This document shows positions 1 to 64,000 of a stretch of DNA of 64,000 nt, one piece after another. Made by a program: the position numbers and the translations under genes. The notes beneath the pieces are model-generated. The model did no database searches. It worked only from the letters and a program-made list of their open reading frames with translations, and was not told the origin of the DNA. Every line of letters begins with the position of its first letter. Position 1 is the first letter of the stretch. Source of the stretch: Rhizobium oryzihabitans (GTDB lineage: Bacteria; Pseudomonadota; Alphaproteobacteria; Rhizobiales; Rhizobiaceae); NCBI RefSeq assembly GCF_010669145.1, contig NZ_CP048635.1, forward strand, positions 1,303,501 to 1,367,500, read 5' to 3'.

Positions 1-804
1 ATCGCCTTCGTTGCCGTGACCGAAATAGGACCGGTCGCGATCGTTGACGAGAGCGAAGATGCTGCGGCTGACCGACACACGGGGTTCGCGGGTGTGGCCG
101 GCTTCCTTCCAGGCTTCCCGGAAGTTGCGGATCTGCTGCGCCTGCTGGACATGGAAAGGCTCACCCGTCTCATCCGTCTTCAGGGTGGAGCTTTGCAGAT
201 TCATGCCAAGCTTTGCCGCCCAAACCGCCGTGGCGTTGGAGCTGGAACCCCACCAGATGCGCTCGCGCAGACCTTCGGAATGTGGCTCCAGCCGCAAAAG
301 GCCGGGCGGGTTGGGGAACATCGGTCGCGGGTTCGGCTCAGCGAAACCTTCGCCCTTCAGCAGTTCGAGGAAGACCTCGGTATGCTGCCGCGCCATATCC
401 TCTTCGCTCTGGCCTTCAGCCGGGCGGTAACCGAAATAACGCCAGCCGTCGATCACCTGTTCCGGCGAACCGCGGCTGATGCCGAGCTGCAGGCGACCGC
501 CCGCTATGAGATCGGCAGAACCTGCATCTTCGGCCATGTAGAACGGGTTTTCATAGCGCATGTCGATGACGCCGGTGCCGATCTCGATGCTCTTCGTTCT
601 GGCGCCGACCGCCGCGAGCAGCGGGAAGGGGGAAGCCAGCTGGCGGGCGAAATGGTGCACGCGAAAATAGGCGCCGTCGGCGCCCAGCTCTTCCGCGGCG
701 ACGGCAAGGTCTATCGATTGCAGCAGGGTGTCCGCAGCCGAGCGGGTCTGCGACTGGGGCGAGGGCGTCCAGTGTCCGAAGGATAGAAATCCGATCTTTT
801 TCAT
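1..804 (-). CDS. LLM-class flavin-dependent oxidoreductase (3' end beyond window)
   Basis: The reading frame starts at the ATG at 804 and stays open to the left window edge, giving 268 residues; the C-terminus is missing (bacterial family members are usually about 330-350 residues). The N-terminus MKKIGFLSFGHW and the later GGRLQLGISRGSPEQV and GWRYFGYRP segments are typical of bacterial luciferase-like TIM-barrel monooxygenases that use reduced flavin. The substrate cannot be told from sequence. It lies 132 bp downstream of the LysR gene on the same strand and may be co-transcribed with it. An open frame on the opposite strand across the same stretch is a shadow. Confidence 0.88.
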   Translation of the reverse strand, partial: MKKIGFLSFGHWTPSPQSQTRSAADTLLQSIDLAVAAEELGADGAYFRVHHFARQLASPFPLLAAVGARTKSIEIGTGVIDMRYENPFYMAEDAGSADLIAGGRLQLGISRGSPEQVIDGWRYFGYRPAEGQSEEDMARQHTEVFLELLKGEGFAEPNPRPMFPNPPGLLRLEPHSEGLRERIWWGSSSNATAVWAAKLGMNLQSSTLKTDETGEPFHVQQAQQIRNFREAWKEAGHTREPRVSVSRSIFALVNDRDRSYFGHGNEGD

Positions 805-936
805 GATGACCTTCCAAATGTTGGAGGACGCGGCCGTTTGGGCCGGCGTCGTTGTTGTCAGTCATATAAGCAACCGTGCACATCCTCCAATGCGCCACCC
901 GTAGACAGGGTGTCGCCGAAATGTGAACGATGGCCG

Positions 937-1854
937 TCAGGCAATCGTCCTTCGGTCGAGGATGAAGAGATTTTCGTGGGCGCGCGCCGTGGTGAGAATG
1001 AAGTCCATCAGCGAGCGGACACGCGGCACATTGGCAAGGTCCTGATGGCTCGTCAGCCAGTAACCCCGCCGCAGTTCCACTTCACCGGCAAGCACCATCT
1101 GCAGATCGGGGAAGCGCGCGGCGATGAAATTCGGCAATATGCAAAGGCCACGGCCGCTCAGCGTTGCGGTCAACTGCGCGAAAATGCTCGATGACTGGAA
1201 GTTGGGCCTGAGACCCGGCAGCACATCGCGCATATAGTCGAGACCCGGCGAGAAGATGAGGTCCTGCACGTAACCGATAAAGAAATGATCGGGTAAGTCT
1301 TCGCGCCGCGTGATTTTTGGATGTCCGGCGAGATAGGATCGTGATGCGTAGATATGCAGCGTGTAGTCGATGATCTGTTCGTTGATATAGGGACCGGCTT
1401 TCGGTGGGTCGAGCGTCACCGCCACATCCGCCTCTTTTCTCGACAGCGCCATGATCTGCTGGATCGTCACCATCTCCACCATGATGTGCGGATGGGTGAT
1501 GGCGAAGTCCTTCAGTCTCTCCACAAAGAAAAAATTGGAAAAACCTTCCGGTGCGCTGAGCCGCACCACGCCGCGCAGCAGGCTTCCACTTTCGGAAATA
1601 TCCGACTGCAGCCTCTCCGCTTCCGCCTCGATACGCTCGACCGTATCCACCAGCCGCCGGCCGACGGTCGTGAGTTCATAACCGCGCGGGTTTCGCTCGA
1701 ACAGCTTGGTTTTAAGCGAGAATTCCAGCCGGTCGATATGGCGGGAGACGGTGGCGTGGCTGGTGCGCAGGCTTCTGGCTGCCGATGAGAGCTGCCCGGT
1801 GCGGGCCACGGCCAGAAAATATTGCAGGTCGTCCCAGGTGAAAGGGGTGGCCAT
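937..1854 (-). CDS. LysR family transcriptional regulator
   Basis: A 305-residue protein with an N-terminal winged helix-turn-helix (about residues 6-65, including AARSLRTSHATVSRHIDRLE) and a C-terminal periplasmic-binding-like effector domain, the normal LysR length. It is transcribed divergently from the ABC transporter/dehydrogenase operon that begins at 2088, the usual arrangement for a LysR activator of a catabolic operon, and it reads toward the flavin oxidoreductase. A 7-bp inverted repeat lies 22 bp upstream of its start. Control of the neighbouring operon is inferred from position; the inducer is unknown. Confidence 0.92.
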   Translation of the reverse strand: MATPFTWDDLQYFLAVARTGQLSSAARSLRTSHATVSRHIDRLEFSLKTKLFERNPRGYELTTVGRRLVDTVERIEAEAERLQSDISESGSLLRGVVRLSAPEGFSNFFFVERLKDFAITHPHIMVEMVTIQQIMALSRKEADVAVTLDPPKAGPYINEQIIDYTLHIYASRSYLAGHPKITRREDLPDHFFIGYVQDLIFSPGLDYMRDVLPGLRPNFQSSSIFAQLTATLSGRGLCILPNFIAARFPDLQMVLAGEVELRRGYWLTSHQDLANVPRVRSLMDFILTTARAHENLFILDRRTIA

Positions 1855-1875
1855 TTTCGTCTCCCATCAAGAGTT

Positions 1876-1893
1876 CTGTTCAAAAATGAACAG
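1876..1893. promoter_or_regulatory. Candidate LysR operator, inverted repeat
   Basis: CTGTTCA-AAAA-TGAACAG is a perfect 7-bp inverted repeat with an A4 spacer, and a further CTGTTC half-site follows at about 1897. It sits between the lysR start (1854) and the divergent operon (2088), where an autoregulatory LysR site is expected. The assignment is inferred from symmetry and position. Confidence 0.5.
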
Positions 1894-2087
1894 TTCCTGT
1901 TCGCAATTTGATGATGCCCTGCTCTTGTGTCAACGACCGAATTCGAGAACTCTAGGCTCAGGATGCACCGCTTTGAGGAGGGCGGTGTGACCATTCGGGT
2001 GCAATGGCGAAAAACTCCGCCATGCGGCTTCGTTCACCGTTGCACAGACCCATCTGAGGCTCGCAATCATCTCTGGGAGGAGAAGTC

Positions 2088-3296
2088 ATGCGCAAGAGTA
2101 TTCTTTTATCCACGGCCATGGTCCTAGCCGCGGGCACCGCCGCTTATGCCGCCGAAATTTCCGACGGCAAGGTCAAGATCGGCATCCTGAACGACCAGTC
2201 GGGCGTCTACGCCAATTTCGGCGGCAAATACTCTTATGAGGCCGCGAAGATGGCGGTCGAGGATTTCGGCGGCAAGGTGCTCAATGCGCCAGTGGAAGTG
2301 GTGACCGCCGACCACCAAAACAAGGCGGATGTCGCCTCCAACATCGCCCGGCAATGGTATGACACGGAACAGGTCGACTCGATCATGGAGTTGACCTCGT
2401 CGTCGGTGGGGCTGGCCGTGCAGGCGCTCTCCAAGGACAAGAAGAAGATCACCGTCAACACGGGCGCGGCAACGACGGAGCTGACGGGCAAGCAATGCAG
2501 CCCCTATGGTTTCCATTGGGCATACGACACCTATTCGCTCGCAGTCGGTACCGGCGGCGCGCTGGTGAAGCAGGGCGGCGACAGCTGGTTCTTCCTGACC
2601 GCCGACTACGCCTTCGGTTATTCGCTTGAAGAAAACACTGCCAATTTCGTCAAGGCCAATGGCGGCAAGGTGCTGGGCTCCGTGCGCCATCCGCTGGCGA
2701 CGACTGATTATTCCTCCTTCCTGTTGCAGGCGCAGTCATCAGGCGCGAAGGTCATCGGCCTTGCCAATGCCGGCCTCGACACCTCCAATGCCATCAAGCA
2801 GGCGGCCGAGTTCGGTATCGTCGCAGGCGGCCAGCGGCTCGCGGCTCTTCTCTTCACGCTTGCCGAAGTGCATGGCCTCGGCCTCGAGGCAGCCCAGGGC
2901 CTGACGCTGACGGAAGGCTTCTATTGGGACCGCGACGATGAATCGCGCAAATTCGGCGAACGGTTCAAGGAACGCACCGGCGCCATGCCGAACATGGTGC
3001 ACACAGGCACTTATTCCGCCGTCCTGCACTATCTGAAAGCCATCGAAAAGGCCGGGACGGATGATGCCGACGCCGTTGCCAAGGCCATGAAGGAAATGCC
3101 GGTCAACGACGTTTTCGCCAAGGACGGCCATGTGGCAGCGAACGGCCGTATGATCCACGACATGTATCTCATGGAGGTGAAGAAGCCGGATGAGAGCAAG
3201 CAGCCGTGGGACTATTACAAGGTGCTTGCCACGATCCCCGGCAAGGAAGCCTTCATGGACCCGGCAAAGAGCGGTTGCCCGCTGGTGACCCAATAA
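2088..3296 (+). CDS. ABC transporter substrate-binding protein, branched-chain amino acid type
   Basis: A 402-residue periplasmic binding protein. The N-terminus MRKSILLSTAMVLAAGTAAYAA is a clear signal peptide, and the mature part (KVKIGILNDQSGVYANFGG onward) matches the type I periplasmic ligand-binding fold of the LivK/amide-urea group (Peripla_BP_6). The start follows a GGGAGGAG ribosome-binding site. It is the first gene of an operon with two ATPases and two permeases. The downstream genes handle hydroxy acids and acetoacetate, so its ligand need not be an amino acid; a short hydroxy acid or alcohol is plausible (inference). Confidence 0.93.
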   Translation: MRKSILLSTAMVLAAGTAAYAAEISDGKVKIGILNDQSGVYANFGGKYSYEAAKMAVEDFGGKVLNAPVEVVTADHQNKADVASNIARQWYDTEQVDSIMELTSSSVGLAVQALSKDKKKITVNTGAATTELTGKQCSPYGFHWAYDTYSLAVGTGGALVKQGGDSWFFLTADYAFGYSLEENTANFVKANGGKVLGSVRHPLATTDYSSFLLQAQSSGAKVIGLANAGLDTSNAIKQAAEFGIVAGGQRLAALLFTLAEVHGLGLEAAQGLTLTEGFYWDRDDESRKFGERFKERTGAMPNMVHTGTYSAVLHYLKAIEKAGTDDADAVAKAMKEMPVNDVFAKDGHVAANGRMIHDMYLMEVKKPDESKQPWDYYKVLATIPGKEAFMDPAKSGCPLVTQ

Positions 3297-3325
3297 AAGA
3301 CTGATGCAATAAAGGGGAAAGTTTC

Positions 3326-4111
3326 ATGACGATCGCTCCCGCCCCTGCCGGGCAGGCCGAACCTCGCGTCGTTCTTTCGGCGCGTGGTCTCACCAAGACC
3401 TTCGGTGCATTCGCAGCTGTGAAAAACGTCGATCTCGACGTGCATCATGCCCGCGTGCATGCGCTGATCGGTCCGAACGGCGCCGGCAAGACTACGGTCT
3501 TCAACCTGTTGACCAAGTTTCTCCAGCCGACAGGCGGGGCGATCACCTTCATGGGAACGGACATAACAAGGACGCCACCAGACAAGGTGGCGCGTCTCGG
3601 CCTCGTCAGGTCGTTCCAGATATCGGCGGTGTTTCCGCATCTGACGGTTCTGGAAAATGTGCGGGTGGCGTTGCAGCGGCCCAACAGCCTTGCAACGCAG
3701 TTCTGGCTGCCGCTCTCTTCGCTCGACAGGCTGAACGCCCGTGCCGAGGAACTGATCGCCATGGTCGGTCTGACGCGGGAAAAACATGCGCTTGCGGCCG
3801 ATCTTTCTTACGGCCGCAAGCGGGTCCTCGAAATCGCCACCACGCTCGCGCTTGATCCAAAGGTTCTGCTGCTCGATGAACCGATGGCCGGCATGGGCGG
3901 TGAAGATGTCGCCCATGTTGCCGAACTCATCCGCGAGGTGGCCAAGACCCGCGCGGTGCTGATGGTCGAACATAATCTGAAAGTCGTGGCCGATATCTGC
4001 CACCACGTCACGGTCTTGCAACGCGGTGAAATTCTGGCGGAGGGCGACTATGCCGCCGTTTCCGCCGATCCGCGTGTGCGCACGGCCTATATGGGCACGG
4101 AGGAGGCTTGA
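3326..4111 (+). CDS. ABC transporter ATP-binding protein (LivG-like)
   Basis: A 261-residue ATPase with a Walker A motif GPNGAGKTT near residue 50, the region SYGRKRVLEIATTLA standing where the ABC signature lies, and Walker B VLLLDEPMAGM followed by the H-loop MVEHNL. LivG-type ATPases pair with a LivF-type partner, here the next gene, to drive import. It begins 30 bp after the binding-protein gene, and its stop is one base before the next start. The signature reads LSYGR rather than the common LSGGQ, as is usual in LivG proteins. Confidence 0.95.
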   Translation: MTIAPAPAGQAEPRVVLSARGLTKTFGAFAAVKNVDLDVHHARVHALIGPNGAGKTTVFNLLTKFLQPTGGAITFMGTDITRTPPDKVARLGLVRSFQISAVFPHLTVLENVRVALQRPNSLATQFWLPLSSLDRLNARAEELIAMVGLTREKHALAADLSYGRKRVLEIATTLALDPKVLLLDEPMAGMGGEDVAHVAELIREVAKTRAVLMVEHNLKVVADICHHVTVLQRGEILAEGDYAAVSADPRVRTAYMGTEEA

Positions 4112-4112
4112 T

Positions 4113-4814
4113 ATGGCGGCAATGCTCGAAGTCTCCAACCTGAAATCCTGGTACGGCGAAAGCCAGGCGCTGCACGGCGTCGATCTGAACGTCGGCGAAG
4201 GCGAAACCATCACCATTCTCGGCCGCAACGGCGTGGGCAAAACCACGACGCTGCGCACCATCATGGGCATCATCCGCAACCGCAAGGGCGTGATCAAGCT
4301 CGGTGGCAAGGATCTGATGCCGGTGCCGCTGCATCGCACGGCAAAATACGGCATCGGTTTCGTGCCGGAAGAGCGCGGCATCTTCGCGACGCTGAGCGTC
4401 GAGGAGAACCTGAAGCTGCCGCCCGTCGTCGCATCCGGCGGCATGACGCTCGATGAAATCTACGAGCTGTTTCCTAATCTCTACGAGCGTCGGACAAGTC
4501 CAGGCACCAAGCTCTCCGGCGGCGAGCAGCAGATGCTGGCCATGGCGCGCATCCTGCGCACCGGGGTCAAGGTTCTCCTGCTCGATGAGCCGACCGAGGG
4601 GCTTGCACCTGTTATCGTGCAGCGCATCGGCGAAGTGCTGAAGACCTTGAAAAGCCGGGGCATGACCGTTGTTCTGGTCGAGCAGAATTTCCGCTTCGCC
4701 AGCCGCATCGCGGACCGTTTCTACCTGATGGATCATGGCCAGATGGTCAGCAATTTTCCGGTGAGCGAGCTTTCCGACCGCATGGGCGAACTCAATAAAG
4801 TGCTGGGGGTTTAA
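4113..4814 (+). CDS. ABC transporter ATP-binding protein (LivF-like)
   Basis: A 233-residue ATPase. I chose the ATG at 4113 (MAAMLEVSNLKSWYG), which follows the stop of the preceding ATPase gene by one base; a longer in-frame start at 4026 would lie inside that gene. Walker A GRNGVGKTT, signature LSGGEQQM and Walker B VLLLDEPTEGL are all present, and the short C-terminus is typical of LivF. It forms the second nucleotide-binding subunit of the importer. Confidence 0.95.
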   Translation: MAAMLEVSNLKSWYGESQALHGVDLNVGEGETITILGRNGVGKTTTLRTIMGIIRNRKGVIKLGGKDLMPVPLHRTAKYGIGFVPEERGIFATLSVEENLKLPPVVASGGMTLDEIYELFPNLYERRTSPGTKLSGGEQQMLAMARILRTGVKVLLLDEPTEGLAPVIVQRIGEVLKTLKSRGMTVVLVEQNFRFASRIADRFYLMDHGQMVSNFPVSELSDRMGELNKVLGV

Positions 4815-4816
4815 CG

Positions 4817-5704
4817 ATGACGATGCTCTTCGGCGTTCCAATTCAGGCCCTGCTCGGGCAATTGCTGATCGGCCTCATCAACGGGTCGTTTTATGCCCTG
4901 TTGTCGCTCGGCCTTGCCGTCATTTTCGGCCTGCTGCGTGTCATCAATTTTGCCCATGGCGCGCAATATATGCTCGGCGCTTTCGTCGCCTTTCTCGGAC
5001 TGCAATATTTCGGCATCAGCTTCTGGGTGGCGCTGGTTGTGACGCCGCTGGTCGTGGCGCTCCTTGGCGCGATCGTCGAACGCCTCATGCTATCCAGGCT
5101 TTATGATCTCGATCCGCTCTACGGGTTGCTCTTCACCTTCGGCTTGGCGCTGGTGGTTGAAGGCACGTTCCGCTGGCTTTATGGCGCTGCCGGCCAGCCC
5201 TATTCGGTTCCACCGCAGCTTGCCGGCGGCACCAATCTCGGCTTCATGTTCCTGCCGAATTACCGCGCTTTCGTCGTCGTCATCTCGCTGGTCGCCTGCC
5301 TTGCCACCTGGGCGCTGATCGAAAAGACGCGGCTTGGCTCCTATCTGCGCGCGGCGACGGAAAATCCGACGCTGGTACAGGCTTTCGGCATCAACGTGCC
5401 GGTGCTCCTGACGCTGACCTACGCGCTGGGTGCGGGCCTTGCCGGGTTCACCGGGGTTCTCGCCGCGCCGATCTATCAGGTCTCGCCGCTGATGGGCACC
5501 AACCTCATCATCGTCGTCTTCGCGGTTGTCGTGGTCGGCGGCATGGGTTCGATCATGGGCGCCATCGTGACCGGCTACATGCTCGGCATCGCCGAAGGCC
5601 TGACCAAGGTGTTCTACCCGGAGGCGTCCAACATCGTCATTTTCGTCATCATGGCCTTTGTGCTGCTCATCCGCCCCGCCGGACTTTTCGGAAAGGACGC
5701 CTGA
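4817..5704 (+). CDS. Branched-chain amino acid-type ABC permease (LivH-like)
   Basis: A 295-residue integral membrane protein with about eight hydrophobic segments. The N-terminal part (GLINGSFYALLSLGLAVIFG and INFAHGA) is a hallmark of LivH permeases, and the GGMGSIMGAIVTGYMLG loop toward the C-terminus matches the coupling region. The start lies 2 bp after the LivF stop and the next gene begins 1 bp after its own stop, so expression is probably coupled. Confidence 0.95.
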   Translation: MTMLFGVPIQALLGQLLIGLINGSFYALLSLGLAVIFGLLRVINFAHGAQYMLGAFVAFLGLQYFGISFWVALVVTPLVVALLGAIVERLMLSRLYDLDPLYGLLFTFGLALVVEGTFRWLYGAAGQPYSVPPQLAGGTNLGFMFLPNYRAFVVVISLVACLATWALIEKTRLGSYLRAATENPTLVQAFGINVPVLLTLTYALGAGLAGFTGVLAAPIYQVSPLMGTNLIIVVFAVVVVGGMGSIMGAIVTGYMLGIAEGLTKVFYPEASNIVIFVIMAFVLLIRPAGLFGKDA

Positions 5705-5705
5705 T

Positions 5706-6713
5706 ATGTCCAAAGCCACCCATAGCCCCACTGCCGGTGCGATGCCGCAGACGCAGGTTTCAACGACCGCCGCAACCATCAAGACCGTGCTCATACTGGC
5801 TGGTCTCGCCGTTTTGATCGCCGCGCCGATGTTCGTTTATCCGATCTTTCTGATGAAGCTGCTTTGCTTTGCGCTGTTTGCCTGCGCCTTCAATCTGCTG
5901 ATCGGTTATACCGGGCTGCTGTCCTTCGGCCATGCGGCGTTTTTCGGCGGTGCTGCCTATTTCACCGCCTATTCGGTGAAGGAATGGGGCGTGACACCGG
6001 AGATCGGCCTTGTCATCGGCATGGCGGGTGCGGCGCTGCTCGGTCTCGTCATCGGCTTCTTCGCCATTCGCCGCCAGGGCATCTATTTCGCCATGATCAC
6101 ACTGGCGCTGTCGCAGATGTTTTATTTCTTCTGCCTTCAGGCGCCGTTTACCCATGGTGAGGATGGTTTGCAGGGCGTGCCGCGCGGCCATCTCTTCGGC
6201 CTTCTCGACCTCAATGCGCCGCTCAACATCTATTACACGGTGCTGGCCGCCTTTGTGCTCGCGCTTCTTGTCATCTGGCGTTTCGTCAATTCACCCTTCG
6301 GCATGATCCTGAAATCCATCCGCGAGAACGAGCAGCGCGCCATTTCGCTGGGTTACAGCGTTCAGCGCTACAAGCTTGGCGCCTTCGTCATGTCGGCGAC
6401 GCTGGCTGGTCTTGCGGGTGGCCTGAAGGCGCTGGTCTTCCAGTTCGCGACGTTGACCGACGTGACCTGGCAGATGTCCGGCGAGGTAATTCTGATGACC
6501 CTGCTTGGCGGCATCGGCACCATGATCGGCCCGATCTTCGGCGCGGGCCTCGTCGTTACCTTGCAGAACTATCTCGCGACATCGGATTTTCCGGTCACCA
6601 TCATCACCGGCCTCGTTTTCATGGCCTGTGTCCTGGTGTTCCGGCGCGGATTGATCGGTGAATTTTACGCTTCGCGGCTGGGGCGAAAACTGGGCTTTCA
6701 ACACCGCGGCTAG
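5706..6713 (+). CDS. Branched-chain amino acid-type ABC permease (LivM-like)
   Basis: A 335-residue membrane protein. The start at 5706 ([11 protein letters not shown]) is preferred to an in-frame start at 5658 inside the LivH-like gene. Motifs include [20 protein letters not shown], typical of LivM, and [16 protein letters not shown]. It has a hydrophilic N-terminal extension of roughly 30 residues before the first membrane helix. It completes the five-part importer (binding protein, two ATPases, two permeases). Confidence 0.95.
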
Positions 6714-6786
6714 AATTTTTTTACAACAAGCAAAGGCCTCCCCTGCGTCCCGGGCGACGCGGCAAGGGCGCCGCATGGAGAAGAGC

Positions 6787-8382
6787 ATGGGCGAATATGA
6801 CTATATCGTCATCGGAGCGGGGAGTGCCGGATGCGTTCTCGCCAACCGCCTTTCGAAAGATCCGAACCACCGCGTCCTGCTGCTGGAGGCCGGCGGCAAC
6901 GATAATTATCACTGGATCCATATTCCGGTCGGTTATCTCTATTGCATCAACAATCCGCGCACGGACTGGTGTTTCAAGACGGCGGAAGAGCCGGGGCTTA
7001 ACGGCCGGTCATTGATCTATCCACGCGGCAAGGTTTTGGGCGGCTGCTCTTCCATCAACGGCATGATCTATATGCGTGGCCAGGCGCGGGACTACGATGT
7101 CTGGCGCCAGCTTGGCTGCGAAGGCTGGGGCTGGAACGATATCCTGCCCTATTTCATGAAGTCTGAGGATTTCTATCGCGGCAAGAGCGACATGCATTCC
7201 ACCGGCGGCGAATGGCGGGTGGAGAAGGCGCGCGTGCGGTGGGACGTGCTGGACGCTTTCCAGAAGGCGGCGGGCGAGGCGGGCATTCCCGCGACGGATG
7301 ATTTCAACCGGGGCGACAATGAAGGTGCCGGTTATTTCGATGTGAACCAGCGCGCCGGCTGGCGCTGGAATACGGCCAAGGCCTTTCTGAAACCGGCGCT
7401 TGGCCGCAAGAATTTGACAGTCATGACCAAGGCCCATGTCAAGCGTCTCATCATCGAGGAGGGCCGGGTCATGGGCGTCGAGTTTCACCATGACGGTGTC
7501 CTGAAAAAGATGCGCGCGCGCCGCGAGACGGTGTTGTCCGCAGGAGCGGTCGGCTCGCCGCATGTTCTGGAGCTTTCCGGTATTGGCCGGGGTGACGTCC
7601 TGCAGGCAGCCGGTATCGATACCGTGGCGGAAGTTCAGGGTGTGGGCGAGAACCTGCAGGACCATCTGCAATTGCGCATGGTCTACAAGGTCTCCGATGT
7701 TCTCACGCTGAACGAAAGGGCTTCCACCCTGTTCGGCAAAGCGAGGATCGGCCTCGAATATGCGCTGACCCGCTCCGGGCCGATGTCGATGGCGCCGAGC
7801 CAGCTTGGCGTCTTCACCCGCTCCTCGCCGGAAAAGGAGACCGCGGATCTGGAGTATCATGTCCAGCCGGTTTCTCTCGACAAGTTCGGTGATCCGGTTC
7901 ACACTTTTCCGGCCATTACGGCAAGTGTCTGCAATCTGCGGCCGGAAAGCCGAGGCTCAGTGCATGTGAAAGGACCGGATTTCGCCATGCAGCCGGAAAT
8001 CCGCCCGAACTATCTTTCAACGGAAGGCGACCGCCAGGTTGCCATCGATTCCATGCGGCTGACGCGCCGCATCGTCTCCCAGCCGGCCTTTGCCCGGTTC
8101 AAGCCGCAGGAATACCGGCCCGGCCCGTCTTTCGAAAACGACAACGATCTTGCCAAAGCGGCAGGGGATATCGGCACCACGATCTTCCATCCCGTCGGCA
8201 CGCTCCGCATGGGATCGGACGCCGAAAGTGTCGTCGATACGCGACTGAAATTCCGCAGGCTTGCCGGCTTACGCGTCGCGGATGCCTCCATCATGCCGAG
8301 GATCACGTCCGGAAACACCAATTCGCCGACGATCATGATTGCCGAAAAGGCCGCCGACATGATCCTTGCGGATAATCGTTAA
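6787..8382 (+). CDS. GMC family FAD-dependent alcohol dehydrogenase
   Basis: A 531-residue glucose-methanol-choline oxidoreductase. The ATG at 6787 ([23 protein letters not shown]) is preceded by GGAG with good spacing; an ATG at 6775 in the same frame is also possible. The dinucleotide motif GAGSAG, the GMC signature near [20 protein letters not shown] and the C-terminal HPVGTLRMG segment with the active-site histidine are all present. Members include choline and polyethylene-glycol dehydrogenases and other alcohol dehydrogenases. It lies between the transporter and two hydroxyacid dehydrogenases, so it probably oxidises an imported alcohol (inference). Confidence 0.93.
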
Positions 8383-8395
8383 GAGGAGCGTTCCC

Positions 8396-9276
8396 ATGAA
8401 GACCGTCGCTTTTATCGGACTTGGACATATGGGCCTGCCGATGGCCGCCAATCTTGTCAAAGCGGGTTACGCCGTCAGGGGTTTCGACCTTTCCGAGGCC
8501 TGCCGTGCGGCGGCAAGGGAGGCAGGCATTCCCGTGGCAGTTGATACTGCCGAAGCCATTGCAGCGGCGGAGGTGATCGTCACCATGTTGCCGAAAGGGG
8601 AACATGTCGTTTCGGTTTATGGTGATCTGGTGCAGAAAATCTCTGCCGGAACGCTGCTCATCGATTGCTCGACGGTGGATATGGAAAGCGCCCTGAAAGC
8701 GCATGAACTGGCCGCTTCCGCCGGTTGCCCCTCCGTCGATGCCCCTGTCTCGGGCGGCACGGGTGGCGCGGCCGCCGGCACCCTGACCTTCATGTGCGGC
8801 GGCGAGGCAGAGGCATTTTCGGCGGCAAAACCGGTGCTGGAAGCGATGGGCAAGAAGATTGTCCATTGTGGCAAGGGCGGCAACGGGCAGGCGGCAAAGA
8901 TCTGCAACAATATGATCCTCGGCATTTCCATGATCGCGGTTTCCGAAGCCTTCGTGCTGGGTGAAAGGCTCGGCCTTTCGCATCAGGCGCTGTTCGATGT
9001 CGCATCCACCTCGTCAGGCCAATGCTGGTCGCTCACCACCTATTGCCCGGTTCCGGGACCGGTGCCGACATCGCCCGCCAACAAGGATTATCAGCCGGGA
9101 TTTGCGGCGGCCCTGATGCTGAAGGACCTGGAGCTTTCGCAGGCGGCGGCGAATGGAGCCGGGGCCTCCACCCCGCTCGGTGCGGCTGCGGCTGCGCTTT
9201 ATGAGAACTTCGTCGGTGAGGGCGGCGGGGCGCGTGATTTCTCCGCCATCGTCGAGATGCTACGCGGGGGCGAGGC

Positions 9277-9280
<4 letters not shown>
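8396..9280 (+). CDS. NAD-binding beta-hydroxyacid dehydrogenase (3-hydroxyisobutyrate dehydrogenase family)
   Basis: A 294-residue protein starting at MKTVAFIGLGHMG, after GAGGAGCG. The Rossmann motif GLGHMG, the substrate-site segment DAPVSGGTGGAAAG and the catalytic segment GKGGNGQAAKICNN (conserved Lys and Asn) place it in the 3-hydroxyisobutyrate/tartronate semialdehyde reductase family. The stop overlaps the next start by four bases (ATGA), implying coupling to acetoacetyl-CoA synthetase. The exact substrate is not readable from sequence. Confidence 0.92.
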
Positions 9281-11232
<1,952 letters not shown>

Positions 11233-11236
11233 GCCG

Positions 11237-12022
11237 ATGGAGGATCAACCGAAGACCGTTCTCGTTACGGGTTCCACCAGCGGCATCGGGCTCGCCATCG
11301 CCAAACGTTTCGCCGGGGAGGGATTTCTGGTCGCCGTCCACGGCATTGAAACGTCGGAGGAAGCGGCGCAGGCACTGGAGGCGGTTGCGAAAGTGGCGCG
11401 ACATCGCCCGGTCTATTTTTCAGCCAACCTTGCGAATTATGATGAGAGTGCACATCTGCCGGAAAAGGTCATTGCCGAGTTCGATCACATCGACGTGCTC
11501 GTCAACAATGCCGGCATCCAGAAGGTCGCGCCGATCGATGAGTTCGATTTCGCCGATTTCTCCCATATTGTCGCGATCTCGCTCGACAGCGCTTTTCATA
11601 CGATCCGTGCCGCCCTCCCCGGAATGAAGGAAAGGGGATGGGGACGCATCGTCAACATCGCTTCCGCACATGGCTTGCGCGCATCACCGTTCAAGGGGCC
11701 CTATGTGGCGACCAAACATGCCGTGGTGGGCCTGACCAAAAGCGTGGCGCTTGAGGTGGCCGAGCTCGGCATTACCTGCAACGCAATCTGCCCCGGTTAC
11801 GTCTGGACACCGCTTGTGGCCGCGCAGGTCGCCGATCAGGCGCGGGTGCATGGCATGAGCGAGGAGGATGTGGTGAAGAAGGTGATGCTTGCGCCACAGC
11901 CGACGAGACGTTTCATACAGCCGGAGGAAGTGGCGGAGATGGCGTTCTATCTCACCGGCGATATGGCCCGCTCGATTACCGGCGCGACCATTTCCATCGA
12001 TGGCGGCTGGACCGCAAAATAA
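11237..12022 (+). CDS. bdhA: 3-hydroxybutyrate dehydrogenase (short-chain dehydrogenase)
   Basis: A 261-residue classical short-chain dehydrogenase. The cofactor motif TGSTSGIGLAIAK is near residue 12, NNAGIQ follows, and the catalytic Ser (NIASAHG) and YVATK motifs are in place; the sequence TCNAICPGYVWTPLV is typical of D-3-hydroxybutyrate dehydrogenases. It interconverts 3-hydroxybutyrate and acetoacetate with NAD. It begins 4 bp after the acetoacetyl-CoA synthetase stop, and the pair form a complete entry route into acetoacetyl-CoA. The exact stereospecificity is inferred from family. Confidence 0.9.
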   Translation: MEDQPKTVLVTGSTSGIGLAIAKRFAGEGFLVAVHGIETSEEAAQALEAVAKVARHRPVYFSANLANYDESAHLPEKVIAEFDHIDVLVNNAGIQKVAPIDEFDFADFSHIVAISLDSAFHTIRAALPGMKERGWGRIVNIASAHGLRASPFKGPYVATKHAVVGLTKSVALEVAELGITCNAICPGYVWTPLVAAQVADQARVHGMSEEDVVKKVMLAPQPTRRFIQPEEVAEMAFYLTGDMARSITGATISIDGGWTAK

Positions 12023-12054
12023 TCTTCGCGCAACCGGTGCCTGTTCCCACGTCT

Positions 12055-12080
12055 GGAACCAAACTGTGGCCCCGTGGATT
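12055..12080 (+). promoter_or_regulatory. Weak sigma-EcfG-like promoter motif
   Basis: GGAAC at 12055-12059 is followed after 17 bases by GATT (12077-12080), one step away from the CGTT consensus in a key position. It lies 30 bp before the small membrane-protein gene. It fits the looser GGAAC-N18/19-TT form reported for rhizobial EcfG promoters but is weaker than the other sites in this window. Confidence 0.35.
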
Positions 12081-12110
12081 AAATCTGCAGGGTTACAGGG
12101 AGTAAAAGAC

Positions 12111-12452
12111 ATGGCCAGAGAAAATGCCAGCTATCTCGACGGTCGGGATTCCCCGAAAAACGAGACGGCAACGCGCGCGCGGCAAGGGGCCAGAGGACGG
12201 CCTGTCCTCGTCATATTGATCGTCAGCGTGCTTCTCGCACTGGTGGTCTGGGCCGTGGTCGAATATTCGGTTTTTGAGCCCGATGAGAACCGGCCACCAA
12301 ATTCTCAGACCGAGAGCGCGCCTGTTCCGCAGCAGCCATCCGGTTCCGGAAGCTTCGATAACAACCCGGCGAATGGCCGTGCCGCACCGCCGTCATCGAC
12401 GGAGACAAATCCTGCGCCGCAGGACTCGACCGGCGCCCCGCAAAACCCATGA
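12111..12452 (+). CDS. Small single-pass membrane protein, function unknown
   Basis: A 113-residue protein starting at MARENASYLDGRD after a GGGAGT site; the frame is open farther upstream, but only through the end of the 3-hydroxybutyrate dehydrogenase gene. It has a basic N-terminus, one hydrophobic helix (about residues 32-52, VLVILIVSVLLALVVWAVVEY) and a Pro/Ser/Asn/Gln-rich, low-complexity tail that would lie in the periplasm. I recognise no domain. An EcfG-like motif upstream suggests stress control (inference). Confidence 0.75.
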   Translation: MARENASYLDGRDSPKNETATRARQGARGRPVLVILIVSVLLALVVWAVVEYSVFEPDENRPPNSQTESAPVPQQPSGSGSFDNNPANGRAAPPSSTETNPAPQDSTGAPQNP

Positions 12453-12556
12453 CTACCATGCCGTGAAATTTTTCATGCCAAATGAATAGTTTGTATGGAA
12501 CCAGATCGCACCCGATTTCATTTCACGCAAAGTGACAGGAATCGGGGGTCTCATTC

Positions 12557-14893
12557 ATGGCAGTCACAGTCACTGCGGTTATTCTCTCGCTGATCGGCCT
12601 TGCGCTGTTCGGTTTCGGCTCTCAGCTCGTCATGCTGGGCGGGAGCTTTTATTACGTTCTTTCCGGGCTGGCCTTCCTTTTGACGGCCATCCTCCTGTTC
12701 AAGCGCAATCGCGCAGCACTCCACGTCTACGCCGTTTTCATTGTCGCGACCCTCGCCTGGGCTGTCTGGGAAGTCGGCTTCGACTGGTGGCAGCTTGGCC
12801 CGCGTGGCGGTATCATCATTCTCATCGGCCTCTGGCTTCTGGTGCCCTGGGTCAGAAAACCGCTTGGTTTTGCGAGCCCGACAGGGCTGAGTTACGGCCC
12901 GAATGCCTGGCCGCTTGCGCTCTCGGTTCTGGCCTCCATCGTGGTGGCCGGATATTCCATGGCGCAGGATCCGCATGACAAGCCGGGCTCCCTGCCGCAG
13001 GAGACTGCGTCTGCCGCACCCGTCTATGGCGGCAACGTGCCTGACGGTGACTGGCATCAATATGGCCGCACGCCCTATGGCCAGCGTTATTCGCCGCTCA
13101 CGCAGGTCAATGTCGACAATGTCTCTCAGCTGAAGGAAGCCTGGCGTTACCAGACGGGCGACGTGAAGCTGCCGGATGATGTGGGTGAGACCACCTATCA
13201 GGTCACGCCGCTCAAAGTCGGCAATACGCTTTATATCTGCACGCCGCACAATTGGGCGATTGCCATCGACGCGGCTACCGGCAAGGAAAAGTGGAAATAC
13301 GACCCGAATGTCGGCCTTAACCCGGACCGCCAGCACCAGACGTGCCGCGGCGTATCCTATTATGCCGAACCTAACGCCGCACAGGGTACGGCATGCGCAG
13401 AACGCGTCTACCTGCCGACCTCGGATGCACGGCTGATCGCGCTTGATGCGGCAACCGGTCAGGTCTGCACTTCCTTTGCCGATCAGGGTGTGCTGCATCT
13501 TGAACAGGGCATGAAATACAATCCCGCCGGTTATTATTATTCGACCTCGCCGCCCGTGATCGCGGCGGGCAAGATCATCATTGGCGGCGCGGTGAACGAC
13601 AACTATTCCACACAGGAACAGTCCGGTGTCATCCGTGCTTTCGATGTGAACAGTGGCGCACTTATCTGGAACTGGGATTCCGGCAATCCGACAAAGACCG
13701 AGCCGCTGGCGGAAGGCGAAACCTATACGACGAACTCGCCGAACAGCTGGTCCGTGCTGAGTTATGATGAAGGATTGGGTCTCGTTTACGTCCCGCTGGG
13801 CAATCAGGTGCCGGACCAGCTCGGCATGGGTCGAAGCGAGAATGTGGAGAAATATTCCTCCTCCATCGTCGCGCTCGATATCAATACCGGAAAGGACCGC
13901 TGGGTGCGCCAGACGGTTCACCACGACCTTTGGGATATGGACGTGCCCGCTCAGCCGGTGCTGCTCGACATCACCAAGGACGGTCAGAGCGTTCCGGCGC
14001 TCGTCGGTCCCACCAAGCAGGGCGATATCTACGTTCTGGACCGTCGTACCGGCGAGCCGCTTCTGCCGATCACGGAAGAACCGGCTCCGAGTGGCGCGAT
14101 CCCTGAAGACTTCACCTCTCCGACTCAGCCGACGACCGCGCTGTCGTTCAAGCCGGAGCCGCTGAAGGAAAAGGACATGTGGGGCGTCTCCATGTTCGAT
14201 CAGCTCGCCTGCCGTATCCGCTTCCACCAGCTGAACTACAAGGGCCGTTACACCCCGCCGTCGCTGACCGGATCGATTATCTATCCCGGCAATTTCGGCA
14301 CCTTCAACTGGGGCAGCGTGGCGGTCGATCCCGAACGTCAGGTCATGTTCGGCATGCCGACATACCTTGCCTTCACTTCGAAGCTCGTGCCGCGCGCCGA
14401 CATTCCGCCGAAGGGGCAGGACGAAAAGGGCAGCGAACAGGGTTTGAACCGTAATGATGGTGCGCCCTATGGTGTGTTCATGGGTCCTTTCCTCGGCCCG
14501 CTGCAAATTCCCTGCCAGGCACCGCCGTGGGGCTATGTGGCAGGCGCTGACCTTCGCACCGGCGATATCGCCTACAAGCACAAGAACGGCACGGTCTATG
14601 ACATGACGCCGCTGCCGCTGCCCTTCAAGGTGGGCGTGCCGGGCATTGGCGGACCGATGATCACCAAGGGTGGCGTTGCCTTCCTCGGTGCCGCCGTCGA
14701 TAACTATCTGCGGGCCTACGACCTCACTACCGGCAAGCAGCTATGGGAAGCGCGCCTGCCGGCCGGCGGCCAGGCAACGCCGATGACCTACGCGCTGGAC
14801 GGCGGCAAGCAATATGTCGTGATGGTTGCCGGTGGTCATGGGTCCGTCGGAACCAAGCCGGGCGATTATGTGATCGCCTATACCCTGCCGTAA
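12557..14893 (+). CDS. gcd: Membrane-bound PQQ-dependent glucose/quinate/shikimate-type dehydrogenase
   Basis: A 778-residue enzyme. The first about 135 residues form five hydrophobic helices that anchor it in the inner membrane. From about residue 155 (GDWHQYGRTPYGQRYSPL) the protein is an eight-bladed PQQ propeller facing the periplasm, with motifs such as HDLWDMDVPAQPVLLDI and GPTKQGDIYVLDRRTG. It oxidises aldoses such as glucose to lactones and passes electrons to ubiquinone. Its length matches Gcd. It is convergent with the DUF892 gene across a shared terminator. Quinate or shikimate as substrate cannot be excluded. Confidence 0.93.
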   Translation: MAVTVTAVILSLIGLALFGFGSQLVMLGGSFYYVLSGLAFLLTAILLFKRNRAALHVYAVFIVATLAWAVWEVGFDWWQLGPRGGIIILIGLWLLVPWVRKPLGFASPTGLSYGPNAWPLALSVLASIVVAGYSMAQDPHDKPGSLPQETASAAPVYGGNVPDGDWHQYGRTPYGQRYSPLTQVNVDNVSQLKEAWRYQTGDVKLPDDVGETTYQVTPLKVGNTLYICTPHNWAIAIDAATGKEKWKYDPNVGLNPDRQHQTCRGVSYYAEPNAAQGTACAERVYLPTSDARLIALDAATGQVCTSFADQGVLHLEQGMKYNPAGYYYSTSPPVIAAGKIIIGGAVNDNYSTQEQSGVIRAFDVNSGALIWNWDSGNPTKTEPLAEGETYTTNSPNSWSVLSYDEGLGLVYVPLGNQVPDQLGMGRSENVEKYSSSIVALDINTGKDRWVRQTVHHDLWDMDVPAQPVLLDITKDGQSVPALVGPTKQGDIYVLDRRTGEPLLPITEEPAPSGAIPEDFTSPTQPTTALSFKPEPLKEKDMWGVSMFDQLACRIRFHQLNYKGRYTPPSLTGSIIYPGNFGTFNWGSVAVDPERQVMFGMPTYLAFTSKLVPRADIPPKGQDEKGSEQGLNRNDGAPYGVFMGPFLGPLQIPCQAPPWGYVAGADLRTGDIAYKHKNGTVYDMTPLPLPFKVGVPGIGGPMITKGGVAFLGAAVDNYLRAYDLTTGKQLWEARLPAGGQATPMTYALDGGKQYVVMVAGGHGSVGTKPGDYVIAYTLP

Positions 14894-14915
14894 AACGCGG
14901 CCGCTTCAGGCAAAT

Positions 14916-14948
14916 AAAAAACCGGAATGGGCGACCATTCCGGTTTTT
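14916..14948. terminator. Bidirectional intrinsic terminator between gcd and the DUF892 gene
   Basis: A perfect hairpin with arms ACCGGAATGG and CCATTCCGGT and a GCGA loop, flanked by an A-run on the left and a T-run on the right. It sits between two convergent genes, so it can serve both. Confidence 0.9.
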
Positions 14949-14970
14949 GCTTGTGCAGCTGATGCCGTGA

Positions 14971-15471
14971 TCAGGCTGCCTTTTTCTGGGCGGCCGCATT
15001 GATCGAAGTCTTGGCAAGCGAGGTCAGCGCGTCGTCGGTCTTGGTTTCTTCCTTGAGCGTCGCATCCAGCAGGGAAACGGCGTTGGCGTGTCCAAGCTTT
15101 TCCGCCCATGCCTTGAGGGTGCCGTAACGGGCGATCTCATAATGTTCGACGGCCTGAGCCGACGAGATGAGACCGGCATCGAGAGCGGCCGTGCCCTTGA
15201 AGTCATCCATGATTTCCTCGCCCTCGGCGATGATGCCCTGGATTGCCTCGCAGGTCTTTCCCTGCGCCCGCTTGCCGATCATCTCGAACACTTCCTGCAG
15301 GCGTTCAATCTGGCCCTGGGTTTCTTCCTTGTGCTTTTCGAAGGCCTGTTTCAGCTTCGGATCGGTCGCTGCCCGTGCCATCTTCGGCAGGGCTTTGAGA
15401 ATCTGTCTTTCGGCGTAGTAGATATCCTTCAACGTGTCGTAAAACAGATCGTCGAGTTTCTTCTCGGCCAT
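14971..15471 (-). CDS. DUF892 / YciF ferritin-like protein
   Basis: A 166-residue protein starting at MAEKKLDDLFYDTLKDIYYAE; the frame extends upstream without a stop, but this ATG follows a strong GGGAGAAGG site. The family forms a ferritin-like four-helix bundle with a di-iron site (the helix 1 Glu, and Glu residues such as in HYEIARYGTL are consistent with this). YciF-type proteins are stress-induced in enterobacteria and rhizobia. A weak EcfG-like motif is upstream. Function beyond stress association is not established. Confidence 0.88.
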   Translation of the reverse strand: MAEKKLDDLFYDTLKDIYYAERQILKALPKMARAATDPKLKQAFEKHKEETQGQIERLQEVFEMIGKRAQGKTCEAIQGIIAEGEEIMDDFKGTAALDAGLISSAQAVEHYEIARYGTLKAWAEKLGHANAVSLLDATLKEETKTDDALTSLAKTSINAAAQKKAA

Positions 15472-15527
15472 TGTTCCTTCTCCCATGTGTGAAAATACGC
15501 GACGTGCGCCCAAGCGCACGGGAGACA

Positions 15528-15552
15528 AACCTTTCGCCGATCCTATGGTTCC
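15528..15552 (-). promoter_or_regulatory. Sigma-EcfG-like promoter motif upstream of the DUF892 gene
   Basis: On the minus strand GGAAC (15552-15548) is followed after 16 bases by GGTT (15531-15528), one mismatch from CGTT. It lies about 57 bp before the DUF892 start, a suitable distance. Confidence 0.45.
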
Positions 15553-15586
15553 GGCTCCATTGCGCGCAACGTTTATATTGCTGCAG

Positions 15587-15611
15587 GGAACCAACAGGCT
15601 TTCCCGAACTT
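15587..15611 (+). promoter_or_regulatory. Weak sigma-EcfG-like promoter motif upstream of the mgtC-like gene
   Basis: GGAAC at 15587-15591 is followed after 16 bases by ACTT (15608-15611), fitting only the loose GGAAC-N18-TT form. It lies 32 bp before the GTG start of the MgtC-like gene and is divergent from the DUF892 motif. Confidence 0.3.
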
Positions 15612-15643
15612 ACTGTGCTGAAATTTCGGGAGGAGACACGACT

Positions 15644-16129
15644 GTGCCCCAAAGCCTTGCAGAAGAATTTTCCATGAATATTTCCATTCCCTTCGAGGTG
15701 CTGGTGGTGCGCGTTTTTGGTGCGGTCATCCTGTGCGGCCTGATCGGTCTGGAGCGCGAATTTCACAAGAATACTGCCGGTCTTCGCACCAATATGCTGA
15801 TCGGTCTTGCAGCGGTCACTTTCTGCGTCATCACCATCCATATGATGGAGACGATGGCGGAAGGTCATGAGGCCGCGCGGCTCGATCCCATCCGGCTGGT
15901 GGAGGCCGTGACGGCGGGCATCGCCTTTCTTGCGGCAGGTGTGGTCGTCTATACCAGGGGCGATGTCAAAGGTCTGACGACGGGGGCGAGCATGTGGCTC
16001 TCCGCGGCGATCGGCCTTGCCGCCGGTCTCGGCATGTGGCCGCTGGCCATTGTTGCCGCCGGCATCGGCATTGTCGTCCTGTGGACGCTGCGCCGCATAC
16101 AGGTGGTGGCCAGCATCAAGGACGAATAA
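15644..16129 (+). CDS. MgtC/SapB family membrane protein
   Basis: A 161-residue protein from the GTG at 15644, chosen because GGGAGGAG at 15628-15635 is an excellent ribosome-binding site 8 bp away; an ATG at 15674 (MNISIPFEVL) has little in front of it. The motif GLIGLEREFHKNTAGLRTNMLIGL is characteristic of the MgtC family, followed by three to four more hydrophobic segments (GIAFLAAGVVV and the C-terminal helices). It lacks the cytoplasmic C-terminal domain of Salmonella MgtC, so it is the short SapB-like form. Roles in magnesium limitation or envelope stress are known for the family only. Confidence 0.88.
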   Translation: MPQSLAEEFSMNISIPFEVLVVRVFGAVILCGLIGLEREFHKNTAGLRTNMLIGLAAVTFCVITIHMMETMAEGHEAARLDPIRLVEAVTAGIAFLAAGVVVYTRGDVKGLTTGASMWLSAAIGLAAGLGMWPLAIVAAGIGIVVLWTLRRIQVVASIKDE

Positions 16130-16136
16130 ACGATGA

Positions 16137-17363
16137 TCAATCGAACCGGAAGAGATCGGCGTCGGGATCCTTGCCGCCATTGACGGCGGCAGCGATTATC
16201 TCGGCGGCGATCTGGCTGAAGGTGATGCCGTTGCCCCCAAAGCCCATGACGGCATAGACGTTCCTCATGCCGGGAACCGCGCCGATCAGCGGCAGGCCGG
16301 TGGTGGTGGTGCCGAAGGCCGCCGCCCAGCGATATTCCGGCTCTCCGATGTCGATACCAAGGAGACTTTCTATCTTGCGCCGGATTGCGTCCTGTTTGGT
16401 AAAGAGCTTTCCTTCAGAAAGGTACGATGTCGGGCTTTCCTCATCCTCGCCCCCCGCGATCAGGCGTCCGTCACGGTCGGTACGCAGGTAGAGATAGGGA
16501 TCGGAAGCCTCCCAGACGATATGGCTTTTCAGCCAGTCCGGCAGATCGATGCCCTTCCTGCTCGCCAGCGCCCAAGTGGAGATGATCTGATGTTTCGGGC
16601 TTTCAAGCGACTTCAGGAATTCGTATCCGGTGCAGAAAACGACATTGCGGGCGGACAGGATCTTGCCCTGTGCGGTGGCGACGACCACCTCGTCACCGAG
16701 GTTTCTGAGATCGGTAATCTCCAGATGGGACACGATTTCCGCACCGGCGCCCGACGTGTGGCGCAAAAGGCCGGCCGTCAGCTGAGCGGGATTGGCGGAG
16801 GCCGAAATGTCGCTGAGGATAGCCCCAGTCCGATCGATGGCGTAGTCGCTCCTCAATTCGGCGGGGCCAAGGAGACGCGCTGCAATTCCTGCTTCTTCCC
16901 GGGCTGCCGCTTCAGCCTTCAGCGCGCGCGACCCCATTTCGTCGCCGGCGAGATAGAGCGCCTGCTTGCGCGCCATGCTGCAGGATATGCCGAGCGACGA
17001 GACGATTTCCTCAAGGCGCAGGACGGCCCGCGCCGAGCGTTGCCACGCCCGATCCGCAGCGTCCCTGCCGATCATCTTTCTGAGCTCGGTCAGAGGCGTG
17101 TCGATCTCGTGCTGAATCATCGCGGTGCTGGCGACGCTGCTGCCCATTACCGGGTCACGCCGGTCGACGATCAGCATCGACTGGCCCGGCCTGTGCAACG
17201 CATGGGCCACAAGCGCGCCGCTGATGCCGGCACCCACCACGATCGTGTCATAATGGTTGGCTTCCGGGGTCTTTCCGCTGCGAATGCCGATGCGGGGCGT
17301 ATCGGCCCACAGGGGTTTTGATTCCCTGAGGTCCCGTTCCTTCGTCAGTTCCGATGTGGGCAT
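16137..17363 (-). CDS. FAD-dependent oxidoreductase (DAO family)
   Basis: A 408-residue protein starting at MPTSELTKERDLRESKPLW. A dinucleotide-binding motif VVGAGISGALVAHAL lies near residue 38, and the C-terminal GLPLIGAVPGMRNVYAVMGFGGNGITFS is the second FAD-contact region of glycine/D-amino-acid oxidase-like enzymes. It is 19 bp downstream of the TIGR02588 gene and appears to be the last gene of the TIGR02587 operon, which has a consensus EcfG promoter. The substrate is unknown. No Rieske domain follows, although similar oxidoreductases are sometimes fused to one. Confidence 0.88.
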   Translation of the reverse strand: MPTSELTKERDLRESKPLWADTPRIGIRSGKTPEANHYDTIVVGAGISGALVAHALHRPGQSMLIVDRRDPVMGSSVASTAMIQHEIDTPLTELRKMIGRDAADRAWQRSARAVLRLEEIVSSLGISCSMARKQALYLAGDEMGSRALKAEAAAREEAGIAARLLGPAELRSDYAIDRTGAILSDISASANPAQLTAGLLRHTSGAGAEIVSHLEITDLRNLGDEVVVATAQGKILSARNVVFCTGYEFLKSLESPKHQIISTWALASRKGIDLPDWLKSHIVWEASDPYLYLRTDRDGRLIAGGEDEESPTSYLSEGKLFTKQDAIRRKIESLLGIDIGEPEYRWAAAFGTTTTGLPLIGAVPGMRNVYAVMGFGGNGITFSQIAAEIIAAAVNGGKDPDADLFRFD

Positions 17364-17382
17364 GAAAGTGTCCTGAGAGGTC

Positions 17383-17793
17383 TCACGGCTCGGTATAGCC
17401 GGCGACGTTGATGATGAGCGTTCCGTTTTGGGGATTGTTGCGAAAGAAGAGCGTGCCGGTGTCGCGGGATTCCGAGGCGACATAATCGAACGTCACGTCG
17501 GCGCTTTCCAGCGTGGCGGCATTTTGCTGCAGGTCGCCGCGCACATGCACCTGCGCCGCCGTCGTCATGGAGAGGTTGCGAATGTCGAAACTCACCCGGT
17601 ACTGTCCCGACTGCGCCTCGACGTCCGTTACGGCAATCTCGAAGCGTGCCTTGTCCGGCTTGTAGCGATAGATGTCATAGCCGATCCAGCCGAGCATCGC
17701 GATGACAAGAAGCGTGCAGACGGCGCCCGTCAGCCACTCCACCCAATGCGGTTCGGGGCTTTCCACATTTTTGCGGCCCTTCGATATGGTCAT
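17383..17793 (-). CDS. TIGR02588 family protein
   Basis: A 136-residue protein with one N-terminal membrane helix (WLTGAVCTLLVIAMLGWIGYD, about residues 19-39) and a periplasmic beta-rich domain with a repeated pattern of charged and hydrophobic strands. I recognise it as the TIGR02588 family, which is known to be encoded beside TIGR02587, as here (7 bp apart). No function is established. It is in an EcfG-promoted operon. Confidence 0.85.
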   Translation of the reverse strand: MTISKGRKNVESPEPHWVEWLTGAVCTLLVIAMLGWIGYDIYRYKPDKARFEIAVTDVEAQSGQYRVSFDIRNLSMTTAAQVHVRGDLQQNAATLESADVTFDYVASESRDTGTLFFRNNPQNGTLIINVAGYTEP

Positions 17794-17800
17794 TTTGTCC

Positions 17801-18661
17801 TCACAGGATCAGCCGGGCAGAGGCTGCGCCGATCGAAGCGGGAACGCCGAGAATAACGGCGGCATTCATGATCTGCGACAGCGAGGTATGGTCGAGACGT
17901 TCGAAGGTCCAGAGCGTGTAGATACTGATGGCAATGGCAATGACATAACCGGGCAGGGTGAAACGCAGGAAAGACTGCCACCATTCCTGCCCCTCGTTCA
18001 CTTGGTGCGACCCCTTGAAATGAAGCGCATAGACGAAGCCATGCATGATGGCGATCGAGACCAGGCAAAGCGCCAGAATGTGATAGGGGGTTACCTTGTA
18101 GGCAATCAGGATCATTTCTTCCGTTGGGGCGACATTGAGGCTGAGAAAAAGCGCGCCGACCATCATCATGAAGAGTTCGTGCAGATAACCCGTCTCGCCC
18201 GAATATTCGCCATCCTCCTCATCCTCGGTGTCGGAATGTTCGCCGAGCTGGCTGCGGCCAAGCAGCGCCCCGATGCTGGCGGGCACGGATTGCAGGGCGA
18301 TTTTGGCGATGAGATTTGAGGTGGTGAGCTGATCGTTCAAAATGCCGAACAGCAAAAGCACGGCGGCGCTGACGGCAATGCCAAGCCCATAGGCCGTTAT
18401 CGCGTCACGCAGCGCCTGTGTTCGGGAATGAATATTTTCAAAGCCGATGCGGCGGGCGAGCAGGAAAAGCAGCGGCAGGTTCAGGATGCAGAGCAGCAGA
18501 AGCCGCCAGGAATTGACATAGAGGCCCAGAAACCACATTTCCATGGTCATCAGCATGGGCAGGGCAAACAGCAGTGCGCCTGCCGTTCCACGTGCAAGAC
18601 CGATCAGAAATTGCCTGACCTCATCACTATCCGCATCTTTTCGTATGATTGCCGCCGCCAT
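17801..18661 (-). CDS. TIGR02587 family integral membrane protein
   Basis: A 286-residue protein with about seven to eight hydrophobic helices; the N-terminal segment FLIGLARGTAGALLFALPMLMTMEMWFLG is characteristic of TIGR02587 (DUF2391-type) membrane proteins. A charged cytoplasmic loop (EHSDTEDEEDGEYSGETG) lies mid-protein. It is the first gene of a three-gene operon with TIGR02588 and the FAD oxidoreductase. A consensus EcfG promoter lies 23-47 bp upstream of its start. The role is unknown. Confidence 0.87.
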   Translation of the reverse strand: MAAAIIRKDADSDEVRQFLIGLARGTAGALLFALPMLMTMEMWFLGLYVNSWRLLLLCILNLPLLFLLARRIGFENIHSRTQALRDAITAYGLGIAVSAAVLLLFGILNDQLTTSNLIAKIALQSVPASIGALLGRSQLGEHSDTEDEEDGEYSGETGYLHELFMMMVGALFLSLNVAPTEEMILIAYKVTPYHILALCLVSIAIMHGFVYALHFKGSHQVNEGQEWWQSFLRFTLPGYVIAIAISIYTLWTFERLDHTSLSQIMNAAVILGVPASIGAASARLIL

Positions 18662-18683
18662 GCGTCCCCCTGCATGAAGGGAT

Positions 18684-18708
18684 AACGCAATGGCGTTTTT
18701 CCGGTTCC
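18684..18708 (-). promoter_or_regulatory. Sigma-EcfG promoter of the TIGR02587 operon
   Basis: On the minus strand GGAAC (18708-18704), 16 bases, then CGTT (18687-18684): a full match to the alphaproteobacterial EcfG consensus. The -10 element is 22 bp before the start at 18661, leaving a short leader. Confidence 0.8.
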
Positions 18709-18714
18709 GTTGGT

Positions 18715-19155
18715 CTATTTCGCGGGATCGATGAGGGCGATGCCGAATTCGCGGCGGTAACTGCGCCGCAATTCCGCGGGTGTTTCGCGAATGACGACTT
18801 CGAGCGTCGGGCGCACCACCCCCTTCAGGAAATGGCCGCCTTTTGTGGAACCATCGGCAAAGCCCAGCACCACGTGCAGGTGCGGATTTGGCGCGTCGTT
18901 TTCGTCAAGCGTAATATCGCCAAGCAGGCTCAGAACCTCGCTCTGCTCCGTCACGGGAATCTCCTTATATTCCCGCGTCGAAAGGTCGAAAAAAGCGAGC
19001 GTCGCAGTTGAAAAGGCACCTATCGCGGTCACCGAGGCGGCGTTGATGTTTTCCGATTTTGCGAAGCGGCGGATCGCCTCGAATGCCTCTTCCTCCGGGT
19101 CGATGACAAGAATGAAGGTACGTTCGGCACCGGTGGCCAGCAATCTGCTTTTCAT
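18715..19155 (-). CDS. PPC/DUF296 domain protein (putative DNA-binding)
   Basis: A 146-residue protein that matches the PPC domain (DUF296) in full length, with LVIDPEEEAFEAIRRFAKSENINAASVTAIGAF at the N-terminus and PNPHLHVVLGFADGSTKGGHFLKG as the conserved core. The LHVVLG histidine and the GGH motif resemble the metal- or ligand-binding positions of the family. In plants this domain is paired with AT-hooks; bacterial members stand alone and their role is unclear. The gene follows GGGAGA. It lies downstream of the pfpI terminator. Confidence 0.87.
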   Translation of the reverse strand: MKSRLLATGAERTFILVIDPEEEAFEAIRRFAKSENINAASVTAIGAFSTATLAFFDLSTREYKEIPVTEQSEVLSLLGDITLDENDAPNPHLHVVLGFADGSTKGGHFLKGVVRPTLEVVIRETPAELRRSYRREFGIALIDPAK

Positions 19156-19166
19156 GGATGTCTCCC

Positions 19167-19196
19167 AATAAAAGTGCCGCCGGCAAGCGGCGGCAC
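19167..19196 (-). terminator. Intrinsic terminator after the pfpI-like gene
   Basis: Arms GTGCCGCCG and CGGCGGCAC form a 9-bp hairpin with a five-base loop; on the minus strand it is followed by TTTTATT. It lies just past the stop of the PfpI-like gene. Confidence 0.85.
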
Positions 19197-19212
19197 GGGA
19201 ATGTCGTGGGCC

Positions 19213-19773
19213 TCAGGCGGCGCGGCGTTCGTGGCGGCCTTCCTCGACCTCCTCGACGATTTTCGCAACGAAGGCATCGAGGTCTTCCGGGCTGCGGGAC
19301 GTGATGATGCCCTTGTCCGTCACCACCTTTTCGTCTTTCCAGTTGGCGCCGGCGTTTTTCAGGTCGGTCTTGATCGACCAATAGGACGTGGCGTTACGGC
19401 CGCGCAGGGCATCCGCTTCAACGAGAAGCCAGGGGGCGTGGCAAATCGCAGCCACGACCTTGCCGGACTTGACGAAATCGCGAATGACGCGCATCGCATC
19501 CTCGTCGTGGCGCAGGACATCCGGATTGATCTGGCCGCCTGGAAGAACCAGCGCATCGAAGTCATCCGATTTGACGCTCCCGGCGGAAAGATCGACGGCA
19601 ATGCTGTCGCCCCAGTCCTTTTTATCCCAGCTCCTGATCTCGCCTTCCTTGATTGAGGCGATCTTTACGTCCGCACCCTTGGCCTTCAACTGGTTATAGG
19701 GCACGCGCAGTTCGGAGCGCTCATAGCCGTCCGTTGCGAGAATGAGGATCTTTGCAGCGTTGATGGCAGTCAT
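19213..19773 (-). CDS. Type 1 glutamine amidotransferase-like protein (PfpI/DJ-1 family)
   Basis: A 186-residue PfpI-type protein. The nucleophile elbow AAICHAPW carries the conserved cysteine and the following His, and an upstream Glu lies in the SELRVPYNQL region. The length equals that of YhbO/PfpI proteins, which act as deglycases or proteases in stress defence. It follows the 73-residue gene by 18 bp, and both are probably driven by the EcfG promoter at 20171-20195. Confidence 0.9.
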   Translation of the reverse strand: MTAINAAKILILATDGYERSELRVPYNQLKAKGADVKIASIKEGEIRSWDKKDWGDSIAVDLSAGSVKSDDFDALVLPGGQINPDVLRHDEDAMRVIRDFVKSGKVVAAICHAPWLLVEADALRGRNATSYWSIKTDLKNAGANWKDEKVVTDKGIITSRSPEDLDAFVAKIVEEVEEGRHERRAA

Positions 19774-19791
19774 ATCTGTCTCCTTATGGGT

Positions 19792-20013
19792 TCAATCGTC
19801 CTTGTCGGAATTCACGGAAGGGAGGAAAAATTCCACGTCCTTCAGGCGCTCCTCGTCGAGATTTTCGATGTTGGTCTGCCAGAATCTCTCCGCTTCCGCC
19901 GGTTCGTCTTTCCATTGGCGCACGAAGGTCTTGTTGTCGTCGATCATGACTTGGCGGGTTCCGCCGAGCCGCAGATATTCTTCCGCAAGTTTGCGCGTTT
20001 CGGTTTTTTCCAT
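19792..20013 (-). CDS. Small conserved hypothetical protein
   Basis: A 73-residue acidic protein starting at MEKTETRKLAEEYLRLGG, with CAAGGAG upstream; the open frame extends to 20094 but this start has the best ribosome-binding site. No membrane segment or known domain is visible. It is co-directional with the PfpI-like gene and 18 bp before it, with a long leader from the EcfG promoter. Likely a stress-regulon protein (inference). Confidence 0.72.
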   Translation of the reverse strand: MEKTETRKLAEEYLRLGGTRQVMIDDNKTFVRQWKDEPAEAERFWQTNIENLDEERLKDVEFFLPSVNSDKDD

Positions 20014-20170
20014 GTCGCGGCTCCTTGTGCGTGGAAAGCGGGGACGGAGGGACGCCGGATGGGTAAGAAGCTCGGCTGCCATTTCGTTGGCCACCGGGAG
20101 AAAACGGAAAAATCCCGATGTTCTTCAGCGCCATCGCGTCCGTTTGACACGGCGGCCCTCCTGCCAGAAC

Positions 20171-20195
20171 AACGTGAGCTTTCCGGTATGGTTCC
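20171..20195 (-). promoter_or_regulatory. Sigma-EcfG promoter of the 73-residue/PfpI operon
   Basis: Minus-strand GGAAC (20195-20191), 16 bases, CGTT (20174-20171), a full consensus match. It is 158 bp upstream of the first start at 20013, so the transcript would have a long leader. The motif lies in the 290-bp divergent region before the N-formylglutamate-amidohydrolase-like gene. Confidence 0.75.
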
Positions 20196-20303
20196 CCATT
20201 TTTTGAAGGGCTGTTATTGCCGAGGCCAAATACATCGCGCGCAATTTTTCCCGGAACAAACGGGCAAGTCACGTTGTTTTAGCCGTGATGCAGGGGAGGC
20301 AGC

Positions 20304-21134
20304 ATGGCAGCCAGACAGAGCGACGGCGAATACAGCGACAACAACGAAAACAAGGGTTTCTGGTCGATCGACTTCGACAATTCGCCCGTCATCGGCACGG
20401 CCATTCATGACGGTCATCGCATCCGCCCCGATATTGCCGATCTGATGGCGCTTTCCCCGGACGAACGCCTGCGGGAAGAAGATCCCTTTACCGGCGAAAT
20501 GATCGCGGGGATGACCAACCGCATCGTCGTCCATCATTCGCGTTTCGAAATCGATCTCAACCGTGCGGCCGACCAGGCAATCTACCTCAAGCCGGAGCAA
20601 TCCTGGGGACTGGAGGTCTGGAAACAGGAGCCGCCCGCGGCATCCATCCGCCAATCGCTCGATTTTCACGCCGACTATTACGCAATGCTTGAAACCGTTC
20701 TTTCAACGGTCGAACGGCGGCACGGTGCTTTCGTGGTACTGGACGTGCACAGCTATAATCATCGCCGGCAGGGTGCCGCCGCGCCGCCGACGGCCCAGGC
20801 GGAAGCGCCTGATATCAATATCGGCACCTTTTCCATGGACCGCAGCCGCTGGAGCGATGTCGTCAGCGCCGTTGGCCATCATTTTGCGTCAGCGACCATC
20901 GGCGGCCGCCGTCTCGATGTTCGCGAGAATGTGGCCTTTCAGGGCAAGGGAGAGCAGACACGGTTCATTCACGAGCGTTTTGCGCAGAACGGCTGTGCGA
21001 TTGCGGTGGAGTTCAAGAAATTCTTCATGGATGAATGGACCGGCAAACCGGACGTACGCGTGGTGTCGGATATTCGCGACACGATGGCCGCACTTCAGCC
21101 GGTTCTTGAAGAGTGCCTGAGGGCGCGGCGATGA
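20304..21134 (+). CDS. N-formylglutamate amidohydrolase family protein
   Basis: A 276-residue zinc-hydrolase-like protein of the N-formylglutamate amidohydrolase family. Motifs include TAIHDGHRI at the N-terminus, TNRIVVHHSRFEIDLNR, the catalytic-type VVLDVHSYNHRR and the C-terminal EFKKFFMDEWTG. It lies in a tight operon, its stop overlapping the next start by 4 bp (ATGA), with a QEGLA-motif protein and an ATP-grasp ligase. This context is not histidine degradation (no hut genes), so a role in removing or processing an amide-linked amino acid is more likely (inference). Confidence 0.88.
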   Translation: MAARQSDGEYSDNNENKGFWSIDFDNSPVIGTAIHDGHRIRPDIADLMALSPDERLREEDPFTGEMIAGMTNRIVVHHSRFEIDLNRAADQAIYLKPEQSWGLEVWKQEPPAASIRQSLDFHADYYAMLETVLSTVERRHGAFVVLDVHSYNHRRQGAAAPPTAQAEAPDINIGTFSMDRSRWSDVVSAVGHHFASATIGGRRLDVRENVAFQGKGEQTRFIHERFAQNGCAIAVEFKKFFMDEWTGKPDVRVVSDIRDTMAALQPVLEECLRARR

Positions 21135-23007
21135 ACCTCTCTTCCGCACGCAGCGAACCGTCACCGGTCGCCGATCTGGTAGACGATGTTGTCTCCTGTC
21201 TGGAAGCTGGCAAGGCGGTCCGTCGCGATGTCGGAAAGACTGGCAGGTTGCATATCGACCGGCCGTTGCCGTTTCTCTGCCTGCATCTGACTGGCGGTAC
21301 GAAGGATCTCGCGGCCCGCGACATCGCGTCTGCACATGCGTCCTATCTGATCGCATCGACCATTCAGGAGGCTGCGCCGCTGATTGAGGCCGTGGGTGCT
21401 GCCATGCGGCAACGCTTCGGCGCCTTCATGGTTCTCGATATCGGCGAACTGGAACATGACATTCTGCTCGCCGACGATTCGCCCTTTCTGCCGCATTATG
21501 AGGTTTCCGTCTCGGCGACGGACGAGCCCGAAACACAGAACGCCCGCCGTGTTTTCATCAAGGCGGTTTGCGACGCCGAAGTGCGGTTTCGCACGCCGCG
21601 CATCACCAGGCCAGAAGCGGCGGCGGATCCGATCCTTAGATTTCAGAATGCCGGCCTCGATTTCCCCTGCATCAGTGTCCGTTTTGCGCCGATCTACCGG
21701 CAACCGGAATCCGGCGCGGATTATCCCGGCCTGCGCGAGACGATGATTGCCGATATTTTCGATGCCGGTTTGCAGGCCTTCTCGTCATTCGCGGCCGGTA
21801 AAGATGCCCTCAAGGTCACCAGTCACCGGGCGCTCGGCCGCAAGGCTTTCGTCGATGCCGTCAGGCGCGCCGATCGCTCGATCGACGACATCGTCTCTTC
21901 CTTCGATTTTCTTCTGTCCGTCACGCCGATCAATGCCCGCCGGGCATTCGAGGAGTTTCGTGACGGCAGCTTTCAATATGCGCCGCGCCTGCTTTACCGG
22001 CCCTCGGCGTTGATGTCGAGGAACAGAAACGCAAGCTGTATTCCGTGGTTTTCGACCATCTGGAAGACCCGGTTCTTTATCATCTTTACCGGGAAAAGCA
22101 GCAGGAGATCGATCTGCAACTGACGATGCTCGCCAATCTGCATCGCCGCACGTTCACAGATTTCTCCCGCGCCCTTTACGGCGCCGTTGAACCCGCTCTT
22201 TTGACACTGGCGCTCAGCGTGCTTGCGGATTGCCCGCGCAAGGATGAGAGCGGCGAAATCGCCATGGTTGATTGTTATGCGGTCGCCAGAAAGTCGCGCG
22301 AGATGGTCGAGACCTATCTGGCGGAGGAGCCGGAATTCAAGGCCCGTGTCGAAATCAGGGACGACCTGCCACCCGGCCTGATGGTGACGGGCGAAAAACT
22401 GCTGATCTCGCGCCACACTGTCATGGAACAGCGCCGGGTCGAGGCGCTTCTCTCGCACGAGATAGGCGTGCATCTGCTCACCTATTTCAACGGTTCGTCT
22501 CAGGGCCTCAGGCTCTTTCGCACCGGACTTTCCGGTTACGAGGGCGTGCAGGAGGGGTTGGCGGTGCTGGCGGAGCACCTGGCCGGTGGCATGACACGCG
22601 AGCGCCTGCGGCTGATCGCCGGCCGCGTCGTCGGCTGCGCCGCCATGCTGGACGGCGCGACTTTCGTTGAGACGTTCCGGATCATGACCCGGGATCACGG
22701 TTTCGACGAGGCCGGCGCCTTCAACATGGTGCTGCGCATCTATCGGGGCGGTGGTCTTTCGAAGGACGCAATTTATCTGCGCGGACTGGCAGAGGTGCTG
22801 GAACACCTGCGCAAGGGCGGCGCGCTCGATCCATTCTGGATGGGCAAGATCGCCGCCGCCCATTTCCCGGTGATGCAGGAGCTTGCCTTGCGCGGCCTCC
22901 TGCGTCCGCCGGGCGTACGCCCCGCTTTTCTGCTGCCAGCCAAGGCCAATGAGCGGCTGGAAAAGATCCGGGCGGGATTATCCATCGCCGAACTGGCGAC
23001 ACTATAA
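21131..23007 (+). pseudogene. Frameshifted QEGLA-motif protein (flavohemoglobin expression-modulating, DUF1704 metallopeptidase-like)
   Basis: One gene split by a one-base loss at the C-run 22001-22003: codons for residues 1-290 are in one frame, ending YAPRLLYRP, and the protein continues one base back as LGVDVEEQKRKLYSVV. Restoring one C gives 625 residues, the family's usual size. The C-terminal half has the HEIGVH zinc motif (22456-22473) and the QEGLA motif (22549-22563) that define the family. DUF1704 also contains human MATCAP, a tubulin tyrosine carboxypeptidase. It overlaps the upstream gene and precedes an ATP-grasp gene by 18 bp. The shift may be a sequencing error. Confidence 0.85.
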
Positions 23008-23025
23008 CATGACAGGAGGGGCTAC

Positions 23026-24072
23026 ATGCGTATCGCATTTTTCGTCAATTCCATCGAAACCGAGGGACCGAATTTCGCTACCGGGCTTATGGCCATGGCT
23101 GCGCTCAATCGCGGCCATGAGGTGGTCTATCTGACGCCTGGTGATTTCACCTTGCGGTCGGACGACAGTCTGACCATTCATGCCTCTGTGCTGCCGAAGG
23201 CAAAGTACAAGAAGGCCGACGCTTTCCATGCCGCCCTTCAGGACAAGTCGCTGGAGCGGCGCACGATGGATGTGGAGGAAATCGACGCGCTGATGCTGCG
23301 CAACGACCCTTCGCTTGACCAGACGACCAGGCCTTGGGCGGTGCATGCCGGCATTCTGTTCGGCCGGCTTGCCGAACAACGGGGCGTCGTGGTGCTGAAC
23401 GATCCCGAAGGTTTGGCGCTTGCGCAGAACAAACTCTATTTCCAGAGCTTCCCCGAAATCGTCCGTCCGACCACGATCATCTCGCGCAATGTCGATGAAA
23501 TCCGCGCATTCGCCGATGCTCATCCCAAGGGTGTCATCGTCAAGCCGCTTCAGGGTTCAGGCGGCAAGAATGTCTTCAAGATCGGCTCCAGCAAGGAGGC
23601 CAATCTCAACCAGATTTTCGAGGCCGTCAGTCTCGAGGGCTATCTGATAGCGCAGGCTTATCTGCCGGCCGCCAAGGATGGCGATGTCCGTTTCTTCATG
23701 ATGAATGGCAGGCCGCTGATGCGCGACGGAAAATATGCCGCACTTCGCCGCGTGCCGGCAAAAGGCGATCTGCGCTCCAACATTCACGCCAAAGGCACCG
23801 CCGAGGCGGTGAAAGTGACCGACGAGATCGTGGCGCTTGCCGAAATGATGCGGCCGAAGCTGGTGGAAGACGGCATGTTTCTGGTCGGGCTCGATATCGT
23901 CGGCGACAAGATACTGGAGGTGAACGTGTTTTCGCCGGGCGGTCTCTCTAACATCCTCGAACTCACCGATGTCGATTTCAGCGATACGATCATAGAGTCT
24001 ATAGAGACAAAAGTTGCCATGCAGAGCGCGTCCGGCGGCATGCTCTCCAATCGCCTGCTGGCGACGCTTTGA
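23026..24072 (+). CDS. GshB-like ATP-grasp ligase
   Basis: A 348-residue protein related to glutathione synthase and RimK. It has the N-terminal substrate domain (MRIAFFVNSIETEGPNF), the ATP-binding lysine motif VIVKPLQGSGGKNVFKI near residue 175 and the metal-binding DIVGDKILEVNVFSPGG with Glu and Asn near residue 300. Enzymes of this fold form amide bonds using ATP through an acyl-phosphate. True glutathione synthase is normally encoded elsewhere and near different genes. Here it is third in an operon with two predicted amide hydrolases, so another acceptor is likely (inference). It ends 1 bp before the convergent epimerase. Confidence 0.88.
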   Translation: MRIAFFVNSIETEGPNFATGLMAMAALNRGHEVVYLTPGDFTLRSDDSLTIHASVLPKAKYKKADAFHAALQDKSLERRTMDVEEIDALMLRNDPSLDQTTRPWAVHAGILFGRLAEQRGVVVLNDPEGLALAQNKLYFQSFPEIVRPTTIISRNVDEIRAFADAHPKGVIVKPLQGSGGKNVFKIGSSKEANLNQIFEAVSLEGYLIAQAYLPAAKDGDVRFFMMNGRPLMRDGKYAALRRVPAKGDLRSNIHAKGTAEAVKVTDEIVALAEMMRPKLVEDGMFLVGLDIVGDKILEVNVFSPGGLSNILELTDVDFSDTIIESIETKVAMQSASGGMLSNRLLATL

Positions 24073-24073
24073 G

Positions 24074-25095
24074 TCATTCGCGCAGTTCCGTCGAGCGCAT
24101 CTCACGATACCAGGCGACGAGGGCCTTGATGCCCTCTTCGACCGGGGTTTGCGGCACGTAGCCGGTCAGGGCTCTTAAAAGATCGGGCGAGGCGAAGGTG
24201 CGGGGAACGTCTCCCTGCTGCATGGGCAGCATGTTGCGGATAGCCGGCCTGCCCACCGCTTTTTCGACCGTTTCGACAAAGTGCATCAGTTCCACCGGCT
24301 GGCCGCCGCCAATATTGACGATACGGAAGGGGGCATGGTGCGACAGCGTGTCGGTCACGCCTTCCTGCGTCACCCGGTTTTCCTCGGACGGGACGATCTC
24401 ACTCAGCCGGACGATGCCCTCCACCAGATCGTCAATATAGGTGAAGTCGCGGCTCATATTGCCTTCGCCGTAAATATCGATCGGCTGGCCGTTCGATATG
24501 GCATCGACGAATTTGATCGGAGCCATGTCCGGCCGTCCCAGGGTCCGTAGACGGTGAAGAAGCGGAAGGCCGTGGTGGGCAATTTGTGGAGATGGGCATA
24601 GCTATGCGCCATCAGTTCCATCGATTTTTTGGTGGCCGCATAAAGCGTCATCGGCTCATCGGCCTTGTCGCTTTCCGCAAAGGGTATTTTTTCGTTGGCG
24701 CCGTAGATGGAGGAGGTCGAGGCCAGCATCAGGTGTTTGACACGCAGGTTCTTGGCAAGCTCCAGCATGTTCCACGATCCGATGAGATTGGAATCGATAT
24801 AGGCGCGTGGATTTTCAAGGCTGTAGCGGACACCCGCCTGTGCTGCGAGGTGAATGATGATTTCCGGTTCGGCGGCCTCCGCTGCCCGCTTCAGGGCGTC
24901 CACGTCTTCCAGCATGCCGATCTCGGCCCTGAAACCATTGGAGCGGGAAAGGATGGCGTGGCGTTTTTCTTTCAGGCTGACGTCGTAATATTTCGTCATG
25001 CCGTCAAAACCGGTCACGAAGTGGCCGGCATCCAGAAGCCGCTTGGCAACGTAAAAACCGATGAAGCCCGCGGTGCCCGTAACCAGATAACGCAT
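24074..25095 (-). pseudogene. Frameshifted NAD-dependent epimerase (UDP-glucuronate 4-epimerase-like)
   Basis: Residues 1-about 192 ([20 protein letters not shown] to [10 protein letters not shown]) and the rest ([17 protein letters not shown] onward) are in different frames, joined at a G-run (plus-strand CCC at 24537-24539) that is one base short. Restored, it is 340 residues, the length of LpsL-type UDP-glucuronate 4-epimerases. The GxxGxxG motif and the YAATK catalytic motif are present. It lies 87 bp downstream of UDP-glucose dehydrogenase, so the two would make UDP-galacturonate for surface polysaccharide. The frameshift is probably a sequencing artefact. Confidence 0.85.
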
Positions 25096-25182
25096 GATGA
25101 TTATATCCCGAATCCGTTGGTGCGTTTGCCGTCGAACCGGAAAGCGCGAAAACCTTTTAAGTGAAATGCCGAAGGCGAAACT

Positions 25183-26514
25183 TTATAGTTCTTTGCCGGA
25201 ACTGCTCTCGTGCGGACGGCCAACCGCAGCATAGATGAAGCCATGTGCGGCGACTTCATCCTTGCGGTAAATATTGCGCAGATCGACCAATACAGGGCTC
25301 TTCATGATCGCTTTCAGGCGCGGCAGGTCGAGCGCGCGGAACTGGTTCCATTCCGTCACGATGACGACGGCGTCAGCATCTTCCGCAGCCTCGTAAGGAC
25401 CCGTCGCATATTCGATATCCTCCATGATATGGCGGGCATTCGCCATGCCTTCCGGATCATAGCCCACCACCCGGGCGCCACCATCCTGCAGGGTCTGGAT
25501 GATGGCGATTGCCGGGCTGTCGCGCATATCGTCGGTGTTCGGTTTGAAGGTCAGACCGAGCACCGCGATCTTCTTGCCGCGCACGTCGCCGCCCACCGCG
25601 TTGATGACCTTGCGGCCCATGGCGCGCTTGCGGTTGTCGTTGATGGCGATGGTGGTTTCGATCAGCCGCACCGGGGCGTCATAGTCCTGCGCGGTCTTGG
25701 CGAGCGCCAGCGTATCCTTGGGAAAACAGGAGCCGCCATAACCGGGGCCGGCATGCAGGAACTTGGAGCCGATGCGGCCATCAAGGCCGATGCCGCGCGA
25801 CACGTCCTGAACATTGGCGCCAACCTTTTCACACAGATCCGCCATTTCGTTGATGAAGGTGATCTTCATCGCCAGAAAGGCGTTGGCGGCATATTTGATC
25901 AGTTCCGACGTGCGTCTCGTGGTGAAGAGCAGCGGCGACTGGTTGAGATAGAGTGGACGGTAAACCTCGGTCATGACCGGGCGCGCGCGCTCATCCGAAA
26001 GGCCGACGACGATGCGGTCCGGCCGCTTGAAATCCTCGATGGCCGCACCCTCGCGCAGGAATTCCGGATTGGAGACCACGGCGAAATCGGCCGACGGATT
26101 TTCCTCGTGAATGATGCGCTCCACCTCGTCGCCCGTGCCGACGGGAACGGTGGATTTCGTGACGATAACGGTAAAACCATCAAGCGAATGGGCGATTTCT
26201 TTCGCCGCAGCGTAGACGTAACCGAGATCGGCGTGGCCATCGCCACGCCGTGAGGGCGTGCCAACAGCGATGAAGACGACATCGGCATTGGCGACCGCGG
26301 AAGAAAGATCGGTGGTGAAGCTCAGACGGCCGGCCTTGGCATTATTCGCGACGATTGTCTCCAGACCCGGTTCGAAGATCGGAATATGGCCGCTTTTCAG
26401 CGCTTCGATCTTTTCCGGCATCTTGTCGACGCAGATCACGTCATGGCCGAAATCGGCAAAACATGCGCCTGAAACAAGACCGACATAACCGGCACCGATC
26501 ATCACTATCCGCAT
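25183..26514 (-). CDS. UDP-glucose 6-dehydrogenase
   Basis: A 443-residue enzyme with the N-terminal NAD motif GAGYVGLVSGACFADFGHDV, the catalytic cysteine segment GPGYGGSCFPKDTLAL near residue 260 and the C-terminal GLTFKPNTDDMRDSPAI motif. It oxidises UDP-glucose twice to UDP-glucuronate. It is upstream of the UDP-glucuronate epimerase on the same strand. In rhizobia this enzyme (RkpK/Ugd type) feeds lipopolysaccharide and capsule synthesis. Confidence 0.95.
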   Translation of the reverse strand: MRIVMIGAGYVGLVSGACFADFGHDVICVDKMPEKIEALKSGHIPIFEPGLETIVANNAKAGRLSFTTDLSSAVANADVVFIAVGTPSRRGDGHADLGYVYAAAKEIAHSLDGFTVIVTKSTVPVGTGDEVERIIHEENPSADFAVVSNPEFLREGAAIEDFKRPDRIVVGLSDERARPVMTEVYRPLYLNQSPLLFTTRRTSELIKYAANAFLAMKITFINEMADLCEKVGANVQDVSRGIGLDGRIGSKFLHAGPGYGGSCFPKDTLALAKTAQDYDAPVRLIETTIAINDNRKRAMGRKVINAVGGDVRGKKIAVLGLTFKPNTDDMRDSPAIAIIQTLQDGGARVVGYDPEGMANARHIMEDIEYATGPYEAAEDADAVVIVTEWNQFRALDLPRLKAIMKSPVLVDLRNIYRKDEVAAHGFIYAAVGRPHESSSGKEL

Positions 26515-26891
26515 TCTTCTTCCTTTCGGTTCGTGAGGCGATGTTCGCGCAGCAAGCTTGAGGCGAAATCAGCGGGTGCAATCACACCACAATGTTTAGC
26601 CGCCTTCGCGCTTGCCGCCAAGCGTCACGATCAACACGGGCTAACCTCTTTCCATGACGGTGATGTGATGGCGGCGGCGGGACAAATTTGCCGCACCTTG
26701 CAGCCATTTGCATCGGTTGGGTTCAATCGGGCAATTTTGCCGTTTTTCCGGCTTGCACTCATAGGTAGCCGGGTCTAGCCATAGGGTGAGGATCAAATCT
26801 GCCAGACTGTCTGTCCCTTTAAGGGGCGTCCGGGTTGCTTTACGCAGCCGGAGTGCGCTTTGCATTCCGGTCGGTGTTCGGGGAAGTTCAA
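26515..26891. other. 377-bp gene-free divergent region
   Basis: This stretch separates UDP-glucose dehydrogenase and the DMT transporter and must hold both promoters. The only structure I see is a 9-bp hairpin with one G-T pair at 26848-26870 (arms CCGGAGTGC and GCATTCCGG), 22 bp before the DMT start, which could be a leader element. No convincing ORF, tRNA or EcfG motif was found. Confidence 0.5.
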
Positions 26892-27779
26892 ATGCAAAAG
26901 GGTTTTCTGCTCGGTCTGTTCGCTTATGCGAGCTTTTCCTGGGGCGATGCCACGATCAAGTCGCTTGGATCACAGGTCAGCGTTTTCGAGATCGGCTTCT
27001 TCAGCATATTGTTTTCCGGCATCTTCATCTTCTTCAGCAAACCCCGCGAAGAAAGGTGGCGTGAATTCTGGCGCATGAGCCGTCCCTTCGCCGTGCACGG
27101 CCGGGCGATCTCGGGTCTGTTTGCCGGTATTCTCGGCATTTACGCCTTCACCACCATTCCCTTGGCGGAAGCCTATGCGCTGATCTTCCTGTCGCCGCTC
27201 TTCGTCACCGTGCTGTCGGCCGTTGTCCTCAAGGAAGATATCGGGCCGTGGCGCTGGGCGGCGGTTCTGGCCGGCATCGTCGGCGTCATTCTTGTCGTGC
27301 GGCCCGGCTTCAAGACGCTGGAACTCGGGCATTTCGCCGCGATCGGTGTTGCATTTCTGGCAGCCATGACCATCGTTTTGCTGCGCTCGCTGGCGGGTAA
27401 GGAAAAGCGCACCTCGATCATGGGCGTGCTGTTGATCTACGGTCTCACCTTCAACGGCCTTGCCTCCATCCCTGAATTCGTCATGCCCAATCTGCACCAG
27501 CTTGTTGCCTTTGCCTTCATCGGGCTTTGCACGGCAACGGGACAGATAACGCTTCTGGTGGCAACCCGCATCGCGCCGGCGAGCCAGATCGCGCCGTCGC
27601 ATTATTCGCAAATCCTCTGGGCCGTCGCGATCGGCATGGCCTTCTTCCACGAATATCCGGATGCGATTGCCGTTCTCGGTCTCGCCGTCATTGCGGCCTC
27701 GGGACTGCTGACGATGATCCGTGAAAAGGTGAGGCTTGGCACCGTGCGCTGGAACCCGTTTTTCCGCAATCGTCTCTGA
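26892..27779 (+). CDS. DMT family transporter (EamA)
   Basis: A 295-residue membrane protein starting at MQKGFLLGLFAYASFSWGDA; an upstream in-frame start at 26835 has no better ribosome-binding site. There are ten predicted hydrophobic helices in two EamA repeats, with the typical first-repeat end PLAEAYALIFLSPLFVTVLSAVVLKE and second-repeat IAPSHYSQILWAVAIG. Members export or import small metabolites; the substrate is unknown. A single gene, divergent from UDP-glucose dehydrogenase. Confidence 0.9.
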   Translation: MQKGFLLGLFAYASFSWGDATIKSLGSQVSVFEIGFFSILFSGIFIFFSKPREERWREFWRMSRPFAVHGRAISGLFAGILGIYAFTTIPLAEAYALIFLSPLFVTVLSAVVLKEDIGPWRWAAVLAGIVGVILVVRPGFKTLELGHFAAIGVAFLAAMTIVLLRSLAGKEKRTSIMGVLLIYGLTFNGLASIPEFVMPNLHQLVAFAFIGLCTATGQITLLVATRIAPASQIAPSHYSQILWAVAIGMAFFHEYPDAIAVLGLAVIAASGLLTMIREKVRLGTVRWNPFFRNRL

Positions 27780-27894
27780 CTCTTTCGCCGTTATCGTGAT
27801 GATCGGAAACAGTGCGTCAACCGAAGCGCGGCTTGCGGGGTGGCCGCAGGCGGCTCCATAAGGCTTTTCATCTTTAGATGAATGGAGAGCCTAA

Positions 27895-28872
27895 ATGCTC
27901 GTTGATGGAAAATGGACGGCCGAGTGGCATCCCGTGCAGGCGACCGACAGGAAGGGTGGCTTCGTTCGCCAGACATCCGGTTTCCGCAACTGGGTGACGC
28001 CTGATGGTTCGGTTGGCCCGACGGGTGAGGGCGGTTTCAAAGCTGAGGCCAGGCGCTATCACCTCTATGTCGCGCTGATATGCCCATGGGCATCGCGCAC
28101 GCTGATCGGCCGCAAACTCAAGAAGCTGGAAGAGGTGATTTCGGTTTCCGTGGTCGAGCCGGCGCTTTCCGATGAGGGCTGGAGGTTCGGCGATTATCCG
28201 GGCTCGGGACGCGACGGGCTGAATGGCTTCACCTATATGCACGAGGCCTATACCAGCGCCGATCCGCACTATACCGGTCGTGCCACCGTTCCCGTGTTGT
28301 GGGACAAAAAAACGAAAACCATCGTCAACAACGAATCCGCCGATATTCTGCGCATGCTGAATTCCGGCTTCGGCGATCTGGCCGATAATGACGTCGACCT
28401 TTATCCGCAAGATTTGCGGGGCGAGATCGATGCCCTCAACGACCACATCTATCCGCGCCTCAACAACGGTGTCTACAGAACCGGTTTCGCCACCACCCAG
28501 CTTGCCTATGAGGAAGCCTTCGCCGAGGTCTTCGCGACACTTCAGGAACTGGAAACCCGCCTCGCATCAGGCGGACCTTTCCTCTTCGGAGATCGCCTGA
28601 CAGAAACGGATGTCCGGCTTTTCGTGACGCTGGTGCGTTTCGATGCTGCCTATTACGGCCTGTTCAAGTGCAATCTTCGCCGTATTGCCGATTATCCTGC
28701 CCTGCAGGCTTATATGATGCGGGTGCTGACTGTTCCGGGCGTGCGCGACACGGTGAATATCGACCACATCAAGCGCGGTTATTATTCGATCAAGGCGCTC
28801 AATCCGACCCGGATCGTGCCGGTCGGTCCCGATCTTCCGGGGCTTGACGAGGTTTCCGCGGGAACTGTGTGA
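27895..28872 (+). CDS. Glutathionyl-hydroquinone reductase-like glutathione S-transferase
   Basis: A 325-residue protein of the Xi-class/ECM4 (YqjG) type. The LICPWASRTL motif near residue 63 holds the catalytic cysteine in a CPWA context, which is diagnostic for glutathionyl-hydroquinone reductases, and the all-alpha C-terminal domain contains the expected VRLFVTLVRFDAAYYGLFKCN segment. It reduces glutathionyl-hydroquinones in the cytoplasm. The stop is 4 bp from the convergent LysR gene. Confidence 0.9.
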   Translation: MLVDGKWTAEWHPVQATDRKGGFVRQTSGFRNWVTPDGSVGPTGEGGFKAEARRYHLYVALICPWASRTLIGRKLKKLEEVISVSVVEPALSDEGWRFGDYPGSGRDGLNGFTYMHEAYTSADPHYTGRATVPVLWDKKTKTIVNNESADILRMLNSGFGDLADNDVDLYPQDLRGEIDALNDHIYPRLNNGVYRTGFATTQLAYEEAFAEVFATLQELETRLASGGPFLFGDRLTETDVRLFVTLVRFDAAYYGLFKCNLRRIADYPALQAYMMRVLTVPGVRDTVNIDHIKRGYYSIKALNPTRIVPVGPDLPGLDEVSAGTV

Positions 28873-28876
28873 ATCT

Positions 28877-29779
28877 CTAAGCCGGCTTGCCGACCTGATC
28901 GAGAAGCCATGCCTGGAAGGCGCGGGCAAGGACATTGTCCTGCCGCCCTTCCGGCAGGGCAACGTAATAGCTCTTGTCGGTTTGCAGGGGGATATCGAAG
29001 ACGATTTCGAGGCGGCCGGAGACGAGTTCCGCCTCGATCAGATATTTCGGCAAGAGGGCAAAACCGATGCCGCTTATGGCCGCTTCAATGATCATCGAAA
29101 ACTGGTCGAAACGGCTGCCCTTATAGGCATTCTCTGCCGTTACCCCGTTCATCTCCAGCCATTCCGTCCACAGTTTCGGGCGCGTGGTCACATGCAACAA
29201 TGGCTGCCGGTTGAAATCGCCGGGCTCTCTCATTCCTGCGCGCTGAAGCAGAGTGGGGCTGGCGACCGGCACGATCACCTCATTGCATAAAAAGGTGCAG
29301 GTGCCGTGTGCCCAGACCGGTTGGCCGTAATGAATGGCGAGGTCGAAACCTTCCTCGTCGAAATCGAAGGGGTGCGAGCGCGAGCCGATGGTGATCGTCA
29401 TGTCCGGATTGGCATCGATGAAGCGGTGCAGACGTGGCATCAGCCAGCGGCTGCCAAACGTTGGCAGAGTGGCGACGGAAAGCGAGGCGTGCGATGTTCC
29501 GGCCGAAACCGCGCGCACCATCAGCTGTTCGGATTGCTGCAGCAGGCGCCGCACATCGGGCAGAAATTTACGGCCCGCTTCCGATAAGACGACGCGCCGG
29601 CGGATGCGTTCGAAAAGCTGCATCCCGGTCTGGGCCTCGAGTTCGCCGATCTGCCGGCTGACGGCGCTTTGCGTGAGGTTGAGTTCTTCCGCCGCACGGG
29701 TAAAATTCCCATGCCTTGCAGCACACTCGAAAGCTTGCAGGGTGACGATGTCAGGGACCAGTCTTCTGCGCGGATCCAT
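28877..29779 (-). CDS. LysR family transcriptional regulator
   Basis: A 300-residue regulator with an N-terminal helix-turn-helix (FTRAAEELNLTQSAVSRQIGELE, about residues 24-46) and a GcvA-like effector domain. It is divergent from the ALDH7-type dehydrogenase starting at 29993, which it probably controls (inference from arrangement). Its 3' end is nearly adjacent to the convergent glutathione transferase gene. Confidence 0.92.
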   Translation of the reverse strand: MDPRRRLVPDIVTLQAFECAARHGNFTRAAEELNLTQSAVSRQIGELEAQTGMQLFERIRRRVVLSEAGRKFLPDVRRLLQQSEQLMVRAVSAGTSHASLSVATLPTFGSRWLMPRLHRFIDANPDMTITIGSRSHPFDFDEEGFDLAIHYGQPVWAHGTCTFLCNEVIVPVASPTLLQRAGMREPGDFNRQPLLHVTTRPKLWTEWLEMNGVTAENAYKGSRFDQFSMIIEAAISGIGFALLPKYLIEAELVSGRLEIVFDIPLQTDKSYYVALPEGRQDNVLARAFQAWLLDQVGKPA

Positions 29780-29992
29780 ACCATTCTCGCATCAACTTAC
29801 CCGCTTTCCTCATTGGAAAAGGGTCATTATGCCCATATATGATTACGGGAAAGAATGGAATGGTGTTTTGCCGGTTGCGGCGGAGGCCGTTTCACAGAAT
29901 GACAAATTCGGGGAAAGAACAGCGACGGGAGTTGAAAGAGCCGTATCAAAAACGGCCTTTCCTCCCCTTTGAGCCAAAAAGGACAATTGGAC

Positions 29993-31522
29993 ATGGATGC
30001 GACCACGAAGCTTGACGTGAAAAAGGAAGCCGCGGCCCTGCTCGACCGGATGGGTGTTGCCCGCGATCTTTACATCGGTGGCGACATGGCGTCCTTCAGC
30101 CCGGTTACGGGTGAACAGGTCGCCAGCCTCAGGACCGTTTCGGTCGAAGATGTCGCAGCCGTGGTCGAGAAGGCCGATGCGGCCTTCAAGACATGGCGCA
30201 ACGTGCCGGCACCCCGCCGTGGCGAGTTGATCCGGCTTTTGGGCGAAGAGCTGCGCACCTTCAAGGCCGACCTCGGCCGCCTTGTTTCGCTGGAAGCGGG
30301 CAAGGTGCCGTCCGAGGGTCTCGGCGAAGTGCAGGAAATGATCGATATCTGCGATTTCGCCGTCGGCCTCTCCCGCCAGCTTTACGGCCTCACCATTGCC
30401 ACGGAACGCCCTGGCCATCGCATGATGGAGACCTGGCATCCGCTCGGTGTTGTCGGCGTCATCTCGGCATTCAATTTCCCCGTTGCGGTCTGGTCGTGGA
30501 ACGCGGCGCTTGCGCTCGTCTGCGGCAATTCGGTGGTCTGGAAGCCATCTGAAAAGACCCCGCTCACGGCGCTTGCCGTGCAGGGCATCTTCGAGCGCGC
30601 GGCCGCCCGTTTTGGCGATGCGCCGGAAGGTCTTTCGCAGCTTCTGATCGGTGACCGCGCCGTGGGTGAGGCATTGGTGGACAACCCCAAGGTTCCGCTT
30701 GTTTCGGCCACCGGTTCCACCCGCATGGGCCGCGATGTCGGTCCGCGTCTGGCGAAACGCTTCGCCCGCGCCATTCTGGAACTTGGCGGCAACAATGCCG
30801 GCATCGTCTGCCCCTCTGCCGATCTCGACATGGCGCTGCGCGCCATTGCCTTCGGCGCCATGGGCACGGCCGGCCAGCGCTGCACCACGCTTCGCCGCCT
30901 CTTCGTGCATGACAGTGTTTACGACCAGCTCGTGCCGCGCCTGAAAAAGGCCTATGCCTCCGTTTCCGTCGGCAACCCGTTGGAAACCTCCGCACTCGTC
31001 GGCCCGCTGGTCGACAAGGCGGCTTTTGACGGCATGCAGAAGGCGCTCGAAGCGGCCAAAGCGCATGACGGTGTGGTGAATGGCGGCGGCCGCGTGGATA
31101 CGGGTGCGCCGGATGCCTATTACGTCAAGCCCGCTCTGGTCGAAATGCCGAAGCAGGCTGGACCGGTGCTGGAAGAGACCTTCGCGCCGATCCTTTACGT
31201 GATGAAGTACAGCGATCTCGATCAGGCAATCGACGCGCATAACGCCGTCGCCGCTGGTCTGTCGTCATCGATCTTCACCCGCGACATTCAGGAATCGGAA
31301 CGTTTCCTGTCGTCGGAAGGCTCGGATTGCGGCATTGCCAACGTCAATATCGGAACCTCGGGCGCAGAAATCGGCGGTGCCTTCGGTGGTGAGAAGGAAA
31401 CCGGCGGCGGCCGCGAATCCGGCTCGGATGCGTGGAAGGCCTATATGCGCCGCGCTACCAACACGATCAATTACTCCAAGGCTCTGCCTTTGGCGCAGGG
31501 CGTGTCCTTCGACATCGAATAA
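29993..31522 (+). CDS. Aldehyde dehydrogenase, ALDH7 type (L-aminoadipate-semialdehyde / piperidine-6-carboxylate dehydrogenase)
   Basis: A 509-residue enzyme from the ATG at 29993 (MDATTKLDVKKEAAALLDRMG), preceded by AAGGAC; a TTG at 29969 is possible. The active-site segments ILELGGNNAGIVCP (Glu) and GTAGQRCTTLRRLF (Cys) match antiquitin/ALDH7 rather than other aldehyde dehydrogenases. The family oxidises alpha-aminoadipate semialdehyde in lysine degradation, so it probably serves D- or L-lysine/pipecolate catabolism. It stands alone behind a divergent LysR regulator. Confidence 0.9.
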   Translation: MDATTKLDVKKEAAALLDRMGVARDLYIGGDMASFSPVTGEQVASLRTVSVEDVAAVVEKADAAFKTWRNVPAPRRGELIRLLGEELRTFKADLGRLVSLEAGKVPSEGLGEVQEMIDICDFAVGLSRQLYGLTIATERPGHRMMETWHPLGVVGVISAFNFPVAVWSWNAALALVCGNSVVWKPSEKTPLTALAVQGIFERAAARFGDAPEGLSQLLIGDRAVGEALVDNPKVPLVSATGSTRMGRDVGPRLAKRFARAILELGGNNAGIVCPSADLDMALRAIAFGAMGTAGQRCTTLRRLFVHDSVYDQLVPRLKKAYASVSVGNPLETSALVGPLVDKAAFDGMQKALEAAKAHDGVVNGGGRVDTGAPDAYYVKPALVEMPKQAGPVLEETFAPILYVMKYSDLDQAIDAHNAVAAGLSSSIFTRDIQESERFLSSEGSDCGIANVNIGTSGAEIGGAFGGEKETGGGRESGSDAWKAYMRRATNTINYSKALPLAQGVSFDIE

Positions 31523-31563
31523 ATCGCTCGCAGGTCTGAACGCGATTGTGACATTGATCCATT

Positions 31564-31599
31564 ATGCCGGTGCGGTTCGTTCCGCACCGGCATTTGCTT
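31564..31599 (+). terminator. Intrinsic terminator after the aldehyde dehydrogenase gene
   Basis: A perfect 12-bp hairpin (ATGCCGGTGCGG and its complement, loop TTCGTT, 31564-31593) followed by a short T-rich tail. It lies 41 bp after the aldehyde dehydrogenase stop and before the sulfonate-type transporter operon. Confidence 0.75.
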
Positions 31600-31776
31600 G
31601 TCGAAAGGGTTCATACAAGGGCGCCTGCGATGATTTGCGGGAAAGCGGCCTCTCTGCGGAATTTTATTCCCGCAAGATTGCTGATATTGAATTATCGTCT
31701 CTCTATCGTTTTAATGGAAAACCCTAGCATTGCTCCATATCGCAAACCGGCACAGCGCCGGTGATAAGGAGATAAA

Positions 31777-32730
31777 ATGCCAGTCATCACCCGCCGTACC
31801 CTCTCCGCCAGCATTCTCGCCGTTGCGGCATTATCCAGTCTGCCTTTGCAGGCTAAGGCGGCGGAAGAGCTGAAGATCGGTTATCAGAAAACCGGTCTGC
31901 CGGTGATCGCAAGGCAACAGGGCGTCATCGAAAAGCCGCTTGAAGCCAAGGGCGTCAAAGTGTCGTGGGTCGAATTCACTGCAGGCCCGCCGCTGGTGGA
32001 GGCCTTGAATGTCGGCTCGATCAATGTTGGCTGGACGGGTGATGCACCGCCGATTTTTGGTCAGGCGGCCGGTTCGGCCATCGTGTATGTTGCGGCCCTG
32101 CCCTCGAACGGTAAGGGCGAGGCGGTTTTCACCAAGCCGGAGAGCGGCATCAAGTCGGTTGCAGATCTCAAGGGCAGGAAGGTCGGCGTCGGCAAGGGCA
32201 CCAGTGCTCATAATCTGCTGGTGGCGGCGCTGGAGAAGAACGGCCTGAAATTCAGCGATATCGAGGTGGTCTATCTCACCCCGGCTGATGCCGCCGCAGC
32301 TTTTGCCAGCGACAAGATCGACGCCTGGGCCGTCTGGGATCCTTTCTATGCGATTGCGGAGACTCGCTACAAACCGGTAACGCTCGCCCGTACCAGCGAT
32401 GTCCTCAACGTCAGCACCTATTTCCTCGCCAATCGCGACTACGCAAAGTCGCATGCGGACACCATCAACACCACCATCGATGCCCTGGGCGAAGCGGCCA
32501 AATGGTCTGCCGCGAACCGTGACAAGGTTGCCGCAGCGCTGCACGAGGTGACGGGTGTGCCGCTGGAAGCGCAGACGCTTGCCGCCAACCGCTCAGAATT
32601 CGGGATTACCAAGATCGACGACAAGATCGTTGCCAGCCAGCAGGAAACCGCCGACCGCTTTTATCGTCTCGGCCTGATCCCGAAACAGATCAGCATCAGC
32701 GATGCCGTCTGGTCGGGCGCGACCAACTGA
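31777..32730 (+). CDS. Aliphatic sulfonate-type ABC transporter substrate-binding protein
   Basis: A 317-residue periplasmic protein. The N-terminus MPVITRRTLSASILAVAALSSLPLQAKA is a signal peptide with an RR pair. The mature part (EELKIGYQKTGLPVIARQQG onward) fits the SsuA/TauA NMT1-like fold; WAVWDPFYA near residue 185 is typical of SsuA. With the following permease and ATPase it forms an importer for alkanesulfonates or related sulfur compounds. No monooxygenase (SsuD) or flavin reductase is adjacent. Confidence 0.92.
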   Translation: MPVITRRTLSASILAVAALSSLPLQAKAAEELKIGYQKTGLPVIARQQGVIEKPLEAKGVKVSWVEFTAGPPLVEALNVGSINVGWTGDAPPIFGQAAGSAIVYVAALPSNGKGEAVFTKPESGIKSVADLKGRKVGVGKGTSAHNLLVAALEKNGLKFSDIEVVYLTPADAAAAFASDKIDAWAVWDPFYAIAETRYKPVTLARTSDVLNVSTYFLANRDYAKSHADTINTTIDALGEAAKWSAANRDKVAAALHEVTGVPLEAQTLAANRSEFGITKIDDKIVASQQETADRFYRLGLIPKQISISDAVWSGATN

Positions 32731-32751
32731 GCAAGAGCCGGAGGGCATGCC

Positions 32752-33531
32752 ATGAGCACCGGAAAGCGTATCGAGATTGGCGGCATCACAGGCTGGCTGC
32801 TCCCCGCACTCATTCTTGCGGGCTGGGAGGCGGCGGCGCGTGCCGGTCTGATTTCCGCCAATGTGCTGCCAGCCCCTTCCGCTGTCGCGGAAGCCTTCTG
32901 GCGGCTTCTGCTTTCGGGTGAGCTTCTCGCCAATATCGGCGTCAGTTCCGCTCGTGCGCTTGTGGGTTTCGCCATTGGCGGCTCCATCGGCTTCATTTTC
33001 GGATTGGCCAATGGCCTTTCCAAATTCTCCCGCAGCTTCACCGACACAACGCTGCAGATGATCCGCAACATCCCACATCTGGCGCTCATTCCGCTCGTTA
33101 TCCTGTGGTTCGGCATCGACGAGGAGGCGAAGCTTTTCCTTGTGGCACTCGGGGTGTTTTTCCCGATCTACATCAACACGCTGCTCGGCATTCAGGGTGT
33201 CGATCCGCAACTGGTGGAGATGGGCCGCACCTATGGCATGTCGCCCTTCACCCTGTTCCGGCGGGTGATCCTGCCCGGTGCGCTGCCTTCCATTTTCACC
33301 GGCCTGCGTTATGCGCTCGGCATCATGTGGCTGACGCTTATCGTGGCCGAAACCATCTCCTCGTCCTCCGGCCTCGGCTACATGGCCATGCAGGCGCGCG
33401 AGTTCCTGCTGATCGATGTCGTCGTGCTGTCGATCCTCATCTATGCGCTTCTCGGCAAGCTGGCGGACAGTTTCGCCCGCTTCCTCGAAAGCATCTTCCT
33501 GCAATGGCATCCAGCCTTCAAGAAAGTCTGA
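32752..33531 (+). CDS. Aliphatic sulfonate-type ABC permease (SsuC-like)
   Basis: A 259-residue membrane protein with about six helices and the binding-protein-dependent transport motif (EMGRTYGMSPFTLFRRVILPGALPSIFTGLR, about residues 160-190). It starts 21 bp after the binding-protein gene and ends 8 bp before the ATPase. It matches SsuC/TauC permeases in length and order. Confidence 0.93.
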   Translation: MSTGKRIEIGGITGWLLPALILAGWEAAARAGLISANVLPAPSAVAEAFWRLLLSGELLANIGVSSARALVGFAIGGSIGFIFGLANGLSKFSRSFTDTTLQMIRNIPHLALIPLVILWFGIDEEAKLFLVALGVFFPIYINTLLGIQGVDPQLVEMGRTYGMSPFTLFRRVILPGALPSIFTGLRYALGIMWLTLIVAETISSSSGLGYMAMQAREFLLIDVVVLSILIYALLGKLADSFARFLESIFLQWHPAFKKV

Positions 33532-33539
33532 GGTAACCC

Positions 33540-34367
<828 letters not shown>

Positions 34368-34374
34368 GAGTTGG

Positions 34375-34405
34375 CCGGCAGGGGCCTCGGCCCTGCCGGG
34401 TTATT
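34375..34405 (+). terminator. Probable terminator between the sulfonate transporter and putA
   Basis: A 9-bp hairpin (CCGGCAGGG and CCCTGCCGG, loop GCCTCGG) followed by GTTATTTAT. It lies between convergent genes. The T-run is imperfect. Confidence 0.55.
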
Positions 34406-34407
34406 TA

Positions 34408-37400
34408 TCAGCCGATGCTCATCAGGCTGGCATTGCCGCCGGCGGCCGTGGTGTTGACGCTGACCGAGACTTCTTCCACCAGCCAGTCGAGCGTATAGGG
34501 CTGGCTTTCACCGGAAAGCGCTTCCGTTGTCGCAGCCTGAACCAGAACCAGCGGGCCGGGCAGAGCGGCGATCTTCTTGTTGATCGTCACGACACGCTCC
34601 GCATCACCTTCGATCAGCGCGCCGGCGAAGGGTGCGGATTTTTCCCAGTTGTCAGCCCAGGCGATGCGCGAGGTGACGGTTGCCGGCAATCCATAGATCG
34701 CTTTTTCCAGTCCCGACGCATTGTCGATGACGACCGAGTTGCCGGTGGCAAGTGCTGCCGCCAGCTGGCGATACAGCCCCTGTTCCGTAGCGGGGATCAG
34801 CAGAACCTTGCCGCGCGGATGCAGCGCATAGACATTGCGCTCCCCGACCGGGCCTGCCAGTTCTGTTTCAAAGCCGAGGCCGGAAAGGGCCGCAGCCTGC
34901 CTTGCGGCCTCAGCCGCGATGGTCTGGCCGTTTTCATCCAGCCAGCGGGCAAGATCGACGGCCGCCTGGTCCTGCTGGCTGGCGACACGATCAATCTTTG
35001 GCGCGGTCTGTGTCACGCGGCCAAGATAAAGCGGTCCGCCGGCCTTGGGGCCGGTGCCGGAAAGGCCGCGCCCGCCAAACGGCTGCACGCCGACCACGGC
35101 GCCGATGATGTTGCGGTTCACATAAAGATTGCCGGCGGCGACGCGCGACAGGACGTGCTGGATCGTATCGTCGAGGCGCGTATGCAGGCCGAAGGTCAGG
35201 CCGTAACCGGTGGCGTTGATTTCATCGATCAGCCGGTCGAGATTGTCGCGCTTGAAGCGGATGACGTGCAGCACCGGGCCGAAGACTTCGCGTTTCAGAT
35301 CGGCGAGCGATTTCATCTCGATGATCGTCGGCGGCACGAAGGTGCCCTTGCCGGTTTCGCCGGCAAGCGTGATCTGTTCGATGCGATGGCCGAGCCCGCG
35401 CATGCCCTCGATGTGCTTTTCGATGATGCCCTTCGCCTCGGCGGTAATGACGGGGCCGACATCGACGGAGAGCTTGTCGGTACGGCCGATGCGCAATTCA
35501 TGTAGCGCGCCTTTCAGCATCGTCAGCGTGCGGTCCGCCACATCCTCCTGCAGGCAGAGGATGCGCAATGCCGAGCAGCGCTGGCCGGCGCTGTCGAAAG
35601 CGGATGCGATGACATCGGCGACCACCTGCTCGGCAAGTGCGGAAGAATCGACGATCATGGCGTTCTGGCCGCCGGTTTCGGCAATCAGCGGCACCGGCTG
35701 GCCATTGGCTAGAACCCGGCCGGCAAGCTGGCCCTGAATGAGCCGCGCCACTTCCGTGGAGCCGGTGAACATCACACCGGCTGTAAGAGGTGAACCAACA
35801 AGGGCCGCCCCCGTCTTGCCGTCGCCCGGCAGAAGCTGCACGGCGTCCTGTGGAACGCCTGCCTCATGGAGAAGGCGCACGCCCTGCGCCGCAATCAGCG
35901 GCGTTTCTTCGGCGGGCTTTGCCAGCACCGGATTGCCGGCAACCAGCGCCGCCGTCACCTGACCGATGAAGATGGCGAGCGGGAAGTTCCACGGGCTGAT
36001 GCAGACGACGGGGCCAAGCGGGGCCTCGCCGGATTTGAAGTTCCTGCGGGCTTCCGCTGCGTAATAACGCAGGAAGTCGATGGCCTCGCGCACCTCGGCA
36101 ATCGCGTTGGGCATGGATTTTCCCGCCTCGCGCATGATGAGGCCGAGCAGGGCGGGCATTTCGGCCTGCATGGCGTCGGCGGCCCGCTCCAGGCAGGCGG
36201 CGCGTTCTTCCACCGGGGTGGACGGCCAGCTTGAGGCTGCCGCCCGCTGCATGGCGGCTTCGACATCGGCTTCAGTCGGCTCCGTCACATGGCCGACGAT
36301 ATCATTGTGGTCGCCGGGATTGAGAACCGGGCGCGTGTTGCCACCTGCCTGCGGCGCGGTGGCTTTCCATTCCGTCGCAGCACCTGCCTTCAGGGTTTTG
36401 TCCAGTGCGGCGAGCGTCGTTTCGCTGGAAAGATCGAGACCGGCGGAGTTTTTGCGTTCCGGGCCGAACAGGCCTTCGGGGGCGGCGATGCGGTCGTGAC
36501 GCGCGCCGGGAACAGTATAGGCCTTGACGACGGCAACCGGGTCTTCCAGCAGGGAGTCCACCGGCACGGCAGGATCGGCGATGCGGTTGACGAAGGAAGA
36601 GTTCGCACCGTTCTCCAGCAGGCGGCGGACGAGATAGGCCAGCAGCGTCTCATGCGTGCCGACGGGGCGTAGAAGCGGCAGGGCCGATCGAGCTTCTTCT
36701 TGCCGACGACTTCGCTGTAAAGCGGTTCGCCCATGCCATGCAGGCACTGGAACTCATAGTCGCCGAGCTTGAAGCCGGGGCCGGCGAGATGGTAGATCGT
36801 CGCCATGGACTGCGCATTGTGGGTCGCAAATTGCGGAAAGACCAGATCGCGTGCGGCGAGCAGCTTGCGGGCGCAGGCGATGTATGAGACGTCCGTGTGG
36901 ACCTTACGGGTGAAGACCGGGAAGTCTTCCAGCCCTTCCACCTGCGCGCGCTTGATTTCCGCGTCCCAATAGGCGCCCTTGACGAGACGCACCATGATGC
37001 GGCGGCCCGAGCGGCGGGCGAGATCGATAATGTAATCCAGAACGAAGGGGCAGCGGCGGCCATAGGCCTGCACGACGAAACCGAGGCCGTTCCAGCCCGC
37101 AAGGTCCTTGTCGAGCGCCAGCTCTTCCAGAAGATCGAGCGACAGTTCCAGCCGGTCGGCTTCCTCCGCATCGATATTGAGGCCGATATCGTATTTCTTG
37201 CTGAGCAGCATTAGGGATTTGACGCGCGGTAGCAGCTCCGCCATCACGCGCTCGGCCTGGGCGCGGGCGTAACGCGGATGCAGCGCCGAAAGCTTGATGG
37301 AAATGCCGGGGCCGCCATAGATGCCGCGGCCGGCAGACGCCTTGCCGATGGCGTGGATGGCGTTTTCGTAGTCCTTGTAATAACGTTCCGCATCCTTGGC

Positions 37401-38081
37401 GGTGGTCGCGGCTTCGCCCAGCATGTCGTAGGAATATTGGAAGCCTTGCTCTTCGAGCGGCTTCGAACGCTTGATCGCTTCGCCGATGGTTTCGCCGGTG
37501 ACGAATTGCTCTCCCATCATGCGCATGGCCATATCGACGCCGCGACGGATGACTGGTTCGCCGGCGCGGGCGATCAGCTTGGTCAGCGCCGCCGAGAGGC
37601 CGCTATCATTGACCGTCGAGGTCAGCTTGCCGGTGATGACGAGACCCCAGGTGGCGGCGTTGACGAAAAGCGAACGCCCGCCGCCAATGTGGGACTTCCA
37701 GTCGCCGCGGGCGATCTTGTCGCGGATTAGCGCATCGCGGGTGGCGGTGTCTGGAATGCGCAGCAACGCTTCGGCAAGGCACATCAGGGCCACGCCCTCA
37801 TGGCTGGAAAGCGAATATTCCTGCACCAGCCCTTCGACCCCCGTGCCCTTGGTCTTGGCGCGCAGTGCCTCGATCAGCTTGGCAGCCGTGGTGCGAATGG
37901 CGCTCGCCTGCTCGGGCGTGACGGTCGCAGCCTCGATCAGCGGCGCAAGGCATTCTTCCTCGGGGCGGCGATAAGCGGCGGTAATCGCCTTGCGCAGCAG
38001 GCTCTGTTCGCGCACCGGCGGCGCAAAATTCTGGAAAATACCGTTCACTGCTACACTGGCGTTGCTTGCACCATCGGCCAT
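34408..38081 (-). pseudogene. putA: Frameshifted putA (proline dehydrogenase / delta-1-pyrroline-5-carboxylate dehydrogenase)
   Basis: Two frames join at the plus-strand G-run 36664-36667 (coding-strand C-run), one base short. Residues up to KKLDRPCRFYAP are in the first frame and the protein continues as VGTHETLLAYLVRRLLENG. Restored length is 1224 residues, normal for bifunctional PutA. The N-terminal half holds the FAD proline dehydrogenase barrel, and the C-terminal half the aldehyde dehydrogenase with LIAETGGQNAMIV and FDSAGQRCSAL (catalytic Cys). There is no N-terminal ribbon-helix-helix domain, so it is not autoregulatory; the divergent Lrp-type gene is the likely regulator. The shift is probably a sequencing error. 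Confidence 0.9.
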
Positions 38082-38255
38082 TCTGAAGATCCTGAAAAAG
38101 CGTTGAAGACAGACCGTCGGCGGCAGCGTGTCCTCCGCCCGCCGCTTTTCATCCTGGCGGGTACAATACCATTGCCGCGGAAATTGCTATGGCCCTATTT
38201 TTGGATTAAAACAGGAAATATGAACTTTTATTGCTCGATTTAGGCGTGAAATTAC

Positions 38256-38726
38256 ATGGCAAATAGTCATAAAACAGACGATCTGGATCATTTCGATCTC
38301 AAGATTCTTGAGGCCCTGAGTGAAGATGGGCGCATGTCCGTGCTGCAGCTGTCAAAAAGGGTGGGCCTCTCCAAGACGCCGTGCCAGACGCGGCTGAAAC
38401 GGCTGGTGGACGAGGGCTATATTCTCGGCTTTCGGGCCGTTCTCAATCCGCACAAACTTGGGGTCGATCACATCGCCTTTGCCGAGGTGAAGCTTTCCGA
38501 TACGCGGGAAAAGGCGCTGGAGGAATTCAATACTGCGGTGCGCAAGATCAAGGAAGTGGAGGAATGCCACATGATTGCAGGCGCCTTCGATTATCTCCTG
38601 AAGGTGCGTACCAGTGACATTCGCAAATACCGCAGGGTGCTCGGCGAAAAAATCTCAAGCCTGCCATCGGTTTCCAACACCTCCACATTCGTGGTGATGC
38701 AGTCGGTCAAAGAAACCGGCATCTAG
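38256..38726 (+). CDS. putR: Lrp/AsnC family regulator, probably PutR
   Basis: A 156-residue regulator with an N-terminal helix-turn-helix (LSEDGRMSVLQLSKRVGLSKTPCQTRLKRL) and a C-terminal RAM domain. It is divergent from putA, 174 bp apart, exactly as PutR in Agrobacterium and Rhizobium, where it activates putA in response to proline. The name is inferred from position and family. Confidence 0.9.
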   Translation: MANSHKTDDLDHFDLKILEALSEDGRMSVLQLSKRVGLSKTPCQTRLKRLVDEGYILGFRAVLNPHKLGVDHIAFAEVKLSDTREKALEEFNTAVRKIKEVEECHMIAGAFDYLLKVRTSDIRKYRRVLGEKISSLPSVSNTSTFVVMQSVKETGI

Positions 38727-38740
38727 CGAAGCGAGCAACG

Positions 38741-38773
38741 AAAAACGGGCAGGCGTTTGCCTACCCGTTTATT
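38741..38773. terminator. Bidirectional terminator between putR and ecfG
   Basis: An 11-bp hairpin with one mismatch (arms AACGGGCAGGC and GCCTACCCGTT, loop GTTT), with A-run before and TTATT after. It lies between convergent genes. Confidence 0.75.
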
Positions 38774-38793
38774 GCCTGGTGAATCCCGTTATT

Positions 38794-39363
38794 TCAACGC
38801 GCCGTTGCCGCAGCGGTTACCGCGCTCATCTGCGCGTCCGGGCCGAACTCGTTTTCGTTCTCGATGCCGAGGAGTTCCTGCAGGCGCAACCTTGCGCGGC
38901 TGACGCGGCTCTTGATCGTGCCGACGGGGCAGCCGCAAATCTCGGCAGCTTCCTCATAAGCAAAGCCCGAGGCTCCGATGAGGAGGATCGCTTCGCGCTG
39001 ATCGTCCGGCAGCTTCGCGAGCGCCGTGCGAAAATCCTGCAGGTCGACCGATCCATGCTGCTCAGGCGGCACTGACAGGCGCGAGGTGTAAACCCCATCC
39101 GTATCCTGCACTTCGCGACCGGATTTGCGGATCTGGCTGTAAAACTCGTTGCGGAGGATCGTCACCAGCCAGGCGCGCATATTGGTGCCCGGTTGATAGC
39201 TGTCCTGTTTCGCCCAGGCTTTCATGATCGTATCCTGGACAAGATCGTCGGCGCGGTCCCTTGAGCGGATAAGCGAAATCGCGAATGCTCGCAGGTTTGG
39301 CAGCGCTGCCAGCATTTCCCGCTTGAAATTATATTCTGTCTGCTCCGGCTCTTTCGCCATCAT
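38794..39363 (-). CDS. ecfG: EcfG-type sigma factor (general stress response)
   Basis: A 189-residue extracytoplasmic-function sigma factor. Region 2 (LIRSRDRADDLVQDTIMKAWAKQ) and region 4 (FAYEEAAEICGCPVGTIKSRVSRARLRLQELLG) are clear. It starts MMAKEPEQTEYNFKREM, overlapping the nepR stop by 4 bp (ATGA), which implies translational coupling. It lies in the canonical divergent arrangement with phyR. EcfG (RpoE2 in Sinorhizobium) transcribes GGAAC-N16/17-CGTT promoters, several of which are in this window. Confidence 0.95.
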   Translation of the reverse strand: MMAKEPEQTEYNFKREMLAALPNLRAFAISLIRSRDRADDLVQDTIMKAWAKQDSYQPGTNMRAWLVTILRNEFYSQIRKSGREVQDTDGVYTSRLSVPPEQHGSVDLQDFRTALAKLPDDQREAILLIGASGFAYEEAAEICGCPVGTIKSRVSRARLRLQELLGIENENEFGPDAQMSAVTAAATAR

Positions 39364-39566
39364 TCCTCCGAAGCCTTGATTTTGGCTTTGCTTTCGGCTT
39401 CATCAAGTTTTTCGAGAAGATCGAGGAATTTATCTGGGATGCCTTCATCCTGAACAGCATCGTAAAGTTCTCTGAGCTTGCGGGAAATCACCGCCCGCCC
39501 GGAGTGCGGAACCTGGGGGGCGGCCGGATTGTCCGGCGAGTCTTGGTCCGATTGAAATATGTTCAT
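39360..39566 (-). CDS. nepR: NepR anti-sigma factor
   Basis: A 68-residue protein from the ATG at 39566 (MNIFQSDQDSPDN); a TTG at 39596 is possible but has no ribosome-binding site. The core VISRKLRELYDAVQDEGIPDKFLDLLEKLDEAE forms the two helices that bind EcfG or, after phosphorylation, PhyR. It is upstream of and coupled to ecfG. Confidence 0.93.
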   Translation of the reverse strand: MNIFQSDQDSPDNPAAPQVPHSGRAVISRKLRELYDAVQDEGIPDKFLDLLEKLDEAESKAKIKASEE

Positions 39567-39598
39567 AACGTCCGGTATTCCTTTTGTGTCGAGCAAAG

Positions 39599-39623
39599 AA
39601 TGCGCGGTGAAAAAAATAGTTCC
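39599..39623 (-). promoter_or_regulatory. Candidate sigma-EcfG promoter of nepR-ecfG
   Basis: Minus-strand GGAAC (39623-39619) is followed after 16 bases by CATT (39602-39599), a one-base departure from CGTT. The -35 element is the left arm of a palindrome shared with the phyR promoter. Positive autoregulation of nepR-ecfG is known in rhizobia. Confidence 0.55.
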
Positions 39624-39631
39624 GACGCTTC

Positions 39632-39657
39632 GGAACTTTTTTTGCGATGCGCACGTT
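39632..39657 (+). promoter_or_regulatory. Sigma-EcfG promoter of phyR
   Basis: GGAAC (39632-39636), 17 bases, CGTT (39654-39657): a full consensus match 47 bp before the phyR start. The -35 element is part of the palindrome GTTCCGACGCTTCGGAAC (39619-39636), whose other arm faces nepR. Confidence 0.85.
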
Positions 39658-39703
39658 GCTATCTTGGGTTTGCGTTGCAGGCCGCATGAAAGGGGAGAAT
39701 TCC

Positions 39704-40498
39704 ATGTCAGTTTCTACACGCATCGCACCGCACCTGCCATATCTGCGCAGGTTCGCGCGTGCCGTTTGCGGCTCACAATCCACGGGCGATGCCTATGTTG
39801 CGGCAACACTCGAAGCTCTGATTGCCGATATCAGCATCTTCCCGCAGACAAGCAGCGATCGGGCTTCGCTCTATCAATTGTTTGTATCAATCTTTAGTTC
39901 CGTCACGATCAATATTAAGGCCGACGAAAACCTGTCGGGATGGGAAAAACGCGCCTCTGCGAACCTCTCCGCCGTGCCGCCTCTCGCCCGTCAGGCTTTC
40001 CTTCTGACCACGGTCGAGGAGTTCACGCCTTCGGAAGCAGCAGAGGTTCTGAAAGTGTCCGAAGATCGCGTCGGCCAGTTGATCGACGAGGCGGCTTCGG
40101 AAATCGCCCGCCAGGTGGCGACCGATATCATGATTATCGAGGATGAGCCTCTGATCGCCATGGATATCGAGCAGATGGTCACCGATCTCGGCCACCGCGT
40201 CACGGGCATTGCCCGCACACATACCGAGGCGCTCGACCTCTTCCATCGCACCCAGCCGAAAATGATCCTTGCCGACATCCAGCTCGCGGATGGCAGCTCC
40301 GGCCTCGATGCGATGAAGGATATCCTTCAGATGACGTCCCTGCCGGTGATCTTCATCACGGCCTTCCCGGAACGGCTTCTGACGGGTGAACGTCCGGAAC
40401 CGACCTTCCTCGTTACCAAGCCGTTTAACCCGGATATGGTAAAAGCACTTATCAGCCAGGCTCTGTTTTTTAACGAAAGCTCTCGCGTCGCAGCGTGA
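39704..40498 (+). CDS. phyR: PhyR response regulator (anti-anti-sigma factor)
   Basis: A 264-residue protein starting at MSVSTRIAPHLPYLRRFARAV after AGGGGAG. The N-terminal about 125 residues mimic an EcfG-type sigma factor (EEFTPSEAAEVLKVSEDRVGQLIDEA), and the C-terminal receiver has the acidic pair IEDEPL and the phosphoacceptor Asp in MILADIQLADG. Phosphorylated PhyR binds NepR and frees EcfG. It is followed, overlapping by GTGA, by an HWE kinase that could phosphorylate it. Confidence 0.96.
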   Translation: MSVSTRIAPHLPYLRRFARAVCGSQSTGDAYVAATLEALIADISIFPQTSSDRASLYQLFVSIFSSVTINIKADENLSGWEKRASANLSAVPPLARQAFLLTTVEEFTPSEAAEVLKVSEDRVGQLIDEAASEIARQVATDIMIIEDEPLIAMDIEQMVTDLGHRVTGIARTHTEALDLFHRTQPKMILADIQLADGSSGLDAMKDILQMTSLPVIFITAFPERLLTGERPEPTFLVTKPFNPDMVKALISQALFFNESSRVAA

Positions 40499-41582
40499 AG
40501 TTTGCCGAAACCGCGGACGAACTGGGAACCAGTGGGGTATCTGGGCGTTGGCGGTTACGGTCGTGGGGCTATCCCGCGGCTTTCTGCAAGGAGACGAATT
40601 TGCATCGGCTGGCATGGCATAACGCGGAAAGGAACGAGAGCGAGCTTCACGATTCGCTCGTCCTTGCGTTGCTCGACTCGGGTGAAACAGTCATGCTGCA
40701 GGACTGGAACCGCGATTACATATTCGTGGCCAACCTGCCGGATGTCTGGCGTTTGCCGGCAGATTCCCATCCGACCGATGAGAACCTGTTCGGCAACGAT
40801 CTCTCTGCGCGGCTTGCCGAACTTAAAAAGGATATGAATGCCGCGGGCAGCCGGGGCATGCTGGAAGTCAATGCCGGGAATGACCGGGTCTTCCAGTTTC
40901 AGGTCTATTCCACCTTCAATCAGTCGAACCAGACCGTGTTGAAAACCACCATACGGGAAGTGACAGCGGAAAGGCGGCGCGAGCAGCTTTTGCGCTCACT
41001 GCTGCGTGAAGTCAGCCACCGTTCCAAGAACCTCCTGGCTATCATCCAGAGCCTTGCGGGCCAGACGGCTCGATTCAGCCTCACCAAGGATGATTTTCTG
41101 CGCAAGTTCCGGGGCGGTTGCATGCCTTGGCCCAAAGTCAGGATCTCATCACCGATTCCGATTGGAGGGGCGCTCGTATTTTCGAACTTCTTCGCCAGCA
41201 ATTCGATCTTTATGTGCCGGAATATCCAAACCTCATCCACATGGAAGGGGAAAACCTGCTGCTCAATCCAAATGGTGCGCTTTATATCGGCCTCGCCTTC
41301 CACGAGCTGGTCGTCAATACGGTGAGCCACAGCGGCAATCTTGCCTATCATCCGCCGATATCGCTGCAGTGTCGCCAGGAAGATGATGTCTACATCGTCG
41401 AATGGATAGAGCCGATCAAACCGTCGAAAGAGCCGGCAGAGACCCGGCGCGGCAGTTTTGGCAGCGTTGTGCTTGAAAAGGTGGTTCCATCCGCACTGGG
41501 CGGAAGCGCCGAATATCAGCTGACACCGGAACGGATCGTCTACCGGCTGAAATTTCCCACCGGGGATAGCGTAGATTCTTGA
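40495..41582 (+). pseudogene. Frameshifted HWE/HisKA_2-type histidine kinase next to phyR
   Basis: The start is a GTG at 40495 overlapping the phyR stop. The frame changes at the G-run 41111-41114, which is one base short: the first frame runs to LTKDDFLRKFRG and the second continues RLHALAQSQDLITDSDWRG. Restored length is 362 residues. It has an N-terminal PAS-like sensor region, the H-box EVSHRSKNLLAIIQSLAGQTA and the N-box LAFHELVVNTVSHSGNLAY. No membrane helix is seen, so it is cytoplasmic. Kinases of this class control PhyR in alphaproteobacteria. The frameshift is probably a sequencing error. Confidence 0.85.
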
Positions 41583-41649
41583 GAGGATTGCCGGATGTGC
41601 AGGTCGGGCCTGACAGGCGTGACCCGGCTTCGATCGTGCAAAAAGCGCA

Positions 41650-41764
41650 ATAAAAAAGCACGGCTCGTATGAGAGCCGTGCTATTTTTATAACAGGTTTT
41701 CAGGGGCGAAACCTGTTTATTTTCAGCCAAGCTTCAGGCGGGGACGGGGGAATTGCTTGGCCTG
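41650..41764 (-). ncRNA. Candidate GsrN-like stress small RNA
   Basis: On the minus strand, an EcfG-like motif (41796-41771) would start an RNA near 41764. The RNA would fold into three hairpins: arms at 41761-41755 and 41732-41726 (GCCAAGC/GCTTGGC) with a C-rich loop (CCCCCGTCCCCGCC); arms at 41717-41709 and 41699-41691 (AACAGGTTT/AAACCTGTT); and a 10-bp terminator hairpin (41682-41657) with a U-run. A C-rich 5' loop, EcfG promoter and place beside the stress regulators are features of GsrN described in Caulobacter. There is no protein-coding gene on either strand here. Ends are approximate. Confidence 0.55.
41652..41687. terminator. Bidirectional terminator
   Basis: A perfect 10-bp hairpin (AGCACGGCTC and GAGCCGTGCT, loop GTATGA) with A6 on the left and TATTTTT on the right. 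It would end the HWE kinase transcript on the plus strand and the candidate small RNA on the minus strand. Confidence 0.85.
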
Positions 41765-41770
41765 CAGTAA

Positions 41771-41796
41771 AAATGCATGTCGCCGGATTCGGTTCC
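41771..41796 (-). promoter_or_regulatory. EcfG-like promoter of the candidate small RNA
   Basis: Minus-strand GGAAC (41796-41792), 17 bases, then ATTT (41774-41771). This fits only the relaxed GGAAC-N18/19-TT form. It is placed so that the transcript begins at the first hairpin. Confidence 0.4.
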
Positions 41797-41847
41797 CATA
41801 AAATGCATTTTTTTGACAAAGGCCAGATTTTGCCCGTGGTTTATCCT

Positions 41848-43564
41848 TCAGTGCGGCTGTTCGGCCCGCTTGGGAATGAAGTAGCGCATGGGTGCTTCAA
41901 GCGACCATTCGAACCCGGTTTCCCGATATTCCGTCGTTACCTGTCCGCCGAATGCGCCTTCGGCGTGCCTTTTGATAACGGTGGTGCCGAAACCCTTGCG
42001 GGTCGGCTCCATGGCAGGGGGCCTCCGGTTTCTGTCCAGACGAGACGGATCATCTGCCGCCCGTCTTTTTCGAAAGCCGTCCAGCCGACGTTGATCTTCC
42101 CCGCCGCAACTGACAGGGCCCCATATTTGATGGAGTTTGTCGTCAGCTCATGTACCACGAGGCCAAAATTCTGCGCCGCTTCCGGCGAAAGCATGAAATC
42201 GTCTCCCGAAAGCACGAAACGCTCCGATACGGTGCCGAAGACGTCGAGGTGTGTCTCGATCAGCTTGCGGATCGGCAGACCCTGCCACTGAACCTCGGCC
42301 AGTGCCCGGATCGACATTCCAAGACCGCGCAGTCGATGATCCACTTCTTTCTGGAATTCCGGAATGCTTTTGTTTTCGCGACCCAGCTGCCGGATCATGG
42401 CCTGAACCAGCGTCAGAATGTTCTTGGAGCGGTGAACCAGTTCGTGCAGCAGCAATTGCAGCCGTTCTTCCGACTGACTTCTGTCGAAGGAGGCGTTGGA
42501 GAGCGCAATGGCAACCTGGTTGGCCTCCTTGATCTTGGTGTCGACGGGTGCCACGATCTCGCCCTCACCGATGCGCTCGGCCATATGGGTCAGGTCGCGA
42601 ATGGACATCCGCAATTGCCGGCCGACCAGATACGCGCCGCCGACGGCGATCAGCACCAGCATCAGGCTGCCGATCATCATTTGCCGCCAGGTATCCACCA
42701 GTGCCGCCTGGCTTGCTGCAAGCGGTCCCCACATCACGATCTTCCATTGCCAGCCGGGCAATTGGGCGTAAGCGTAAAGATTGCCTTTGCCGTCGAAAAA
42801 ATTGCCGCTGAAGGCCTGCATTTCCGAAAGAACGGCGGGGGTGACGAAGGGTTTGCCCACCTCCGCCTCACCCTGCGAACTGGAAACGACGACGCGACTT
42901 GTACCGTCGATGATGGCGACCACCCAGTTGCGCGGCAGGTTTTCGGTGGGGATGAGCCGGCTGAGGTCGCTGGCATTCTGCGTCAGGATCAGGGCGTCTC
43001 CGGCCGAACCCAGTTCCGGGTTGAGCGGCATGGTGACGTTGAATACCCATTCCTTGCTGGTCGCGCCGAAAAACATGTCCGAGACGGTGATGCGGCGGGA
43101 CTCGATCGCCTTGGCGAGATTGGCCTCGGCCGGCACTTTGCCCAGGGGCTGGCCATAGGGCACGCGGGTATTGAGGCGCTGCTGGCCGTCCTTGGTGGCG
43201 AGAATGGCGAAAAGCCCTCCCGCTTCAGACTTTCGGCGACACGTCCCTGAAAGGCGGAAAGATTGCCGCTTTCAAGCTCGGGGAATTGCGACAGCAGATT
43301 GAGGGAGGTGGCGATTTCCTGCAGGCGGCGATCGATATTGCGGCTGACGACCCGCGCATCCTCGATCGTCTCGCGTTGCAGGTCATCGCGTTTTTCCGCT
43401 TCGAGACGCAGCATCAGATAGCCGCCGAAAAGAATAAGCGGCAGGGTAATGACGGTTGCCATCACCACCAGATAGGTGCCGATGGATGCGGTCGGGAAAA
43501 AATTCGCGCTGCGTCGACGCAAAGCGGAGATCACGTCTTTCATTTTTTTGCCGGGTTGAGGCAT
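41848..43564 (-). pseudogene. Doubly frameshifted membrane HWE histidine kinase
   Basis: Two one-base contractions break this gene: the plus-strand C-run 43215-43217 (after VAESLKREG, true continuation LFAILATKDGQQRLNTRVPYG split across frames) and the G-run 42017-42021 (after VWTETGGP, continuing PAMEPTRKGFGTTVIKRH and ending at the TGA at 41848). With both restored it has 572 residues. It has two membrane helices (about residues 27-50 and 300-322) around a Cache-like sensor, then HAMP, the H-box LVHRSKNILTLVQAMIRQL and N-box VVHELTTNSIKYGAL. The HRSKN box marks the HWE/HisKA_2 group. It may feed PhyR (inference from location). Confidence 0.85.
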
Positions 43565-43693
43565 ACAAAAACTCCGGCAGTTACTGCATTGTTACGTCAG
43601 GGATAATAGCGTGCCAGCCCCTTTAGCAATGCCTGATTTTTACCCCCGGTTGTCGCGACACGCCACAATTGCATCGGCATGATTGAAAAAATC

Positions 43694-43719
43694 GGAACTA
43701 TTTCAACGATCAACCCGTT
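43694..43719 (+). promoter_or_regulatory. Sigma-EcfG promoter of the PRC-barrel gene
   Basis: GGAAC (43694-43698), 17 bases, CGTT (43716-43719): full consensus match, 83 bp before the start at 43802. Confidence 0.82.
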
Positions 43720-43801
43720 TGCAAGACGAACCGGTCATGGAGCGGAAACGAAATTCATTCACCGCCCGGCCAGTTGAGAACGATGAAAGGAAGGTACGAA
43801 A

Positions 43802-44377
43802 ATGGCAAAGAAACTTACGATACTCGTCACCGCTGCCCTGATGGGCACGACGGCTTTCGCGCCGCTTGCCATCGCTCAGGGCACCACCCAGCCTGCACCT
43901 GCAAATCCGAGCGCGCAGACCGAGCCGGCAACGCCCCCGGCCACCCCGATGGCGCCGGCGGCCCCTATGGCCAATGACAGCGCGGCAGCAACGACGGGCG
44001 GCGCCTATATCACCGAGCAGGGTGAAGCGCAGATCAGCGCCAATGATTATATCGGCAAATCGGTCTACACCGCCGCTGATGAAAGCATCGGTAACGTCAC
44101 CAACCTCATCATGGAAGAAGATGGCGGTCTTGTCGCAGCCGTGATCGGCGTCGGCGGCTTCCTCGGCATCGGCGCCAAGGATGTGGCTGTTCCCATGGAC
44201 AAGGTGACAATGACGCGGAATGCTGAGGACGGGACAATCCGTCTGACGACGACGGAGACGGCGGAAACGCTGAAGGCGGCTCCGGAATTCAAGACGCTGG
44301 AGCAGAAGACCAGTGAAAAGAATGCCGCGACACCTGCTGCTCCCGACAGCACGACCACTTCCGCTACAAAGCCTTAA
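43802..44377 (+). CDS. Secreted PRC-barrel domain protein
   Basis: A 191-residue protein with a signal peptide (MAKKLTILVTAALMGTTAFAPLAIAQ), a Pro/Ala/Thr-rich linker, one PRC-barrel domain (about residues 78-145, DYIGKSVYTAADESIGNVTNLIMEEDGG) and a low-complexity tail. The segment VIGVGGFLGIGAKDVAVPMDKV is typical of periplasmic PRC-barrel proteins in rhizobia. A consensus EcfG promoter makes it a member of the stress regulon. The biochemical role is not known. Confidence 0.88.
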   Translation: MAKKLTILVTAALMGTTAFAPLAIAQGTTQPAPANPSAQTEPATPPATPMAPAAPMANDSAAATTGGAYITEQGEAQISANDYIGKSVYTAADESIGNVTNLIMEEDGGLVAAVIGVGGFLGIGAKDVAVPMDKVTMTRNAEDGTIRLTTTETAETLKAAPEFKTLEQKTSEKNAATPAAPDSTTTSATKP

Positions 44378-44433
44378 TCCCATACCTGGGAGGCAGGAGC
44401 GGGACTGGCTGACACCAGCCGTCTCGCGAGAGG

Positions 44434-44460
44434 CACCGGCCAAAAGGCCGGTGTCTTTTT
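44434..44460 (+). terminator. Intrinsic terminator after the PRC-barrel gene
   Basis: An 8-bp hairpin (CACCGGCC and GGCCGGTG, loop AAAA) followed by TCTTTTTT. Confidence 0.85.
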
Positions 44461-44484
44461 TGTGCTGTTTACACCTGCAGGTGT

Positions 44485-45468
44485 TCAGTCCCCAGCGTTG
44501 CGCGAGGAATGCCAGGCCCAGGCGGATTTGATGATGTCGGCCAGCGAATAACGCGGTTCCCAGCCGAGAACCGCCTTTGCCTTGTCATTATTGGCGACAA
44601 GGGTTGTGGAATCGCCATCGCGGCGGTCTGTATATTCCACGGGGAAGGGGCGGCCGGACACTTCCGAAATCGCCGCCAGCAATTCCTTCACCGTCGTGCC
44701 GGTGCCGGTGCCGAGGTTCAGTTCAACCGTTTCACCATCCGCCAGCAGATAATCCACTGCCCGCACATGGGCGTCGGCGAGATCGAGAATGTGGATATAG
44801 TCACGCACGCAGGTGCCGTCACGGGTGTCGTAATCCGTGCCGAACACCTTGAACCCCTGACGCCGTCCAAGTGCCGCCTCGATGGCAAGCGGGATCGCGT
44901 GGGTTTCCGGCTTGTGCCACTCACCGATACGGCCTTCGAAATCCGCGCCGGCAGCATTGAAATATCGCAGCATCACCGAGCGCAGCCCCTTGTAAGTGCT
45001 GTAATCCTTCAATGCCTGCTCGACCACCCATTTGGTGCGGCCATAGGGGTTGATCGGCGCCTGACGGTGCGTTTCGTCGATCGGCACCTGTTCCGGCAAA
45101 CCATAAGTGGCGCAAGTCGACGAAAAGACGAAGGCCGTGACACCCGCATCGATGGCGGCGGAGAGAAGGTTGAGCGAGCCGATGACGTTGTTGTCGTAAA
45201 AGGCGACCGGTTGCTTCACCGATTCGCCGACCTCGATCAGCGCGGCAAAATGCAGGACGGCTTCCGGCTGGTGTTTGGCAAAGACTTCGTCAAGCCGCGC
45301 CCGGTCGCGAATATCACCCTGCTCGAAAGGTCCCCAGCGGACGAATTCCTCATGTCCATTAGACAGATTGTCGAAAACGACCGGTTCATATCCTCTTTCG
45401 GAGAGAAGGAGGCAGGTGTGCGAACCGATATAGCCGGCACCACCGACGACAAGGACTTTCTTCTTCAT
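44485..45468 (-). CDS. galE: UDP-glucose 4-epimerase
   Basis: A 327-residue enzyme from the ATG at 45468 (MKKKVLVVGGAGYIGSHTCLLL); the in-frame start at 45525 has no better signal. The NAD motif GGAGYIGSH, the YGRTK catalytic motif (NPYGRTKWVVEQAL) and YDTRDGTCVRDYIHILDLADAH are all typical of GalE. It interconverts UDP-glucose and UDP-galactose; in rhizobia (ExoB) this supplies galactose for succinoglycan and lipopolysaccharide. Confidence 0.95.
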   Translation of the reverse strand: MKKKVLVVGGAGYIGSHTCLLLSERGYEPVVFDNLSNGHEEFVRWGPFEQGDIRDRARLDEVFAKHQPEAVLHFAALIEVGESVKQPVAFYDNNVIGSLNLLSAAIDAGVTAFVFSSTCATYGLPEQVPIDETHRQAPINPYGRTKWVVEQALKDYSTYKGLRSVMLRYFNAAGADFEGRIGEWHKPETHAIPLAIEAALGRRQGFKVFGTDYDTRDGTCVRDYIHILDLADAHVRAVDYLLADGETVELNLGTGTGTTVKELLAAISEVSGRPFPVEYTDRRDGDSTTLVANNDKAKAVLGWEPRYSLADIIKSAWAWHSSRNAGD

Positions 45469-45579
45469 CAATCGCCTTTCAGAAAAATACGAGGACGCGC
45501 CGAGACTGTATGTCACTTTGTTCAAATAAGGGCGGCGTGGCGGCAGGCGCCAGCAACCAGTCTATCCATCGCGGGTAAC

Positions 45580-45616
45580 ATAAAAAAAACTGCGCATCCA
45601 TCATCTGGATGTGCAG
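45580..45616 (-). terminator. Intrinsic terminator after the holin-like gene
   Basis: On the minus strand an 11-bp hairpin (arms CTGCACATCCA and TGGATGCGCAG, loop GATGA, one G-T pair) is followed by TTTTTTTTATG. It lies downstream of the DUF883/holin-like operon. Confidence 0.85.
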
Positions 45617-45664
45617 CCTGCATGAGAGTTTTAATAAGTGTCGAGAACACGCCCGGAGGCGTGT

Positions 45665-46099
45665 TTATTTCTTTTTCCTCGTATTCGCCCGTGTCGCCAG
45701 AAAACCGGCGGCCATGGCGACAGCAAGCGTTGCATAGGGCCGCGCCTGGATCGCCAGCGTCAGCAGCGATTGCAGGGCGAGGGGTGCTGCGGTTAAGGGT
45801 GCCGCCGTCAAAGGTGCGACTGGCCGTGCGGCATAGGCTCTTGGGCGTTTGACGATCGCCAGCGCCACCAGCATGATGACGCCGAGTAGAAACGCCGTGC
45901 CGGCGACGACAAGCGCGGCAGGACCGGCGCCGACATGCCGGGCAAGATAGATCGACCCCGCAACCACAGCGGCGACGAAGGCGATCAGGAAAAAGACACC
46001 GGTCAGCACCCACAGAATGATGGTGGCGCGCAGACGCCGCGTCACCACGCGTCCTTCGCGCTGGGTGTCTCCCAGATAGACCAGCAATGCCTCAAGCAT
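45665..46099 (-). CDS. Phage-holin-like membrane protein (YqjE/DUF1469 type)
   Basis: A 144-residue protein with two strong hydrophobic hairpin helices (about residues 27-50 and 56-82) and another C-terminal one (YATLAVAMAAGFLA). The N-terminal LEALLVYLGDTQREGRVVTRRL is typical of the holin superfamily III/YqjE proteins that pair with DUF883 (YqjD), as here. A repeat PLTAAPLTAAPLA lies in the linker. It is not part of a prophage. It follows the DUF883 gene by 9 bp. Confidence 0.83.
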   Translation of the reverse strand: MLEALLVYLGDTQREGRVVTRRLRATIILWVLTGVFFLIAFVAAVVAGSIYLARHVGAGPAALVVAGTAFLLGVIMLVALAIVKRPRAYAARPVAPLTAAPLTAAPLALQSLLTLAIQARPYATLAVAMAAGFLATRANTRKKK

Positions 46100-46108
46100 G
46101 ATGCGGCC

Positions 46109-46453
46109 TTATCGACGTGTGAGAAGAGCGAGCACGAAGCCGACGCCGACGGCGATGCCGAGGGACTGGAGCGGATTTTTCTGGACCTGATCCGTCAGAT
46201 TGTCGTTCAGCGAAGAAATTTCGTTGCGAACGCTGTCGGCCATTTCGCCGGAGGCGGTCAGCGCATCGTCGGCAACGCGGGCGGCCTGCGCCTTCAGCTC
46301 ATGCGAGGCGCCAACGCCTAGCGCCTTAACGCTCTTGGCAAGATTTGCGAGATCTTCGCGAAGCTGGGCAAGCTGTGCCGCCACGTCGGCTGCATCACCG
46401 CTTTCGAGGGATTGCTGGATCTTGTCATTAACGCTGCTACGCACGCTTGCCAT
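46109..46453 (-). CDS. DUF883 (YqjD/ElaB) family protein
   Basis: A 114-residue protein from the ATG at 46453 (MASVRSSVNDKIQQSLESGDAADV); the frame is open to 46579 but the start with GGAAGGAC is better. It has a long amphipathic, coiled-coil-like helix (about residues 20-85) and a C-terminal membrane helix ending VGVGFVLALLTRR, the layout of E. coli YqjD, which tethers ribosomes to the membrane in stationary phase. A consensus EcfG promoter lies upstream. Confidence 0.87.
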   Translation of the reverse strand: MASVRSSVNDKIQQSLESGDAADVAAQLAQLREDLANLAKSVKALGVGASHELKAQAARVADDALTASGEMADSVRNEISSLNDNLTDQVQKNPLQSLGIAVGVGFVLALLTRR

Positions 46454-46582
46454 AGGTGAAGTCCTTCCTGGAACATCGTTGATGGAAATTGCGGCGGGCC
46501 AAACCGACCGCCGCTGCAGGTGCATTCTGTCGCTCAAGACCATTCGTTCCGGCGACCGAAACACCCGCCTGTCCGCCATTCA

Positions 46583-46607
46583 AACGCGCCGATGCATGCT
46601 TGGTTCC
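46583..46607 (-). promoter_or_regulatory. Sigma-EcfG promoter of the DUF883/holin operon
   Basis: Minus-strand GGAAC (46607-46603), 16 bases, CGTT (46586-46583): full match, 129 bp before the DUF883 start. Confidence 0.78.
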
Positions 46608-46753
46608 GCGTCTCCGATGTTTTCTTCATGCAGATTTAAGGGCGGGGGCAAATTTCCGGGAATTCGGTGCCGAACATTTGTTTTCCTGTCACAAGCATCA
46701 TATAAGGCCCATCATCGAGACGTACCTTGACTTCAATCAATATGTGAAACGAC

Positions 46754-47851
46754 ATGCTTCAGACGCCTTATTACCTCATCGACAAGACAAAACTTCTTCG
46801 CAACATGGAGAAGATTGCCTATGTGCGGGAAAAATCCGGCGCCAAGGCGCTGCTGGCGCTGAAGTGCTTCGCCACATGGTCGGTGTTCGATTTCATGTCG
46901 CAATATATGGACGGCACGACCTCGTCTTCGCTTTACGAAGTCCGTCTCGGCCGTGAGAAATTCGGCGGTGAAACGCACGCCTATTCCGTCGCCTATGCCG
47001 ATTACGAAATCGACGAGGTGATCTCGAACGCGGACAAGATCATCTTCAACTCCATCGGCCAGCTGGAGCGTTTCGCGGAGAAGGCGTCGGGCATTACTCG
47101 GGGTCTGCGGCTCAATCCGCAGGTCAGCTCCTCAAGCTTCGATCTTGCCGATCCCGCGCGTCCCTTCAGCCGTCTTGGCGAATGGGATGTCGCCAAGGTC
47201 GACAAGGTCATGGACCGTATTTCCGGTTTCATGATCCACAATAATTGCGAAAACGGCGATTTTTCGCTGTTCGACCGCATGTTGACACAGATCGAAGAGA
47301 AATTCGGATCGCTCCTGTCGCGCGCGGAATGGGTGAGCCTTGGCGGCGGCATTCATTTTACCGGCGACAATTACCCGCTCGACCAGTTCTGCGACCGTCT
47401 CCGGGAGTTCTCGGAAAAATACGGCGTACAGGTCTATCTGGAGCCGGGCGAAGCTTCGATCACCAAGAGCACGACGCTGGAAGTGACGGTTCTCGATACG
47501 CTTTTCAACGGCAAGAACCTCGCCATCGTCGATAGCTCCATCGAAGCGCACATGCTCGACCTCCTGATCTATCGGGAAACCGCCAAGGTTTCTCCGAACG
47601 AGGGCGAGCATCCCTACATGGTCTGCGGCAAATCCTGCCTCGCCGGCGATATTTTCGGCGACTTCCGGTTCGACAAGGAGTTGAAGGTCGGCGACCGCAT
47701 CTCCTTCCAGGATGCGGCCGGTTACACCATGGTCAAGAAGAACTGGTTCAACGGCGTGAAGATGCCGACCATCGCCATCAAGGAACTCGACGGCACCGTC
47801 CGCGCCGTTCGCGAATTCGACTTTGCCGATTTCGAGCAAAGCCTGTCTTAA
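46754..47851 (+). CDS. nspC: Carboxynorspermidine decarboxylase
   Basis: A 365-residue fold-type III PLP enzyme, starting MLQTPYYLIDKTKLLRNMEKI. The PLP lysine is in LLALKCFATW, and the C-terminal VCGKSCLAGDIFG holds the active-site Cys of the NspC group (distinct from ornithine and diaminopimelate decarboxylases). It decarboxylates carboxy(nor)spermidine to norspermidine or spermidine. It lies 60 bp before the saccharopine-dehydrogenase-like synthase, the usual pair. Alphaproteobacteria often use this route for spermidine. Confidence 0.93.
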   Translation: MLQTPYYLIDKTKLLRNMEKIAYVREKSGAKALLALKCFATWSVFDFMSQYMDGTTSSSLYEVRLGREKFGGETHAYSVAYADYEIDEVISNADKIIFNSIGQLERFAEKASGITRGLRLNPQVSSSSFDLADPARPFSRLGEWDVAKVDKVMDRISGFMIHNNCENGDFSLFDRMLTQIEEKFGSLLSRAEWVSLGGGIHFTGDNYPLDQFCDRLREFSEKYGVQVYLEPGEASITKSTTLEVTVLDTLFNGKNLAIVDSSIEAHMLDLLIYRETAKVSPNEGEHPYMVCGKSCLAGDIFGDFRFDKELKVGDRISFQDAAGYTMVKKNWFNGVKMPTIAIKELDGTVRAVREFDFADFEQSLS

Positions 47852-47911
47852 ACCCCTGTTTTAACATGAAACGAAGCTCATCCCTGCGGGGAAAAGGAGG
47901 CATCACCTGAA

Positions 47912-49150
47912 ATGAAGAAGAACGTTCTGATCATCGGCGCCGGTGGCGTAGCACAGGTCGTGGCGCATAAATGCGCCCAGAACAGCGATGTATTGGGAGA
48001 CATTCATATTGCGTCACGGACTTTGGAAAAGTGCCGCAAGATTGTCGAGTCCGTACGCGAAAAGAAGAGCCTCAAGACAGATGTGAAACTTGAGGCCCAT
48101 GCGCTTGACGCTATGGATATCGAGGCGACGAAAGCCTTGATTAAACAGACCGGTGTTGAAATCGTCATCAATGTCGGTTCGGCTTTCGTCAACATGTCCG
48201 TTCTTCAGGCCTGCATGGATACAGGCGTTGCCTATATGGACACGGCGATCCACGAGGATCCTACCAAGATTTGCGAGGCGCCGCCGTGGTACGGAAACTA
48301 CGAGTGGAAGCGTGCCGCGGAATGCAAGGAAAAGGGCGTGACCGCCATTCTCGGCGTCGGTTTCGACCCCGGCGTGGTCAATGCCTATGCCCGCCTTGCC
48401 AAGGATGAATATTTCGACAAGGTCACCTCGGTCGATATCGTCGACATCAATGCCGGCAGCCATGGCCGCTGGTTCTCGACCAATTTCGATCCGGAAATCA
48501 ACTTCCGTGAATTCACCGGGGTCGTCTATTCCTGGCAGAATGGCGAGTGGCAGACGAACCAGATGTTCGAAGTCGGCCAGGAGTTCGATCTGCCTGTCGT
48601 CGGCAAGCAGAAGGCCTATATGACCGGCCATGACGAGGTCCATTCGCTGTCCCGGAACATGGACGGCGCCGACGTGCGCTTCTGGATGGGCTTCGGTGAT
48701 CACTACATCAACGTCTTCACCGTGCTGAAGAACCTCGGCCTGCTGTCCGAAAAACCGGTCAAGACGGCTGAAGGCCTTGAAGTCGTGCCGCTGAAGGTGG
48801 TCAAGGCTGTCCTTCCCGATCCGTCTTCGCTGGCACCTGATTATGTCGGCAAGACCTGCATCGGCGATATCGTCAAGGGCACCAAGGACGGCAAGGAACG
48901 CGAAGTCTTCATCTACAATGTGGCTGACCACAAGGACGCCTATGAGGAAGTCGGCTCGCAGGGCATTTCCTACACCGCCGGTGTTCCGCCGGTCGCCGCC
49001 GCCATGCTGATCGCCACCGGCGAGTGGGATGTGAAGCAGATGGCCAATGTGGAAGAACTGCCGCCGAAGCCGTTCCTCAACCTTCTGAACAAGATCGGCC
49101 TGCCGAACCGCATCAAGGACGAAAACGGCGACCGCGCCCTGACGTTCTGA
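47912..49150 (+). CDS. Carboxynorspermidine synthase (saccharopine dehydrogenase family)
   Basis: A 412-residue NADPH-dependent enzyme: Rossmann motif IIGAGGVAQVVAHKCAQN, then DTAIHEDPTKICEAPPWYGNYEW and the GFDPGVVNAYA active-site segment typical of carboxynorspermidine dehydrogenase (Lys1/CASDH). It condenses aspartate semialdehyde with putrescine or diaminopropane to carboxyspermidine or carboxynorspermidine, the substrate of NspC upstream. A terminator follows 33 bp after the stop. Confidence 0.92.
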   Translation: MKKNVLIIGAGGVAQVVAHKCAQNSDVLGDIHIASRTLEKCRKIVESVREKKSLKTDVKLEAHALDAMDIEATKALIKQTGVEIVINVGSAFVNMSVLQACMDTGVAYMDTAIHEDPTKICEAPPWYGNYEWKRAAECKEKGVTAILGVGFDPGVVNAYARLAKDEYFDKVTSVDIVDINAGSHGRWFSTNFDPEINFREFTGVVYSWQNGEWQTNQMFEVGQEFDLPVVGKQKAYMTGHDEVHSLSRNMDGADVRFWMGFGDHYINVFTVLKNLGLLSEKPVKTAEGLEVVPLKVVKAVLPDPSSLAPDYVGKTCIGDIVKGTKDGKEREVFIYNVADHKDAYEEVGSQGISYTAGVPPVAAAMLIATGEWDVKQMANVEELPPKPFLNLLNKIGLPNRIKDENGDRALTF

Positions 49151-49176
49151 TTGATGATCTTCCGATCTGTCGAGAC

Positions 49177-49206
49177 AAAAAAGCCCCGCAAAAGCGGGGC
49201 TTTTTT
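49177..49206. terminator. Bidirectional terminator between polyamine genes and the TetR gene
   Basis: A 7-bp hairpin (GCCCCGC and GCGGGGC, loop AAAA) with A6 on the left and T6 on the right. Confidence 0.9.
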
Positions 49207-49216
49207 AATGGTGACC

Positions 49217-49858
49217 TCAGCTTTTGGTGAGCTGCCTTATGAAGAGATGCAGGGTTTTATGCATTGCCTCCGAAGGCGGTTCTCCACCATTCCATTCCGG
49301 AAAATGCCCATCGATTGCCATTCGGGCAAGGCCATAGACCAGTGCGCGAGCGCCCAGTACGAGCTGGTCGAAGTCGAGGCTTGGGGATAGCTGGCCGTTT
49401 TCACGCGCCTGCGTCAGCAGACTGATCATCAGGCGCCGGATGGCGTCATTCTGCTCACGCAAAATATCGGAAGAACTGAAGTCGATAAGCGTTCGAGAAC
49501 TTATGACCTCGAAATGCGTCGGGTTGGCCAGCGCCCAGCGTAGATAACCGTGGCCAATGGCCTCAAAGATGACAAGCGGGGCCTCATCGCCGGCCTGTGC
49601 TCTCGCGGTTTCGACGGATTCGGTCAGCCGGTTCATGGCCTGCTCCGCGACAGCCGTCATCAGTGCCGTTTTTGAACGGAAATGCCTGAATGGTGCTCCG
49701 GGGGAGACGCCCGCGCGTTTGGCCGCCTCGCGCACGGAGACGTTTTCAGCACCCCGCTCCTCGATGATGGCGATCGTCGCCGCGACAAGTTCATCGACAA
49801 GATTTCCGTGGTGGTAGGGCCTGTCTGGCCCCGTCTTTTTATCCTGGCGTTTTTCCAT
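49217..49858 (-). CDS. TetR/AcrR family transcriptional regulator
   Basis: A 213-residue regulator from the ATG at 49858 (MEKRQDKKTGPDRPYHHGN); a longer frame to 49894 exists. The helix-turn-helix is GAENVSVREAAKRAGVSPGAPFRHFRSKTAL (about residues 35-65), followed by the C-terminal ligand domain of the TetR_C_8-like type. The divergent secreted protein gene at 49962 is the likely target. An inverted repeat in the 103-bp gap could be the operator. Confidence 0.9.
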   Translation of the reverse strand: MEKRQDKKTGPDRPYHHGNLVDELVAATIAIIEERGAENVSVREAAKRAGVSPGAPFRHFRSKTALMTAVAEQAMNRLTESVETARAQAGDEAPLVIFEAIGHGYLRWALANPTHFEVISSRTLIDFSSSDILREQNDAIRRLMISLLTQARENGQLSPSLDFDQLVLGARALVYGLARMAIDGHFPEWNGGEPPSEAMHKTLHLFIRQLTKS

Positions 49859-49884
49859 AGGTCTTTGGTTAGCACCGAACCCAG

Positions 49885-49943
49885 ATGTAATCACTGTTTA
49901 TTTTCTTGCGTCGGAGTGAATCTTATGTAAGCATCGATTACAT
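49885..49943. promoter_or_regulatory. Candidate TetR operator repeats
   Basis: TGTAA at 49926-49930 and TTACA at 49938-49942 form a palindrome with a 7-base spacer. A further 8-bp inverted pair, ATGTAATC (49885-49892) and GATTACAT (49936-49943), overlaps it. These lie between the divergent TetR and secreted-protein genes. Confidence 0.5.
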
Positions 49944-49961
49944 TGAGTTATGGAGATTTCA

Positions 49962-50411
49962 ATGCTGTATTTGTTTTTAAGAATCACTCTCGTATTTTCA
50001 TTCCTTCCGATCGCCGCCGCCCAGGGCGAGGAAAGCCCGAAGCTGGAAATCGTCTGGCCGAAGGCCGGCGATGTCATCGAATTGGGCAATGATCCGGAAG
50101 GCGCGATCGGCGTCGTCGTGAAAAGCAACTTCAAACTGCTTCCCGGCGGGCAATGCGGAGGAAACGGCCAATGCGGCCATGTGCACATGAAAATCGACCC
50201 CTCGGGCGATACATGCAACATTCCCGGCCGCGCCTATAACAGCATGAACAGCGACTTCGGTGGCGATCTGATCAAGGCCCGTTTTGGACATTGCCCAAGC
50301 CCGACCGGGCGGCATGTCATCGGCATTCTGCTGGCCAATGATCACCATCAGCCCGTTCTGGTAGACGGCAAACCCGTGACGGCGCTTGTCGAAGTGACGA
50401 CAAAAGACTGA
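49962..50411 (+). CDS. Small secreted protein of unknown function with Cys/His clusters
   Basis: A 149-residue protein from the ATG at 49962 (GGAG 7 bp upstream; an ATG at 49950 is possible). A signal peptide (MLYLFLRITLVFSFLPIAAAQ) is followed by a beta-rich domain with cysteines in CGGNGQCGHVHM and further at DTCN and GHCPSP, suggesting disulfides or metal binding. The GHVHMKID segment resembles the DUF4399-type HHHLLID core (weak). It is divergent from a TetR gene that probably controls it. Confidence 0.8.
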   Translation: MLYLFLRITLVFSFLPIAAAQGEESPKLEIVWPKAGDVIELGNDPEGAIGVVVKSNFKLLPGGQCGGNGQCGHVHMKIDPSGDTCNIPGRAYNSMNSDFGGDLIKARFGHCPSPTGRHVIGILLANDHHQPVLVDGKPVTALVEVTTKD

Positions 50412-50447
50412 TCCCTGGGAACCGCGTCCATCCCGCAGGTTGGCACA

Positions 50448-50478
50448 ATAAAAAAGGTCCCGTGCAAACGGGACCTTT
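50448..50478. terminator. Bidirectional terminator
   Basis: An 8-bp hairpin (GGTCCCGT and ACGGGACC, loop GCAA), with A-run on the left and TTTG on the right, between the convergent secreted-protein and helicase genes. Confidence 0.82.
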
Positions 50479-50508
50479 GTCTTGAAAATTCTGAAAGCGG
50501 GTGAGTCT

Positions 50509-52356
50509 TCAACCCTTTGTGGGCTTCGGCCCGCGCTTTTCAAAGGGCTTGTCTTTCTTGCCTTCGAATTTCGGCTTGTCGCCGAAGGCCTTTTTCTTTT
50601 TCCAGGGCTTGTCCTCAGCCTTGCGGTCATCGCGCGGTGCGCTTGCATTGTCCGATTTGGTGAATTTGCGCTGGGCCTTGGCCGGGCGGGTGTCTTCGCG
50701 GACGTTGCCGGTCATTTCCGGCTTGCCTTCGAGCGCCTTCAGGCGAATGCCCTTCTCAAGCATCATGTCCTTGCCGATGGCGGAGGTGAAACGATCAACG
50801 GCATCGGCCGCCAGTTCCACGAAGGTCTCCGTCTGCTGCATGCGGATGGCGCCGATATCCTGACGGGTGATCTTGCCGAAACGGCAGAGCATGGGGATGA
50901 GCCAGCGCGGCTCGGCGCTCTGCTTGCGGCCGACGGACAGCGAAAACCATGCGCTGTCGGAGAAATCCGACCGTTCGCGGCGCGGCGCATTGTTTTCGAC
51001 CGGTTCGAAACTGTCGCGACGCGGTTTGCGGGTATTGTCCAGCGCGACTTCCGTGATGTCCTCCGGAGCGGAGCGTCCGGCATGGTAAAGACGCACGAAG
51101 GCGGCGGCGACTTTCTCCGCACCGTGCTGCTCAAGCAGCTGGGTGACGAAATCGCGTTCGTCCTCGGCCACGGCCTCGGTCAGCGAAGGATCGGCCAGAA
51201 GACGGGCGCCGTCGCGCTCGACGATTTCTTCAACGGACGGCGGGCGAACCCATGCCGCGCTGACCTTGGCGCCCTCGAGAAGGCGTTCTGCCTTGCGGCG
51301 CTGGTTGATCGGCACCACGACGGCGCTGACGCCCTTCTGTCCGGCACGGCCGGTACGGCCGGAACGGTGGAGAAGCGTTTCCGAGTTGGTCGGCAGGTCG
51401 GCGTGGATGACAAGTTCGAGACCCGGCAGGTCGATGCCGCGTGCGGCAACGTCGGTTGCCACGCAAACACGGGCGCGGCCGTCACGCATGGCCTGCAGCG
51501 CGTGGGTGCGCTCGTTCTGGGTGAGCTCACCGGAGAGCGCCACGACCGAAAAGCCGCGATTGTTCAAGCGGGCCGTCAGATGGTTGACGGCAGCGCGGGT
51601 GGAGCAGAACACGATGGCGTTGCGGGCTTCGTAAAAACGCAGCGCGTTGATGATGGCGTTCTCGCGGTCCGCACCCGTTACCAGCAGGGCGCGATATTCG
51701 ATATCCACATGCTGCTTCTGTTCGGAAGCGGTGGCGATGCGCACGGCATTTTTCTGGTAGCTTTCTGCAAGCTTGGCGATGCTGCGCGGAACGGTGGCCG
51801 AGAACATCAGCGTGCGGCGGGTATCCGGCGATTCTTCCAGAATGAATTCCAGATCCTCGCGGAAACCGAGGTCGAGCATTTCGTCGGCCTCATCAAGAAC
51901 GACGGCCCGCAGCGACGACAGATCGAGCGCGCCGCGCTTGATGTGGTCACAGAGGCGGCCGGGTGTGCCGACGACAATATGCGCACCGCGCTCCAGCGCC
52001 CGGCGTTCGCTGCGGATATCCATGCCGCCGACGCAGGAGGCGATCGACACGCCGGCGAATTCATAAAGCCATTCCAGCTCGCGCTTGACCTGCATGGCCA
52101 GTTCACGGGTCGGCGCGATGGCAAGCGCCAGCGGTGCGGAAGCCTGACCGAAACGGGTGTTTTCCGAAAGCAGCGTGGTCGCAAGCGCGATGCCGAAGGC
52201 AACCGTCTTGCCGGAGCCGGTCTGCGCGGAAACCAGCGCGTCCTTGTCGGCGAGTTCCGGCGACAGCATTGCCTGCTGCACGGGGGTCAAGTCTTTGTAG
52301 CCGCGTTTTTCCAACGCCTGCGCGATCGCCGGGGCGATACCCTGGGTGTCTGTCAT
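50509..52356 (-). CDS. DEAD-box RNA helicase with DbpA-type RNA-binding domain
   Basis: A 615-residue helicase. Q motif (KDLTPVQQAML), motif I AQTGSGKT, motif II VLDEADEMLD, motif III SAT and motif VI HRSGRTGRAG are all present. After the two RecA domains, residues about 460-540 (AWFSLSVGRKQSAEPRWLIPMLCRFGKITRQDIGAIRM) are a DbpA-type RRM, and the C-terminus is a Lys/Arg-rich tail. It is related to CsdA/DeaD and likely acts in ribosome assembly or cold growth. A plus-strand open frame of similar length across the gene is a shadow. Confidence 0.95.
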   Translation of the reverse strand: MTDTQGIAPAIAQALEKRGYKDLTPVQQAMLSPELADKDALVSAQTGSGKTVAFGIALATTLLSENTRFGQASAPLALAIAPTRELAMQVKRELEWLYEFAGVSIASCVGGMDIRSERRALERGAHIVVGTPGRLCDHIKRGALDLSSLRAVVLDEADEMLDLGFREDLEFILEESPDTRRTLMFSATVPRSIAKLAESYQKNAVRIATASEQKQHVDIEYRALLVTGADRENAIINALRFYEARNAIVFCSTRAAVNHLTARLNNRGFSVVALSGELTQNERTHALQAMRDGRARVCVATDVAARGIDLPGLELVIHADLPTNSETLLHRSGRTGRAGQKGVSAVVVPINQRRKAERLLEGAKVSAAWVRPPSVEEIVERDGARLLADPSLTEAVAEDERDFVTQLLEQHGAEKVAAAFVRLYHAGRSAPEDITEVALDNTRKPRRDSFEPVENNAPRRERSDFSDSAWFSLSVGRKQSAEPRWLIPMLCRFGKITRQDIGAIRMQQTETFVELAADAVDRFTSAIGKDMMLEKGIRLKALEGKPEMTGNVREDTRPAKAQRKFTKSDNASAPRDDRKAEDKPWKKKKAFGDKPKFEGKKDKPFEKRGPKPTKG

Positions 52357-52743
52357 CTACCGTCTTTCGGATATGAAGCTGCCCGCATCCGCCCGAAACC
52401 AATAGGTCCTAATGTCTCCGGGGCAGCCGATACAGGCCATTTCGGCCATCTGGCCGGTTGCATTGCCGCGCTCATACTGCGAATGGGCCCGTTTGTACAG
52501 TGCACTGCGGTACGCTCTTTCACGGTTGGATATGCGGTCGCCTGCTCCGTACCGCCATCTTCTTTCTCTGGCGCCATTAAAAAAGGCGTACCGCATGGTT
52601 CATAAACGGCATTGCGTGCCCCCGCCTTTTCGCTAAGAGACCCGCAACTTGAGGCTCTTTGTCAGGAAGAGCCGACTGGGTTTGTTCTTGTCCGCACCCG
52701 GCAAACGGGCTGGCGGAAAAAAGGGATGGTACTGGTCAAGGCT
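52357..52743. other. 387-bp divergent region between the helicase and lysC
   Basis: No convincing gene. An 8-bp inverted repeat (GCGGTACG at 52507-52514 and CGTACCGC at 52548-52555), with a further CGTACCGC copy near 52588, lies on the helicase side and could fold in its 5' leader. A 7-bp hairpin (52653-52673, arms GGCTCTT and AAGAGCC) lies before lysC. I saw no lysine riboswitch core. Confidence 0.4.
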
Positions 52744-54021
52744 ATGGCTCGCATTGTCATGAAATTCGGCGGCACGTCCGTCGCGAACCTCGAACGCATT
52801 CACAATGTCGCAAGGCACGTGAAACGCGAAGTGGATGCCGGCCATGAAGTGGCTGTTGTCGTTTCCGCCATGTCCGGCAAAACCAACGAGTTGGTGGACT
52901 GGGTGCAGAACGCCGCGAAGGTGGCTGGCACCAATGCCGCTTCCTTTTACGATGCACGCGAATATGACGCGGTCGTTGCATCCGGAGAGCAGGTGACGTC
53001 TGGTCTTCTGGCGATCACGCTGCAGTCCATGGGCATCAATGCGCGCTCCTGGCAGGGCTGGCAGATTCCGATCCGCACCGACAATGCGCATGGCGCCGCC
53101 CGCATTCTCGAGATTGACGGTTCGGATATCGTCCACCGCATGGGCGAGGGCCAGGTTGCCGTTGTTGCCGGTTTCCAGGGTATCGGCCCTGATAACCGCA
53201 TTGCGACGCTGGGCCGCGGCGGCTCGGACACATCAGCTGTTGCGATTGCCGCAGCCGTCAAGGCGGATCGCTGCGATATCTATACCGATGTCGATGGCGT
53301 TTACACCACCGATCCGCGCATCGAGCCGAAGGCTCGCCGCATGAAGAAGATAGCTTTCGAGGAAATGCTCGAAATGGCATCTCTCGGTGCGAAGGTTCTG
53401 CAGGTTCGCTCGGTCGAGCTTGCCATGGTACACAAGGTGCGCACCTTCGTTCGCTCCAGTTTCGAGGATCCCGATGCGCCGGGCATGGGCGACCTCATCA
53501 ACCCGCCCGGTACTTTGATTTGTGACGAGGATGAAATCGTGGAACAGGAAGTCGTAACCGGCATCGCCTATGCCAAGGATGAAGCACAGATCTCGCTGCG
53601 CCGCGTGGCCGACCGTCCGGGCGTCTCCGCTGCGATCTTCGGGCCGCTGGCGGAAGCGCATATCAATGTCGACATGATCGTGCAGAACATCTCCGAAGAC
53701 GGTTCGCGCACCGACATGACCTTCACCGTTCCCTCAGGCGACGTTGCCAAGGCTCTGAAGGTTCTCGACGAGAACAAGGCCCAGATCGGCTTCGACGTCG
53801 CTCAGAACGAAACGGGTCTCGCCAAGGTGTCCGTCATCGGTATCGGCATGCGCAGCCATGCCGGCGTTGCAGCCAGTGCGTTCAAGGCACTTGCCGAGAA
53901 GAACATCAACATCAAGGCAATCACCACTTCCGAGATCAAGATTTCGATCCTGATCGACGGTGCCTATGCCGAACTTGCCGTTCGCACTTTGCATTCTGCC
54001 TACGGTCTCGATAAGGCTTGA
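52744..54021 (+). CDS. lysC: Aspartate kinase
   Basis: A 425-residue enzyme from MARIVMKFGGTSVANLERI at 52744; longer in-frame starts at 52612 and 52726 are less like the family. The kinase domain has KFGGTSV and GRGGSDTSAVAIAAA; two ACT domains follow (about residues 265-425, with FTVPSGDVAKAL and GIGMRSHAGVAASAFKAL). It phosphorylates aspartate, the first step to lysine, threonine and methionine. The ACT domains mediate feedback inhibition. Confidence 0.95.
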   Translation: MARIVMKFGGTSVANLERIHNVARHVKREVDAGHEVAVVVSAMSGKTNELVDWVQNAAKVAGTNAASFYDAREYDAVVASGEQVTSGLLAITLQSMGINARSWQGWQIPIRTDNAHGAARILEIDGSDIVHRMGEGQVAVVAGFQGIGPDNRIATLGRGGSDTSAVAIAAAVKADRCDIYTDVDGVYTTDPRIEPKARRMKKIAFEEMLEMASLGAKVLQVRSVELAMVHKVRTFVRSSFEDPDAPGMGDLINPPGTLICDEDEIVEQEVVTGIAYAKDEAQISLRRVADRPGVSAAIFGPLAEAHINVDMIVQNISEDGSRTDMTFTVPSGDVAKALKVLDENKAQIGFDVAQNETGLAKVSVIGIGMRSHAGVAASAFKALAEKNINIKAITTSEIKISILIDGAYAELAVRTLHSAYGLDKA

Positions 54022-54088
54022 ACCCGAGACATCGGTTTCCGACGCTCCGATTCTTCGGAGTTGCGTTCTTCCGATGTGGCGTTTCATG

Positions 54089-54125
54089 AAAGCGTGTCCC
54101 TTGCGGGACGCGCTTCTCTCGCTAT
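54089..54125 (+). terminator. Hairpin after lysC, possible terminator or ptsP leader element
   Basis: Arms AAGCGTGTCCC and GGGACGCGCTT (54090-54100 and 54105-54115, loop TTGC, one G-T pair) form an 11-bp stem. The T-run that follows is delayed (AAATTTTT begins 12 bp later), so termination is uncertain. Confidence 0.4.
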
Positions 54126-54196
54126 AAATTTTTAAATGACGTTTTGATTCTCGAATATTATGACATTCGGATCGGAAGCGTCGGGGAGCAAACGCG

Positions 54197-56464
54197 ATGA
54201 GAGACCTTTCCGCAGGTCCGCGCGTCCTGCTCAAGCGGCTACGCGAAATGATGGCGGAGCACCTTGAGCCGCAGGACCGCCTGGATCAGATCGTTCGCCA
54301 GATTGCCAGCAACATGGTGGCGGAGGTTTGCTCGGTCTATGTGCTGCGCTCCGACAGCGTGCTGGAGCTTTACGCGACAGAAGGTCTCAACAAGGATGCC
54401 GTGCATCTTGCCCAGCTGAAAATGGGGCAGGGTCTTGTCGGCACGATCGCCGCTTCTGCCCAGCCTCTCAATCTTTCCGATGCGCAGGCGCATCCCGCTT
54501 TCCGCTATCTTCCTGAAACCGGTGAGGAAATTTATCATTCCTTCCTCGGCGTGCCGATTTTGCGTTCCGGTCGCACTCTTGGCGTTCTTGTGGTCCAGAA
54601 CAAGGCCAGCCGAACATACCGGGAGGATGAAGTTGAAGCGCTCGAGACAACCGCGATGCTTATCGCTGAAATAGTGGCGAGCGGCGAGTTGAAGAAGATC
54701 ACCCGCCCCGGTGTGGAGCTGGACCTGACCCGTGCCGTCTCCATCGATGGCGATGCTTATGGCGAAGGCATCGGTCTTGGCCACGTCGTGCTGCACGATC
54801 CCCGTATCGTCGTCACCAATCTCTTGAACGAGGATGCGGATACGGAAATCCGGCGTCTTGCCGATGCCATCGGATCGTTGCGCCTGTCGATCGACGACAT
54901 GTTGCAGCGCCGCGACGTGCCGACCGAAGGGGAGCACCGCGAGGTGCTTGAGACTTACCGCATGTTCGCCCACGATCAGGGCTGGGTGCGGCGCATGGAA
55001 GAGGCGATTCGCAACGGCCTGACGGCGGAAGCCGCGGTCGAGAAAGTGCAGAGCGACACCAAGGCGCGCATGATGCGCCTGACCGATCCCTATCTGCGCG
55101 AGCGCATGCATGATTTCGACGATCTTGCCAACCGTCTGCTACGCCAGTTGATCGGTTTCGGCGGGCGTGGACCGGAGCAGGATTTTCCGCTGGACGCGAT
55201 TGTTCTGGCACGCGCCATGGGTGCTGCCGAACTCCTTGACTATCCGCGTGAGAAATTGCGCGGTCTCGTGCTCGAAGACGGCGCGGTGACGAGCCACGTC
55301 GTCATCGTGGCGCGCGCCATGGGTATTCCCATCATCGGTCAGGCAACCGGCATCGTAGCACTTGCTGAAAATAACGACCCCATCATCATCGATGGTGATG
55401 ACGGTCAGGTGCATCTGCGTCCGATGTCGGATCTGCAGCGCGCCTATGAGGAAAAAGTGCGTCTGCGCGCCAAGCGCCAGGAGCAGTTCCGCGCTCTCCG
55501 CAATGTCGAGCCGATCACCAAGGATGGCCAGAAGGTCAATCTCAAGATGAATGCGGGCCTGCTTGTGGACCTGCCTCAGCTTGAGGAGTCCGGCGCCGAT
55601 GGCATCGGCCTGTTCCGCACCGAGCTGCAGTTCATGATCGCCTCCAACATGCCCAAGGGCGAGGAGCAGGAGGCTTTTTACCGGTCGGTTCTTCGGCAGG
55701 CTAAGGGGAAAAGCGTTACCTTCCGCACGCTGGATATCGGCGGCGACAAGGTCGTTTCCTATATGCGCGGCCAGGAAGAGGAAAACCCGGCGCTGGGCTG
55801 GCGGGCGATCCGCCTGTCGCTCGACCGTCCGGGCCTGATGCGCACGCAGATGCGCGCGCTGCTGCGCGCCGCCTCGGGCGCGGAACTGCGCATGATGCTG
55901 CCGATGGTGACGGAAGTGTCAGAAATCCGCGCCGCACGCGATCTTCTCCAGAAGGAAGTGCAGCATCTCTCGAAGTTCAGCCATGCGCTGCCGAAAAAAC
56001 TGCAATTCGGCGCGATGCTGGAAGTGCCGTCTTTGATGTGGCAGCTCGACGAGCTGATGCAGGAGGTGGATTTCGTCTCCGTCGGTTCGAACGACCTGTT
56101 CCAGTTCTCGATGGCGGTCGATCGGGGTAATGCAAGAGTTTCGGATCGTTTCGACAATCTCGGCAAGCCGTTCCTGCGCATTCTGCGCGATATCGTGCGC
56201 GCCGGTGAGAAGCACCATACCTCGGTCACGCTGTGCGGTGAAATGGCAAGCAAGCCGCTTTCCGCCATGGCTCTGATCGGTCTCGGCTTCCGTTCCGTTT
56301 CCATGTCGCCGACGGCGATCGGGCCGGTCAAGGCCATGCTGCTCGGGCTTGATGCCGCGCGCCTTGCCGATGAGCTGAATGCCGCGCTGGACGATCACAA
56401 TTCGCTGGAAAGCGCGCGCGAGGTGTTGTTACGCTTTGCTGCGACGCATTCCATTCCCATTTAG
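54197..56464 (+). CDS. ptsP: Phosphoenolpyruvate-protein phosphotransferase, nitrogen PTS (EI-Ntr)
   Basis: A 755-residue protein. An N-terminal GAF domain (about residues 20-165, DQIVRQIASNMVAEVCSVYVL) senses amino acids in this family; then the phosphohistidine domain (GAVTSHVVIVARAMGIPIIG) and the PEP-binding TIM barrel (GIGLFRTELQFM, SVGSNDLFQF). It starts the EI-Ntr, NPr, EIIA-Ntr regulatory relay. The stop codon overlaps the start of a rhizobial palindromic repeat. Confidence 0.95.
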   Translation: MRDLSAGPRVLLKRLREMMAEHLEPQDRLDQIVRQIASNMVAEVCSVYVLRSDSVLELYATEGLNKDAVHLAQLKMGQGLVGTIAASAQPLNLSDAQAHPAFRYLPETGEEIYHSFLGVPILRSGRTLGVLVVQNKASRTYREDEVEALETTAMLIAEIVASGELKKITRPGVELDLTRAVSIDGDAYGEGIGLGHVVLHDPRIVVTNLLNEDADTEIRRLADAIGSLRLSIDDMLQRRDVPTEGEHREVLETYRMFAHDQGWVRRMEEAIRNGLTAEAAVEKVQSDTKARMMRLTDPYLRERMHDFDDLANRLLRQLIGFGGRGPEQDFPLDAIVLARAMGAAELLDYPREKLRGLVLEDGAVTSHVVIVARAMGIPIIGQATGIVALAENNDPIIIDGDDGQVHLRPMSDLQRAYEEKVRLRAKRQEQFRALRNVEPITKDGQKVNLKMNAGLLVDLPQLEESGADGIGLFRTELQFMIASNMPKGEEQEAFYRSVLRQAKGKSVTFRTLDIGGDKVVSYMRGQEEENPALGWRAIRLSLDRPGLMRTQMRALLRAASGAELRMMLPMVTEVSEIRAARDLLQKEVQHLSKFSHALPKKLQFGAMLEVPSLMWQLDELMQEVDFVSVGSNDLFQFSMAVDRGNARVSDRFDNLGKPFLRILRDIVRAGEKHHTSVTLCGEMASKPLSAMALIGLGFRSVSMSPTAIGPVKAMLLGLDAARLADELNAALDDHNSLESAREVLLRFAATHSIPI

Positions 56465-56566
56465 AGCATTTCCAGGAAAAGTGGACCCCGGTTTTCCGTC
56501 CGGAAATGCGTTAAAGCAAAAAGTTAGAGCGTTTTCGCGTTTCGAAGAAAAGCGAAAGCGCTCTAA
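56464..56566 (+). repeat. Rhizobial mosaic palindromic repeat, copy 1
   Basis: Two hairpin units sit between ptsP and prfA. The first (56464-56510) has outer arms GCATTTCC and GGAAATGC, with inner AGGAAAA and TTTTCC. The second (56524-56566) has 15-base arms beginning TTAGAGCG, with one wobble pair, and GCGAAAGCGCTCTAA. Related sequences are common between genes of Agrobacterium and Rhizobium (recalled, not searched). It may also act as a terminator. Confidence 0.7.
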
Positions 56567-56594
56567 AAGACCTGTTTCATTATTGGAGTGACTG

Positions 56595-57677
56595 GTGGCG
56601 AAGCTTCCCGTCGAAAAAATGCGCGAGTTGGAAAGGCGTTTCGGCGAGATCGAAGCGCGTATGTCCGCCGGCCCTGCAGCGGATGTTTATGTGAAGCTGG
56701 CTTCGGAATATTCCGAACTTGAGCCGGTGGTGAAGAAAATCCGCGATTACGAGAAGGCTGTCTCCGAAGCCGCCGATCTCGAGGCGCTGCTTGCCGACAA
56801 GACGACCGACAAGGATATGCGCGATCTGGCGGAAATGGAGCTGCCGGAGGTCGAGAGCCGCATCAGCGAGCTTGAGAAGGACATGCAGGTCCTGCTGCTT
56901 CCGAAGGATGCTGCAGACGAGAAAAGCGCGATCCTTGAAATCCGTGCCGGTACCGGCGGGTCAGAGGCCGCGCTTTTCGCCGGCGACCTGTTCCGCATGT
57001 ATGAGCGCTTCGCGTCGACAAAGGGCTGGAAAGTCGAAGTTCTTTCCGCCAGCGAAGGCGAAGCGGGCGGTTACAAGGAAATCATCGCGACGATCAGCGG
57101 GCGAGGGGTGTTCTCCAAGCTGAAATTCGAATCCGGTGTGCACCGGGTGCAGCGTGTGCCGGAAACGGAAGCGAGCGGCCGCATCCACACCTCGGCAGCC
57201 ACCGTTGCGGTGTTGCCCGAGGCGGAGGACATCGACATTGAAATTCGCCCGGAAGATATCCGCATCGATACGATGCGCGCTTCGGGCGCGGGCGGCCAGC
57301 ACGTCAACACCACCGACTCCGCCGTTCGCATCACCCATCTTCCGACGGGCCTGATCGTCACCAGCTCGGAAAAATCGCAGCACCAGAACCGCGCCAAGGC
57401 CATGCAGGTTCTGCGTTCGCGGCTCTACGATATCGAACGCCAGAAAGTGGACAATGAACGCTCTGCCGACCGCAAGAGCCAGGTTGGTTCCGGCGATCGT
57501 TCCGAGCGCATCCGCACCTATAATTTTCCACAGGGGCGCGTTACCGATCACCGCATCAATCTGACGCTCTACAAGCTCGACCGGATGATTGAAGGTGAGA
57601 TCGACGAACTTCTCGATGCGCTGATCGCCGATTATCAGGCCGGTCAGCTTGCCCAGCTTGGCGAACAACAGTTGTGA
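56595..57677 (+). CDS. prfA: Peptide chain release factor 1
   Basis: A 360-residue protein from the GTG at 56595 ([17 protein letters not shown]), preceded by GGAGTGA. The GGQ motif ([18 protein letters not shown]) and the stop-codon recognition region are typical of RF1. It releases nascent chains at UAA and UAG. Its stop overlaps the prmC start. Confidence 0.96.
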
Positions 57678-58543
57678 GCGGCGGCGCTGACGCAACGGTT
57701 TCGAGCGAGCTTGCCGCAACTCGCAAACGGCTGCAGGCAGCGGGCGTCGCCGATCCGCTTCTCGATGCACGCCTGTTGATTGCAGATGTCACCGGTTTTT
57801 CACTGACCGATTTCGTGATGAAACCTCAGCATCCAGTTACGGCGGAAGAAAGCGACCGCATTGCCGCCATGATCGAAAGGCGGGTTGGGGGAGAACCGGT
57901 CCATCGCATCCTCGGCCATCGGGAGTTCCATGGCCTCGATCTTCTTCTGTCAAAGGAAACGCTCGAACCCCGTCCGGATACGGAAGTTCTCGTCGACACG
58001 CTGCTGCCGGCTTTGAAGAAAGCTGTGGCCGATAAGGGCAGTGCGCGCATTCTGGATCTGGGCACGGGCACGGGCGCGATCTGTCTGGCGCTTCTGAAGG
58101 AATGCCCACAGGCGTCGGGTATCGGCAGCGATATTTCAACCGATGCACTGGAGACGGCCGCCAAGAATGCGGCTCGCAACGGTCTTGGTTCGCGTTTCGA
58201 AACCTTGCACAGCAACTGGTTTGAAAAAATCTCTGGCGGCTTTGACATAATTGTGTCGAATCCGCCTTATATAAGAAGTGATATCGTCGCAACGCTCGAC
58301 CAAGAGGTTCGCAACCACGATCCGATGGCGGCGCTGGACGGAGGTCAGGACGGCCTTGCACCGTACCGCCTTATTGCTGCCGATGCAGGCCGCTTTCTTG
58401 TGGAAAACGGGATTGTGGGTGTGGAGATCGGTTTCGATCAAAGGCTTGATGTTTCCGCTATATTTGCTTCCAACGGCTTCTCTCTTCTCGACGCCGTGAA
58501 GGATTATGGTGGCAACGACAGAGTTTTGACCTTCCGGAGATAG
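57674..58543 (+). CDS. prmC: Release-factor glutamine methyltransferase
   Basis: A 289-residue protein from the GTG at 57674, overlapping the prfA stop by 4 bp. The SAM motif [17 protein letters not shown] and the catalytic NPPY ([13 protein letters not shown]) are clear. It methylates the GGQ glutamine of release factors, so its coupling to prfA makes sense. The length matches HemK/PrmC. Confidence 0.95.
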
Positions 58544-58637
58544 TTGTTCGCGATATGTCTGCGGATTTTTTGCAAGGATATTTTGCACAGCAAAAGAAAA
58601 GGCTTGGATTTCCGCATGAAGCGGGATAGTTTGCGGC

Positions 58638-58741
58638 CACATGCCGGGTGGCTGAGGACGAACGCAGATTCGTCAGGGTATGGGTCAGTCCCGAAGCGGG
58701 TTCTTTGAGAGCCCTGAAAGGCTGGGCGTTTCCGGCATGTG
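58638..58741 (+). ncRNA. Candidate structured RNA of unknown class
   Basis: Perfect 10-bp arms CACATGCCGG (58638-58647) and CCGGCATGTG (58732-58741) close 84 bases that contain three local hairpins: GACGAA/TTCGTC, CCCG/CGGG and AGCC/GGCT, giving a possible four-way junction. I recognise no Rfam-like consensus (not SRP RNA, not a tRNA). The strand is a guess from co-direction with the neighbours. Confidence 0.35.
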
Positions 58742-58843
58742 AATCAGTAAACTTTGTTCGCAGGCGGCGCGGTGCAGCATTTGCGCGACCGGTCGTCATA
58801 CGCGAGGTCTTGTCTGGGGTTATCTTCGGCAGGGCGCGTGATC

Positions 58844-58890
58844 GAGCAATTTCAGGAAAAATTTCCAACGGTTTTCCGTCCGGAATTGCA
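58844..58890 (+). repeat. Rhizobial palindromic repeat, copy 2
   Basis: Outer arms GCAATT and AATTGC flank inner AGGAAAA and TTTTCCGTCC, the same plan and much the same sequence as the first unit at 56464-56510. It ends 48 bp before the DUF4167 start. Confidence 0.65.
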
Positions 58891-58937
58891 TGAAAATAAC
58901 CAGATTGTCAGCAAAACAGAATTCAGGTGAGCAATTG

Positions 58938-59732
58938 ATGAGGCCAGGACAGCAAAACAAGCGCGGCCGGGGGCGTGGAAGCAACAACAACAATAACAAT
59001 GGTGGCGGTGGTAACAACAACTTCAACCGCAAGGGTGGAAACCCGCTCACCAGGACTTATGACAGCTCCGGCCCCGATGTGAAAATCCGTGGCACAGCCC
59101 AGCACATAGCGGAAAAATACGCTGCCCTTGCCCGGGACGCGCAGAGTTCTGGCGACCGCGTTATTGCGGAAAACTATCTGCAGCACGCTGAACACTACAA
59201 TCGCATCATCGCCACGGCTCAGGCCCAGATGCAGGAACGTTTCCAGCGCGACGACCGTGGCGAATACAATGCCGCGGATGGCGACGAGATGGATGGAAAC
59301 GATGGCGACGACGGCGTCGTTGCATCGCAGCAGCATTCCGAACAGTCTGAACGCGCGCAGCAGCCCGAACGCCAGGAGCGGTCCGAACCGCGCCAGGAGC
59401 GTCAAGAGCGCCGCGAACGTCCGGACCGCCGTGAACGGCAGGAGCGCCAGCCCCGCCAGCCGCAGGCTTCAGGCGATCAGCAGCCGCCGGTTTACGATGC
59501 CAGCCAGGCCCCTCAGCCGGTCATCGAAGGCACGCCAATGGAAGTAGCCGTCGAGGAAGAGCAGCAGCAGGCGGAGACCCCAGCGAGCGAACGTGCACCG
59601 AAGACCCGCCGCGCCACAACCCCGCGCCCGCGTCGTCCGCGCCGCGCCGCAACGGCGGAAGGTGCTGAAGGCGAGGATGCGTCGGCCGGCGAAGAGGCAA
59701 CACCTGTGACACTTGAAAACGCTGCCGAATAA
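58938..59732 (+). CDS. DUF4167 domain protein
   Basis: A 264-residue protein from MRPGQQNKRGRGRGSNNNNN at 58938, with AGGTGAG upstream. The N-terminus is an Arg/Gly/Asn low-complexity stretch and residues about 35-95 (TRTYDSSGPDVKIRGTAQHIAEKYAALARDAQSSGDRV) are the DUF4167 domain. The rest is Arg/Glu/Gln-rich and acidic, likely disordered. The RG-rich start suggests RNA binding (inference). Its place after prfA-prmC and before clpB is common in Rhizobiales. Confidence 0.9.
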   Translation: MRPGQQNKRGRGRGSNNNNNNGGGGNNNFNRKGGNPLTRTYDSSGPDVKIRGTAQHIAEKYAALARDAQSSGDRVIAENYLQHAEHYNRIIATAQAQMQERFQRDDRGEYNAADGDEMDGNDGDDGVVASQQHSEQSERAQQPERQERSEPRQERQERRERPDRRERQERQPRQPQASGDQQPPVYDASQAPQPVIEGTPMEVAVEEEQQQAETPASERAPKTRRATTPRPRRPRRAATAEGAEGEDASAGEEATPVTLENAAE

Positions 59733-59760
59733 GCAGGGGTTCAAAAAATACGCGATTGAA

Positions 59761-59786
59761 AAACTCCGGCTTGCCGGAGTTTTTTC
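59761..59786 (+). terminator. Intrinsic terminator after the DUF4167 gene
   Basis: Arms AAACTCCGG and CCGGAGTTT form a compact hairpin (loop CTTG) followed by TTTTTCG. Confidence 0.87.
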
Positions 59787-59900
59787 GTTTCCGGGGATCA
59801 CACATATGGGTCGGATCGCGGCCACCCAAGGCAATTACCGCGAACAGATGTGACACCTGTCAAATCCGGTGAAAATTTCCCGAACGATGGTTTTCCTCCC

Positions 59901-59929
59901 CTTTAAACCGATGAAATTGCCTCCCATAT
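59901..59929 (+). promoter_or_regulatory. Candidate RpoH heat-shock promoter of clpB
   Basis: CTTTAAA (59901-59907) and CCCATAT (59923-59929), 15 bases apart, resemble the sigma-32 consensus CTTGAAA and CCCATNT with one -35 mismatch. It is about 173 bp before the clpB start. ClpB genes are normally RpoH-dependent. Confidence 0.45.
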
Positions 59930-60101
59930 TCGTGCAGGAAGGCTGGGTGCCGCGTTCAGCAGCAACCATCCTTCGAGAGGCGGCGATCGTGAAATCCTTT
60001 AAAACGCGACTGTCGTAGCGGGGCTTGCCTTTGAGGGAGCCTCAACCCAAACATCCGGGACCGTGCCGAAAGCGGGCGGGCCGGTAAATGGAGGTTCGAC
60101 T

Positions 60102-62726
60102 ATGAATATTGAAAAATACTCCGAACGAGTTCGCGGTTTTCTGCAATCGGCGCAGACCTTTGCACTTGCGGAAAATCACCAGCAGTTTTCTGCCGAACAC
60201 GTTCTGAAAGTTTTGCTCGATGACGAGCAGGGCATGGCAGCATCGTTGATCGAGCGGGCTGGCGGCGACGCCAAGGAAGCGCGTCTTGCCAATGACGCGG
60301 CGCTGGCGAAACTACCAAAGGTGTCCGGCGGCAATGGCGGCCTTTCTTTGACCGCTCCGCTTGCGAAGGTATTTTCGACCGCGGAAGACCTCGCCAAGAA
60401 GGCAGGCGACAGTTTCGTGACCGTCGAGCGTCTTTTGCAGGCGCTTGCAATCGAAACGTCTGCCTCAACCTCGGCTTCTCTGAAGAAGGCGGGCGCAACG
60501 GCGCAGGCTCTCAATCAGGTCATCAACGACATCCGCAAGGGTCGCACGGCTGACAGCGCCAATGCCGAACAGGGTTTTGACGCGCTGAAGAAATACGCGC
60601 GCGATCTGACGGAAGAAGCCCGCGAGGGTAAACTCGACCCGGTCATCGGCCGTGACGACGAAATCCGCCGTACCATTCAGGTGCTGTCACGCCGCACCAA
60701 GAACAATCCCGTGCTGATCGGTGAACCGGGCGTCGGTAAAACGGCGATTGCGGAAGGGCTTGCGCTGCGCATCGTCAATGGCGATGTGCCCGAAAGCCTG
60801 AAAGACAAGAAGCTGATGGCGCTCGATATGGGCGCGCTGATCGCCGGCGCGAAATATCGCGGTGAGTTCGAGGAGCGCCTGAAGGCGGTTCTGAACGAGG
60901 TGCAGGCCGAAAATGGCGGCATCGTCCTGTTCATCGACGAGATGCACACGCTGGTTGGTGCCGGCAAGGCCGATGGCGCGATGGATGCCTCCAACCTCCT
61001 GAAGCCTGCTCTTGCCCGAGGCGAGCTGCACTGCGTTGGCGCCACCACGCTTGATGAATATCGCAAGCACGTGGAAAAGGATCCGGCCCTTGCCCGCCGT
61101 TTCCAGCCGGTGCTGGTGGATGAGCCGACCGTGGAGGACACGATCTCTATCCTGCGCGGCCTGAAGGAAAAATACGAACAGCATCACAAGGTCCGCATCT
61201 CGGATTCGGCCCTGGTTGCGGCTGCAACGCTTTCCAACCGCTATATTACCGACCGCTTCCTGCCGGACAAGGCGATCGACCTGATGGACGAGGCCGCTTC
61301 GCGTCTTCGCATGCAGGTGGATTCCAAACCCGAGGAGCTGGACGAACTGGATCGCCGGATCATTCAGCTCAAGATCGAGCGCGAAGCCTTAAAGCAGGAG
61401 ACGGACCAGTCATCCGTCGATCGCCTGAAGAAACTCGAAGACGAACTGGCCGATACGGAAGAAAAGGCAGACGCTCTGACGGCCCGCTGGCAGGCGGAAA
61501 AGCAGAAGCTCGGCCATGCCGCCGACTTGAAGAAGCGGCTGGACGAAGCCCGCAACGAACTGGCGATTGCCCAGCGCAACGGCCAGTTTCAGCGCGCTGG
61601 CGAATTGACCTACGGCATCATTCCGGGCCTCGAAAAGGAACTGGCTGCGGCGGAAGCACGCGACAGCAGCGGTGCCGCCTCGATGGTTCAGGAAGTGGTG
61701 ACGGCGGACAATATCGCCCATGTCGTTTCCCGCTGGACGGGCATTCCGGTCGACAAGATGCTGGAAGGTCAGCGTGAGAAGCTGCTGCGCATGGAAGACG
61801 AACTTGCCAAGTCCGTTGTCGGGCAGGGTGAGGCCGTGCAGGCTGTGTCCAGGGCGGTTCGCCGCTCGCGCGCCGGTCTCCAGGACCCGAACCGGCCGAT
61901 CGGCTCGTTCATCTTCCTCGGCCCGACCGGTGTGGGTAAGACCGAGCTGACCAAGTCGCTCGCACGCTTCCTGTTCGACGACGAAACTGCGATGGTTCGC
62001 CTCGACATGTCGGAATATATGGAGAAACACTCCGTTGCCCGGCTTATCGGTGCGCCTCCCGGCTATGTCGGCTACGAAGAGGGCGGTGCATTGACGGAAG
62101 CGGTTCGCCGCCGGCCCTATCAGGTCGTTCTGTTCGACGAGATCGAAAAAGCGCATCCGGATGTGTTCAACGTCCTCTTGCAGGTGCTGGATGATGGCCG
62201 CCTGACGGATGGCCAGGGCCGCACCGTCGATTTCAAGAACACCATCATCATCATGACCTCGAACCTCGGTTCGGAATTCATGACGCAGATGGGCGACAAT
62301 GATGACGTGGATTCGGTTCGCGATCTGGTGATGGAGCGGGTCCGGTCCCATTTCCGGCCGGAATTCCTCAACCGTGTCGACGATATCATCCTTTTCCACC
62401 GGCTGGCGCGGGACGAGATGGGTGCGATCGTGGAAATCCAGCTCAAGCGCCTCGTCTCGCTTCTCGGCGATCGCAAGATATCGCTCGAGCTGGATGAGGA
62501 TGCCCGCAGCTGGCTCGCCAATAAGGGTTACGATCCGGCCTATGGCGCGCGTCCGCTGAAGCGTGTCATCCAGAAGTCGGTTCAGGACAGGCTTGCCGAG
62601 ATGATCCTCGGCGGTGAAATCCCGGATGGGTCGCGGGTCAAGGTAACCTCTGGTACCGACCGGCTGCTGTTCAAGGTCAAGCCTCCCAAGGGCGAGGCCG
62701 AAACCGAAACGGCCGATGCGGCATAA
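60102..62726 (+). CDS. clpB: ATP-dependent disaggregase ClpB
   Basis: An 874-residue chaperone from [18 protein letters not shown] at 60102 (GGAGG 7 bp upstream). The N-terminal Clp repeat domain is followed by AAA+ domain 1 (Walker [16 protein letters not shown]), the long coiled-coil middle domain (about residues 405-525) and AAA+ domain 2 ([15 protein letters not shown]). The middle domain sets it apart from ClpA and ClpC. It rescues aggregated proteins together with DnaK. Confidence 0.97.
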
Positions 62727-62730
62727 AACG

Positions 62731-62757
62731 AAAGGGCTCCGGAAACGGAGCCCTTTT
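62731..62757 (+). terminator. Intrinsic terminator after clpB
   Basis: Arms AAAGGGCTCCG and CGGAGCCCTTT (loop GAAA) followed by a T. It lies between clpB and the convergent M23 peptidase gene. Confidence 0.9.
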
Positions 62758-62795
62758 CATTTGGCCGTTTTTTTGAAACGCAAAGGTCCGGTGGA

Positions 62796-64000
62796 TTACC
62801 GGCTCGCCACCTGATTGGACTTTTCCTCGATGTTGAGCAGATTGTCGATGCGCTTTCTCTCGTCGGAGAAACGCGCGAGCGCATCGCCGGAAAGCGACTT
62901 GCCGCCCGGCAGGCGCACTTTCATCGCGTCCACTTTCGTGCCGTTGACGATCAGTTCGTAGTGCAGATGCGCGCCGGTGGAAAGACCGGTCGATCCCACA
63001 TAACCGATGACCTGGCCCTGCCTGACCTTGGAGCCTTCGGTGACACCCTTGGCGATGGCGCTCTGGTGGTTATAGGAAGAAACATAGCCGTTGGCGTGGC
63101 GGATCAGGGTCTGGTTGCCATAACCCGAGGCCCATCCGGCCTTCTCGACGGTGCCGTTGCCCGTCGCGATGATCGGCGTGCCGCGGGCTGCCGCCCAGTC
63201 GGTGCCGGTATGCATGCGGCTGAATTTTAAGACCGGGTGCCGGCGCATGCCGAAACCGGATGTCATGCGGCCGTTCGGAACGGGGTTACGCAACAGGAAC
63301 TGCCGGATGCTTTTACCGTTCTCGTCGAAATAATCGACGCTGTTGTCTTCAGGGCTCTGGAACCGGTAAAAACGCGTCTCGTTGTCGCCGAACTTGGCGT
63401 TGACGTAAAGCAGTTCCGACTTGTCCGTCGCCTTGCCGTCCGCATCTTCCACGGAGAAGAAAGCTTCCAGCGTATCGGCAGGTTTCAGCTGCGCCTGAAA
63501 ATCGACGCTGCTGGCCAGAAGCTTGATCAGCTGGGAAACCATGCTCTGGTTCATGCCATAGGCAAGAGCCGCCCGGTAGACGCCGTCATAGACGCTGGGC
63601 AGATCACGGCCGGCCGCCGGCGCCGGTGTGCTGTCGAAAGCGGTCGCCACCGCATCGAGCTTGGGCGGTTCGCTTGCCTTGATGAAATTCTTGCGGTCGT
63701 CGACGGCCATGGTAACCATGTGCCGGCCCTTGCGGTAAAGACTGACGCGCACGATGTCGCTTTTTTCGTCTTCCTGGATAATGCCGACGCGCAACACATC
63801 GCCGCTTTCGACATTGTTCGACTGGAGTTGCGGCGACAGCAGCCCGGCGATTTCCGTCGATTGCGCCTTCGAATAGCCGGCGCCAAACAGGGCGGCTTCA
63901 ATGGTCTCGGTCTGGCGGGCAGGGATCACGTCGTCGGCATATTCCTTGACGGGGACAGAGGCAGATTGCGGGGTCGAAACCGACATGTTCTGTTCGACGA
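62796..64000 (-). CDS. M23 family metallopeptidase (5' end beyond window)
   Basis: An open frame from the stop at 62796 to the right window edge, about 400 residues. The ATG at 63986 is not a likely start: the frame continues upstream (VEQN before MSVST), and rhizobial members are much longer. The C-terminal LytM domain has the zinc motifs RMHTGTD (63200s) and AHLHYE, preceded by SGFGMRRHP. It is probably an envelope peptidoglycan endopeptidase. No membrane or signal segment is in the visible part. Confidence 0.9.
   Translation of the reverse strand, partial: VEQNMSVSTPQSASVPVKEYADDVIPARQTETIEAALFGAGYSKAQSTEIAGLLSPQLQSNNVESGDVLRVGIIQEDEKSDIVRVSLYRKGRHMVTMAVDDRKNFIKASEPPKLDAVATAFDSTPAPAAGRDLPSVYDGVYRAALAYGMNQSMVSQLIKLLASSVDFQAQLKPADTLEAFFSVEDADGKATDKSELLYVNAKFGDNETRFYRFQSPEDNSVDYFDENGKSIRQFLLRNPVPNGRMTSGFGMRRHPVLKFSRMHTGTDWAAARGTPIIATGNGTVEKAGWASGYGNQTLIRHANGYVSSYNHQSAIAKGVTEGSKVRQGQVIGYVGSTGLSTGAHLHYELIVNGTKVDAMKVRLPGGKSLSGDALARFSDERKRIDNLLNIEEKSNQVASR

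Follow-up and report, generated by a model that had tools for sequence, protein, structure and literature searches.

A three-gene operon of Rhizobium oryzihabitans, encoding an amidohydrolase of the N-formylglutamate amidohydrolase fold family ('FGase'), a QEGLA protein of the MATCAP (DUF1704) family and an ATP-grasp amide ligase, may constitute a module for the reversible modification of C-termini with amino acids, a tentative reading that is held at slightly less than even confidence. Its support comes from the arrangement of these genes in other bacteria, where ligase and MATCAP are neighbours, where the two hydrolases are often fused, and where one clade has lost the ligase together with a putative zinc ligand of the FGase.

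The operon and its protein families

The features found in the window (the whole 64,000-nucleotide stretch of DNA that was analysed) are collected in Table 1. The spacing given in a preliminary description is correct (the first two genes overlap by 4 bp, 21131-21134, and 18 bp, 23008-23025, separate the second from the third), as are the three genes and their family assignments; the QEGLA gene, taken there to be intact, lies in two frames, and some 260 residues at its N-terminus had been overlooked. Promoter- and terminator-like sites between 19700 and 24300 showed no excess over shuffled sequences.

Table 1. Positions of the operon's features within the window
Feature	Position	Strand	Family score
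FGase-like amidohydrolase gene (276 aa), M14/FGase fold	20304-21134	+	PF05013, 97.1 bits (cut-off 28.9)
QEGLA gene, first part: dead FGase/M14-fold domain, in a frame differing from the rest	21131 to ~22000 (end approximate)	+	
QEGLA gene, second part: MATCAP/DUF1704 zincin, HExxxH and QEG	~22000 (start approximate) to 23007	+	
PRK12458-type ATP-grasp amide ligase (348 aa), GshB/RimK-type	23026-24072	+	PF02955, E 4.2e-55
Epimerase gene, operon neighbour	24074-25095		

Domain score, fold and the DxH, DLNR and Glu motifs all place the first gene product in PF05013. A sequence search of the PDB with the FGase profile returned no match at E 0.001, but a later fold search with the predicted model (pLDDT 90.6) did, with 2q7s at its head (TM 0.73). 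The putative catalytic residues (H35, E58-E59-D60, R80, D84-L85-N86-R87, D147-x-H149 and E236) are kept, and do not vary among 19 free FGase sequences (19/19), one of which is that of the window. Although fold and motifs resemble those of HutG, the N-formylglutamate amidohydrolase of the hut pathway, that identity is ruled out by a score far beneath the equivalog cut-off of the HutG model (27.8 versus 278.75 bits under TIGR02017).

Membership of the second product in the MATCAP family follows from its domain score (PF08014, E 2.2e-87), fold, HExxxH motif and downstream Glu, and the C-terminal part by itself reaches 392.2 bits under TIGR02421 (cut-off 338.65). The ~260 N-terminal residues fall outside the family models. 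This N-terminal half is a dead copy of the FGase hydrolase fold: the fold is of FGase type and the similarity to the FGase profile (hhalign) is moderate to modest, but the catalytic residues are missing. In an alignment read by eye, the DLNR segment falls in a gap in every non-fused sequence (27/27), of which two have His in the zinc column and one has Glu in its column. The retention of such a domain on MATCAP suggests the docking of some partner.

The ligase matches NF009110 (PRK12458) over its full length at 488.4 bits, above the curated cut-off of 408, and falls below that of the RimK family (77.8 versus 143.4 bits under TIGR00768).

Conservation of the gene group and its partial loss

A search for conserved co-occurrence, which the preliminary description had proposed as a check, found association far beyond chance, and a chance neighbourhood is rejected by the sampled genomes, the conserved order and the fusion. 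Among 299 Pseudomonadota genomes, copies of the ligase above the cut-off adjoin MATCAP in nine of ten cases, the tenth lying at a contig end. The order FGase-QEGLA-ligase extends from Agrobacterium to Devosia, Sphingomonas and Lysobacter, the ligase being present in 44/44 loci and the FGase in 43/44 (the set was chosen by sequence, and L046, cut at a contig start, is counted for the ligase and as a miss for the FGase). The FGase is a separate gene in Alphaproteobacteria, Xanthomonadales and others, and is fused to MATCAP in marine Gammaproteobacteria (118 of the 120 proteins listed, out of 619); where it is separate, the QEGLA protein bears the FGase-fold domain that lacks the catalytic residues. 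Every Vibrio ligase adjoins the fusion gene (18/18), and at the level of the order to which Vibrio belongs a ligase lies upstream in all 22 fusions compared.

The full cycle is not obligatory, because MATCAP is common without the operon ligase: 22 of the 29 MATCAP genomes in the sample have no ligase above the cut-off, eight of 17 intact fused Vibrio loci have none, and at L093 (G093 C24), which carries a QEGLA gene of the window's type, there is no ligase match within 17.5 kb. There the QEGLA gene overlaps an aspartoacylase/AstE-type gene instead of an FGase gene, and so sits beside another N-acyl amino acid hydrolase. At a further locus (L095, in G113) ligase and QEGLA are present, and no FGase was found in ~2.7 kb of upstream sequence. 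Among 15 wider stretches around solo MATCAP genes, the sole relative of the operon ligase was one RimK gene (L082). Across the 27 loci compared, no fourth gene recurs at a fixed place by the operon, although members of a broad ABC-ATPase cluster turn up at some point in 12 of the stretches.

Position 149 of the fused FGase is His in 31/31 sequences with the ligase and Tyr in 8/8 without it (a broken fused gene, L188, also ligase-less and with Tyr at the zinc-His position, was left out of the eight). The ligase-less clade, a single Vibrio clade representing a single event, has thus lost the putative FGase zinc ligand and retained the MATCAP motif, and this coupled loss supports a make/unmake pair formed by ligase and FGase.

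Alternative readings of the operon

The main rival is a small-molecule pathway, in which the product of the ligase would be an amino-acid amide or short peptide, serving as osmolyte, redox compound or store, and both hydrolases would degrade or recycle it; this is a serious contender, if a doubtful one. The closest solved structure to the ligase is the glutathione synthase 1gsa (E 6.5e-58), and at 90% conservation ligase and GshB have 35 positions in common and two swapped; since most GshB-conserved positions are kept, a glutathione-like small substrate is conceivable. The substrates of FGases and aspartoacylases of established function are small N-acyl amino acids, and it is an enzyme of the latter type that adjoins MATCAP at L093. 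The salt-dependent expression seen in Photobacterium (PMC10308900) would also suit such a pathway. Against it, MATCAP relatives of established activity act on protein tails (PMC10499314), no extra gene has a fixed place in the 27 loci, the ABC-ATPase cluster notwithstanding, and the dead domain kept on MATCAP suggests docking.

It is unlikely, though somewhat less readily set aside than the remaining alternatives, that the module of this particular strain is dead and its operon decaying, with the frameshift in QEGLA a real mutation. Within the coding sequence (21131-23007) the first ~290 codons lie in one frame and the MATCAP part in another, and four of four alignments place a one-base shift near 22,003; the gene is a single uninterrupted frame in 43/43 relatives spanning both parts, and at 29/29 loci of the same genus both parts share one frame over the sequence covered. 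Remnants exist at other loci: L238 has fragments of both ligase and fusion, and L239 a fragment of the ligase. However, the adjoining epimerase gene is likewise off by a net one base in its four alignments, which suggests indel errors and makes assembly error and true decay indistinguishable for QEGLA; moreover, the FGase and ligase frames are open, and the ligase is kept in 38 of 39 same-genus genomes.

That the operon encodes a second glutathione synthase, accompanied by enzymes for the turnover of glutathione or gamma-glutamyl peptides, is improbable, despite the nearest solved structure and despite database annotation of this ligase type elsewhere as 'glutathione synthetase'. The genome already holds a house GshB (G000:C1:1886328-1887251, 403.4 bits under TIGR01380), while the operon ligase, a member of the same superfamily, stays below the equivalog cut-off of that model (199 versus 299.05 bits) and adjoins MATCAP wherever its context is visible. 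A single branch (support 100/95) parts the operon ligases from 33 GshB rows, in a tree in which they form two deep groups and for which the program warns of long branches. The ligase of locus L005 is 27.5% identical to its own genome's GshB, and a match at GshB level but no operon ligase occurs in 17 of the 19 Vibrio genomes tested. The condition set beforehand as fatal to the proposed cycle, namely that the ligase prove to be the strain's ordinary glutathione synthase, is excluded by the TIGR01380 score, the separate GshB and the separate side of the tree.

Less probable still is that a MaoP-like DUF413 protein, with an acidic C-terminal tail like that of tubulin, serves as the substrate in Vibrio and some relatives. 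Its gene lies just upstream in 17 of the 18 Vibrio loci that have a ligase and in 10 of 22 order-level fused loci, the Vibrio copies have acidic tails, and G907, G1061 and G969 hold a second copy elsewhere; a mean tail composition was left out of account, since the frames listed for it included many short spurious ones. Against this reading, copies distant from the operon are also acidic-tailed, two operon-side copies (L248 and L252) are not, 12 of the 22 fused loci have no adjoining DUF413 gene, and the window's genome has none at all. In E. coli, moreover, maoP (yifE) is the divergent neighbour of hdfR (PMC5023128), so that the operon may merely have been added at this locus.

A proposed cycle and its precedents

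In the proposed module for reversible C-terminal modification, the ligase would spend ATP on attaching an amino acid to the free carboxyl terminus of a protein tail or peptide, and the FGase would take that amino acid off again. An Asn-Arg pair holds the free alpha-carboxylate in M14 carboxypeptidases and aspartoacylase, and the corresponding pair of the FGase probably grips it likewise. From the same carrier MATCAP would trim the C-terminal residue, with its dead FGase domain docking either the carrier or the FGase. The coupled loss in Vibrio suggests that the FGase would be required chiefly where there is a ligase; MATCAP would have a separate function as well. The module may be deployed in connection with low osmolarity: in Photobacterium at low salt, the ligase is up 38.4-fold and QEGLA 27.5-fold, under neighbouring locus tags (PMC10308900). 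For the cycle of addition and removal put forward in the preliminary description, the genomic coupling is thus established by co-occurrence, fusion and coupled loss, whereas the tagging of a protein is a step that we still infer.

Pairs of ligase and peptidase genes reportedly also figure as a concept in a survey of ATP-grasp amidoligase operons by Iyer et al. in 2009 (Mol Biosyst 5:1636), which may already include the present pairing. Two systems offer precedents for antagonism between a ligase and a peptidase (both described in PMC12239564). In RimK/RimB, which governs polyglutamylation of ribosomal protein S6, an ATP-grasp ligase adds C-terminal Glu and a peptidase encoded by the adjoining gene removes it, whereas here the parallel is one of genomic coupling; RimB is an aspartic peptidase where the window's operon has two metallohydrolases of other folds, and the window's ligase is nearer GshB than RimK. 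The rlo operon of Pseudomonas aeruginosa (RloA/RloB/RloC) likewise combines ATP-grasp and peptidase genes, with genetic antagonism and a hypo-osmotic phenotype, but MATCAP and FGase are replaced there by a secreted protease of retropepsin-like type and a membrane protein with an inactive transglutaminase. The third likeness is to the enzymes of tubulin tails (TTL/TTLL ligases, MATCAP/TMCP and CCP carboxypeptidases), from which the present set differs in being bacterial, gathered in one operon and not known to have a tubulin target, with an FGase nearer N-formylglutamate amidohydrolase than CCP. A bolder and improbable extension would make the operon a bacterial 'tubulin-tail code', in which ligase, MATCAP and M14-fold hydrolase write and erase amino acids on an acidic C-terminal protein tail (in vibrios perhaps that of the chromosome-organising MaoP), switched on at low osmolarity, and from such a set the eukaryotic detyrosinase would have descended.

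For the role in flavohemoglobin expression that the preliminary description had repeated, a literature search found the QEGLA name in one paper only, as an annotation. The proposed cycle would offer a testable function for a family whose name derives solely from an unverified flavohemoglobin effect, and the coupled loss suggests which two of its enzymes oppose each other. It also calls into question the glutathione synthetase label of the ligase, which has influenced how a transcriptome was interpreted (PMC10308900). Finally, with bacterial kin of the human tubulin detyrosinase set in a system that has its own ligase, the role of MATCAP without tubulin becomes an experimental question.

Operon layout and the reading frame of the middle gene

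Within the window (G000:C4:1303501-1367500, in a genome of 5.86 Mb), the positions of the three genes, their 4-bp overlap and their 18-bp gap, as first read from the sequence, are all borne out. The middle gene, however, is not a single open reading frame: it is split over two frames, with the change at about 22000.

Positions of the operon genes, the adjacent epimerase gene and the ordinary glutathione synthase gene (window positions unless a contig is named)
Feature	Position	Strand
FGase-like gene (N-formylglutamate-amidohydrolase-like hydrolase)	20304-21134	+
QEGLA/MATCAP gene	21131-23007	+
ATP-grasp ligase gene	23026-24072	+
NAD-dependent epimerase gene	24074-25095	-
House glutathione synthase (GshB)	C1:1886328-1887251	

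Aligned by blastn with four relatives, the QEGLA gene is in every case out of step by a net one base near 22,003. The epimerase gene next to it shows a shift of the same size near 24,537 and so occupies two frames relative to these four. The QEGLA gene is uninterrupted in 43/43 relatives with both parts present, and its parts share a frame in all 29 same-genus loci, over the stretch covered. Because the epimerase gene is shifted as well as the QEGLA gene, these two frameshifts within 2.5 kb may be indel errors of the assembly. The closest MATCAP parts (94-98% protein identity) come mostly from loci named Agrobacterium.

Co-occurrence of ligase, FGase and MATCAP

The 64 pattern matches in genome contigs yielded 44 loci that code for a protein closely related to the MATCAP part of the window. 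The ligase adjoins MATCAP in 44 of 44 and FGase does so in 43, in the same order, the remaining locus being cut by the contig start. Since that set was chosen by sequence, genomes were also sampled: among 299 Pseudomonadota genomes, MATCAP was found in 29 and a ligase over the cut-off in eight (10 copies), with a MATCAP gene beside nine of these copies and the tenth beginning at base 48 of its contig. The co-occurrence on which the preliminary description had made its proposal depend is thus far above chance.

An over-cut-off ligase was absent from the other 22 MATCAP genomes of this sample, and 15 more widely flanked stretches around solo MATCAP genes contained a single ligase-like neighbour, a RimK gene (at L082, where it and the solo MATCAP gene are divergent neighbours, 3046-3948 and 4265-5614). 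Within the Hyphomicrobiales the distribution is patchy, QEGLA appearing in only 3/297 genomes at E 1e-20; the ligase is nearly universal in the window's genus (38/39 genomes). Besides the window's genome, these QEGLA genomes are G427, with the alphaproteobacterial layout (a free FGase), and G371, with the marine fused layout. The G371 locus carries a marine-type ligase and a fused FGase-MATCAP, which suggests horizontal transfer. Among other non-fused copies, an FGase gene lies close by at L091, L094, L166 and L167 and was not found near L095; L168, L169 and L170 are truncated where their contigs end (at the contig start, for L168). One genome, G113, holds three of these ligase-QEGLA pairs (L095, L166 and L168).

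Of 619 proteins matching a fused Vibrio protein, 118 of the 120 listed carry PF05013 together with PF08014, and the genera among the matches listed include Vibrio, Shewanella, Ferrimonas, Thalassotalea and Pseudoalteromonas. The ligase lies upstream of the fusion in 22/22 fused loci examined (394 genomes of the order of Vibrio). It occurs in 18/227 Vibrio genomes (E 1e-100), adjoined by the fusion in every one.

Related genes also occur apart from the trio. Four further FGase-family genes are present in the genome (G000:C4:1009576, C4:1066210, C1:3032590 and C4:863528). A second MATCAP class (L077-L090, L189-L200), which lacks both an FGase domain and a nearby operon-type ligase, is common in the Gammaproteobacteria sampled, and its top members outscore the operon type on PF08014. 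One window-type QEGLA copy (L093; G093 C24) had no ligase match across 17.5 kb; in place of an FGase gene, the gene that it overlaps (L093:8161-11110, - strand, for the pair) carries a catalytic domain of the aspartoacylase/AstE type (PF24827, E 1.2e-36). As aspartoacylase/AstE is a family of N-acyl amino-acid hydrolases, one such hydrolase may possibly have been swapped for another beside MATCAP.

Identity of the ligase, its loss in Vibrio, and neighbouring genes

The possibility that the operon ligase is simply the strain's ordinary glutathione synthase is ruled out: the genome encodes a separate GshB (403.4 bits), to which the L005 ligase is 27.5% identical, and a single branch (support 100/95) divides the operon ligases from the GshB rows. 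That tree, for which the program warns of long branches, compared 30 ligases of the operon type with 33 rows treated as GshB (matches under the PRK12458 cut-off), and within it the former fall into two deep groups, one marine and one other.

In Vibrio, 8/17 intact fused loci have no ligase at the locus, and their eight genomes gave a GshB-level match only. In a comparison of 39 fused proteins, the DxHxYN His, residue 149 in the window protein and, judging by the family and the motif, a putative zinc ligand of the FGase, is kept in 31/31 with the ligase and is Tyr in 8/8 without it. D60 is Ala in the same eight (and Ser in two with the ligase), while HExxxH and the following QEG/EEG are retained in all 39. 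The eight form a single clade (support 100/100) and therefore count as one event, not eight. Such coupled loss would be expected if the FGase acts on the ligase product and MATCAP has a further role.

The gene ahead of the ligase encodes a MaoP-like DUF413 protein in 17/18 ligase-bearing Vibrio loci and in 10/22 fused loci of that order; a search of the window's genome found no DUF413. The Vibrio copies bear an acidic C-terminal tail, but DUF413 copies encoded elsewhere have one too, and L248 and L252 lack it in their copies beside the operon. Two Vibrio genomes, G641 (L238; ligase and fusion fragments) and G684 (L239; a ligase fragment), retain the DUF413 gene followed by operon remnants. A LysR gene of one cluster, presumably HdfR-like, lies near the operon in 7/12 gamma-type contexts. 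In E. coli, hdfR and maoP (yifE) lie next to each other in divergent orientation (PMC5023128), so the DUF413 link may be positional; HdfR of that species is a direct inducer of gltBD, the genes for glutamate synthase (PMC2984483), a possible pointer to glutamate.

Osmolarity and a proposed chemistry

The observations that bear on physiology come from Photobacterium, Vibrio and the rlo operon, and none from Agrobacterium. A0J47_RS17020 (named glutathione synthase GshB; a candidate operon-type ligase) and A0J47_RS17025 (QEGLA) of Photobacterium damselae are up 38.4-fold and 27.5-fold at 1% versus 3% NaCl (PMC10308900); the consecutive locus tags suggest that the two are adjacent. One list of clade-specific genes of Vibrio vulnificus includes both VV2_1203 (COG3930) and VV2_1204 (glutathione synthetase) (PMC3091676). 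The rlo operon, likewise a ligase with a peptidase, influences hypo-osmotic tolerance (PMC12239564).

A literature search that did not take in Iyer et al. 2009, where such an account would most probably stand, found none of the operon as a system; we therefore count only the trio and its arrangement as new, as far as could be seen, and the antagonism of ligase and peptidase as known. Ligases of the GshB and RimK types use ATP to activate a carboxylate, which they join to an amine. In M14 enzymes and aspartoacylase, an Asn-Arg pair holds the free carboxylate of the released amino acid, and the Asn-Arg of DLNR, invariant in 58/58 free and fused FGase sequences, probably grips it likewise. MATCAP-family carboxypeptidases remove C-terminal residues of tubulin tails (PMC10499314). 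Taking these three properties together, we infer a set of reactions at the carboxyl end in which one enzyme could add and two remove, and in which the carrier may dock on MATCAP's dead FGase domain.
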